A stretch of 43,112 bases of DNA, from positions 1 through 43,112 of the forward strand of contig JAACUG010000077.1 of assembly GCA_009993045.1 (NCBI GenBank), given 5' to 3'. Numbering within the stretch: position 1 is the first letter of the stretch; each line of letters opens with the position of its first letter. The notes beneath the pieces are model-generated. The model made no database searches, was not told where the DNA came from, and was given only the letters and a program-made list of their open reading frames with translations. The translations under genes were made by a program, and so were the position numbers. Positions 1 to 43,112 of this stretch are shown here, piece by piece. This stretch comes from Cyanobacteria bacterium CG_2015-22_32_23. Lineage in GTDB: Bacteria > Cyanobacteriota > Cyanobacteriia > Cyanobacteriales > Cyanobacteriaceae.

Positions 1-79
1 TGAAGCAGGAAGTGAACGTCCATCCCATGAAGAGTGGGAACTTGACTCATTGATCAAGTTTGAGTAAGTTTCATAGAGC
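1..79 (+). mobile_element. 3' end of a TnpB-type (IS200/IS605 or IS607) transposon, cut by window edge
   Basis: The first bases contain the TGAAGCAGGAA string that I recall as typical of the 3' end of cyanobacterial tnpB genes and their omega-RNA. Two frames stay open to nearby stops: one ends in TGA at 51-53, the other in TAA at 65-67, so the true protein end cannot be decided here. Two small hairpins follow each other: TCCCA/TGGGA (23-27 with 35-39) and AACTTGA/TCAAGTT (39-45 with 54-60), as expected for a structured right end. Transporter coding sequence begins abruptly at about 77-80, so the element boundary lies near 75-80. The call rests on recalled family features, not an alignment. 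Confidence 0.5.
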
Positions 80-247
80 GGTAACGGCACTTTAGTGGGT
101 GCATCATCTAATATTGTAGCAGCAGGTATTGCAGAACAACACGGGAGAGAAATTTCCTTTAAGACTTTCCTTAAATACGGATTACCCATGATGGGAGTAC
201 AATTAATTGTCTCTGCTGTTTATTGAGGATTATTTTTCCTTTTTTAA
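77..247 (+). pseudogene. Remnant of an ArsB/NhaD-type (SLC13-like) ion transporter, C-terminal tail only
   Basis: Read in the frame starting at 77, the sequence gives GNGTLVGASSNIVAAGIAEQ and then a hydrophobic end. This matches the conserved last part of ArsB/NhaD-type membrane ion transporters (a GGNGTLIGASAN-type motif is typical). No start or upstream transporter sequence remains, because the preceding DNA looks like a transposon end. An in-frame TGA at 224-226 falls where a tryptophan would fit, and the frame then continues hydrophobic to TAA at 245-247. Insertion followed by decay is the simplest reading. The rest of the gene may lie on the other side of the element, outside the window. 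Confidence 0.6.
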
Positions 248-321
248 CTTAATTTCATTAACCATTCTTGAGAATTAATGACTAAAATTTTTCTTTTCAA
301 GGATAATTGATATTTGATTAA

Positions 322-327
322 TATAAT
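322..327 (+). promoter_or_regulatory. Possible -10 box for the gene at 374
   Basis: A perfect TATAAT lies 46 bp upstream of the ATG at 374. No convincing -35 hexamer is spaced correctly, so this would be a -10-only promoter. TATAAT arises easily by chance in DNA this AT-rich. Confidence 0.3.
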
Positions 328-373
328 AGTTAGTCAGTAAAAGTAAATTGTCAATCTATGGGGAGGAAAAAAG

Positions 374-625
374 ATGAATATCAATCTTAAAAATGGTACT
401 CAAACTAAAACAACAAAAAAAGTTCAAGATCTTGTAGATCCAAATATACTAAAATCAGCCAAAGAGATTTATTCTACTTACTGTCATTTTCATGTTAAAT
501 TAGCGAAACCTCCCATTGGAGTTGCTATTGATAAGAAAACTCATCGAGGACAATTATTATTTACTCAACGTCCTATTTTATTACCTTGGGAAAATTTTAT
601 TCCTATGAACAAAATAGAATCATAA
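374..625 (+). CDS. Small protein of unknown function (83 aa)
   Basis: The gene has a strong ribosome binding site (GGGGAGG, about 8 bases before the ATG), which supports it as real. The product is basic, with no membrane segment or signal peptide. It has a lysine/threonine-rich start, then a mid-region with two aromatic/histidine clusters (TYCHFHVKLAKPP) and a C-terminal part ending WENFIPMNKIES. I do not recognise the family. It stands alone between the broken transporter remnant and the PatA-like gene, with about 190 bp of AT-rich spacer downstream. Confidence 0.6.
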   Translation: MNINLKNGTQTKTTKKVQDLVDPNILKSAKEIYSTYCHFHVKLAKPPIGVAIDKKTHRGQLLFTQRPILLPWENFIPMNKIES

Positions 626-811
626 ACCTATTAAATAAATATTTTGAAGATGGTTTATTTTTATTTTCCTGTTTAAATTTAGGATCATCTTTAAATATTA
701 CATTAATTATATTGAGGTTATTTTATTTTAAATTCTTGATCTTTTAACTTATGAAAATGTGTTCAAAATTTTATAAAAAACTCAAGTTACTATAACTGAG
801 TCTTATATTAT

Positions 812-1930
812 ATGTATGGAAATTTACAAGAAATTGATGTTAATTCTCTTTTATCTTTTATCAGTAAACAACAAAAATCTGGTGTCCTTTTTATTGAAAC
901 AGAATCTATTTTTTCTTTAACAAAATTATGGTATTTTATCTTTTTTAATAGTGGTGATATTATTTTTATAAGTGATGAAGAATCTTTTAATTTACAACGT
1001 CTTCAAGAATATTTAATTTATTATCATTTAAAAGACGAGATCAACATAATTAAAGAAAAATTAACAAACTTTTTAAGTATCTCAGAATACGAAGCAATTT
1101 TACTTTTAAGTCAAGAAAATATTATCAGTATAAATCAAGAAAAAACTATTTTGAAATTGATTATAGAAGAAAATTTATTTAAGATAATTAGTTTAACAAA
1201 AGGTTATTTTACTTGGCAAGAAAATTTTAATTTACAACCTTTAATTATTCGTTTTAAACTAGATTCTTTTTTACCTAAAATCATTGATTATAATAAACAG
1301 TGGCAAGAATTAAATTCTTATATCAAATATCCAGAAGAATATCCTGTTATTACTAATTATCTTGAATTAAAATTGCTTTTTAATCTTAATAAAGAAAAAG
1401 TCTTATGGGAAGCCATAGATGGGAAAACTACTTTTTTACAATTATCTCGTTATTTACATGAAAACTTAGCGACTATTGGTAAAATTATTTATCCCACTAT
1501 TGAAAAAGGATTAGTTAAAGTGATAACTCCTGCTTTTTCTACTCCTATTAATCAATATTTATCCTCAAAAATTTTTAATATTCTTTTTATAACTAAAGAT
1601 AAAAATTGGGCTTTTAAAACAGAAAGTTTATTAAGTTTAAATAAATATAATTTACTGGTTGCCGATACTTTAATAAAAGCATTAGATTTTGTTTTTAATT
1701 CATCAATAGATTTAATTATCTTAGATAAAGAAATTAATGAAAATGAAGCGAATCAGTTGTGTAAAATCATCCGTAATAGTGATAAATTTAATTTTATTCC
1801 CATTATTTTAGTCGTCAATGAATATATTTTCAAAGATAACTTAATTCTAAAAATTTATGGAGTTACTGACTATATAACAAAGAAAATATTTAATAAAAAC
1901 TTATATAAAATACTTGATAAATATTTATAG
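812..1930 (+). CDS. PatA-like regulator: N-terminal PATAN/DUF4388-type region plus divergent receiver domain
   Basis: The 372-aa product opens with MYGNLQEIDVNSLLSFISKQ and a GVLFIET segment, like the PATAN (DUF4388) start of cyanobacterial PatA-family proteins. A helical middle follows. From about residue 254 to the end it has a receiver fold (ILFITKDKNWAFKTE, then DLIILDKE, then VTDYITKK). The phospho-acceptor-like Asp (ILD) and the conserved Lys (TK) can be seen. The usual pair of acidic residues after the first strand is reduced to TKDK, so phosphorylation may be weak or lost. The protein is rich in Ile, Asn and Lys, matching the AT-rich DNA. PatA relatives act in chemotaxis/pilus or patterning circuits; the partner is unknown and no che/pil genes adjoin it. 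Confidence 0.65.
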   Translation: MYGNLQEIDVNSLLSFISKQQKSGVLFIETESIFSLTKLWYFIFFNSGDIIFISDEESFNLQRLQEYLIYYHLKDEINIIKEKLTNFLSISEYEAILLLSQENIISINQEKTILKLIIEENLFKIISLTKGYFTWQENFNLQPLIIRFKLDSFLPKIIDYNKQWQELNSYIKYPEEYPVITNYLELKLLFNLNKEKVLWEAIDGKTTFLQLSRYLHENLATIGKIIYPTIEKGLVKVITPAFSTPINQYLSSKIFNILFITKDKNWAFKTESLLSLNKYNLLVADTLIKALDFVFNSSIDLIILDKEINENEANQLCKIIRNSDKFNFIPIILVVNEYIFKDNLILKIYGVTDYITKKIFNKNLYKILDKYL

Positions 1931-2005
1931 TAATAACCTTTTTTTACTTACTTGATTTTATGTTATAATTAGCTATGTTAATAACCTAGATTAAAATATA
2001 AAAAT

Positions 2006-2461
2006 ATGAGTTTAAAAGAACAAATTAATGAAGATATAAAATTAGCGATGAAAGCTAAAGATAAAATTCGCTTAGAAACCGTAAGAAGTATAAAAAAATT
2101 CTTATTAGAAAAAGAAATAGAGTTACGAGGCAAAGGTAAAGACAATTTAACTCCAGAAGATGAAATAGAAATTTTAGTGCAACAAGCCAAGCAAAGACGA
2201 GATTCTATTGAACAATATATTCAAGGTGGAAGACAAGATTTAGCCGATAAAGAAAAAACGGAATTAGACATTATTGAAACCTATCTTCCTGCTCAAGTTT
2301 CTGATAGTGAATTAGAAGAAATTATTACTAATATTATTACTAAATTAGGTGCAAATACAGCGAAAGATTTAGGTAAAGTTATGGGAGTTGCTATGAAAGA
2401 ATTAAAAGGTAAAACTGATGGTAAAAAAATCCAAGAATTAGTCAAATCTAAGTTAAATTAA
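2006..2461 (+). CDS. GatB/YqeY domain protein
   Basis: At 151 aa it has the usual length of stand-alone YqeY proteins. It starts MSLKEQINEDIKLAMKAKDK, carries the characteristic EIEILVQQAKQRRDSIEQY helix and the ETYLPAQ segment, and ends with the GKVMGVAMKELKGKTDGKKI motif. The domain resembles the tRNA-binding tail of GatB, the amidotransferase subunit, but the role of free YqeY proteins is not settled. It lies 75 bp after the PatA-like gene on the same strand and converges with the small reverse-strand gene that ends 7 bp downstream. Confidence 0.88.
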   Translation: MSLKEQINEDIKLAMKAKDKIRLETVRSIKKFLLEKEIELRGKGKDNLTPEDEIEILVQQAKQRRDSIEQYIQGGRQDLADKEKTELDIIETYLPAQVSDSELEEIITNIITKLGANTAKDLGKVMGVAMKELKGKTDGKKIQELVKSKLN

Positions 2462-2468
2462 TCACTAA

Positions 2469-2759
2469 TTAATCTATGGTAGAAAATTTAATTTTAGGGA
2501 GAAGTATATCTTCCACTATGGCAATTCCTGAAAATCCCCATCTAGGTAATAAGGATTTTAGTTGAGGAGAAGATACAGATTCTACTGTAAATTTATGACT
2601 ATATTCTGGAGTGTGATGATTCAGATAACCTAAAGCGTCATAATCTTCTTTGAAAACTAATAAAAAAGTCTGATTACCTAAGTCTAAATCTTCAATATTT
2701 GCAGCTAAATATTTACCATCATGAGTTGCTCTTAATAGATAAAAAAAATTATTATACAT
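2469..2759 (-). CDS. Small protein of unknown function (96 aa)
   Basis: Starts at an ATG on the reverse strand and runs 96 residues with no signal peptide or membrane helix. The composition is that of a folded soluble domain (FYLLRATHDGKYLAANIEDL, then LVFKEDYDALGYLNHHTPEY). It looks like a conserved cyanobacterial hypothetical, but I cannot assign a family. It converges with the YqeY gene, with only 7 bp between the stop codons, and its start faces a heptad repeat tract and the prfA upstream region. Confidence 0.6.
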   Translation of the reverse strand: MYNNFFYLLRATHDGKYLAANIEDLDLGNQTFLLVFKEDYDALGYLNHHTPEYSHKFTVESVSSPQLKSLLPRWGFSGIAIVEDILLPKIKFSTID

Positions 2760-2764
2760 AGAGA

Positions 2765-2799
2765 ATAATTAACGGTGAACAATTAATAATTAACAATAG
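2765..2799. repeat. Degenerate heptad repeat tract
   Basis: Reads in a 7-bp register as ATAATTA, ACGGTGA, ACAATTA, ATAATTA, ACAATAG. It begins 6 bp from the start codon of the reverse-strand gene. The ACGGTGAAC core is the reverse complement of the GTTCACCGT core in the tract at 8864-8891, so the two are probably one family in opposite orientation. Confidence 0.6.
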
Positions 2800-2987
2800 C
2801 TTTTTTTTGATATTCTTTAGTTTACGATTACCTGCTAAATATTGCTATAATAGTGAAGTTTAACTAATATCTGAGACTTATTTTTCAAATCTTATTTGAG
2901 AGTTACTCAAAATATATTGTTATCAAAGTGAAAGATTATAGTTAAATTCAATGGTTTGTTAATCGTATTTATTATTTTAAATTTATC

Positions 2988-4100
2988 ATGGCAGAGTCGT
3001 ATTTATTAGAAAAATTAGCTTCTGTAGAAACAACTTTTACGGAATTAACTCGACGTTTAGGAGATCCAGATATTGCCACGAATCCCAATGAGTTACAAAA
3101 AATTGCCAAAATGCGTTCTTCTTTAGAGGAAACGGTTATGACTTATCAAGAATGGCAAAAAGCCCAAGAAGATTTAAAAGGTGCAAAAGAAATCTATAAA
3201 GAGTCTAACGCAGATCCTGAAATGAAGGAATTAGCTGGAATGGAAATAGCGGAATTAGATGCTCACATTGATTATTTAGAAAGAAGACTCAAATTTTTAT
3301 TATTGCCTCGTGATCCTAATGATGACAAAAACATTATGTTAGAAATACGAGCAGGTACTGGAGGGGATGAAGCTAGTATTTGGGCAGGAGATTTAGTGCG
3401 AATGTACTCTCGTTATGCGGAAACTCTTAACTGGAATGTCAAACTTTTAAGTGAGTCTCCTGCGGAGATGGGAGGGTTTAAAGAGGCAATTCTCGAAATT
3501 ACTGGAGAGAGTGTTTATAGTAAACTCAAATTTGAAGCGGGAGTCCATCGAGTGCAACGTGTACCTTTAACGGAAGCAGGAGGTAGAGTTCACACTTCCA
3601 CTGCTACGGTGGCGATTATGCCAGAGGTTGATGAAGTTGAGGTGCATATTGATCCTAAAGAAATTGAGTTAACTACGGCTCGATCTGGCGGTGCTGGAGG
3701 GCAAAATGTTAACAAGGTAGAAACGGCGGTGGATTTAATTCATAAACCTACTGGTATTCGGGTTTTTTGTACTGAAGAGCGATCGCAACTCAAAAACCGT
3801 GAACGGGCAATGCAGATTTTACGAGCGAAACTTTATGAAATTAAACTTAAAGAGCAACAAGATGAAGTTACTTCTATGCGGCGATCGCAAGTAGGGACAG
3901 GATCAAGATCTGAGAAAATTCGCACTTATAATTACAAAGATAATCGAGCCACCGATCACAGATTAGGGAAAAACTTTGATTTAACAGCGATATTAGAAGG
4001 CAAGATAGATGATGTAATACAGGCTTGTATTGGGCAGGATCAACAAGAAAGACTAGAAGAAATGGCTTCCTCTCCGAACACATCTGGGGCGTTAATTTAA
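2988..4100 (+). CDS. prfA: Peptide chain release factor 1 (RF1)
   Basis: At 370 aa it is slightly longer than the usual ~360. RF1 reads UAA and UAG stops and triggers peptide release. The codon-reading tripeptide is PxT-type (PLT, residues 193-195, in [14 protein letters not shown]) and the catalytic GGQ is at 237-239 in [13 protein letters not shown]. The N-terminal coiled helical region covers roughly residues 1-100. The ATG at 2988 gives a family-typical start. Two HIP1 octamers lie inside the gene. The partner factor RF2 (prfB) is encoded elsewhere in this window at 18891. Confidence 0.97.
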
Positions 4101-4112
4101 GAAGATTATCAA

Positions 4113-4145
4113 GGTTAAGTATGTAACGGATACATTTTCTTAACC
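4113..4145 (+). terminator. Hairpin downstream of prfA
   Basis: GGTTAAG (4113-4119) pairs with CTTAACC (4139-4145), and an inner ATGTA/TACAT stem closes a short ACGGA loop. It begins 12 bp after the prfA stop. There is no clear T-run, so it may be a processing or stability hairpin rather than a classical terminator. Confidence 0.5.
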
Positions 4146-4154
4146 TGATATTAA

Positions 4155-4318
4155 ATCCGTGACGCTCTCACACTGACCTAAGGTATAGATGCACAGCCTC
4201 TTACCTCACGATAAGGTTTTTCTGCTTCATCGGACGGTACTAGGTATTACAGATTACTCCACGATTCCCCCGTAACCGCTACCCTCCACAGACTGTGTAC
4301 GATTCGTCCAACCGCAAT
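4155..4318 (-). mobile_element. Decayed TnpB 3'-end / omega-RNA-like relic
   Basis: This stretch is clearly more GC-rich than the surrounding spacers and has no open frame. Read on the reverse strand it gives CTGTGGAGGG near 4277-4286, then GATGAAGCAG near 4221-4230, then a small CTTA/TAAG hairpin. It finishes with GTGA/TCAC around a CGCTC loop (about 4160-4172). This order (CTGTGGAGGG ... GATGAAGCAG ... hairpins) is what I recall from the 3' ends of cyanobacterial tnpB genes and their guide RNAs. No TnpB coding sequence remains: the DNA just upstream on that strand is petF. A structured non-coding RNA or petF 3' UTR is the alternative. Confidence 0.45.
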
Positions 4319-4360
4319 TTTAGTTTAACTACTTTCTAAGATTAGAGAAAAAAAAGCTAA

Positions 4361-5204
<844 letters not shown>

Positions 5205-6170
5205 ATGATCACAGTAGGATTAATAGGCACGGGATACGCAGCAAAAAGAAGGGCAGAGGCGTTTCAAAATTCATCATTGAGTGATTTAATTGCAGTGGTG
5301 GGTAATAGTGCAGAAAATACTCAAAGTTTTTGCGATAATTATCAAATTAAGTCTTTTAGCACTTGGCAAGAGTTAGTCAATGATTCAAGTATTGATTTAG
5401 TTTGTATTTGTAATGTTAATCGAGATCATGGTTCAATAGTAAGAGGAGCATTATTAGCTAATAAACACGTTATTGTTGAATATCCTTTAACTCTTAATCC
5501 TTTAGAAGCAGAAGATTTAATTCAATTAGCACAAGAGAAACAAAAGTTGCTTCATGTAGAGCATATCGAAATTTTAGGGGGTGTACATCAAGCATTAAAA
5601 CAACATTTACCAGCTATTGGGAATCCTTTTTTAGCTCGTTATAGTACTATTTTAGCGAAGGAAAAAGTTACACCTCATTGGACTTATCATTATGATTATT
5701 ATGGTTTTCCTTTAATGGCTGCGGTTTCTCGTATTAATCGTTTTACCGATTTATTTGGGGAAGTGGATTTAGTTAACTGTAATGCTCGTTTTTGGGATGC
5801 TTCGGAAGTAGGTTATTTTTCCGCTTGTTGGTGTCAAGCACAGATACTATTTAAAAATGAGATGATGGTAACAATAACTTATGGTAAAGGTAATCAATTT
5901 AAAAATAGCGATCGCACCTTAGAAGTCTATGGAGATAAAGGTAAAATTGTATTTGAAGGAGAAAAAGGAAAAATTATCACAGCAGAAGAAGAAATAGAGA
6001 TAGAAGTTGGCACTCGTAGAGGATTATTTGTTCAAGATACCGAAATAGTTTTAGAACATTTAACCACAGGAAAACCTTTATATATAGATAATAGAGCTAG
6101 TGCCTATAGTTTAAAAGTAGCAGGTGCAACACTACAATCTTATAAAAATAAACAGAGTATTAAATTATAA
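5205..6170 (+). CDS. bvdR: Biliverdin reductase (NAD(P)H-dependent)
   Basis: A 321-aa oxidoreductase of the Gfo/Idh/MocA fold: N-terminal Rossmann motif GLIGTGYAAKRRAEAF (residues 5-20), then the EYPLTL and LLHVEHIEILGGVHQ segments. Much of it matches my memory of Synechocystis BvdR, including HVEHIE, RFTDLFG, GDKG, GTRRGLF.QDTE and LTTGKPLY. BvdR reduces biliverdin IXalpha to bilirubin, linking haem breakdown and phycobilin metabolism. It is monocistronic-looking, with a 6-bp-stem hairpin at 6169-6187 beginning on its stop codon and a long heptamer array before dxr. It contains one HIP1 octamer. Confidence 0.9.
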   Translation: MITVGLIGTGYAAKRRAEAFQNSSLSDLIAVVGNSAENTQSFCDNYQIKSFSTWQELVNDSSIDLVCICNVNRDHGSIVRGALLANKHVIVEYPLTLNPLEAEDLIQLAQEKQKLLHVEHIEILGGVHQALKQHLPAIGNPFLARYSTILAKEKVTPHWTYHYDYYGFPLMAAVSRINRFTDLFGEVDLVNCNARFWDASEVGYFSACWCQAQILFKNEMMVTITYGKGNQFKNSDRTLEVYGDKGKIVFEGEKGKIITAEEEIEIEVGTRRGLFVQDTEIVLEHLTTGKPLYIDNRASAYSLKVAGATLQSYKNKQSIKL

Positions 6171-6226
6171 CTGAAATCACCTCAGTTCTATGTATGGCTT
6201 GAATATGCCATGAGAGCAAGTTTAAT

Positions 6227-6364
6227 CCCCTTGCCCCTTGCCCTTGCCCCTTGCCCTTTGCCCCTTGCCCTTTGCCCTTTGCCCCTTGCCCTTTGCCCTT
6301 TGCCCTTTGCCCTTTGCCCCTTGCCCCTTGCCCCTTGCCCTTTGCCCTTTGCCCTTTGCCCTTT
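6227..6364. repeat. CCC(C/T)TTG heptamer array, about 20 units
   Basis: A 138-bp run of CCCTTTG and CCCCTTG units, almost all 7 bp, with one 6-bp unit near 6240. It fills most of the bvdR-dxr spacer. The array is open in one frame and would encode a Pro/Leu/Ala/Cys repeat (6210-6440), but that is an artefact of the 21-bp coding period and I do not call a gene. The same heptamer appears at 5051-5065 and inside the MITE at about 42653-42685. Confidence 0.9.
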
Positions 6365-6443
6365 AACCTTTACACCACCAAAAATTAATTACTGCCTCCT
6401 ATTCCCTGATAAGATATTCATAGCCAAAATGACGTATTAAATT

Positions 6444-7619
6444 ATGAAATTAATTTCCATACTAGGTTCTACTGGTTCTATTGGTACTCAAACTTTAGAT
6501 ATAGTAAGAGAACATCCTGATAAATTTCAAATAGTGGGATTAGCCGCAGGAAGCAATATTAACTTACTAGCTGAACAAATCCGAGAATTTCAACCTCAAA
6601 TTGTCGCTATTGAAAATGAAGCAAAATTATCTCCATTAAAAGATGCCATCGCTAATGTTGAGAAACAACCGATTTTATTAGCAGGAAAAGACGCTATTTG
6701 CGAAGTAGCTAGTTACGGAGATGCTCAAAGTGTTGTTACGGGTATTGTGGGATGTGCAGGATTATTACCCACCATTGCCGCTATTAAAGCTAGAAAAGAT
6801 ATTGCTTTAGCGAATAAAGAAACATTGATTGCCGCCGCACCTGTTGTGTTACCTTTAATTAAAGAATATGGTGTGAAATTACTTCCTGCTGATTCTGAAC
6901 ACTCTGCAATTTTCCAATGTCTGCAAGGTATTCCTGAAAAAGCATTGCGGAAAATTATTTTAACAGCTTCAGGAGGCTCATTTCGTGATTTACCCGTGGA
7001 AAAATTAGCCACCGTAACGGTAAAAGATGCTTTAAAACATCCTAACTGGTCTATGGGACAAAAGATCACTATTGATTCTGCTACTTTGATGAATAAAGGT
7101 TTAGAGGTTATTGAAGCACATTATTTATTCGGAGTAGATTATGAAAATATTGAGATTGTGATTCATCCTCAAAGTATTATTCATTCTCTCATTGAATTAC
7201 AAGATACCTCTGTCTTAGCTCAATTAGGATGGGCAGATATGCGATTACCGTTACTTTATGCTTTATCATATCCAGATCGTATTGCGACTAATTGGGAAAC
7301 CCTTGATTTAGTGAAAGTTGGTAACTTAACTTTTCGTGAACCAGATCATCAAAAATACCCTTGTATGCAGTTAGCCTATGCAGCAGGAAAAGCTGGAGGT
7401 TGTCTTCCTGCGGTCTTAAATGCGGCAAATGAACAAGCTGTGGCTTTATTTTTACAAGAAAAAATTACTTTCCTTGATATTCCTCGTTTAATTGAATCAG
7501 TGTGCGATCGCTTTCATGGCAAAAATACCACTAAACCTAATTTAGAAGATATTTTAGACGCTGATCAATGGGCTAGAAAAGAAGTCGAAGAATTGCAAGA
7601 TAAATTCCAGATAGATTAA
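6444..7619 (+). CDS. dxr: 1-deoxy-D-xylulose 5-phosphate reductoisomerase
   Basis: A 391-aa enzyme making 2-C-methyl-D-erythritol 4-phosphate with NADPH, the committed step of the MEP isoprenoid pathway that supplies carotenoids, phytol and quinones. The NADPH motif [14 protein letters not shown] is at residues 8-21. The metal/substrate motif [14 protein letters not shown] is near 150-165, and the [20 protein letters not shown] segment near 210-230. Length and start are family-typical. Its promoter must lie within or beyond the heptamer array upstream. One HIP1 octamer lies near the 3' end. Confidence 0.97.
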
Positions 7620-7693
7620 TTTCTCAAAAATCGTTCCCATATTAGGTACAATCAGAATTATCAAGAATAGTAAAGATAATTGAAATTAACACA

Positions 7694-8278
7694 ATGGTAC
7701 CAACTGTTATTGAAACTTCTGGTCGTGGCGAACGGGCTTTTGACATATACTCTCGCTTACTTAGAGAAAGAATTGTTTTTTTAGGACAACAAGTTACAGA
7801 TGAATTGGCAAATTCTTTGGTAGCACAATTATTGCTATTAGAAGCAGAAGATCCCGACAAAGATATTTATCTTTATATTAATTCCCCCGGAGGTTCAGTG
7901 TCTGCTGGGTTGGGCATTTTTGATACCATGAATCAAATAAAACCTGATGTCTGTACTATATGTGTGGGGTTAGCCGCTAGTATGGGAGCTTTTTTATTAA
8001 GTGCTGGTGCAAAGGGAAAAAGAATGAGCTTACCTAACTCAAGAATTATGATTCATCAACCTTTAGGAGGCGCTCAAGGACAAGCTACAGATATTGAAAT
8101 TCAAGCTAGAGAAATTTTGTATCTCAAAAAACAACTTAATACTTACATGGCTTCTCATACAGGGCAAACTTTAGAAAAAATAGAAGAAGATACCGAAAGA
8201 GATTTCTTTATGTCAGCCGAAGAAGCTAAAAATTATGGTTTAATTGACCAAGTTGTGATTCGTGTTCCTAAATCTTAG
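7694..8278 (+). CDS. clpP: ATP-dependent Clp protease proteolytic subunit
   Basis: A 194-aa serine peptidase of the ClpP ring, which degrades proteins delivered by Clp ATPases. The catalytic triad is intact: Ser96 (GLAASMGAF), His121 ([10 protein letters not shown]) and Asp170 (TERDFFMS). The [11 protein letters not shown] substrate-strand motif is at about 62-72. Cyanobacteria carry several ClpP paralogues plus ClpR. The intact triad rules out ClpR, but I do not assign the paralogue number. No clpX or clpR lies beside it. The start at 7694 has no obvious Shine-Dalgarno sequence. The stop is followed at once by a TAATAAG heptad tract. Confidence 0.96.
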
Positions 8279-8279
8279 G

Positions 8280-8306
8280 TAATAAGTAATAAGTAATAAG
8301 TAATAA
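8280..8306. repeat. TAATAAG heptad tract
   Basis: Three perfect TAATAAG units and a fourth ending in T, starting 2 bp after the clpP stop codon and lying in the spacer before ycf3. Confidence 0.85.
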
Positions 8307-8341
8307 TCAGTTTTTAATTCTACATTTTTAATTTTTTATAT

Positions 8342-8863
8342 ATGTCAAGATCTCAAAGAAACGATAATTTTATTGATAAAACTTTTACTGTCATGGCGGA
8401 TATTATTCTTAAAGTCTTACCCATTGATGCAAAATCTAAAGAGGCTTTTGTTTATTATCGTGATGGAATGTCAGCTCAAGCAGAGGGAGAATATGCCGAA
8501 GCCTTAGATAATTATTATGAAGCCCTTAAATTAGAAGAAGATTCTAACGATCGCAGTGAAATCTTATATAATATAGGTTTAATTCATGCTAGTAACGGTA
8601 AGTTAGAAGAAGCCTTAGACTATTATCATCAATCTTTAGAGCTAAATCCTCGTAAACCATCAGTTTTAAATAATATTGCCGTAATTTATCATCATCAAGG
8701 AGAAAAATGTAAACAAGCCATCGAAGAAGATGAAGCAGAAAGATTATTTGATAAAGCAGCAGAATATTGGAAACAAGCCATCAGAATTTCTCCTAATAGT
8801 TATTTAGAGGCTCAAAATTGGCTTAAAACCAGTGGAAGATCGGAAATGGATGTATTTTTTTAA
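8342..8863 (+). CDS. ycf3: Photosystem I assembly protein Ycf3 (TPR protein)
   Basis: A 173-aa protein matching the length and start ([20 protein letters not shown]) of cyanobacterial and plastid Ycf3. It holds three tetratricopeptide repeats at roughly residues 35-68 ([20 protein letters not shown]), 72-105 ([20 protein letters not shown]) and 120-153. Ycf3 is a thylakoid-associated chaperone for photosystem I core subunits. The ATG follows a spacer with heptad repeats; a heptad tract also begins at its stop codon. Confidence 0.95.
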
Positions 8864-8891
8864 TTGATAGTTCACCGTTGATAGTTAAGCA
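8864..8891. repeat. Degenerate heptad tract after ycf3
   Basis: TTGATAG, TTCACCG, TTGATAG, TTAAGCA in strict 7-bp register, starting directly after the ycf3 stop codon (TAA, 8861-8863). Related to the reverse-oriented tract at 2765-2799. Confidence 0.7.
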
Positions 8892-8923
8892 TATTTCAAA
8901 ATTAAATTTATTATTATCAAAAA

Positions 8924-9211
8924 ATGAGTATTACGAGAGAAGAAGTTAAAAAAGTTGCTAATTTAGCCCGTTTAGAAATTACCTCAGCACAAGAAGAAGA
9001 ATTTGGTACTCAATTAAATGCTATTTTTGATTATTTTGAACAATTGAGCGAATTGGATACAGAAAATGTCTTACCTACTACTAGAGCCATTGATATTAGT
9101 AATATTACACGCAAAGATCAACAAGTAACTTTTAATGAGCGAGAAAGTTTGTTAAATTCTGCCCCAGAAAGGGAAGAAGATTTTTTTCGAGTACCCAAAA
9201 TTTTAGCTTAA
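8924..9211 (+). CDS. gatC: Aspartyl/glutamyl-tRNA(Asn/Gln) amidotransferase subunit C
   Basis: At 95 aa, the typical length. GatC is the small clamp subunit of GatCAB, which turns Glu-tRNA(Gln) and Asp-tRNA(Asn) into the amidated forms. It begins [20 protein letters not shown], the usual first helix, and has the linker [15 protein letters not shown] and the downstream PTTRAID segment. gatA and gatB are not adjacent, as is often the case in cyanobacteria. Confidence 0.95.
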
Positions 9212-9269
9212 ACTAGGGCGTGTCATCAGAATCAAAATACTTAATAGACAAAGTTTAAATCAATTTCAC

Positions 9270-9298
9270 GGGCTTTATATATTATATTTATTAAGCCC
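9270..9298. terminator. Hairpin between convergent gatC and rlmD
   Basis: GGGCTT (9270-9275) pairs with AAGCCC (9293-9298) around an AT-rich loop that can extend the stem. It lies between two convergent genes and could serve both strands. T-runs are only partial. Confidence 0.6.
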
Positions 9299-9300
9299 AT

Positions 9301-9328
9301 CCTAACTCCTAACTCTTATCTCCTAATT
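9301..9328. repeat. CCTAACT heptad tract running into the rlmD stop codon
   Basis: CCTAACT, CCTAACT, CTTATCT, CCTAATT in 7-bp register. The last unit includes the reverse-strand stop codon at 9323-9325. The reverse complement (AGTTAGG-type) resembles the TAGGAGA/TAGGAGT units at 13797-13810. Confidence 0.75.
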
Positions 9329-10672
9329 ACGGCAAAGAATAGCAGCAGTTTCCACATGGGGAGTTTGAGGAAAAAAGTCGGCAGGTTGCACAAAAGTTAA
9401 TTTATAATTACCGTTTTCGCACAACATTTTTAAATCCCTTGCTAGGGTAGCTGGATGACAACTAATATAGACAATTTTTTGGGGTTTTAAGGTTAGTAAA
9501 GTTTCAATAACTTCTGGTTGACAACCTTTACGGGGAGGATCAAGAATGATAATATCTGGTTTTTCATCCATTTCTGGTAAAATTACCTCTGTTTGCCCTA
9601 AAATAAACTTAACATTTTCAATATCATTGACTTTCGCGTTACGGTTAGCTTGTTCGATGGATAAATTATGAGACTCTATACCAATTACTTGTTTTGCTTT
9701 TTTGGCAATGGGTAGTGTAAATGTGCCTATGCCACAATAAAGATCGATTACTATTTCATTCCCTTGTAAATCTAATTGACTTAAAACTTGCTTAAATAAG
9801 GCTTCCGCTACGTTAGTATTAACTTGAAAGAAAGTTTCAGGGCGCAAGTGAAAGGTTAAACCCGCAAAAATCTCGTTAAGATAAAGTCTTCCTGCTAATA
9901 AATCCGTTTCTTTACCAAAAATGACGTTTGTGGATTTGGGGTTATGATTTAAACAAACTCCCACTAAATTAGGATAATGCTGTAACCATTTTTGGGCTTG
10001 TTTTTCTATGGCAGCGTTACTAACTTGCGCACTCACCAGAGTTAATAAAATTTCCCCAGTATTTTTGCCGATACGAAAACATAAATGACGCAATGCGCCT
10101 TTTCGAGTTTCTTCGTTATAAATAGGTATTTGCAGTGTTTGTAAATCTTGTTTAATTTCTTTTAACAAAGGGTTTAAACGATCATCTTGTATGGGACACT
10201 GATTAATATTAACTATTTGATGACTACCTAGTTGATAATATCCTGCTTTAATATTACCGTTTTCTGCCACTCCTAAAGGGTAATTAACTTTGTTGCGATA
10301 CCCTAAATCTTCATCACTAAAAATTGTTTCTACCCTAAAATCTTTAAAACCACCAATACGAGTTAACGTCTCTTTTACCTGAGTTTCTTTAACTTTGAGT
10401 TGATATTCATAATCAATATGTTGCCACTGACAACCTCCGCATTTATCGGCAACTATACAACGAGGGCGAATACGATATTTTGAATCTTCCTGTATTTCCT
10501 CTAATTTTCCTTCTGCGTGTTTTTTTTTGACTCTTATAATACGAGTAGTAATGCGATCGCCCGTGACAGTATTAGGCACAAAAACTACTTGTTGATTAAT
10601 TTTACCAATGCCATTGCCTTCGCTACTTACATCTTCAATATCGAGAGTAACTAATTCACCCTGTTGTATCAT
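9323..10672 (-). CDS. rlmD: 23S rRNA (uracil-5-)-methyltransferase, RlmD/TrmA family
   Basis: A 449-aa SAM-dependent RNA methyltransferase. An N-terminal TRAM RNA-binding domain (about 1-60) is followed by four [4Fe-4S] ligand cysteines: C72, C78, C81 (in CIVADKCGGC) and C159. Next come the SAM motif DLYCGIGTFTLP, the DPPRKG motif, and the catalytic Cys405 in YISCHPATLARD. The iron-sulfur cysteines point to RlmD/RlmC-type rRNA enzymes rather than TrmA. Whether it targets U1939 or U747 cannot be told from sequence alone. It contains one HIP1 octamer and ends inside a heptad tract. Confidence 0.9.
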   Translation of the reverse strand: MIQQGELVTLDIEDVSSEGNGIGKINQQVVFVPNTVTGDRITTRIIRVKKKHAEGKLEEIQEDSKYRIRPRCIVADKCGGCQWQHIDYEYQLKVKETQVKETLTRIGGFKDFRVETIFSDEDLGYRNKVNYPLGVAENGNIKAGYYQLGSHQIVNINQCPIQDDRLNPLLKEIKQDLQTLQIPIYNEETRKGALRHLCFRIGKNTGEILLTLVSAQVSNAAIEKQAQKWLQHYPNLVGVCLNHNPKSTNVIFGKETDLLAGRLYLNEIFAGLTFHLRPETFFQVNTNVAEALFKQVLSQLDLQGNEIVIDLYCGIGTFTLPIAKKAKQVIGIESHNLSIEQANRNAKVNDIENVKFILGQTEVILPEMDEKPDIIILDPPRKGCQPEVIETLLTLKPQKIVYISCHPATLARDLKMLCENGNYKLTFVQPADFFPQTPHVETAAILCRN

Positions 10673-10800
10673 TTATCAACCTTACTTCTATTTAGATTCA
10701 CTCTCAATTATAAGGGGTTGGGGATAATTAAAAATTGACAATAAATTTACTTATTGGTATTGCCTAACCAAAATATTTTTTTTATAACTTGAAGTAATAT

Positions 10801-12471
10801 TTAGAAAATCTCAGTTCTGACTATCTTAGCCTGATCAGCGACCTCTTGATCACTTTTTTCTCGCCAATCAGTATCTTCAATTTCCTTGTAAAAATTTTCA
10901 TCATAGGCCCGAGTACGCACAACTACAGGCATAGGGACAGCGTGCCCTAAAACTAAGGCTTGTTGTTTAGAATCGAGTTTGGCTAAAACAGATCTTAAAC
11001 CACTTGCACCAGAAACACCAGTAAAAATAGCATCAATATCTTTTTCATCATTAAGTAAACAAGTAATTCTTGTGCCAACTTGAGACATTACCTCATTATC
11101 TATCCCTGAAGGACGTTGATCTACAATTAGTAACGTGACGAAATATTTACGCATTTCCCTTGCTATTGTACCAAAAATAGTTTGATGGACAATTTTAGAA
11201 TCAAGAAAACGATGAGCTTCTTCTATAGTAATCACTAATGGACGAGGGCGATCAAGTAATTGTTGTGTTTGTAAAAATTTCTCAGCTTTTTTGACATAAG
11301 CAGTATGAATACGACGGGTAATCATATTAGTAACAAGCATATAAGATAACATATTACCTTGTGAGCCAAATTCAATTACAATGTGTTTACCGCCATCAAG
11401 TAAATTAAGAATTTCGTGAATGTAATTATGATTACAAGTAGGTTTTAAATATTTTAAATCTTCAAGACGTTTTAACTTCCGTTGTAATGCCATAATTGAG
11501 CCTTGATGCCCTTGTTTTTCATTACAAAATATTTGTATATCCTCGTTAGTCATTTCTAAAAGACGAGAAATCCAATGTTTACCGTATTCTGAGGCTAAAA
11601 TATTAGCATTATCCAGACTAGCTTCAGATAAGTTTAATTCTCTACCAATTAACCGTAAATCTTCAATTTGAATTTGATCATAGCTTAAATATAATTCGTG
11701 AGCGCTCGTCACTCCTCGGCGATTAGTCGATTCGGCATCGAGGGTATAGATTTCTACCCTTTTGGGAAAAAGTTGCTTTAACCCTTTCACCATACTAAAC
11801 TTTTTACCTTCACTTACTGCTGCCCAACCATACTCTGAGTGCATATCAAACATAAGATTTACCGCAGCTTCTTTGCGAATAATACCCGAAATCAATAACC
11901 TTGTTAAAAATGATTTTCCCGTGCCTGATTTGCCAAATATACCGTTACTACGCTCTACAAAACGAGCTAAATCCATACATACTGGCACATCCATATCTAA
12001 AGGTTGTCCAATGGCAAAATTACATTTATATGGATCATTTTCTCCCCCAAAAACTGAGCGAAAATCCTCCTCTGTTGACTCATAAACTGGGCTAAAATGA
12101 CTAGGAATAGTTTTCACTGGTAATAATTGTAGCTCTGTATCGATTTTACTACCATATTCTTCTTTATTTGTCAAGGACAACATCAACATTGGTGCAATTT
12201 CAATTGTGCCATAAGTATCACTTCCTGCTAGTATATCAATCCAAAAACTATCATCATAATCAGGAGGATGAGTAAAAATACGAGGATTAGAAGCGCCTAA
12301 AGACACATCCGTTAGTAAACAAAAGAATCTCGATCTAGTACCTTGTACTACTAAAAATTTCCCTACTCTCATATCTTCTACAGATATATCAGGATATAAT
12401 CTTACTTCTAATCCTTCTCTTAATGATCCTTGAATAACTGATCCTAATGGTTGTATTTTATCTTGTTTCAT
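10801..12471 (-). CDS. HerA-like (DUF87) ATPase
   Basis: A 556-aa hexameric-translocase-type ATPase. An N-terminal beta-barrel-like region (about 1-120) precedes Walker A GKSGTGKS (180-187). A Walker-B-like ITIEEAHRFLD segment lies near 405, and an arginine-containing GTIAREMRKY segment follows. HerA proteins partner the NurA nuclease in DNA end processing or act in defence systems. No NurA lies adjacent and no defence partner is recognised, so the role is open; a housekeeping DNA-handling ATPase is the conservative reading. It follows the sigma-like gene by 68 bp on the same strand, suggesting a two-gene operon. The start is ATG at 12471. Confidence 0.8.
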   Translation of the reverse strand: MKQDKIQPLGSVIQGSLREGLEVRLYPDISVEDMRVGKFLVVQGTRSRFFCLLTDVSLGASNPRIFTHPPDYDDSFWIDILAGSDTYGTIEIAPMLMLSLTNKEEYGSKIDTELQLLPVKTIPSHFSPVYESTEEDFRSVFGGENDPYKCNFAIGQPLDMDVPVCMDLARFVERSNGIFGKSGTGKSFLTRLLISGIIRKEAAVNLMFDMHSEYGWAAVSEGKKFSMVKGLKQLFPKRVEIYTLDAESTNRRGVTSAHELYLSYDQIQIEDLRLIGRELNLSEASLDNANILASEYGKHWISRLLEMTNEDIQIFCNEKQGHQGSIMALQRKLKRLEDLKYLKPTCNHNYIHEILNLLDGGKHIVIEFGSQGNMLSYMLVTNMITRRIHTAYVKKAEKFLQTQQLLDRPRPLVITIEEAHRFLDSKIVHQTIFGTIAREMRKYFVTLLIVDQRPSGIDNEVMSQVGTRITCLLNDEKDIDAIFTGVSGASGLRSVLAKLDSKQQALVLGHAVPMPVVVRTRAYDENFYKEIEDTDWREKSDQEVADQAKIVRTEIF

Positions 12472-12539
12472 GTTTTAGTTAAACTTTTTTAAAATTTTGA
12501 TTAATTAATCAGATAACTTTAAGAATATTATTGATTATT

Positions 12540-13139
12540 TTATAGGTAAATACTGACAATATCAGTGGGTAAATTGTTTAATAATTGAGAATGTGCTTTG
12601 GTATAAAAGGCTTTTATTTCTGGTAAAGTAATCTTCTCTTTTTGTTGTTGTAAATATTGTAATATTTTATCATCTTCCCAGATAAATTTATCTTTAGTTA
12701 CTAAAATTATTCTTTCGATAGGTGTTAATTTTTCTAGGGATTTTTCAAGATAATATTTTAAAGGTAAATATCTTAATTGAAAATCAAAATGACAATTATT
12801 AGTGTTAGGAAAGATAATATTTTCTTCAGTAAAAAATTCTTGAATGAGATTGATAATTACTTGGGATAATATTTCTTCTTCCCCTATGTCATAAATGAGT
12901 AAATTATCGAAAATAAAAAACCATAATTTCTCAAGGTAAAATTCTTGATTTTCTATCCTATTTGAATAGTAAGATGAAGTTTGTGTTAAATAAAGATAAC
13001 GATAAAAAAGTAGAATTAAATATCTAGCTTGATTAGGATATTTTTGCCATGATTTCCACAGTAAAATATCCTCAGTTTCTAATAAAGGTTTGATTATTTC
13101 ATGATTTAATTCAGGAAAAATATCGTTATTTATAGTCAT
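12540..13139 (-). CDS. Unknown protein with weak sigma-factor-like C-terminus (199 aa)
   Basis: A 199-aa soluble protein rich in Tyr, Phe, Ile and Leu. It has no signal peptide or clear membrane helix. The C-terminal segment LEKLTPIERIILVTKDKFIW, followed by a short helix-turn-helix-like stretch (about 140-190), resembles region 4 of ECF-type sigma factors (LPxxERxVLxLxxxxxW). The N-terminal part does not show a clear region 2. It may be a degenerate sigma or a conserved cyanobacterial hypothetical. It is the likely first gene of an operon with the HerA-like ATPase and is divergent from the VOC-type gene (80 bp apart). Confidence 0.6.
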   Translation of the reverse strand: MTINNDIFPELNHEIIKPLLETEDILLWKSWQKYPNQARYLILLFYRYLYLTQTSSYYSNRIENQEFYLEKLWFFIFDNLLIYDIGEEEILSQVIINLIQEFFTEENIIFPNTNNCHFDFQLRYLPLKYYLEKSLEKLTPIERIILVTKDKFIWEDDKILQYLQQQKEKITLPEIKAFYTKAHSQLLNNLPTDIVSIYL

Positions 13140-13219
13140 AATCAGTAATAATATCTCTATTGCTTAAAAGGCGATCAATATTTCATAATAGATAAAAAGG
13201 TTTAATATCTTAGACTGAT

Positions 13220-13795
13220 ATGATTATAAATGGCAGTTTAACTATAGTTAATTTTTATTTTGGTGCATTTCTTCCCGAAATAACAGATAGTTTGTTTTCC
13301 ACTCAGGGAATCATGGTAATGTTATTAGTGGCTTATGGTGGTGCGATGTGGATGTTTTTAACCAGTGCACCAAAAGTTTATACTGTGATGGTATCGGATA
13401 TGAGTATTGCTAAAGATTTTTATGAGGGTTTATTAGATTTACCCATAGCAGATATTCCCCTACATTATTACTATAACTATGAACAAAGTCTTGGAGCAAC
13501 TTCTTTTGATCCGATTTATATGGGTTCAGGTTTTAATGATACAATGATTAAGCCCAATGATGGACTTTGGTATCAATTAAAGAAAAATACCCAGTTACAT
13601 ATTATTGGCGGTGCAAATTTAGGTTATAAAGATTGTCAGCGTCATGTTTGTTTTGATCGTCAATGTTTAGATACTTTATTATTAAGAGTACAATCTCGTC
13701 GTTTAAGATATAAAATTCGCACTGAAAATCCCCTCAACTTCCTTGTTAAAGATTATGATAATCGTGTTATTGAAATGGCGGAAGTAAATAATTGA
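13220..13795 (+). CDS. Membrane-anchored glyoxalase/VOC-fold protein
   Basis: A 191-aa protein. Residues about 28-50 form one hydrophobic helix (GIMVMLLVAYGGAMWMFL). The rest reads like a VOC/glyoxalase-type domain, with VYTVMVSDMSIAKDFYEGLL at the start and RHVCFDRQCLD and RVIEMAEV near the end. The metal-ligand pattern of true glyoxalases is not obvious, so a binding rather than catalytic role is possible. It lies 79 bp before ldpA on the same strand, separated by a 70-bp heptad array. An N-anchor facing the thylakoid or plasma membrane is inferred. Confidence 0.7.
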   Translation: MIINGSLTIVNFYFGAFLPEITDSLFSTQGIMVMLLVAYGGAMWMFLTSAPKVYTVMVSDMSIAKDFYEGLLDLPIADIPLHYYYNYEQSLGATSFDPIYMGSGFNDTMIKPNDGLWYQLKKNTQLHIIGGANLGYKDCQRHVCFDRQCLDTLLLRVQSRRLRYKIRTENPLNFLVKDYDNRVIEMAEVNN

Positions 13796-13796
13796 T

Positions 13797-13866
13797 TAGG
13801 AGATAGGAGTTATCAATTATCAATTATCAATTATCAATTATCAATTATCAATTATCAATTATCAAT
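13797..13866. repeat. Heptad array of ten units, eight of them perfect TATCAAT, abutting ldpA
   Basis: TAGGAGA (13797-13803) and TAGGAGT (13804-13810) precede eight exact TATCAAT units (13811-13866). The array begins 1 bp after the upstream stop codon and ends 8 bp before the TTG start of ldpA, where the ribosome binding site should be. Perfect units suggest recent expansion, so copy number may vary. Confidence 0.95.
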
Positions 13867-13874
13867 TATTTATT

Positions 13875-14915
13875 TTGTCTCCTTTAGAATCTTTACAACA
13901 GGGTAGTTGGTTTAAGTTGATTTGCGGTGCAAGTTACCAACATTTACCCTCTATTCGTAATCTTGCCTTAGTTTATACCCTAGCTGGTGCAGATTGTCTT
14001 GATGTAGCAGCGGATAAAGCGGTTATTCATAGCGCCTGTGAAGGTATTAATATCGCCCAAAATTATCGTCAACAAGCTATTACTTTTGGTTATAATTTCC
14101 ACCATCATCCATTACTGATGATAAGTATAAATGACGGAGAAGATCCACATTTTCGCAAAGCCTATTTTAATTCTAATTTATGTCCGTCTGATTGTCATCG
14201 CCCTTGTGAAAAAATTTGCCCCGCAGAAGCGATAAAATTTAATAATCATCATCAAGGAATAATAGACGAATTATGTTATGGTTGTGGAAGATGTTTGCCC
14301 ATTTGCCCTATTAATATTATTGATACTAAATCAACATTTATCAGTATAAAAGAGGTTTTACAATGGTTAGATATTTTGCCAATAAATGCTATAGAAATTC
14401 ACACTCAAGAAGGACATTTTCAAGAATTTATCAAAGTTTGGAAAACTATAAAACCAAATTTATTCAAACTTAAATTAATAGCTATTAGTTGCCCTTTTAC
14501 TGAAAATGTAACGGAATATTTAACTCAAATTTTTAATTATATAAAACCCGTTAATATTCCTTTAATTTGGCAAACCGATGGCCGCCCTATGAGCGGTGAT
14601 ATTGGCACTGGTACAACTCATTTAACCATAAAATATGCTCAAAAAATGATTACTACAAATGTTAAAGGATTTATCCAATTAGCAGGAGGCACAAATGAAT
14701 ATACTGTAGCAAAATTAAAATCTTTAAATTTAATTCCTTCTCTTATTTCTGGAGTTGCTTATGGTAGTAAAGGCAGAAAAATAATTGCTGATATTCTAAC
14801 TCAATTAGAAGAAATTTCTACTAATAATCAGCTAGAAGATTATCCAGAATTATTATGGCAAGGAGTTGGTAAAGCCTCTCAATTAATCTCTCCTTTAAAA
14901 ATGAGTAATTATTAG
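13875..14915 (+). CDS. ldpA: LdpA, light-dependent period iron-sulfur protein
   Basis: A 346-aa protein known in Synechococcus for passing light/redox information to the Kai clock and for co-purifying with clock components. The opening LQQGSWFKLICGASYQHLPS is a recognisable family signature. Two ferredoxin-like [4Fe-4S] sets are complete: C103, C107, C111, C115 and C134, C137, C140, C144. The C-terminal half is of unknown fold. No ATG fits: the start must be TTG at 13875 (or a later codon), with no visible Shine-Dalgarno because the TATCAAT array fills the space. A heptad tract follows the stop. Confidence 0.9.
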   Translation: MSPLESLQQGSWFKLICGASYQHLPSIRNLALVYTLAGADCLDVAADKAVIHSACEGINIAQNYRQQAITFGYNFHHHPLLMISINDGEDPHFRKAYFNSNLCPSDCHRPCEKICPAEAIKFNNHHQGIIDELCYGCGRCLPICPINIIDTKSTFISIKEVLQWLDILPINAIEIHTQEGHFQEFIKVWKTIKPNLFKLKLIAISCPFTENVTEYLTQIFNYIKPVNIPLIWQTDGRPMSGDIGTGTTHLTIKYAQKMITTNVKGFIQLAGGTNEYTVAKLKSLNLIPSLISGVAYGSKGRKIIADILTQLEEISTNNQLEDYPELLWQGVGKASQLISPLKMSNY

Positions 14916-14921
14916 GTTTTA

Positions 14922-14963
14922 GTTTTCAGTTTTCAGCCATCAGTTTTTAGCTTCTAGGTATAG
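14922..14963. repeat. GTTTTCA-type heptad tract after ldpA
   Basis: GTTTTCA, GTTTTCA, GCCATCA, GTTTTTA, GCTTCTA, GGTATAG in exact 7-bp register, starting 7 bp after the ldpA stop codon. Confidence 0.75.
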
Positions 14964-15025
14964 TTAAGATTGACAAATTAATTTTTTCAACTTTTATTAT
15001 TTATCATTGATTTAAAAATTACTAT

Positions 15026-16216
15026 ATGATTTATGATTTTGCCATTATTGGCGGTGGTATTGTAGGTTTATCAACTGCGATCGCCTTACAAAAAAAGTAT
15101 CCCCAGAGAAAAATAATTTTAATCGAAAAAGAAAGTAAATGTGCAGCGCATCAAACAGGACATAATAGTGGAGTTATTCACTCAGGAATTTATTATAAAC
15201 CCGATAGTTATAAAGCAAAATTAACGACAAAAGGCAATGAAGAATTAGTCAAATTTTGTCAAGAATATAATATCAATCATGATGTTTGTGGAAAGTTAAT
15301 TGTGGCTTGTAAAGAAAAAGAATTACCTTTACTAGAAAACCTTTATCAAAGAGGATTAGAAAACGGCATAAAAGTTAGTAAAATATCTAAAGAAGAAGCC
15401 CAAGAAATTGAGCCTTATTTAAGTTGTTTGGCAGCAATAAAAGTGCCAACGGCGGGAATTGTTGACTATAAACAAGTGGCTCAAAAATATGCAGAAATTT
15501 TTACTAAAAATGGTGGAGAGATTCAACTTAATACTAAAATAATTGACATTAAATCAGATAAAAAACAACAAATTTTAATCAGCAATGACAGAGAAATAAA
15601 AACCAAATTTTTGATTAATTGTGGTGGTTTATATAGCGATAAAATAGCTCAAATGGCGGGAGTTAATCCCAAAATGAAAATTATCCCTTTTCGAGGAGAA
15701 TATTACGAATTAAAGCCCGAAAAACGTCATTTAGTAAAACATTTAATCTATCCTGTACCCAATCCAGATTTCCCTTTTTTAGGTGTACATTTTACTCGTT
15801 TAATTGATGGAAATATTCACGCAGGGCCAAATGCTGTATTAAGTTTAAAACGAGAAGGCTACAAAAAGACAGATTTTGACTGGAAAGAATTTACTGAAAT
15901 TGTCACTTATGAAGGATTATGGAAATTAATCAGCAAGTATTATGCTGAAGGGATAGAAGAAATTATCCGCTCTTTTAGCAAAAATGCTTTTGTGAGTAGT
16001 TTGCAAACATTGATACCAGAAATAAAAGCCGATGACATTATAACTTCTCCTGCAGGAGTTAGAGCGCAAGCGCTAAAAAGTGATGGTAAGATGGTAGAGG
16101 ATTTTTTAATTATACCCACAGAAAACGCCCTTCATGTATGTAATGCACCATCTCCTGCCGCTACGGCTTCTCTGGAAATTGGTAAAGCAATATGTCAACA
16201 GTTGCTAATTGAATAA
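15026..16216 (+). CDS. lhgO: L-2-hydroxyglutarate oxidase
   Basis: A 396-aa FAD enzyme of the DAO/GlpO fold that oxidises L-2-hydroxyglutarate to 2-oxoglutarate, a metabolite-repair reaction. The N-terminal dinucleotide motif is IGGGIVGLSTAIALQ (residues 8-22), and the diagnostic HQTGHNSGVIHSGIYY is near 42-57. The C-terminus has SPAGVRAQAL and NAPSPAATASLEIG, typical of LhgO. 2-Oxoglutarate is the nitrogen-status signal in cyanobacteria and pipX-pipY also lie in this window, but a functional link is only speculation. One HIP1 octamer is near the start. Confidence 0.9.
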   Translation: MIYDFAIIGGGIVGLSTAIALQKKYPQRKIILIEKESKCAAHQTGHNSGVIHSGIYYKPDSYKAKLTTKGNEELVKFCQEYNINHDVCGKLIVACKEKELPLLENLYQRGLENGIKVSKISKEEAQEIEPYLSCLAAIKVPTAGIVDYKQVAQKYAEIFTKNGGEIQLNTKIIDIKSDKKQQILISNDREIKTKFLINCGGLYSDKIAQMAGVNPKMKIIPFRGEYYELKPEKRHLVKHLIYPVPNPDFPFLGVHFTRLIDGNIHAGPNAVLSLKREGYKKTDFDWKEFTEIVTYEGLWKLISKYYAEGIEEIIRSFSKNAFVSSLQTLIPEIKADDIITSPAGVRAQALKSDGKMVEDFLIIPTENALHVCNAPSPAATASLEIGKAICQQLLIE

Positions 16217-16291
16217 CAGAGGAAAGAGGAGTTAAGAATACTTTAGAAGTTAATTGGTTTCACCCTCTTAACAGGAGATAGAAAGGAAATG

Positions 16292-16353
16292 GAGAATTAG
16301 GAAGAATATTAAGAGAATTAGGAAGAATATTAAGAGAATTAGGAAGAATATTA
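16292..16353. repeat. 21-bp tandem repeat, three copies
   Basis: Three near-perfect copies of a unit beginning GAGAATTAGGAAGAATATTA, at 16292, 16313 and 16334. The period of 21 is three heptads. It lies between the convergent lhgO and prepilin-peptidase genes. No open frame or T-run terminator accompanies it. Confidence 0.9.
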
Positions 16354-16468
16354 AATAGTCTCTAAATTCATTATTTAAAACTAAAAACTGGATACTTTTT
16401 CCTCAGATTATATTTATTTGGCAGACATTCCCATAAAACAAACTTCTTTTTTTTGGGTACAATTTATT

Positions 16469-17272
16469 TCAAAGTCCCATATATTCAAGATAGTTAGATA
16501 GTAAGACATCACCAAAAAATATTGTTGAAATTGATCCTAACACTAAAAAAGGCCCAAATGGAATTTCTTGCCCTTTTTTGAGTAGTTTAAAAGTTATGGC
16601 ACTAATACCGATAATACTACCATAAAGACAAGCCAAAAAACCTGTCATTAAGATACCTTGCCACCCTAGCCATGATCCTATCATAGCAGCTAATTTAGGA
16701 TCTCCTCCTCCCATGGCAACTTTTCCAAAAACTACGCTACCGATAATACGAATAATGTCAAACAACCAAATACCAATAACCGCACTTAAAATACTGATAA
16801 AAAGATATTGCAATGCGCCTTGAATACCTCCAACGGTAAAACCTAACCAAAATTGCCACAGTAAACCCACAACTAACCCTGACTGTGTAAGAGAATTTGG
16901 TAAAGTCATGGTATCAAAATCAATCATCCCTAAAGCAACTAACCAACTGAGAAAGATAACATAACCAACGCTTAACCATGTAAAACCAAATTGATGAAAT
17001 ACGGATACAAATAATAATCCTGTTGTTGCTTCAATCAGAGGATAACGAGGAGAAATAGGAGTATGACACCAACGACATTTACCTTGTAACCATAACCAAC
17101 CAAAAACGGGGATATTTTCTGTTTTACCAAGGGGATGTAAACATTTTGGACATCGAGAAGGGGGATTTATTAAAGATATTTTCTCTGGTATCCTATATAT
17201 TACCACGTTGAGAAAACTACCGATAGCCGCACCCCAAATAAAAATAATTAGATAGATTAAAAAGTTAGCCAT
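16469..17272 (-). CDS. pilD: Prepilin leader peptidase / N-methyltransferase
   Basis: A 267-aa polytopic membrane protease with about eight hydrophobic helices. The N-terminal methylase part has the zinc cysteines C41, C44, C66 and C69 (CPKC ... CRWC). Peptidase aspartates are D118 (GMIDFDTMTLPNS) and D191 in the GGGDPK form of the GxGD motif. It cleaves and N-methylates type IV prepilins for pilus assembly, motility and competence. It is a single gene on the reverse strand, followed downstream by a 21-bp tandem repeat and preceded by a 14-bp-period repeat. Confidence 0.93.
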   Translation of the reverse strand: MANFLIYLIIFIWGAAIGSFLNVVIYRIPEKISLINPPSRCPKCLHPLGKTENIPVFGWLWLQGKCRWCHTPISPRYPLIEATTGLLFVSVFHQFGFTWLSVGYVIFLSWLVALGMIDFDTMTLPNSLTQSGLVVGLLWQFWLGFTVGGIQGALQYLFISILSAVIGIWLFDIIRIIGSVVFGKVAMGGGDPKLAAMIGSWLGWQGILMTGFLACLYGSIIGISAITFKLLKKGQEIPFGPFLVLGSISTIFFGDVLLSNYLEYMGL

Positions 17273-17287
17273 AGATAATAAAGAATG

Positions 17288-17314
17288 AATAGTTAATAAT
17301 AAATAGTTAATAAT
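17288..17314. repeat. Two-copy repeat of period 14 upstream of pilD
   Basis: AATAGTTAATAAT occurs at 17288-17300 and 17302-17314, a period of 14 bp (two heptads). It lies just upstream of the reverse-strand pilD start, between pilD and the helicase gene. Confidence 0.7.
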
Positions 17315-17337
17315 GAATACTTATTTTGTTTGTGTTT

Positions 17338-18798
17338 TTATAAAAAATTAACTGTTAATTGTTGTAGAGTGTTAAGAGTTTTTTTGGCTTCTTCGGCGTT
17401 ATTGGCTAAACTGGCAAATTCAATAAATCTTTTTAATTCTTTTTTAATTAAATTACGTTCAATTTCCCATACTTCTCGTTCTAAAACTGGAGGTATCACA
17501 ATCATATCAAATAAAGTAGCTTCTTTTTTACCTTCATGGGGGCGCAAAATTCTTCCTCGCCGTTGAATAAATTGTCGGGGATTACTACTACTAGCTAAAA
17601 TTACCGCATTTTCAATCATCGGAATATCAATCCCTTCATCTAAGCAACGAATAGCAACAATACCTTGTAATTCTCCTGATACTAATTGCTGTTTTATTTT
17701 TTGTCTTTCTTCTAAAGGAGTTTCTGCGGTATAGGTATTAACTCGATAATTTAATTCTTTGCCTAAAATTCTGGTTACTGCTTGTAACTGTCGCTCATTT
17801 TTGTTGGTATAGCCATCGCCGCAGTAAAATAAAGTAGCTTTCATATCTAATCTCTCTGACATTAATTCTTTTAAGGCGATTAATTTATTATTAGCGGTGG
17901 CAATTAAACGAGATCTACGAATCAATAATGATCTAAGATTATGATTATCTTCAAGGTTGTTATTTTGTGATAAACTCCAACCAATTTTTTTGGTTAATTT
18001 AGCATAATATAAGGCTTCAATATCTGTTAATTCTACTAAAATAGGATGATAATTATATTTAACTAAGGCTTGTTTTTTGATGGCATTAGCTAAGGTAAAT
18101 TCTGGTTGTAAAACTTTGCCAAAATAATTAATTAAAAAATCTGTACCTTCTTCATCAAAATGTCTTTCTGGAGTTGCGGATAAGGCTAACCTTAAACCAA
18201 TAGTAGCAGGTAAAGAGGATAATAAACGGGGTGCACCTAAATTATGTGCCTCGTCACCAATGATTAAAGTTTTTTCAGGAAAAAATGGTATTTGAGATTG
18301 AAAACCATCACTAATAAAGGTGGAATTAGTAGTAATAATAGAGATAAATTTTTGTTGATGATTATGAATATTATATAATTGTAAAGAAAGCTCACTTTGC
18401 CAATTATTGATATTTTCAAAGGCTAAAATAGGTTGTAAATTAAATTTTATCATTTCTTCTGCCCACTGTAAAACCAGATGACGAAATGGACAAATTACTA
18501 ATAAAACTTCCAAATTTATTTGTTGATATAATTCTGTAGTAATTCCCAAAGCAGTGATGGTTTTTCCGCTTCCTGTGGCCATTTTTAAAATGCCTCTACC
18601 TTTATTTTTAAACCAGTTAATTATGGCTTGTTTTTGATAATCTCTTAAAATTAGATTTTCTGGTAAAATAGGTACATTATCCGAAGATTTTTTATAGTAG
18701 TAATTTGCTTTTTTTTCAGCTAATTTATAACTATTTTTTTCTTGATAATTTTGAGCGATAATATCCCAATTAATTCTTTTATTAATCTCAATATTCAT
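17338..18798 (-). CDS. DEAD/DEAH-box (SSL2/RAD25-like) helicase
   Basis: A 486-aa superfamily 2 helicase. A short N-terminal region leads to the Q-like motif LILRDYQKQAIINWF and motif I MATGSGKT (about 72-79). Motif II is DEAHN, motif III is LALSATPER, and the helicase-C domain has IRCLDEGIDIP and QRRGRILRPHEGK. A lone RAD25/ComFA/UvrB-like helicase of this size could act in DNA repair or phage defence; no nuclease or methylase neighbours suggest a restriction system. The start ATG at 18798 faces prfB across a heptad-structured divergent spacer. Confidence 0.85.
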   Translation of the reverse strand: MNIEINKRINWDIIAQNYQEKNSYKLAEKKANYYYKKSSDNVPILPENLILRDYQKQAIINWFKNKGRGILKMATGSGKTITALGITTELYQQINLEVLLVICPFRHLVLQWAEEMIKFNLQPILAFENINNWQSELSLQLYNIHNHQQKFISIITTNSTFISDGFQSQIPFFPEKTLIIGDEAHNLGAPRLLSSLPATIGLRLALSATPERHFDEEGTDFLINYFGKVLQPEFTLANAIKKQALVKYNYHPILVELTDIEALYYAKLTKKIGWSLSQNNNLEDNHNLRSLLIRRSRLIATANNKLIALKELMSERLDMKATLFYCGDGYTNKNERQLQAVTRILGKELNYRVNTYTAETPLEERQKIKQQLVSGELQGIVAIRCLDEGIDIPMIENAVILASSSNPRQFIQRRGRILRPHEGKKEATLFDMIVIPPVLEREVWEIERNLIKKELKRFIEFASLANNAEEAKKTLNTLQQLTVNFL

Positions 18799-18803
18799 TA
18801 ATC

Positions 18804-18850
18804 GTTAATAGTTGATAGTTAATAATTACTGATTATTCATTACTCATTAG
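18804..18850. repeat. Heptad tract in the helicase-prfB divergent spacer
   Basis: GTTAATA, GTTGATA, GTTAATA, then ATTACTG, ATTATTC, ATTACTC, ATTAG in continuous 7-bp register. It ends right at a TATAAT (18852-18857), a possible -10 box for prfB with only a weak -35. Confidence 0.75.
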
Positions 18851-18890
18851 ATATAATTATAAAAGTAGAGACAAAATTAGTATAGTAAGA

Positions 18891-19989
18891 ATGGAATTAT
18901 CAGATTTAAAGAGAGATATTAGCATAATCACTTATCGCCTGAGTAAAACTCAGGAATATCTTTGACTTACCTAATCTTAAGGCACAAATCGCCGATTTAG
19001 AACAAGTGGCTTCGCAACCAGAATTTTGGGATATGGGAGATAAAGCGCAACAAACTTTACAACATTTAAACGATGTTAAGTCTAATTTAGAGCAATTTTA
19101 TCGCTGGGAAAGTAACAAAGAGGATACCAAAGCAATTATTGAATTGTTAGAATTAGAAGCAGACGAAGAATTATTTAACGAAGCGCAAAAAAATATTCTT
19201 GATTTAACTCGTGATTTAGATAAATGGGAATTACAAAAGTTACTCAATGGTACTTATGATCAAAAAGGTGCTATTCTAACTATTAATGCTGGTGCTGGTG
19301 GTACAGATGCTCAAGATTGGACACAAATGCTATTGAGAATGTACACTCGTTGGGCAGAAAAACAGAATTATCATGTCACCATAGCAGAAATTTCTCCCGG
19401 AGATGAGGCTGGAATTAAATCAGTAACTTTAGAGGTTGAAGGTAAATACGCTTATGGTTATTTGAAAGGCGAAAAAGGCACTCATCGATTAGTCAGAATT
19501 TCTCCTTTCAATGCCAATGGTAAAAGACAAACTAGCTTTGCAGGGGTTGATATAATGCCAAGTTTAGGGGAAGAAGCGATTAAGTTAGAGATTCCTGACA
19601 AAGATTTGGATATTTCCACTACTCGCGCTGGAGGAAAAGGAGGGCAAAATGTCAATAAAGTAGAAACCGCCGTGAGAATTGTTCATCTTCCGACGGGCAT
19701 TGCTGTAAGATGTACTCAAGAGAGATCTCAATTACAAAATAAAGAGAAAGCCTTAGCTATACTAAAAGGTAAACTATTAATAGTCTTAGAAGAACAAAAA
19801 GCCAAAGAAATCGCTGAAATTCGAGGAGATATTGTTGAAGCAGCTTGGGGAAACCAAATTAGAAACTATGTTTTTCATCCTTATCAACTGGTGAAAGATT
19901 TACGCACAAATGTAGAAACAACGGCAGTTAATGATGTTTTAGATGGGGAATTAAATAACTTTATTGAGGCATATTTACGCCATAGTTAA
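18891..19989 (+). CDS. prfB: Peptide chain release factor 2 (RF2), made by programmed +1 frameshift
   Basis: RF2 releases peptides at UGA and UAA. The gene starts at ATG 18891, reads 24 codons to an in-frame TGA (18963-18965) and continues in the +1 frame from GAC (18964) to 19989, giving about 365 aa. The codon-recognition tripeptide SPF is in [16 protein letters not shown] and the catalytic GGQ is in [13 protein letters not shown]. The N-terminal coiled domain is partly encoded by the first reading frame ([20 protein letters not shown]). RF1 is at 2988, so both class I factors are in this window. Confidence 0.95.
18951..18966 (+). promoter_or_regulatory. RF2 autoregulatory frameshift site
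   Basis: CAGGAATATCTTTGAC matches the known prfB slippery site (Shine-Dalgarno-like purines, TAT, CTT TGA C). When RF2 is scarce the ribosome pauses at TGA and slips +1 on CTT. The internal Shine-Dalgarno is weaker (AGGA) than the Escherichia coli AGGGGG. Confidence 0.93.
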
Positions 19990-20060
19990 AAAAAATTTAG
20001 GCTTTTCTATGGTAAGTTATAACTCCATAAATTAAAGGATAGAGAAAGTAAAATGTCTAG

Positions 20061-21317
20061 TTAAATAACATCTTTTTCTCTAACTCCTGAAATAGCTGCT
20101 AAAATAATCCATCCTAAAATATTTAATCTTAAATCAAAAATGCTAACGTCGAATAAATTAAAGACAATAAAACTTAGAAAAACCATGAGATAACTAAATA
20201 AAATAATACCTTGATCTTGACTAGATTTAAAACTAATTAATGTCATAATTCCTTGCCATAAAATTTTACCAATAATAAACATCATCAACAATAAATTAAT
20301 TAAACCAGTTTCGGCACTAATCATTAAAAATAAGTTGTGAGGATGCCCTAAATAAGTTGCTGTTTTTTCTTCGTATAAAATGCTAAAATTCCTTAATCCC
20401 CAACCAAAAAAAGGGCGTTGTGTAATCAAATCTAAACAAAAATGCCACTGAGTTGTTCTTAAGGTTGGCAATGGACGATCAGGGTACATTTGATCTGATA
20501 ATCTTAGCCAAATAAAAGAAGGTACAATTTTTCTAAATAAATTTTGTGCGGGTAAGTTACCAAAAGAAGCCCAACTAATTATTACTCCTCCTAAAGTTAA
20601 AAGTTGTAAAATTAGATACCATCTTACATAAATAGCAAAACCAATAAAACTAATAAAAGTAATAATCCAACCATTACGAGAACTGGTTAAAATTAATCCC
20701 GTTAAGTTTATAATAATAGTAAAAATTAACCCTAAATCTATTTTATTAAACTTCGTTTTATGGTGTCTATAAATTAACAAAGCTACGGTAAAAATTAAGG
20801 CAGTAGTTAAATATAATGTCAAGGGATTAGCATGGGGAAAAACTGATGACATTCTACCTTCTGGAATACCATAAGCCATCAATCTCCATCCTGAAAGTTT
20901 AAAAAATAAATCAGGAGTTTGCCAACCTAATTTAACTTCTCCAATTCCTAAAAATACGATAATAACTGAGTTAAAAATAATCGGTAAAATTATAAAAAAT
21001 AGTTGATTATAATTAGTAATAATAGTTCTAATACCTAAAAACATGATAAAAAAAGGAAAAAAATGAATCATTCCTAACCATGCTTCACCAGAATTATGAG
21101 CAAAAATAGAGGAAATCATCATCAAAATAGTAACGGCAATTAGACTATAACTAAGATAGTTATTAATAATTACTTTATAGTTATTACGCCATGTTTTATA
21201 GGTTAAAAATAATAAGATAAGAATACCGAAAAATGTTTGAAATGGTAATATTAAAAGACTAATAAATAATAGTTTTAACTCAAAATTCTCAGAGGTGTTA
21301 TACTTTTTTAAAAACAT
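20061..21317 (-). CDS. O-antigen ligase / Wzy-like polysaccharide polymerase family protein
   Basis: A 418-aa protein with around ten hydrophobic helices. The large periplasmic loop contains the family-type motif GHPHNLFLMISAETG, with the conserved His, preceded by RPFFGWGLRNF. LTSSRNGW in the middle is also typical. Members join or polymerise lipid-linked glycans (WaaL or Wzy type); which one applies cannot be told. Its gene begins 19 bp after the transposase-derived membrane protein on the same strand, so the two are probably co-transcribed. Confidence 0.8.
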   Translation of the reverse strand: MFLKKYNTSENFELKLLFISLLILPFQTFFGILILLFLTYKTWRNNYKVIINNYLSYSLIAVTILMMISSIFAHNSGEAWLGMIHFFPFFIMFLGIRTIITNYNQLFFIILPIIFNSVIIVFLGIGEVKLGWQTPDLFFKLSGWRLMAYGIPEGRMSSVFPHANPLTLYLTTALIFTVALLIYRHHKTKFNKIDLGLIFTIIINLTGLILTSSRNGWIITFISFIGFAIYVRWYLILQLLTLGGVIISWASFGNLPAQNLFRKIVPSFIWLRLSDQMYPDRPLPTLRTTQWHFCLDLITQRPFFGWGLRNFSILYEEKTATYLGHPHNLFLMISAETGLINLLLMMFIIGKILWQGIMTLISFKSSQDQGIILFSYLMVFLSFIVFNLFDVSIFDLRLNILGWIILAAISGVREKDVI

Positions 21318-21336
21318 TTATTTGATGATAATATTA

Positions 21337-21933
21337 TCATGTAAAAGAATAATAATTAATGTGAAGATACGAAGTATTATTATTAAATTTAGGCGTTTGA
21401 TTATTTTTTTCTGCGTGTTTGGCTAACTGATTAAATACCAACATTCCGATGACAGATAATAAAATGATACTAACTAAACCTGTAAAAAAATTATTATTTT
21501 GAACTCTTATTTTTTGTCTTCTTGATAAGATTTTACTAGCAGTTATTTCAGGATTTTTAGAAATAGTTGTTTCAAAAAAAAATTTGGCTTTTTCTTTATT
21601 TCTTCCTCCAGTAATGATAAAATCTAAAGTATTTCCTTGAGCATCTAATGCCCGATATAAATATTTTTTTCTTCCTTGCAACTTAAATGGTATTTGCACT
21701 ATTCTCCAGCCTTTTCTACTCTTTCTTTCTGTTTCTCGAAATCTTTTGAGAGCTTTAGCTGAATATTCTTGTACTAAAAAGTTTATTGTGCGAGGATCAA
21801 TTTTGAAGCCTCTTTGTTGCATAATTATTTTTAATTGAGAATAACTTAGTCGCTCTGTTACATACCATTGAATACATAGTAAAATGATCTCATCTTTAAT
21901 TTGCTCCCAATGATCATGACTAGCATTCCTCAT
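21337..21933 (-). CDS. Truncated IS6-type transposase fused to a transmembrane tail (probably domesticated)
   Basis: The 198-aa product has the N-terminal half of an IS6/IS240-type transposase: DEIILLCIQWYVTERLSYSQ and a helix-turn-helix, then GWRIVQIPFKLQGRKKYLYR and ALDAQGNTLDFIITGGRNKE. In active enzymes the first catalytic Asp sits in a WRxDETY motif; here it is GWRIVQIPF, so that Asp is gone. The later D and E regions are replaced by a basic linker, one membrane helix (FTGLVSIILLSVIGMLVF, about 147-164) and a short Asn-rich tail. A Shine-Dalgarno GAGG precedes the ATG at 21933 (a TTG lies 6 bp further up). The open frame and operon position argue for a working protein, not debris. Confidence 0.75.
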   Translation of the reverse strand: MRNASHDHWEQIKDEIILLCIQWYVTERLSYSQLKIIMQQRGFKIDPRTINFLVQEYSAKALKRFRETERKSRKGWRIVQIPFKLQGRKKYLYRALDAQGNTLDFIITGGRNKEKAKFFFETTISKNPEITASKILSRRQKIRVQNNNFFTGLVSIILLSVIGMLVFNQLAKHAEKNNQTPKFNNNTSYLHINYYSFT

Positions 21934-22196
21934 GTTCAATTTACCTCATTGATGCGGTTTTTTTGCTCATTATATAACCCCTAATCATACCATAATTTTA
22001 GATTTATAAATTTTATTATCATAACCATTATCGATAAATTTACTTACCATTAATTATGATAATTAGTCAATTATATTGAAGAAGATAAAATACCTAAAAA
22101 AGTTCAAATTTAATTATTAATTATATCTTTATTCTCTGCTTAAAAAAGAAAATTATCAAGACATTGAATCTAAAGAAAAAACATAGCAAACATTAA

Positions 22197-22886
22197 TTAA
22201 CGATTACGACTACCAAAAATAATTGTACCTAAACGAATCATTGTTGCACCAGCTTTAATCCCTAACAAATAATCTCCCGACATTCCCATAGATAATTGAT
22301 TAAAATTTTCACCAAAATAATTATTATCAGATAAACAAACTTGTAAATCTCTTACTTTTTGAAATCCAGACAAAATGTCATCATCACTCAAACCAAAAGG
22401 TAAAATAGCCATTAACCCTCGCAAATGTAAAAAACGAAGTTGTTGCAAGGTGACTAAATCTTGATATAATTCCTTAACACTCCATCCATATTTATTGTCA
22501 TCGGGCAGAATTTTTACTTGTAAGCATACTTGAGGGGAAACAGTAATAATATTATTCTCTAAAGCCTGTTGAGCGAAAAAATCTAACTTTTGAGCTAGTT
22601 TAAGACTATCCACTGAATGAATCCAAGCAAAAGATTCTACTGCTTTTTTGGCTTTATTTGTTTGTAAATGTCCGATAAAATGCCAACAAATATCTGCTAA
22701 ATCTTTTAACTCTTCTTGTTTCTTTAAAGCCTCTTGAAGTTTATTCTCCGCAAAATCTCTAATACCACAACCATAAGCAACTCTCATGCCATCTACAGAA
22801 ACAGTTTTTGTTACCGCTATTAAACTGACAGACGCTGGAAGTGTCTCTTTAATTTGTTGTATTTTATGGATAATATCAGTGCTCAT
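22197..22886 (-). CDS. pipY: YggS-type PLP-binding protein (PipY)
   Basis: A 229-aa alanine-racemase-fold protein of the YggS/PROSC family, which keeps pyridoxal phosphate balanced; the cyanobacterial member is PipY. The PLP lysine is in LIAVTKTVSVD (near residue 27). Other family motifs are FAENKLQEAL, WHFIGHLQTNKAKK, HSVDSLKLA, GLMAILPFG and LSMGMSGDYLLGIKAGATMIRLGTIIFG. It lies 57 bp downstream of pipX on the same strand, the conserved cyanobacterial operon. Confidence 0.95.
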   Translation of the reverse strand: MSTDIIHKIQQIKETLPASVSLIAVTKTVSVDGMRVAYGCGIRDFAENKLQEALKKQEELKDLADICWHFIGHLQTNKAKKAVESFAWIHSVDSLKLAQKLDFFAQQALENNIITVSPQVCLQVKILPDDNKYGWSVKELYQDLVTLQQLRFLHLRGLMAILPFGLSDDDILSGFQKVRDLQVCLSDNNYFGENFNQLSMGMSGDYLLGIKAGATMIRLGTIIFGSRNR

Positions 22887-22943
22887 TAAAATTTTTAGAT
22901 TTGAAACCTCGTACTTCAGAACGATTTGATCAATAGAGGAGTG

Positions 22944-23213
22944 TTAATGAAACGTACTTTGATAAAGTTCATTAACTTGTCTATAAATATCCCATTCACC
23001 ATTTCCCCTAAGATAGCGCAATTTGCTTTCTATTAATAGCCTTGCCTCGGTGCGACTTAAAGGCTCAAAAACAACTTGTTGTGGTTTAATTACGACTTTA
23101 AAGAAAAGACGTTGAGCGTATAATGTTGTAAATAATTCCTCATTTTTTTCTATAATACACAAACGATAAAGAAGGCCAAAATTCGGATGATTTATATATG
23201 TTTCTGTACTCAT
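22944..23213 (-). CDS. pipX: PipX, PII-interacting coactivator of NtcA
   Basis: At 89 aa, the exact usual size. The sequence MSTETYINHPNFGLLYRLCI and RLFFKVVIKPQQVVFEPLSR, then ARLLIESKLRYLRGN, are diagnostic of PipX. It binds PII (GlnB) when 2-oxoglutarate is low and the transcription factor NtcA when it is high, so it transmits nitrogen and energy status. The N-terminal Tudor-like domain is followed by two helices. It is first in the operon with pipY and divergent from the 44-residue gene and aroQ. Confidence 0.96.
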   Translation of the reverse strand: MSTETYINHPNFGLLYRLCIIEKNEELFTTLYAQRLFFKVVIKPQQVVFEPLSRTEARLLIESKLRYLRGNGEWDIYRQVNELYQSTFH

Positions 23214-23406
23214 TAAACTTATGGAATGATGCTAATATTGGTTTTAGCAAAGATAATCTTTGATTGTATCCTTTCTTTTGCAATAATTCTATGTTTTAAG
23301 CTGAAATTATCTAACTAATCAGTAAATTAACGGTTGCATTTAGAAAAACTAAAGGTTATGATGGTTTTAGAAATAATAAAAAGTTTTATGGGAGTCTTCT
23401 TTATTA

Positions 23407-23541
23407 ATGGATCAAATAGAGAAAGTGATTGAAAAACTAAAAGAGTGGACTCAAAAATTAATTGAGGCTTTACTAGGACCACAATCTGAACCTGAACCTG
23501 AGTTAATACCTATTCCTGTAAGGGATCGTGGTCGATATTAA
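23407..23541 (+). CDS. Small acidic/proline-rich protein (44 aa)
   Basis: The ATG at 23407 follows GGGAG 13 bases upstream. The product has an amphipathic helix (MDQIEKVIEKLKEWTQKLIE) followed by a linker, a Glu/Pro-rich stretch (PQSEPEPELIPIPV) and a basic end (RDRGRY). I recall similar short cyanobacterial proteins of unknown function with this helix-LLGP-EPE-IPIPV-basic layout. It lies 39 bp before aroQ on the same strand. No known family is assigned. Confidence 0.6.
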   Translation: MDQIEKVIEKLKEWTQKLIEALLGPQSEPEPELIPIPVRDRGRY

Positions 23542-23580
23542 ATCTAAATTTATTGTTGATTTTAATACAGAGTTTTTCCC

Positions 23581-24036
23581 TTGTCAAATTTTAGTATATT
23601 AGTATTAAACGGACCTAATCTTAATCTTTTAGGTCAAAGAGAACCGACTATTTATGGACATCTAACTCTTGATGATATTAACACAATGTTAGAGGAAGAA
23701 GCTGTCAAATTAAATGTGAAGTTATCTTGCTTCCAATCTAATCACGAGGGTGTCTTGGTTGATTATATCCATCAATCATTAAATAATTATCAAGGAATTC
23801 TCATTAATGCTGGTGCTTATACTCACACAAGTGTGGCCATCCGAGATGCTTTATCTGGGGTGGCTATTCCTGTGGTAGAAGTTCATTTAAGTAATATTTA
23901 TCGCCGAGAAGATTTCCGACATCATTCTTATATAGCTGACATTGCCGTTGGTCAAATTAGCGGTTTTGGAGCGGAAAGTTATCGTTTAGGATTACATGGG
24001 TTAGTTAATCATTTACAATCAACTTTCAGAAAATAG
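23581..24036 (+). CDS. aroQ: 3-dehydroquinate dehydratase, type II
   Basis: A 151-aa enzyme of the shikimate pathway that dehydrates 3-dehydroquinate. Motifs in order: [20 protein letters not shown] (residues 7-26, catalytic Tyr25), QSNHEG (52-57), [10 protein letters not shown] (75-84) and [19 protein letters not shown] (catalytic His102). Upstream in frame there is a stop at 23563-23565 and no ATG, so the start is TTG at 23581. It is followed by a clear terminator hairpin. Confidence 0.95.
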
Positions 24037-24045
24037 TTTTTGCTT

Positions 24046-24064
24046 GGGTGAATGTTTTTCACCC
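24046..24064. terminator. Hairpin between convergent aroQ and the DUF2808 gene
   Basis: GGGTGAA (24046-24052) and TTCACCC (24058-24064) form a perfect 7-bp stem around a 5-base loop. The spacing between convergent genes suggests a two-way terminator. Confidence 0.75.
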
Positions 24065-24078
24065 TTCATTAATGGTGA

Positions 24079-24612
24079 TTAGTTAATACTTAAAATCCAT
24101 GTACCGACATTTAATCTTAAGGGTATTTGTCCGGGGGTTAAAATTTGTGCTTGAAAATAAAAAGTACCGCCTGGGTCTGGATTTTTGACGTTAGAAAAAA
24201 CTAATTCAACTTTGTTACTTTCGAGTAAAGGATCTTGTAAATCAATTTCAATAATACGACTTTCTTTATCCCAAACGATTTCTCTAATGGGTAATTTTTT
24301 ATCTTTAACTCGGACTTCCATGGATTCTGTGTCAAATTTACCGCTAAAATATTCAGGGTAACTGATGAAAAACTTGGCTACTCCTTGATTAATTTTTTTA
24401 CCCGGTATTCTGAGACGATAACGATCCCATCCTCCAGCTTTACCGCCAAAATCAAGACGATAATTTAATATATCTTTATTATCCACGCCACTAAAAATAG
24501 TTAAACCGGGGTTACTTTGGGCAAAAACTAAATGAGGTAAACCAGTAATTAAAGATGTTGTTAATAATAAAGTTGTCAAAAAAGGTTTATGGATGATTTT
24601 TAATAAATTCAT
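24079..24612 (-). CDS. DUF2808 family exported protein
   Basis: A 177-aa secreted protein with an N-terminal signal peptide (hydrophobic core FLTTLLLTTSLITGLPHLVF, probable cleavage after VFA). The mature part reads like the cyanobacterial DUF2808 family: YRLDFGGKAGGWDRYRLRIP, then FISYPEYFSGKFD and VFSNVKNPDPGGTFYF. The function is not known. It is expected in the periplasm or outer layers. It converges with aroQ and is divergent from ssb. Confidence 0.8.
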   Translation of the reverse strand: MNLLKIIHKPFLTTLLLTTSLITGLPHLVFAQSNPGLTIFSGVDNKDILNYRLDFGGKAGGWDRYRLRIPGKKINQGVAKFFISYPEYFSGKFDTESMEVRVKDKKLPIREIVWDKESRIIEIDLQDPLLESNKVELVFSNVKNPDPGGTFYFQAQILTPGQIPLRLNVGTWILSIN

Positions 24613-24790
24613 GATATTTGACGATAAGATTAAATATGGTGTGCAATTCGTTTTTCTTTACTGTAGCAAACTGTACCCTATGACTGAAAAAAGTGCTAGT
24701 TTTGTTCCCTTATTTCTTGTCAATAATGGGGATAGATCTATAACTGATGTGATAGAATAATTTTAAATTAGTACATTCATACATAAAATC

Positions 24791-25153
24791 ATGACTTTAA
24801 ATATAGTACATTTAGTAGGGCGCACTGGTACAGATCCCGAAATTCGTTATTTTGATTCAGGAAAGGTAAAATGTCGTCTTACTCTTGCTGTTAACCGAAT
24901 GAATAAAAAAGAGGATAAGCCAGACTGGTTTGAATTAGAAATTTGGGGTAAAACTGCCGAAGTTGCTGCTAATTATGCCAAAAAAGGTACTTTAATCGGC
25001 ATTCAAGGTTCTTTAAAAATTGATACTTGGAGCGATCGCAATAGTGGTGAAAAACGCTCAAAACCAGTGATAAACGTAGATAAACTGGATTTATTAGGCT
25101 CAAAACGGGACAGTGAAAATTATAACAATAACAATAGCGATGACAACTTTTAA
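24791..25153 (+). CDS. ssb: Single-stranded DNA-binding protein
   Basis: A 120-aa OB-fold protein: MTLNIVHLVGRTGTDPEIRY at the start and WFELEIWGKTAEVAANYAKK, GTLIGIQGSLKIDTW in the core. Cyanobacterial SSBs of this short size are usual. The C-terminal tip is NSDDNF; it keeps acidic residues and the final Phe but lacks the DDIPF consensus used to recruit partner proteins. One HIP1 octamer is inside the gene. It is single, with the next gene 410 bp away. Confidence 0.9.
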   Translation: MTLNIVHLVGRTGTDPEIRYFDSGKVKCRLTLAVNRMNKKEDKPDWFELEIWGKTAEVAANYAKKGTLIGIQGSLKIDTWSDRNSGEKRSKPVINVDKLDLLGSKRDSENYNNNNSDDNF

Positions 25154-25564
25154 AGGTTAAGACAAAATTGTTTTTAAAGCATTTGTAGTCAAAAATAACA
25201 AGTTGCAAAAAAATTGTTTAGTCCTCTTATTATTAAGTAATTAAACTTAACCGATTATGAGATAATAAGAGTGTTTTCTGTTTTGATAAATAGTCTAAGG
25301 TGAATAACAACACTCAGGATCTTAAATCAACAAGAAATTTAAACAGAAAAATTATCCTGTATTAGATAAATTTAAGTAGATAAATACTATTTAAAACTTA
25401 TTTCATTTTTGGTCATCATCAAAATTTTTAGAAATAAAAGTTCAAAAGTGTAAATTTCTAGTCATAATACTAGACAATAAGTTGATTAACTAAATAGATC
25501 ATGATTTTGCAAAAAGCAAGAAAGTGACTGTTAATTATAAATGGTGTGATGTGAAGGAGTAAAA
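25154..25564. other. Long upstream region of the sugar transferase gene
   Basis: An AT-rich 411-bp spacer. It contains two interlocking inverted repeats: GAGTGTT/AACACTC (25269-25275 with 25309-25315) and TTTCTGTTT/AAACAGAAA (25275-25283 with 25341-25349). Just before the next gene is a strong ribosome binding site (AAGGAG, about 25553-25558). No open frame of note. Confidence 0.5.
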
Positions 25565-26287
25565 ATGACTGCAAATAGCCAACTTGTATCTGTAAAGGTA
25601 ATGGAAAGTTTGGCAAGACGAGGCTTAATTAGCTTTTCTCGTCAGCCTAACAAACAAAAAATTAGAATCACCAGACAATTTTATAAACGTACTTTTGATA
25701 TTGTTTTTTCTGCCTCTGTGTTAGTACTTTTTTCGCCATTATATGTTATATTATCCCTATTAATAGCAATTAGTTCTCCAGGCCCTATTTTTTATCAACA
25801 AGAACGTGTAGGGAAAAACTTTAAACATTTTAAGTGTTTGAAATTTAGGACAATGATTGTTAATGCAGACCAAGTTTTAGAAGATATGTTGGCGAAATGT
25901 CCCGAAAAACGTCAAGAATTTGAAGATAATTTTAAACTCAAAAATGATCCTCGTATTACTTGGATTGGTAAATTTTTACGCATTACCAGCTTAGATGAAT
26001 TTCCCCAATTTTTAAATGTTTTAAAGGGTGATATGAGCGTTATTGGCCCTCGTCCTCTTGTGCCTGATGAATTACATAAGTATGGCAATAAAATGGATCG
26101 AGTTTTGACAATTAAGCCTGGTATTACTGGCTTATGGCAAGTTTCGGGAAGAAATGATATTCCTTATCCTCAAAGAGTACTTATCGATGTTTATTATGTT
26201 AATCATCATAATTGGTTTTTGGATATTTGGATTATTCTTAAAACCATTGGAGTTGTAATTTTTCCTGAAAATAATGGAGCATATTAA
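25565..26287 (+). CDS. Undecaprenyl-phosphate sugar transferase (WcaJ/EpsE/RfbP-type)
   Basis: A 240-aa initiating glycan phosphotransferase. One membrane anchor (about 44-68, DIVFSASVLVLFSPLYVILS) precedes the catalytic domain with GPIFYQQERVGKNFKHFKCL and KFRTM, then LRITSLDEFPQFLNVLKGDM and SVIGPRP. GITGLWQVSGRND follows near the end. It loads a sugar-phosphate on the lipid carrier to start an exopolysaccharide or O-antigen unit. The strong RBS supports the start. It lies 26 bp before an ABC exporter on the same strand, so export of the product is a reasonable guess. Confidence 0.92.
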   Translation: MTANSQLVSVKVMESLARRGLISFSRQPNKQKIRITRQFYKRTFDIVFSASVLVLFSPLYVILSLLIAISSPGPIFYQQERVGKNFKHFKCLKFRTMIVNADQVLEDMLAKCPEKRQEFEDNFKLKNDPRITWIGKFLRITSLDEFPQFLNVLKGDMSVIGPRPLVPDELHKYGNKMDRVLTIKPGITGLWQVSGRNDIPYPQRVLIDVYYVNHHNWFLDIWIILKTIGVVIFPENNGAY

Positions 26288-26313
26288 TTCGTAATTGTCA
26301 ATTAAAATAAAGT

Positions 26314-28059
26314 ATGATAAATTCTCGATTTAAAAAATTAATTTCTTACTTAAAACCTCATCTTGATAAGTTATATTGGGGAACATCTGCTTTATTTGTT
26401 GTCAATATTATTGGGGTTTATATTCCTTGGTTAATTCGCAATATTTTTGATGATTTACAGGAAAATTTTGCTTATAAAACTCTGATGGGATATGTTATTC
26501 TTCTATTTATTTTAGCTTGTATAATGTGGGCTATTAGGATGTTTTCTCGTGTCATAATTTTTGGCATTGGGCGACAGGTAGAAGTAGATTTAAAACAAAG
26601 AATTTTTGATCAATTATTAAAGTTAGAGCCTTCTTATTTTAGTGTTAATAATTCAGGAGATTTAATTAACCGTGCCACCAGTGATGTTGATAATATTCGT
26701 CGTTTAGTTGGCTTTGCTATTCTTAGTTTAATTAATATTATTTTTGCCTATGGTTTAACTTTACCAGCGATGCTATTTATTAATGTTAAATTAAGTTTAA
26801 TGGCTTTAGCAATTTATCCTTTAATGTTGTTTACAGTACAGTTATTTAGCGATAAATTAAGGGAAGATCAACTAGAAGTACAAGAAAAGTTATCTGATAT
26901 TAGTGAGTTAATTCAAGAAGATATGAGCGGTATTTCTTTAATTAAAATTTACGCTCAAGAAGAGAATGAAAAAAGAGCTTTTGCTAATAAAAATAAAGGG
27001 TTATTAAAAGCTAATTTAAGTCTAGCACAAACCAGAAATTTATTGTTTCCTATCATCGGCGGTATTGCTAATATTAGTTTATTAGTTTTACTGTGGTTTG
27101 GCACTAAGGAAATTGAAAAAAATGTTATTACTGTAGGGGATTTTATCGCCTTAATTATCTATGTTGAAAGGTTAGTTTTTCCTACTGCTTTACTTGGTTT
27201 TACCATTACTACTTATCAACGAGGTGAAGTTAGTATAGATCGTATTGAAGCAATTACGCAAGTTGAGCCTAAAATTCAAAATAATTCCTCTTCTGTTTCT
27301 TTTCCCGTAGAAAAAATTAAAGGAGAAATTACCGCCGTTAACCTTAATTATAGCTATCCCAATACCCAAGATATTGCTTTAAATAATCTCAATTTTACTA
27401 TTAATGGTGGTGAAACCGTAGCTATTGTCGGTTTAATTGGTGCAGGAAAATCTACTTTAGCTAACGCTATTCCTCGTTTATTAGAAATTTCATCAGGGCA
27501 ATTATTCTTAGATGGTATTGATATTACTACTATTAATTTAACAGATTTGCGCAAGGCGATCGCCTATGTGCCACAGGAAAGTTTTTTGTTTTCCACCACC
27601 ATTAAAAAGAATATTGCCTATAGCGATGGAGTAGGAGAAATGATAGAAGTTGAATATGCGGCGAAACAAGCTCAAATTCATCCAGAAATTATGACTTTTC
27701 CGCAAAAATATGATACATTAGTGGGAGAACGAGGTATATCTCTTTCTGGTGGACAAAGACAACGTAGTTCGTTAGCTAGAGCGTTATTTGCAGATGCACC
27801 TATTCTCATTTTAGATGATGCGCTTTCCAGTGTTGATAATAAAACAGCTACTCAAATTCTGGAAAACCTGAAACAAGAAAAAGGAAAAACAGTTATTTTC
27901 ATTACTCATCAACTATCGGCGGTACAAAATGCGGATCGTATTTTAGTCATGGAAGCTGGTAAAATAGTTCAATCAGGTACTCATCAAGAGTTATTTTATC
28001 AAGAAGGTTTATATAAATCTTTATGGCAACAACATCAATTAGAAGAAATTTTAAATTAA
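26314..28059 (+). CDS. ABC exporter, MsbA-like (fused membrane and ATPase domains)
   Basis: A 581-aa half-transporter: six membrane helices over about 1-310, then an ATPase domain. Walker A is GLIGAGKST, the Q-loop YVPQESFLFS, the signature LSGGQRQR and the H-loop FITHQLS. The Walker B end reads LILDDALSSVD where canonical exporters have DE, so the catalytic glutamate is Asp. Such changes are known in degenerate sites of heterodimeric exporters. Following the sugar transferase, it may carry lipid-linked glycans or lipids. One HIP1 octamer. Confidence 0.9.
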   Translation: MINSRFKKLISYLKPHLDKLYWGTSALFVVNIIGVYIPWLIRNIFDDLQENFAYKTLMGYVILLFILACIMWAIRMFSRVIIFGIGRQVEVDLKQRIFDQLLKLEPSYFSVNNSGDLINRATSDVDNIRRLVGFAILSLINIIFAYGLTLPAMLFINVKLSLMALAIYPLMLFTVQLFSDKLREDQLEVQEKLSDISELIQEDMSGISLIKIYAQEENEKRAFANKNKGLLKANLSLAQTRNLLFPIIGGIANISLLVLLWFGTKEIEKNVITVGDFIALIIYVERLVFPTALLGFTITTYQRGEVSIDRIEAITQVEPKIQNNSSSVSFPVEKIKGEITAVNLNYSYPNTQDIALNNLNFTINGGETVAIVGLIGAGKSTLANAIPRLLEISSGQLFLDGIDITTINLTDLRKAIAYVPQESFLFSTTIKKNIAYSDGVGEMIEVEYAAKQAQIHPEIMTFPQKYDTLVGERGISLSGGQRQRSSLARALFADAPILILDDALSSVDNKTATQILENLKQEKGKTVIFITHQLSAVQNADRILVMEAGKIVQSGTHQELFYQEGLYKSLWQQHQLEEILN

Positions 28060-28327
28060 TTACGTTTCGCTGAAAAATTATGAGGTATCAAGTGTTAGTT
28101 TTATGTATAAAATATAAATACAAAAAATATTGAATAAAAATTCCTAAAACTGCATATTTTTTATCAGGGTATTATAGGGTTACTAAATTATTTATAAAAA
28201 TTTTTGTCAACCTAACGTCCTAAATGGAGGGAAATTAATTTATGATTTTCTTATGACTCAAATAGGATTACTATAATCTTCTGATTTTTTTTTTGTGTGC
28301 AAACCTTAATTAAAGTCTAATATTTAA

Positions 28328-29293
28328 CTAATTTTTCAGAATAAGTCGAGTTTGTTTACAGTCTAATTCTATTTGATATTTTAGCTCATCTAAAGAAGAA
28401 AATTTGTTTTCAGGGCGCAAAAATTTAACTAATTTTACGATAAGATTTTTATGGTATAAATTTTCATGGTAATCTAATAAATGAACTTCAATAGAAAAAT
28501 TATTTCCGTCAATAGTTGGACGTGTACCAATATTCATTACACCTTGTAAATTAGATAATAAAGAATCATTTTCTACATCAACTTTAACAGCATAAACGCC
28601 ATTTTTAGGTATAAATTTTTCATCGGGAATCATTAAATTAGCTGTAGGAAAACCAATTTTTCTACCTAACTTTTGCCCTTCAATTACTTCCCCGATAATC
28701 TGATATTCTCTCCCTAACATTTGATTCGCTAATTCAGGCTTTCCATCTCTTAAATTTTGCCTAATATATGAACTACTAATCTTAATAGATTCTCCTTCAA
28801 TAGTCAAATTTTGTTCTTTTGTTATACTAACTTTAATATTATATTTACTCCCTAAAGTTTGCAAATATTTGGCATTTCCTTGTCTTTGGTAACCGAAACA
28901 AAAATCTTCTCCTATACTAATAAAACTAGCTTTAATTTTTTTGATTAAAATATCTTCTACAAATTTTTCTGCACTTAGAGAAGCCAATTCTTGATTAAAA
29001 GGTAATAATATTAGTTGTTTAACTCCTAACTTTTCTAAAATATGACATTTTTCAGGAATAGGTGTAAGAAGTTGTTTTTTTTTTCCTCTAAAAAATTCTT
29101 GAGGATGAGGAATAAATGTTACTAAAGAGGGTATTATTTTTTCTGTTTCACTATAATTAAAAATTGGTTTAATTACTTGTTGATGCCCTTTATGAATACC
29201 ATCAAAATTACCTAATGCAATGCTATAATTATTATGTATATTTTCTGTGTTTTGTGAAATATTTTCTAAGGATGTAGTGATAATCTTCAGCAC
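28328..29293 (-). CDS. ribF: Bifunctional riboflavin kinase / FAD synthetase
   Basis: A 321-aa enzyme making FMN and FAD. The N-terminal FAD synthetase has the nucleotidyl-transferase motif GNFDGIHKGHQ (about 28-38) and the SSSYIRQNLRDG motif. The C-terminal riboflavin kinase domain has GREYQIIGEVIEGQKLGRKI, GFPTAN and NGVYAVKV. The start on the reverse strand is GTG at 29293, inside a 105-bp divergent spacer with the NFACT gene. Confidence 0.93.
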   Translation of the reverse strand: MLKIITTSLENISQNTENIHNNYSIALGNFDGIHKGHQQVIKPIFNYSETEKIIPSLVTFIPHPQEFFRGKKKQLLTPIPEKCHILEKLGVKQLILLPFNQELASLSAEKFVEDILIKKIKASFISIGEDFCFGYQRQGNAKYLQTLGSKYNIKVSITKEQNLTIEGESIKISSSYIRQNLRDGKPELANQMLGREYQIIGEVIEGQKLGRKIGFPTANLMIPDEKFIPKNGVYAVKVDVENDSLLSNLQGVMNIGTRPTIDGNNFSIEVHLLDYHENLYHKNLIVKLVKFLRPENKFSSLDELKYQIELDCKQTRLILKN

Positions 29294-29398
29294 AATTAAT
29301 GATTTAAAATGATGTCGGGATAATAAATAATAAATTATACCTTACACTTATACATCTGTGTCTTAGATATTTTTTTCAACCTTAACTTTTAAATTATT

Positions 29399-31102
29399 AT
29401 GCAACCTGTTGATTATACAACCCTTGTCGCTATTTGTGATTCATTAAACAATAATTATATTCCTTCTAGGTTAGAGCAAGTATATCAAATTGATCGCTAT
29501 ACTATCAGTCTTTGTTTACGCAGTCTTCATCAAAAAGCATGGTTAACTATCTCATGGCATCCCCAAGCCGCTAGAATTTGCATCGGCAATCCTCCTCCTC
29601 GTGGGAAGGATACATTTACTTTTAGTGAGCAGTTACGACATCTCATTAACGGTTATGCTTTAATAGGGGTAAAAATTGTCACGGATTGGGAGAGGGTGGT
29701 TGATTTTCAATGGGCAAAACGCCCAAATGAAGCACCTTTACATCATTTATATGTAGAAATAATGGGTAAATATAGTAATGTTATTCTTACTTCTGCTGAC
29801 AATCAAATTATTACCGTCGCCAAACAAATTACCTCTAATAAATCTAGTTTGCGCACTGTAGAAACTAGCCAATTTTATCAATTACCTCCTGCTTTAACAG
29901 GGGAAATTCCCAAATTATTAGAATCTATGGAAAAATGGAGGGAAAAAGTAAGTTTAATTCCGGGAAGAATTGATAAACAATTAATTAAAACTTATCAAGG
30001 GGTTAGCCCAATTATTGCTCAATATTTATTAAATCAATCAGCAATTTTAGCAATAAAATCTAATCAAGAATTAACTCAAGAAGAATGGGAAAAATTATAT
30101 AAAAATTGGCAATCTTGGTTACAAGTTATTGAAAATAAAACTTTTAATTTTAGTAAAACAACTCAAGGTTATACGGTTTTAGCTGAAACGAATAATAATC
30201 AAGATTTACATAAAATTTTAAATGATTATTATAATCAACAAATTTATCAAGAAAACTTTAATCAATTAAAGCAACAATTACAGCAAAAAATAAAAAATAT
30301 TTTAACTAAGTTAATTATAAAAAGAGATAAATATCAAAATAAGTTAAATGATTCGGATAAATGCGAAATGTATAGTAATAAAGCTGATTTATTAATGGCT
30401 TATTTACATAAATGGAAAGCAGGAATGAAAGAAATAATATTAAATGATTTTACCACTAATAAACCCATAAAAATTAGTCTTGCACCAGATAAAAATATGA
30501 TTCAAAATGCTCAAAATTTATATAAACAAAATCAGAAATTAAAACGAGCAAAATTAGTTGTAAAACCTTTATTAGAAGAAGTAAAATCTGAAGTTAATTA
30601 TTTACAGCAAATAAGTACAATTTTAAGTCAATTAGATTATCAAGAAACAGAAGATTTAATAACGTTGCAAGAAATAAAAGCCGAATTAATTAGTCAAAAA
30701 TATATCGAAGATAGTCAATATCGAGGAAATAATAATGTAGAAGAATCTCACCCTAGAAAATATCAAACTCCATCAGGTTATGAAGTTTTAATTGGGCGTA
30801 ATAATCGTCAAAATGACATACTAACTTCTCGCACAGCTACGGATTATGACTTATGGTTTCATGCCCAAGAAATTTCAGGAGCTCATGTTTTATTACGTTT
30901 GAATGCAGGTGACATTCCTGATGATCAAGATTTACAATTTACTGCTAATTTAACTGCTTATTATAGTCAAGGAAGAGAAAGTGATCAAGTACCTGTAATT
31001 TTCACAAAACCTAGCTATGTATATAAACCAAAAGGTGCTAAACCGGGTATGGTAATTTATACGAGAGAAACAGTAATTTGGGGGAAACCTTCTTTTAGGT
31101 AA
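29399..31102 (+). CDS. rqcH: NFACT family protein (RqcH / fibronectin-binding-A type)
   Basis: A 567-aa ribosome-quality-control protein. It has an N-terminal NFACT-N domain (MQPVDYTTLVAICDSLNNNY onward), a long coiled coil at about 285-420, and an NFACT-R domain (DUF814) from about 455 with TPSGYEVLIGRNNRQND and DYDLWFHAQEISGAHVLLR. In Bacillus, RqcH recruits tRNA-Ala to stalled 50S subunits and adds alanine tails. The position where I expect the functional Asp-Arg pair looks like Glu-Arg (WERVVDF), an uncertain alignment by eye. It is divergent from ribF. Confidence 0.88.
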   Translation: MQPVDYTTLVAICDSLNNNYIPSRLEQVYQIDRYTISLCLRSLHQKAWLTISWHPQAARICIGNPPPRGKDTFTFSEQLRHLINGYALIGVKIVTDWERVVDFQWAKRPNEAPLHHLYVEIMGKYSNVILTSADNQIITVAKQITSNKSSLRTVETSQFYQLPPALTGEIPKLLESMEKWREKVSLIPGRIDKQLIKTYQGVSPIIAQYLLNQSAILAIKSNQELTQEEWEKLYKNWQSWLQVIENKTFNFSKTTQGYTVLAETNNNQDLHKILNDYYNQQIYQENFNQLKQQLQQKIKNILTKLIIKRDKYQNKLNDSDKCEMYSNKADLLMAYLHKWKAGMKEIILNDFTTNKPIKISLAPDKNMIQNAQNLYKQNQKLKRAKLVVKPLLEEVKSEVNYLQQISTILSQLDYQETEDLITLQEIKAELISQKYIEDSQYRGNNNVEESHPRKYQTPSGYEVLIGRNNRQNDILTSRTATDYDLWFHAQEISGAHVLLRLNAGDIPDDQDLQFTANLTAYYSQGRESDQVPVIFTKPSYVYKPKGAKPGMVIYTRETVIWGKPSFR

Positions 31103-31280
31103 TTTAAGATTTTCTATGTTATTAAATTCTCCTCTAAAAAATAGCTAAAAATCTAATCTTTTTTATGGCAAAATTGATCAATAAAATTGACGTAAAGTAA
31201 ACTTATTTTCTAGGTAAAAAAATATCACAAAAAATTATATAATTTGTAAAAGTACATCGCAATTTTAAACTTAAATCAAT

Positions 31281-31994
31281 ATGGAAATCTCAGAAATATT
31301 AAAAGCATATCAAGAAGGAGAAAGAAATTTTGCACAAGTTAAACTCCTCGAAGCAGAAATCTTGAAAGAGAATTTATCCTCCTCTGATTTTTCCCGTAGT
31401 GATTTACGACAAGCTAGATTAGGGCGTACAAATTTTCGCCATAGTAATTTTACTGAAGCAGACTTGAGTGAAGCTATATTATGGGGTACAGATTTAAGTG
31501 AAGCGATGTTGTTTCAAGTATTATTACGAGATGCAGATTTAAGTAGTGCAAAACTCATCAAAACCAACCTAGAAAAAGCCAATTTAATTAAAACTATTTT
31601 CTGTGGTGCTAATTTAACCAGTGCCAATTTATCTAATAGTATCATCATTGATGGAGATTTTCGCCCTAATTCAGAGCAACAAACCAATTTAACACAAGCA
31701 AATTTTAGTAATGCTAATTTAAGTTACGCAAATCTTTCTCATGCTTTACTTTATCAGGCAAATCTCAATGGTGCAAAACTTTGTCGTGCGAATTTAAGTA
31801 TGGGAATTAAATATAAAAACTTACCTACAGACTTGACAAACGCTAGTTTATGTGGTAGTGATTTAAGCTATGCTGATTTAACAGGGGCAATATTAGTTAA
31901 TGCTAACTTAGAAGGTGCAGATATTACAGGTACAATTCTTAAAAATGTTAATTTACAAGGTGCAATTATGCCAGATGGTAGTAAAAATCAGTAA
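31281..31994 (+). CDS. Pentapeptide-repeat protein
   Basis: A 237-aa protein made largely of A(D/N)LXX repeats from about residue 35 to the end (for example SDFSRSDLRQARLGRTNFRH, LSEAILWGTDLSEAML), forming a right-handed beta-helix. The first 30 residues (MEISEILKAYQEGERNFAQV) are a typical cyanobacterial pentapeptide-protein N-cap. It has no signal peptide, so it should be cytosolic. Function is unknown; relatives include regulatory or scaffolding proteins. It has its own upstream spacer, with the feo locus further downstream. Confidence 0.85.
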   Translation: MEISEILKAYQEGERNFAQVKLLEAEILKENLSSSDFSRSDLRQARLGRTNFRHSNFTEADLSEAILWGTDLSEAMLFQVLLRDADLSSAKLIKTNLEKANLIKTIFCGANLTSANLSNSIIIDGDFRPNSEQQTNLTQANFSNANLSYANLSHALLYQANLNGAKLCRANLSMGIKYKNLPTDLTNASLCGSDLSYADLTGAILVNANLEGADITGTILKNVNLQGAIMPDGSKNQ

Positions 31995-32214
31995 TGACAA
32001 TACAAAAAAAGAGCTGTATTATCTTAACCAGAAAAAAAATAATTAATCTAATTACTTTATTAAAGCATCTCTAAAAAAATTAAATCAGTTTTAATAGAAA
32101 AATCGTCTATTTACATGATTGTCAGATTTTGCTTGTCTATTCATCGATTCAGACAATTACGTCACTTTTTCCAGAGGAAAAAAACATTAAAAAATGTTAC
32201 GATTGAAGATGCTT

Positions 32215-32242
32215 TTGAGAATAATATGCAATAAAATATAAT
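32215..32242 (+). promoter_or_regulatory. Probable feoAB promoter
   Basis: TTGAGA (32215-32220) and TATAAT (32237-32242) are separated by 16 bp, and the feoA ATG is 26 bp further on. The surrounding AT-rich DNA could hold a Fur site, but no clear 19-bp Fur box was seen. Confidence 0.55.
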
Positions 32243-32268
32243 TGAGAAAAATATTTAATAATCTTCCC

Positions 32269-32508
32269 ATGAATTTATCTAAACTAAAACCTAGAAAATT
32301 AGCCTTTGTCAAAGAAATTGAAAAATTAAGTCATAATCATCATCTCATTAACCGTTTAGAAGCAATAGGAATAATTCCTAATAAACCTATTATGGTTTTA
32401 AGACAAGCATGGTTTGGTGGTCCATTACACGTTAGAGTGGGATCAACTACAGAAATTGCTATTCGTCATCAAGAGGCAAAAATTATTCTTCTTCAAAGTA
32501 TTGAATAA
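32269..32508 (+). CDS. feoA: FeoA, ferrous iron transport accessory protein
   Basis: From the ATG at 32269 the product is 79 aa, the normal FeoA length; a TTG 27 bp upstream overlaps the likely -10 box and is less plausible. FeoA is a small SH3-like cytosolic protein that supports FeoB. Visible family features are NRLEAIGIIPNKPI and GGPLHVRVGSTTEIAIRHQE with the final AKIILL. It is followed 35 bp later by feoB, the normal operon. Confidence 0.92.
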   Translation: MNLSKLKPRKLAFVKEIEKLSHNHHLINRLEAIGIIPNKPIMVLRQAWFGGPLHVRVGSTTEIAIRHQEAKIILLQSIE

Positions 32509-32543
32509 CAAGAATTATTAATAATTACACGAAAGTATCAAAA

Positions 32544-34379
32544 ATGAATTGTCATCAACCTAAAACTGTTGGTAAAAATATTAATCCTCATAAAAGAGTT
32601 GCTTTATTAGGAATGCCGAATACAGGTAAATCAACCTTTTTTAATCGATTAACAGGGGGTAATGCTTTTGTAGGTAATTGGGCTGGAATTACTGTTGATT
32701 TACTACAAGCTAGAGTCAAAATTGAAGATGAAACGACGGAATTTATCGATTTACCCGGTATTTATGATCTTAATGGCTTTTCAGAAGATGAAAAAGTTGT
32801 CCAAAATTTCCTTGAAAAGTTTGCAGTAGATTTAGTTATTATTATTGTTAATGCTACTCAAATTGATAGACAAATTCGCTTAGTTTTACAAATAAAAGCG
32901 TTAGGTTTTCCTGCAATTTTAGTTTTAAATATGGCTGATGAAGCTAAACATTATGGTGTCAAAATTGAGGTTGATGAATTATCTCAGCGTTTAGAAATAC
33001 CTACTTTTTTAATGAGTGCAAAATATGGTCAAAACTATCAAAGAGTTTATGAACAAATAGTCAAAAAAATAAAGGAAAATAATTATAGTTTTCAAATTAA
33101 TAATTTAACGGATCAATTATTAAAAATAGGAGCAGTTTTACCTGAAAAAATAGATCAGATATTAGGAGGTACAGTCATTATGCCTTCTAATTTTCTTAAA
33201 ACTTTTACCTTTAAAGTAGATAGTATTTTACTACATCCTATTTTAGGATTACCTTTATTTTTTTTAGGAATGTTTCTCGTTTTTCAAATAGTATGGAATA
33301 TCGGACTTCCTAGTATGGATTTAATGGGAAATTTTACCAATTTTTTGCAAATTTATTTACTTGAATCCCTTTTAAAACCTTTTCCTTTATTAATTCAAGA
33401 TTTTATTATTAATGGTATATGGAATGGATTGGCAACGGTGGCTTCTTTTATACCCCTAATTGTCTTATTTTTTATTGTTATGGCTATTTTAGAAGATAGC
33501 GGTTATCTTTCAAGATCTGCCTATTTAATGGACGCTTTAATGAGTCAATTAGGTTTAGATGGACGCAGTTTTGTTTTACAAATGATGGGTTTTGGTTGTA
33601 ATGTTCCTGCTTTAATGGGGACAAGAATTATGCGATCGCAAGGATTAAGGTTATTAACCATGTTAGTAATAACTTTTTCTCTTTGTTCAGCAAGATTACA
33701 AGTATTTATTTTTCTGATTGCAGCCACATTTCCGAATCAAAAAGGTGCAACAGTTTTATTTTCCTTATATATTTTAAGTTTTGTAGCTGCTTTAGTAGCC
33801 GCTTTTTTATTAAAAGGACAGTTTAAAAATAAAGAACCATTTGTACTAGAATTACCACCCTATCGTTTTCCTACCTTAAAACAAGTAATTAATCGAGGTT
33901 GGGGAGAAGTTTTGCACTTCCTTCAAAGAGCATCAGGATTTATTATCTTAGGATGTGTAGCGGTATGGTTTTTAACTAATTTACCATTAGGCACAACAGG
34001 ATTAGATACATTTGGAGGACAATTAGGAAACTTTTTAAGTCCAATAATGCAACCCATCGGTATTGATCCTTATCTAACATTATCATTACTTTTTGGTTTT
34101 ATTGCCAAAGAAGTTGTGGTAGGAGCATTCCCAGTAATTTATGGTATGGATGCAACTAATCTTAGTAATTATATTGGTTCAACGGTAACTTGGGTACAGG
34201 CTTATAGTTTTTGCTTATTTTGTTTGCTTTATACTCCTTGTTTAACAACCTTAGCGACAATGTTTAATGAGTCTAAATCTTGGAAATATACATCATTTTC
34301 AGTGATTTTCTCTTTTGTTTTTGCATGGTTAGTTAGTTTTATTTTCTTTCAAACTGCATCATTTTTCGGATTTAGTTAA
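32544..34379 (+). CDS. feoB: FeoB, ferrous iron transporter with GTPase domain
   Basis: A 611-aa Fe(II) permease of the inner membrane, shorter than the ~770-aa Escherichia coli form but of a length I expect for cyanobacterial FeoB. G-motifs: G1 GMPNTGKS (23-30), G3 DLPGIYDL and G4 NMAD. The membrane part has about eight helices, with the gate motif GFGCNVPALMGTRIMRSQGL and the second gate segment LYTPCLTTLATMF near the end. It lacks the long C-terminal tail; no separate FeoC is recognised. One HIP1 octamer. Confidence 0.95.
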   Translation: MNCHQPKTVGKNINPHKRVALLGMPNTGKSTFFNRLTGGNAFVGNWAGITVDLLQARVKIEDETTEFIDLPGIYDLNGFSEDEKVVQNFLEKFAVDLVIIIVNATQIDRQIRLVLQIKALGFPAILVLNMADEAKHYGVKIEVDELSQRLEIPTFLMSAKYGQNYQRVYEQIVKKIKENNYSFQINNLTDQLLKIGAVLPEKIDQILGGTVIMPSNFLKTFTFKVDSILLHPILGLPLFFLGMFLVFQIVWNIGLPSMDLMGNFTNFLQIYLLESLLKPFPLLIQDFIINGIWNGLATVASFIPLIVLFFIVMAILEDSGYLSRSAYLMDALMSQLGLDGRSFVLQMMGFGCNVPALMGTRIMRSQGLRLLTMLVITFSLCSARLQVFIFLIAATFPNQKGATVLFSLYILSFVAALVAAFLLKGQFKNKEPFVLELPPYRFPTLKQVINRGWGEVLHFLQRASGFIILGCVAVWFLTNLPLGTTGLDTFGGQLGNFLSPIMQPIGIDPYLTLSLLFGFIAKEVVVGAFPVIYGMDATNLSNYIGSTVTWVQAYSFCLFCLLYTPCLTTLATMFNESKSWKYTSFSVIFSFVFAWLVSFIFFQTASFFGFS

Positions 34380-34655
34380 CGTTATTCACGATGTAGAAAA
34401 AAAATACTTACTGACGGCTAAATAACTGGGAAGACTATTTACTATCTCCCTATTCCACTAAAAATTTTATGATTCACTCAAATAATTATATATTAATACA
34501 TTATTTTATGTTTCTTAAATGTAAATATTATACTTAATTGTCAAAGAAAGATTAAATTGATCGAGGAAAAACATTCTCAGAAATGTAACAATCTGTTATT
34601 ATTTTTAATAATCAAAACAATAAAAGTTAACAAACTGATAAGGAGAAATAATCTA

Positions 34656-34997
34656 ATGGCAGGTTTATTTGGTTTATTTGGTAAAAAAAGTAAGAAAGTA
34701 GAAGATGCTTATTTTTTAGATCCTGATCAAGCTAAGACTTTCGGAGATATTGATTATATGCGTACTTCTAAAACTACTAGAAGAACTTTTCCCAAAACTT
34801 TAACCAATAGTGAAGGTGGAGAATTAATCCAAGAAGTATCTTCAGAAAAAATAGCGAAAAAAGATTCTAAGGAAGTAATTAGACCAAAATCTACTACTAA
34901 TAACAGTGAAAATGATTCTTTTACACCTAAAATTAGTACTAAAACTGACACCAATATGGATATGTTCCGTAACATGGCTAAAAAGATCAAAAAATAG
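34656..34997 (+). CDS. Small basic protein of unknown function (113 aa)
   Basis: An AAGGAG ribosome binding site at 34640-34645 fixes the start at ATG 34656, giving 113 aa; the 33 codons in frame upstream are probably untranslated. The N-terminus MAGLFGLFGKKSKK is followed by AYFLDPDQAKTFGDIDYMRT and a RRTFPKT segment. A disordered Ser/Thr/Lys-rich region comes next, then a helix ending FRNMAKKIKK. I recall similar cyanobacterial proteins starting GLFGLFGKK with this FLDPDEAKTxGDIEYMR core, but no function. The GLFGLF start could be an amphipathic membrane-binding helix. It converges with tatC. Confidence 0.7.
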   Translation: MAGLFGLFGKKSKKVEDAYFLDPDQAKTFGDIDYMRTSKTTRRTFPKTLTNSEGGELIQEVSSEKIAKKDSKEVIRPKSTTNNSENDSFTPKISTKTDTNMDMFRNMAKKIKK

Positions 34998-35006
34998 GTA
35001 AAAATG

Positions 35007-35050
35007 ATTGATAATTGATGATTAATAGTGGTTAATTTTTGATTATCAAT
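35007..35050. terminator. Heptad-phased inverted repeat between convergent genes
   Basis: ATTGATAAT (35007-35015) pairs perfectly with ATTATCAAT (35042-35050), and ATTAA/TTAAT forms an inner stem. The tract also reads in 7-bp register (TTGATAA, TTGATGA, TTAATAG, TGGTTAA, TTTTTGA, TTATCAA). It lies between the 113-aa gene and tatC and could act as a two-way terminator. Confidence 0.55.
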
Positions 35051-35053
35051 TGT

Positions 35054-35818
35054 TTATTTTCCTGTAAGTTTAACTACTCCTACCCCACCAAAATATAACG
35101 CTAAAACTGCACCACCGAGGAGAGATTGAGTAAGGGGATCTGTTGAAGGAGTTAATACTGCACCCAAAATCATTGCTCCTAAAACCACAATACGCCATGC
35201 AGAGAACATTTGTTGAGAAGAAACTAGGTTTAATGTGCCTAAAAGTAGTTGAATAACGGGAATTTGAAAGGCTAAACCCGTTGAAAACATTAATAATAAT
35301 ATAAACTTAAAATATTTATCAATAGACCATAATTGTTCAACAACATCGCCACCATAATTAATAAAAAAGTTTAACGCAGCAGGAATTAAAAGATAGTAAG
35401 CAAAAGCTAAACCAGCGAAAAAAAGAATACTTGAGCCAAATACTACAGGTGCAAGAGTACGTCTTTCTTTACGAGTTAATCCGGGTAAGACAAACTGAAT
35501 AATTTGATATAAAATAACGGGTGCAGAAAGTAAAATTCCCGTATAACCTGCCACTTGAATGGAAACAAAGAAAAATTCACCTGGTGCTAATTGTAAAAAT
35601 TTCACGTCTCCTGCAGGAATTTCTAGCCATGCGACAATTTGTTTGACAAAAAAGAAACAAGATATTGCACCTACTAACATGGCAATTATACTTATAAAAA
35701 TACGTTGTCGTAATTCTTCAAGGTGATCAAAAAAAGACATTTCGCCCTGATTAGGAATTTCATCCCAATAATCTTCATTTTTTCCTTGAGGTTTCGTTTC
35801 TAATTCCTGAGTCGCCAT
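35054..35818 (-). CDS. tatC: Sec-independent protein translocase TatC
   Basis: A 254-aa membrane protein with six hydrophobic helices. The N-terminal [18 protein letters not shown] is the family signature (the Glu and Arg of HLEELRxR contact the twin-arginine signal). Also visible are [14 protein letters not shown] and the [19 protein letters not shown]-type loop (here [18 protein letters not shown]). TatC is the signal-recognition core of the Tat pathway in the thylakoid and plasma membranes. TatA/TatB are not adjacent. Confidence 0.96.
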
Positions 35819-35925
35819 TTTTAATAAAATAATAATTCACATACCACAAATTTTATTGTACCAAAATTAATGGTTAGCATTTTAATAATTTCTTTGACTA
35901 GAAAGACAAGTTATTGAATTATTGG

Positions 35926-38900
35926 TTATAAAAGAACTTCGCCTTTGATTAATTTTTTAGCAGCATTTAATAACTCTTCTTCTAAATAAGGTTTAGTAAA
36001 ATAGGCTTTTGCACCTAAATCCGCCGCAATTTTACGATGTTTTTCCGCACCACGAGATGTTACCATCGCTACGGGTAATTTTGATAATTTATCATCTTGT
36101 TGCATTTTCGCTAGTAATTCTAAACCATTCATGCGAGGCATTTCAATATCACATAGTAACAAATCACAGGGTAAACCTTCTACTACTTTATCCCATGCGT
36201 CTTGTCCATCTCGTGCTTGTTCGACTTGATAACCTGCTTTTTTAAAAGTCATGGATAACATTTCTCTTACCACCACTGAATCATCAATAATTAATACCAT
36301 TGGTGAGGATTTAAGTTTTTTGTTATTTTTTGAATTATTATTGTCTTGACCAGAAATAGTAGATTTATTAACTTTTAGTTTCGGGATTTTTTTACTACCT
36401 GGTAATAATACTTCTCCTTCTACCATTCTTTTTGCCGAGTCAATTAAATCTTTTTCCACATAAGGTTTAATCAAATAAGCTGAAGCCCCCAATTCTGCCG
36501 CAATTCGTTGATGTTTTTCTGCACCACGAGAAGACAGAATCGCCACAGGAATATTTGATAATAAGGGATCTTCTTGCATATGTTGTAACAATTCTAACCC
36601 GTTCATTCTTGGCATTTCAATGTCACAAAACACAAGATCACAAGGTAGCCCTGATTGTAGTTTTTGCCATGCTTCTTGTCCGTCTCTTGCTTGTTCTACT
36701 CGATAATTCGCTTTTTTGAAACTGATGGATAACATTTCCCTTACGGTGATTGAGTCATCAACGATTAACACCAAAGGTTGAGTTTGAGTCTGTTCTGCTA
36801 CCGTGCGATCGCCATGAAACTGATTTGGTAAATTAACGTTAACTTTCGTACTTAAATTACCTTGTGCAATTTCAATAAGTTCGATAACATCACCAATAGC
36901 CATAACAATTCCATCACTGCGAACCGTTGCACCAGCAATACCTTTAGGCTTAGGTAAAGGGCCAGAAATTTGTTTAATAACGATTTCTTCTTGTCCTAAT
37001 ACTTGATCCACTTGAATAGCTAATAAATTGTTACCACCCCTTAAGATCACAATAGGGATAGTTTCTTCGTCTTGGTTATTGGTATAAATAATACTACGAG
37101 TTATCTGACGATTATAATTCATTAAAGTACTCAGAGGACGGAAAGGTAATAACGTATTTTTCCAAAGAATACATTTTTGTCCTTGTGCATTAATTTTAAT
37201 TTCATTGGCTGAATAGTCCTTAGTATCTTCAATTCCGTCAATGGGAAAAGCGATACGAGCATTATTATTCATACAACATAAGGCTTTCCCGATACTCAGG
37301 GTTAAAGGTAAACGAATGGTGAAAGTAGTTCCCAATCCGGGGGTAGAATCAACGGTAACACTACCTCTAATTTCATTGAGTTTGGTTCGTACAATGTCTA
37401 AACCAACACCTCTTCCAGCGTGACTATCAGCTTTTTCTTTAGTGGTGAAACCAGCGTTAAATAAAAAGTCATAAGTTTCTTTGTCTTTGAGATTAGCCGC
37501 TTGTGCTGGAGTAATAAGTTTATTTTGAATGGCTTTTTTCTTAATTTTTTGAGGATCAATTCCAGCGCCATCATCAGAGATAGAGATCACCGTTTGTGGC
37601 CCTTGTAAAAAAGCTCTCACGGTAATAGTACCAATGCTCGGTTTACCCATTTCTTCTCTTTCTTGGGGTAATTCAATACCATGAGTGATACAATTTTTCG
37701 TAATTTGTAAAAGAGGATCCCATAAATGTTCAAGGATCATTTTATCAATTAATACCTCTCTACCCTCAATTTTTAGTTGTACTTGCTTATCGTAACCTTC
37801 TGCAATTTTCCGAATCGGTAAAGGAAGGCGATCGGCATTTTGAGAAAAAGATACCATGCGAGACTTATTGATCTCTTCTTGTAGCTGTGTTGTTACCTGT
37901 CGTAAATTTCTCCCTAATTGATCTGTTTCGTCCACAAGGAATTGAATATCAGAAGTTGATTCTCTTACCCGTACAATTAACTCTAAAATATCTTGAGCCA
38001 GTAAATGAAATCCTGTAAAACGATCTAATTCTAATTCATCTAATTCGGGGGGTTGAAACTTTTGATTATCATCATTGTTAATATCAATATTGCGTCCAAA
38101 ATAAGTTCCTTCCGATCTACCTTCACCCCTTGCTAATTGAGCTTTTACCGTTGCCTCATTTCGTTTACGACTATCGATCAATGCACCTTCAAGAAGACTT
38201 CTTTCATAGGTATCTTGCATTCTTGCACCCACATCACTTAAATTTTGAACATGGGATAAAAGATTATCTAAAAACTGTCTTAATTTTTCTTGATCTTCTT
38301 CTAAGCGATTACGACGAACTACCATTTCTCCAATGAGATTATTAAGGTTATCTAGTTGTTTAACAGACACCCTCATACTCTGTTCAAATACTTTCCCTTG
38401 ACTGTTAGCATTGTTTCCAGCAGGTTTAATCCATTTTTTCCTACTACCGTTAGTTTGTCCGTCACTTTCTGCCAATAATTGATCTAAATCACTTAAGGCA
38501 GAATCAACAGAATTTAGTTCATTCGTACTTGTTAAAGTTTTAGTTTTATGGGAAGTAATGATTATATCTGGTAAATCTTCAATAATATTCGCTAAATGTT
38601 GCCAATTGACTTCTTCTATTTTGAGAGTGGCTGAATTAACTAATCTTTCTAATTCGCTTTGTTCTTCATAATAATTGATTAAGGAGTTACCAATAATAGA
38701 TTGTAAATCTTCAAATTGATCTTGTTCTAACCATGAGATATTACTAGAAAGTAAAGTATGAACTTCCTCAAAATCTTCATAAAAAATAATAGGAGGAGAT
38801 TTTTGTTTAAGAGGCTGTAGAATTTGATAAGTATTAACACTTCCAGTACTAGGAAAATCGTCTTCTACTTCTAAATCATCAAGATTTTTTAATACTCCTT

Positions 38901-39912
38901 CTAATTCTGATTGAGGATCATCGATAATAACTGTACTTCTAGCAACATCATTAAATAAATTATCTAAATCATCAAGATCAGCATTTTCTTGAATAAAAGT
39001 ATTTTTATAATTTGGTACAGAGGAATCATAAGAATTGTTATCTTGAAATAATTGTGAGAAATCTTCAGAAATCTCATCATTGTCAATATTACCTAAAGAT
39101 AAAGTATTGGAATCGTCATCGGAGAGAAAATCCCAATCTTGGGAATAATCTTCTTCTCCCTCTTTCTGCCATGGATCAATTTTGATATTCTCACTATTTT
39201 GCTCATTAAAAATATTACTAATATCATCTGTATTCTCTGGACGACTAGAGTTAGTTACAAAATCTTGTTCACTTAAAAATACCGAACTAACTTGTTGATT
39301 TTCATCGGCAAAAGAATCATCTTCTAGCCAATCGTCTAATAAGCTATCATCATCAGATATACCTAAATCCGTCAATATATCGCTATCATCATCATCAGAA
39401 ATCTTTGTTTCGTCTGTTAGGTTTGGCGGAGAAAAATTAGAATCAATTTGGGTTTCTCGCCATAAATCTCTTTCAAGAGTATTTTTAGAATTATAAACTT
39501 CTTCAATGGGTACTTTTATTTCACCATAAATTGTTTCTAAATCCATTAATCTAGCACGAGATTGAGGTGCTAAACTTCGTAACGTCTCGCCAACACAAAT
39601 AGAGTTAATTTCATTTTTGAGTAAATATTCCCCAGCGTTTTTTATTTCTTTAATAATTAGTTTAGTTGTAGAGTTATAATCATTTTCTGGTTTGACAATG
39701 GCTATTTTTGCTGTTTCCATTATCTCAACCCAACCAAAAAGGTTTTGTTTTTTTCCTTGAACTGATAAGTAATCGCAATGTGATTTTAAAGTTTCTCGAT
39801 TACGACTACTATCTCCTTCTTTCAAGACTTTTAACATTTCTCCAAGACGCAGAAGTGCTTGTTTATATAGTTTTTGGTGTTGATTGGCTTGTTCGCTGGT
39901 AATCATAGACAT
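35926..39912 (-). CDS. CheA-type hybrid histidine kinase with two C-terminal receivers
   Basis: About 1328 aa from the ATG at 39912 (a TTG lies 18 bp further up; another ATG is at 39906). The N-terminal ~130 residues look helical with a weak Hpt-like stretch (LKSHCDYLSVQGKKQNL) but no standard HxxKG. A long acidic Ser/Asp/Asn-rich linker follows (about 170-450), then a dimerisation region and the kinase core: N-box TKNCITHGIE (~745), G1 SDDGAGID, G2 GRGVGLDIV and GLGTTFTIRLP. A CheW-like domain and two receivers (starting about 1053 and 1210) end the protein. It resembles the PilL-C/TaxAY class of phototaxis or pilus kinases. No cheY, cheW or MCP gene adjoins it. Confidence 0.88.
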   Translation of the reverse strand: MSMITSEQANQHQKLYKQALLRLGEMLKVLKEGDSSRNRETLKSHCDYLSVQGKKQNLFGWVEIMETAKIAIVKPENDYNSTTKLIIKEIKNAGEYLLKNEINSICVGETLRSLAPQSRARLMDLETIYGEIKVPIEEVYNSKNTLERDLWRETQIDSNFSPPNLTDETKISDDDDSDILTDLGISDDDSLLDDWLEDDSFADENQQVSSVFLSEQDFVTNSSRPENTDDISNIFNEQNSENIKIDPWQKEGEEDYSQDWDFLSDDDSNTLSLGNIDNDEISEDFSQLFQDNNSYDSSVPNYKNTFIQENADLDDLDNLFNDVARSTVIIDDPQSELEGVLKNLDDLEVEDDFPSTGSVNTYQILQPLKQKSPPIIFYEDFEEVHTLLSSNISWLEQDQFEDLQSIIGNSLINYYEEQSELERLVNSATLKIEEVNWQHLANIIEDLPDIIITSHKTKTLTSTNELNSVDSALSDLDQLLAESDGQTNGSRKKWIKPAGNNANSQGKVFEQSMRVSVKQLDNLNNLIGEMVVRRNRLEEDQEKLRQFLDNLLSHVQNLSDVGARMQDTYERSLLEGALIDSRKRNEATVKAQLARGEGRSEGTYFGRNIDINNDDNQKFQPPELDELELDRFTGFHLLAQDILELIVRVRESTSDIQFLVDETDQLGRNLRQVTTQLQEEINKSRMVSFSQNADRLPLPIRKIAEGYDKQVQLKIEGREVLIDKMILEHLWDPLLQITKNCITHGIELPQEREEMGKPSIGTITVRAFLQGPQTVISISDDGAGIDPQKIKKKAIQNKLITPAQAANLKDKETYDFLFNAGFTTKEKADSHAGRGVGLDIVRTKLNEIRGSVTVDSTPGLGTTFTIRLPLTLSIGKALCCMNNNARIAFPIDGIEDTKDYSANEIKINAQGQKCILWKNTLLPFRPLSTLMNYNRQITRSIIYTNNQDEETIPIVILRGGNNLLAIQVDQVLGQEEIVIKQISGPLPKPKGIAGATVRSDGIVMAIGDVIELIEIAQGNLSTKVNVNLPNQFHGDRTVAEQTQTQPLVLIVDDSITVREMLSISFKKANYRVEQARDGQEAWQKLQSGLPCDLVFCDIEMPRMNGLELLQHMQEDPLLSNIPVAILSSRGAEKHQRIAAELGASAYLIKPYVEKDLIDSAKRMVEGEVLLPGSKKIPKLKVNKSTISGQDNNNSKNNKKLKSSPMVLIIDDSVVVREMLSMTFKKAGYQVEQARDGQDAWDKVVEGLPCDLLLCDIEMPRMNGLELLAKMQQDDKLSKLPVAMVTSRGAEKHRKIAADLGAKAYFTKPYLEEELLNAAKKLIKGEVLL

Positions 39913-40488
39913 TCTTTTAAGAAGTTTCAACTCTAAACAATTAATGAATTAGAAAGCTAAAATTTTTTGGTGGGTATTAATTGAGATTTTGCATTAACAA
40001 TAAAATATACTAATTAGAGTCGTAATAGAGGAGATAATAAAAAGAATTTATTTAAACTATGGTAAAACTGATTTTTTTTTCGTTTCTCTAATAAGTATTT
40101 TCGTAAAAAATGCTAGATCTAATATATTGATCAAAGAAATTATGACCGTTATTAGCCACTAATTTTCTCAAGTATAACTTAATGATAACTATTTTCAATG
40201 GTTTGAGATGATAAATTTTTGATCACAATTAAGATGATTTCTACTTCTTCTCATCATCAAAGAATTACACATTTTACTTATTTTTCTTCCTTAAAATTTG
40301 AACACTTATTAATCTATAGCTCTTATTTTAAAAAATTTTTAATCTCGAACTCTAGTTATTGTAAAGCTATTAGCTATTAACTTTATCGCTATAGTAAAAT
40401 TTACAAATTTGTTTTTTTATCTTTAATCACTCACACATTATTTTAAGATTACTATATATTCTTAACAAAATTTATTAAATTAATCATC
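39913..40488. other. Long divergent intergenic region
   Basis: About 576 bp of very AT-rich DNA between the hybrid kinase and the 120-aa membrane protein gene. A purine-rich RBS-like string (GAGGAGA, about 40027-40033) is not followed by an open frame of length. I see no RNA gene, repeat or clear promoter. Confidence 0.5.
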
Positions 40489-40851
40489 ATGGAGTTTTTT
40501 TCTTGGGAAATAAGTCGTAGTACTATCGTGGGCAGTTGTCTCTGGTGTTTAGCCTTATATATTAGTTTTGCTTCTTTAAGAGAATCGATTATTGACGGCT
40601 TAAATCGAGGATTTAATTATGCACAAAATTTCATTTTTACTAATGAAAAAGTATTTAACCCCACTCAAAGGGAATCTCAAAACGTTTTTTTAGCTTCTTT
40701 AACCAGTATTATTCCTTTTTTTATTATTGCTATTATTTGTAATTTAGTAGTAGAAATTGCCCTAGGTAAAAGTTGGTTAATCAGTGTGGGAATTTTAGCT
40801 TGTATTGCCTGTGCTGTTTATGATTTAGGGCGGCGAGATTCTCAAAGATAA
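40489..40851 (+). CDS. Small membrane protein of unknown function (120 aa)
   Basis: A 120-aa protein with probably three hydrophobic segments (about 12-30, 66-88 and 94-112), a cytosolic-looking loop in between (SIIDGLNRGFNYAQNFIFTN) and a short Arg-rich end. The ATG at 40489 is preceded by an AT-rich leader. I do not recognise the family. It lies 67 bp before the ABC-2 permease on the same strand and might be an accessory subunit, but that is only an inference. Confidence 0.65.
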   Translation: MEFFSWEISRSTIVGSCLWCLALYISFASLRESIIDGLNRGFNYAQNFIFTNEKVFNPTQRESQNVFLASLTSIIPFFIIAIICNLVVEIALGKSWLISVGILACIACAVYDLGRRDSQR

Positions 40852-40918
40852 TTTAATAATTAAAGACTAAAAAAACACTGAAAACAATTTTTTACTATGG
40901 GTTAAATACTCAAAAAAA

Positions 40919-41692
40919 ATGGAATACTTTAATCAAACTTTAGCAGTAACTCAAAGAATATTAACAGAATTATTTAGAAGGAAAAGAAGTTTAATATTTT
41001 GGATAATTTTTCCTATCTTTATTCTATTAATTAATAGTTATATTATCGCCGAAAGAGCTAAAATAACCACGGCTTTAGCCATGAAAATTTCTGCTCCCTC
41101 TAGCCTCGTAGGTGCGGCTTTATTTTTTAGTTGTTTAGGCGGTTGTATTGCTACTATTGTGGGTGAAAGAGAACAAAAAACCCTGAAACGTTTATTTATT
41201 TCTCCCCTTCGTGGAGTTTCTTATTTTTTAGGGATTTTTTTCGCTCACTGTGTTATTGGTATTTTGCAAACTATTTTAGTTTATAGTGTACTTTTTATTA
41301 ACGGTAAATCCATGGCTGGTTCAATTATTTTGGGTTTAATAATCATCTTTTTAAGCATTATTAGTTATGTTGGTTTAGGTTTTATTTTAGGTACTCAATT
41401 AGCAAAAAGAACAGAAGATGTTAATGCTATTGTGGCGACTTTTGGCGTACCATTATTAATTATTGGAGGGACTTTTTTCCCTAGTTCTTTATTCTCTAAA
41501 AAAATGTTAGCGATCGCTCAATTTAATCCGATTTTTCATATGAATGAGGCTTTAATTGATGTTTGGGGAAAAGGAAAATATTTTGATGAAATTAAAGGTC
41601 ATTTTTTTTTCCTCACTATCTTTGCTATTACTATGATATTTTTAGGATGGTTATGTTATGAAAGAATGATAAAAGCAGAAAAAACACTTTAA
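40919..41692 (+). CDS. ABC-2 type transporter permease
   Basis: A 257-aa polytopic permease with six hydrophobic helices. The first cytosolic segment LTELFRRKRSLIFWIIFPIF and the coupling region VGEREQKTLKRLFISPL are typical of ABC-2 exporters, as is the FPSSLFSKKML..AQFNPIFHM periplasmic stretch. No ATPase gene adjoins it, so its partner is encoded elsewhere. One HIP1 octamer. A TAATAAT heptad tract begins on its TAA stop codon. Confidence 0.88.
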   Translation: MEYFNQTLAVTQRILTELFRRKRSLIFWIIFPIFILLINSYIIAERAKITTALAMKISAPSSLVGAALFFSCLGGCIATIVGEREQKTLKRLFISPLRGVSYFLGIFFAHCVIGILQTILVYSVLFINGKSMAGSIILGLIIIFLSIISYVGLGFILGTQLAKRTEDVNAIVATFGVPLLIIGGTFFPSSLFSKKMLAIAQFNPIFHMNEALIDVWGKGKYFDEIKGHFFFLTIFAITMIFLGWLCYERMIKAEKTL

Positions 41693-41713
41693 TAATTAAT
41701 AATTAATAATTAG
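41690..41713. repeat. TAATAAT heptad tract on a stop codon
   Basis: Three exact TAATAAT units (41690-41710) whose first three bases are the stop codon of the ABC-2 permease gene. Confidence 0.85.
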
Positions 41714-41769
41714 CAATTAACAATTTTAAAAATTTATTAGCTCTTTTTTTACTTATTACTTAAAGAAAA

Positions 41770-42564
41770 ATGCACATTTTAATTAGTAACGATGATGGCA
41801 TTTTTGCCCTCGGTATTCGTACTCTAGCTAATACCATAGCTTCTCAGGGACATAAAGTTACAGTAGTAGCACCAGATCGAGAAAGATCCGCTACTGGTCA
41901 TGGTTTAACCCTTCATCATCCTATTCGTGCAGATATTATTGAAGGAATTTTTAGTCCAAAAGTTACAGCTTGGTCATGTTCAGGTACTCCCTCAGATTGT
42001 GTTAAATTAGGCTTAAGTGCCATACTTCAAGAGAAACCTGACTTTGTATTGTCTGGTATCAATCAAGGCTCTAATTTAGGCACTGATATATTATATTCAG
42101 GTACGGTTTCCGCCGCTATGGAAGGCACAATAGACGGTATTACAAGTATTGCCTTGAGTTTAGCCAGTTTTACGAAAAAAGAGTTTCAACCTTCTGCTAA
42201 TTATGCCGTAAAGTTAATCCAGCAATTAACCGAAAATCCTTTACCTGAAGCGACGTTACTGAATGTAAATATTCCTCCTGTACCCGAATCGGATATTATC
42301 GGAGTCAAAATTACTCGTCAAGGTATTCGGCGGTATATTGAAAATTTCCAAGAAAGACTAGATCCTAGAGGTAGAAGTTATTATTGGTTAGCAGGGGAAT
42401 TAGTCGAAGAAGTGGAACAACCAGAACATATTTACTTACCTCCTGATTTACCCACCGATGTTCAAGCTAATCAAGAAAATTATATTACTATTACACCTTT
42501 ACAATATAATTTAACCGATGTTGTTACTATTCAAAGACTGCAAAAAAATACTTTGTTATTTTAG
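41770..42564 (+). CDS. surE: 5'/3'-nucleotidase SurE
   Basis: A 264-aa metal-dependent phosphatase of nucleoside monophosphates and short polyphosphates. Metal ligands are Asp8 and Asp9 ([12 protein letters not shown]), Ser40 (RERSATGHG) and Asn98 ([10 protein letters not shown]). Other signatures are [12 protein letters not shown] and [11 protein letters not shown]. It is family-typical in length. Its stop codon (42562-42564) overlaps the left direct repeat of the MITE by two bases, so the insertion abuts the coding end without truncating the conserved part. Confidence 0.96.
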
Positions 42565-42572
42565 ATAGATAG

Positions 42573-42726
42573 CAATACTGCTCGGTTAGTGTCGAAAACG
42601 TTTTGGTGAGGGTAATTTAGAATTAAGAATTAAAATTTCAATGAAGTTCTTACCCTTTGCCCTTTGCCCCTTGCCCTTTGCCCTATCCTAACCGACAATT
42701 ATAAATTCCTTAACCGAGCAGTATTG
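42573..42726. mobile_element. 154-bp MITE with 16-bp perfect terminal inverted repeats
   Basis: CAATACTGCTCGGTTA (42573-42588) is the exact reverse complement of TAACCGAGCAGTATTG (42711-42726). The element is flanked on both sides by AGATAGATAG (42563-42572 and 42727-42736), a probable 10-bp target duplication. It has no coding capacity. The interior holds an AT heptad tract (TTTAGAA, TTAAGAA, TTAAAAT, 42616-42636) and a CCCTTTG-type heptamer run (about 42653-42685). A 10-bp duplication would suit an IS4-like parent, but no transposase is present to confirm it. Confidence 0.85.
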
Positions 42727-42891
42727 AGATAGATAGTAGTCTCTAAAGTTTTAATTTTTGATTAAAGGCAATGATCAATATCATAAGTAAGTTCTAAAAA
42801 TTAATTATATGTTTACTTTATTCTTGACCAATTTACATTGATAATTAATGATAGATAAAAGTTTATTTATAGATAAAAAGCTATAATAATT

Positions 42892-42921
42892 AAGCCTTTT
42901 TACCTTCAATTTGGAGGGCTT
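42892..42921. other. Small inverted repeat upstream of the tnpA gene
   Basis: AAGCC (42892-42896) and GGCTT (42917-42921) could pair around a 20-base spacer. It may belong to the left end of the IS607-type element. The rest of 42737-42988 is AT-rich with nothing else recognised. Confidence 0.35.
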
Positions 42922-42988
42922 TTAACAGTTAACAAAAAGTTACTTAAATCGTCTTAAACTTACTCATTTATTAAGCTAAACTCTAGTA

Positions 42989-43112
42989 ATGAGTAAATTA
43001 TCTATTTCTGAAGCTTCAAAACTAAAAGGTGTTAGTACCTCAACACTGAGAAGGTGGGAAACTGAAGGGATTTTAATTCCTGAACGTACCGCTAATGGTC
43101 ATCGACGATATG
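42989..43112 (+). CDS. tnpA: IS607-type serine recombinase TnpA, N-terminus only (cut by window edge)
   Basis: The ATG at 42989 opens a frame still running at the window end: MSKLSISEASKLKGVSTSTL, then RRWETEGILIPERTANGHRR. This is the MerR-like winged helix of IS607-family transposases, which move DNA with a serine recombinase domain and often carry tnpB downstream. A plain MerR regulator is less likely because the TLRRWETEG-to-GHRRY layout is characteristic of IS607. About 41 residues are visible. Confidence 0.85.
   Translation, partial: MSKLSISEASKLKGVSTSTLRRWETEGILIPERTANGHRRY

Follow-up and report, generated by a model that had tools for sequence, protein, structure and literature searches.

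ToxR and CadC are membrane-tethered one-component regulators with a cytoplasmic helix-turn-helix (HTH) domain, one transmembrane (TM) helix and an outside part, and RodZ has a similar plan of cytoplasmic HTH, one TM helix and periplasmic part, in an envelope role. TldR, which descends from TnpB, is a transposon-derived protein that has been kept for another use. It was reported to be an RNA-guided transcription factor (PMC13418256). The nearest relatives found for the protein described here are IS6-family transposases (IS26/IS240 type, such as those at our loci L016 and L018), with which it shares the HTH and, in the DDE core, the strands YLYRAxDxxGNTxDF.

The window, by which we mean the whole stretch of 43,112 nucleotides that was analysed (Cyanobacteria bacterium CG_2015-22_32_23, contig JAACUG010000077.1), carries on its minus strand a gene for a 198-aa protein (21337..21933; ATG at 21933, stop at 21339-21337), a domesticated half of an IS6 transposase with a TM helix. 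We regard the product as very likely to be a conserved, domesticated membrane protein, the membrane part being inferred from sequence alone. Unlike IS6 transposases, proteins of this type have the first catalytic Asp replaced, the C-terminal half gone and a TM helix added, and the gene gives one match per genome of its family, with no element ends found. It fails the tests that define an IS6 transposase, namely the triad, the ends found and the cut-off score, and works at most like proteins of the ToxR or RodZ type. It differs from ToxR and CadC in that its HTH is of transposase descent and its outside part is a short, poorly conserved tail, from RodZ in its descent from IS6, and from TldR in being a one-pass membrane protein made from a DDE transposase. 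Neither Trans_reg_C nor the RodZ HTH or periplasmic domain families were among the four Pfam families listed for the window protein at E up to 1, a range in which the HMMER filters drop most matches above about 0.1. The open-access literature searched, which is incomplete (few subscription journals, no bioRxiv), held no description of a domesticated transposase as a membrane protein and, with the same limits of coverage, none of a gene of this type. The best match of the window gene is an IS6 transposase model, and such a gene is easily dismissed in annotation as mobile debris.

Descent from an IS6 transposase and loss of catalytic residues

The original prediction had recognised the N-terminal half of an IS6 transposase with its HTH, had noted the loss of the first catalytic Asp, and had described the rest of the catalytic domain as giving way to a linker rich in basic residues, a single TM helix and a short tail. 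All three claims held. The window protein matches the NCBIfam IS6 transposase model NF033587 (E 2.6e-28, profile positions 3-120 of 202) with 99.1 bits, below the curated cut-off of 125, and Pfam DDE_Tnp_IS240 (E 1.2e-11, profile positions 3-56 of 139). The three-helix HTH part (aa 6-71; 21721..21918, minus strand), for which the evidence is the AlphaFold2 model, VIA-align and the charge, has predicted helices at aa 6-26, 31-40 and 47-71 and runs into a basic stretch at aa 60-76 with a net charge of +6. After it comes the beginning of the DDE (RNase H-like) core (aa 75-125; 21559..21711, minus strand), delimited by the Pfam match and the AlphaFold2 model, with predicted strands at 77-85, 88-96 and 102-108 and a helix at 113-124. 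In the alignment, codon 79 (21697..21699, minus strand) specifies Val where the first catalytic Asp (WRxDE) would stand, so that the window protein reads WRIVQIPF where transposases read WRVDETYI, and this Asp is Val or Ile in all 16 domesticated rows, that is, 14 orthologues within the family and two fusion proteins from relatives. The second-Asp region (vDK), which we take to be the place of the second Asp, and everything beyond it, including what we likewise take to be the place of the Glu, are replaced, leaving no catalytic DDE triad. Both the IS6 origin and the loss of catalytic residues are shown by the sequence. Because the first catalytic Asp is replaced and the remaining catalytic core is gone, no DNA cutting or joining is expected. 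In addition, the RW residues of IS6 helix 3 (as in TIYRWV) are x-L or x-I in the domesticated proteins, and binding to IS6 ends may therefore have been lost.

Structure prediction adds little to this. The AlphaFold2 model, made from an alignment of 13 rows, consists of three helices, three strands and a helix, with ten-residue pLDDT means of about 66-88 (73-88 for aa 11-70); the linker that follows is disordered, and the TM segment forms a helix. Overall confidence in the model is low (pLDDT 62.9, pTM 0.36). The best VIA-align row was a DeoR DNA-binding domain (Z 5.2); the ISCth4 transposase aligned with Z 3.7 and an rmsd of 1.8 over 42 residues, and retroviral integrase cores aligned at about model positions 75-131 with Z 3.1-4.2. 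Since the transposase and integrase rows are interspersed with unrelated ones, including rows whose Z equals that of the integrase cores and an AcrIF protein (Z 4.8), we take the structure as weak support only. These low, model-predicted values are merely consistent with the sequence result. Foldseek found no match in the PDB at E up to 0.001, the best being the ISCth4 transposase at 0.015, and the A2 profile gave no meaningful match against PDB sequences.

The IS6 end GGTTCTGTTGCAAA gave five matches in the window, each with three mismatches, against 4.64 expected, and none within 2 kb of the IS6-derived gene; this search used one consensus only, based on known IS6 ends and on those of loci analysed here. 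A catalysis-dead fragment that keeps a transposase HTH could be dominant negative, and it is thus conceivable that the protein is a silencer of IS6, whose HTH half competes with active IS6 transposases for element ends. We consider this very unlikely: no further IS6-like match at E up to 1 turns up in the genome that the window comes from, the 14 genomes of the family with the gene show this one match only at E up to 0.001, and a membrane anchor would not be expected of a silencer.

Further domesticated IS6 halves were sought among 20 more order-wide matches, which are only part of the order-wide list. As all 20 keep the Asp motif (RVDE or VDE, and WRVDK in L200), they are transposases or fragments of them. 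Four matches on viral contigs were likewise rejected as candidates, each having an MDE motif.

Conservation and selection

Conservation was examined in 60 genomes, 15 of them from the window's family, its own genome included. Exactly one match (E up to 0.001) was present in 14 of these 15, among them all 13 that are at least 90% complete; G005, the only family genome that lacks it, has a completeness of 67%. Four genera are represented among the carriers, and G005 represents a fifth. The 13 other orthologues are 46-70% identical to the window protein, with matches that reach into the tail, and in three genomes (G006, G012 and G013) the match extends one stop beyond the end of the frame, the frames being 186 aa long. 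In a sample of 386 genomes of the phylum, which has not been shown to include G031 and G040, the genomes of the fusion proteins described below, only seven members of the family scored below 1e-80, and the other matches (best 1.1e-41, in five genomes) are transposases or fragments as far as they were read.

Selection was estimated by the Nei-Gojobori method for eight near pairs chosen from the 91 possible. Over these pairs, dN/dS was 0.05-0.31 for the whole protein. By segment, the head (aa 1-128) gave 0.03-0.15, the linker 0.18-0.84, the TM helix region 0.03-0.80 and the tail 0.08-1.57. Selection is tight on the head, where purifying selection is shown, and there is hardly any on the tail.

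Predicted membrane helix and topology

A basic, probably disordered linker (aa 126-148; 21490..21558, minus strand; pLDDT below 50 at 127-153), with a net charge of +4 across the 20 residues preceding the TM segment, leads to the TM helix (aa 149-167; 21433..21489, minus strand; mean Kyte-Doolittle 2.55) and then to the short, by dN/dS poorly conserved outside tail (aa 168-198; 21340..21432, minus strand). The hydrophobic helix is shown at aa 147-170 in all 14 orthologues of the family (Kyte-Doolittle 2.1-3.3), and from residue 110 onward the best hydrophobic stretch of four transposases reached only 0.73. The N-terminal flank of the helix is more positive than the C-terminal flank in 16 of 16 proteins (the 14 orthologues and two fusions). 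One TM helix with the N-terminus inside is inferred from these features of the protein sequence. The basic stretch at aa 60-76 carries +6 to +8 in the window's family and only +1 in the lysozyme fusions, in which the TM helix is also weaker (Kyte-Doolittle 1.5 and 2.0).

Expression signals and gene neighbourhood

The frame is intact from ATG to stop, as had been predicted, and the good ribosome binding site that had been claimed was confirmed as GAGG (21944..21947, minus strand), starting 14 bases before the ATG. A similar site, GAGG or, in L008 and L009, AGGGG, lies 12-14 bases before the ATG in 9 of the 14 orthologues. An extended -10 promoter box, TGGTATGAT (21984..21992, minus strand), starts 59 bases before the ATG, and 13 of 14 orthologues (all but L003) have a TGnTATnAT box at a distance of 51-65 bases from the start codon, where 0.28 would be expected from shuffles. 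Conservation of this promoter-like box is shown by the sequence; the motif was, however, first spotted by eye and the genomes are related to each other, and the count is therefore a description and not a test.

Downstream, the next gene of a probable operon encodes a 418-aa O-antigen-ligase-like protein (Wzy_C; 20061..21317, minus strand; Pfam E 7e-15). The two genes are 19 bp apart, as originally stated without naming the strand, and both are on the minus strand. We infer that they are co-transcribed. The conserved gene pair is shown: of 13 assessable genomes in the family, 12 (the window's and 11 others) have the Wzy_C gene directly after the IS6-derived gene in the same orientation, at a gap of -20 to 140 bp as measured with mechanically assigned start codons. 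The exception is G009, where it lies on a different contig, and G014 could not be assessed because its contig ends. The Wzy_C gene itself is near-universal, with a match in 56 of the 60 genomes, and its adjacency to the IS6-derived gene was seen only inside the window's family. Outside it, a protein of about 280 aa (MDELR..LELAT..EL..LT; for example L173:554-1411) is encoded upstream of Wzy_C in 13 of 19 loci read (L168-L185 and L187). One example of this protein had no Pfam match at E up to 0.001. Given that its gene is still present elsewhere in the genome in 13 of 13 family genomes checked, the Wzy_C and IS6-derived genes must have been brought together within the family. A divergent ABC ATPase of about 237 aa neighbours the IS6-derived gene in 9 of the 14 family genomes (L098-L101, L104-L108), the window not being one of them.

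The gene thus meets the criteria of a host gene, namely one copy per genome, conservation by descent, purifying selection and a conserved neighbour. The competing explanation, that of a chance fusion in a decaying insertion sequence, has in its favour that the protein is a truncated transposase, but it is all but excluded by orthologues in four genera and in every near-complete genome (13/13), by the maintenance of the frame, the TM helix and the promoter-like box, by dN/dS well under 1, and by the absence from the window of IS6-like ends above chance. The original prediction, in suggesting a domesticated, membrane-tethered protein with a DNA-binding or structural role, possibly as a regulator, had named three checks: whether orthologues share the TM tail and the Asp loss, whether selection is purifying, and whether the O-antigen ligase is a conserved neighbour. 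Since all three came out positive (the second for the head, the third within the family), 'domesticated, membrane-tethered' is well supported, with the membrane part resting on sequence only; 'DNA-binding' or 'regulator' remains an inference from the retained HTH. The lysozyme proteins described below are new beyond that prediction.

Relatives with a lysozyme domain

In G031 and G040 (Gomphosphaeria), outside the window's family and each the sole sampled genome of its own, an IS6 half with a TM helix is fused to a lambda-type lysozyme domain (GH104, which we take to be the family name of the lambda endolysin R-type lysozymes). This fusion is shown by the sequence. The two proteins (L015 and L017) are about 360-380 aa long and have Val in place of the Asp; the C-terminal domain of L017 matches PDB 3d3d at 6e-17, L015 aligns with L017 over its length, and both keep an AWxEGT motif. 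In the AlphaFold2 model of the Gomphosphaeria fusion the lysozyme part is poor because no other alignment row covers it, and GH104 membership therefore rests on sequence. The likeness to the lambda endolysin R-type lysozymes (PDB 3d3d and 1am7) is confined to these C-terminal domains: the window protein, which ends about 30 residues past the TM helix, has no GH104 domain, and its genome has a separate TM-GH104 gene.

A tree of the heads (31 rows, 120 columns, the WRxDET columns left out) grouped the 14 family rows with a support of 96/97 and split these and the two fusions from 15 transposases with 90/96. The latter value is rated by the program as not shown and not rejected, and L015 and L017 are on long branches, for which a warning was issued. 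A single origin of all 16 domesticated heads is thus an inference with support that falls short of proof. The tree makes a loss of the lysozyme in the window's family probable, although a gain in the lineages of G031 and G040 is not excluded. A gene for an NAD-dependent epimerase (GalE-like by eye, with a Pfam match for L109) lies nearby downstream in G009; counting frames downstream, it is number four in G031 and number three in G040. In both G031 and G040 (L109, L110), a PPK2-type gene also follows the IS6-headed lysozyme gene. The shared epimerase and PPK2-type genes are compatible with one ancestral locus.

A second recombinase head

With the G031 fusion as query, 94 of 291 genomes of the order gave matches at E up to 1e-12, many of them GH104 proteins with different N-termini. 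At GH104 loci of other families (f2, f9 and f20), TM-GH104 is preceded by a tyrosine-recombinase core-binding domain, which is SAM-like. Such tyrosine-recombinase-headed TM-GH104 proteins were noted at L048, L050, L053, L056, L064-L068, L070 and L073-L076. Of the 10 heads, 7 had a Pfam Phage_int_SAM_4 match with an E-value no higher than 0.1, the best being 3.4e-8, although L053 is below the curated cut-off and the whole proteins of L050 and L048 are without such a match. A profile of the 10 heads, searched against 148 genomes of the order, gave 16 matches at E below 1e-34, several of them the profile's own rows, and all 16 are in frames with a GH104 match. From 5e-21 on, the four matches that were read all resemble full tyrosine recombinases, for which we take HxxRH..Y to be the signature. 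These heads had dN/dS of 0.15-0.40 in five pairs, a sixth being saturated. By sequence, two kinds of recombinase half thus stand before a TM helix and a wall hydrolase, and the window's family has the head alone. The two unrelated heads before TM-GH104 amount to a natural experiment on the purpose of the head.

Proposed function

Taken as a whole, a membrane-tethered DNA-binding head that serves the envelope seems to us the best explanation, by a modest margin, with both DNA binding and purpose inferred. In this view, a host gene arose from the N-terminal half of an IS6-family transposase, and what remains would be a cytoplasmic HTH with a partial RNase H-like core that a single helix anchors in the membrane. 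If the HTH still binds DNA, this would be a catalytically inert DNA-recognition module on the cytoplasmic side. The putative link to the envelope comes from the Wzy_C gene just downstream in Geminocystis and kin, from the lysozyme domain on such a head in Gomphosphaeria and one more lineage, and from the epimerase nearby, and we speculate that the head, by holding DNA at the membrane or by acting as a sensor there, contributes to envelope synthesis or turnover. Two observations favour this reading: a DNA module has been kept without its chemistry, and a second, unrelated recombinase head occupies the same place, which points to DNA binding as the shared property. Counting against it are the altered helix 3, the long branches of L015 and L017, the low charge at aa 60-76 and weaker TM helix of the lysozyme fusions, the poor confidence of the structure model, the confinement of the Wzy_C pairing to one family, and the f10 TM-GH104 proteins that lack a recombinase head. 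DNA binding itself, inferred from the retained HTH with no binding data, we rate at slightly below even odds, and whether the head would act in gene regulation, in holding the chromosome or in placing an enzyme cannot be discriminated by sequence.

The main rival, which remains possible, is a RodZ-like adaptor, in which the head binds a cytoplasmic partner rather than DNA, and the TM helix and tail bring it into a complex in the membrane that includes the O-antigen ligase or wall enzymes. RodZ combines an HTH, one TM helix and an outside part, and its HTH binds MreB. The altered helix 3 relative to IS6, the contrast between a strongly conserved head and an almost unconstrained tail, and the pairing of the gene with a membrane glycan enzyme are supportive of such an adaptor. 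However, no RodZ-type family appears among the Pfam families listed up to E 1, and the second, unrelated DNA-binding head before TM-GH104 is easier to explain through shared DNA binding.

Should the tethered head indeed bind DNA, it would connect the cyanobacterial chromosome with the envelope in a way that can be tested, and the finding suggests that parts of mobile DNA have been recycled into envelope machinery. A bolder reading, which we offer only as a possibility, is that cyanobacteria have at least twice made the DNA-binding halves of mobile-element recombinases, from an IS6 transposase in one lineage and a tyrosine recombinase in others, into cytoplasmic heads of membrane-anchored wall hydrolases, thereby physically tying wall cutting to chromosomal DNA, and that the lone head of the window's family, paired with an O-antigen-ligase-like gene, links DNA to outer-envelope assembly.

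Other TM-GH104 proteins

Four loci of f10 (L054, L061, L062 and L069) have only an Arg/Lys-rich N-terminus before TM-GH104 and no recombinase head; these proteins form a separate clade in the GH104 tree (100/99). That they manage with a short basic N-terminus and a TM helix would fit an anchoring plug, in which any folded cytoplasmic domain suffices, no specific partner is involved, and recombinase halves were taken for their abundance, transposase and recombinase genes being abundant in these genomes. We find this unlikely, as the head in the window's family would anchor only a poorly conserved tail and yet is itself the conserved part.

A separate TM-GH104 gene is present in 13 of the 15 genomes of the window's family, with two copies in G004 and G008. 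That of the window's genome is at G000:C113:18108-18305 (L092), with relatives at L081-L095 and L148-L153; the proteins, of about 220-300 aa as open frames, have ISxSES-like letters instead of AWxEGT. They belong to another, distinct cyanobacterial clade (100/100), which is also present in G031 and G040. The possibility that an ancestral IS6-head/TM-GH104 gene was split inside the window's family was rejected, because the separate TM-GH104 is an old paralogue that G031 and G040 also have. A swap of heads in place at one locus was not supported by comparison of the neighbours: besides GH104, the IS6-headed and tyrosine-recombinase-headed loci have only weak ABC-ATPase matches in common (25-31% identity). 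In the window's genome, an 8-kb contig (G000:C41, L212) carries an intact-looking tyrosine recombinase, the core-binding domain of which is related to the lysozyme heads.
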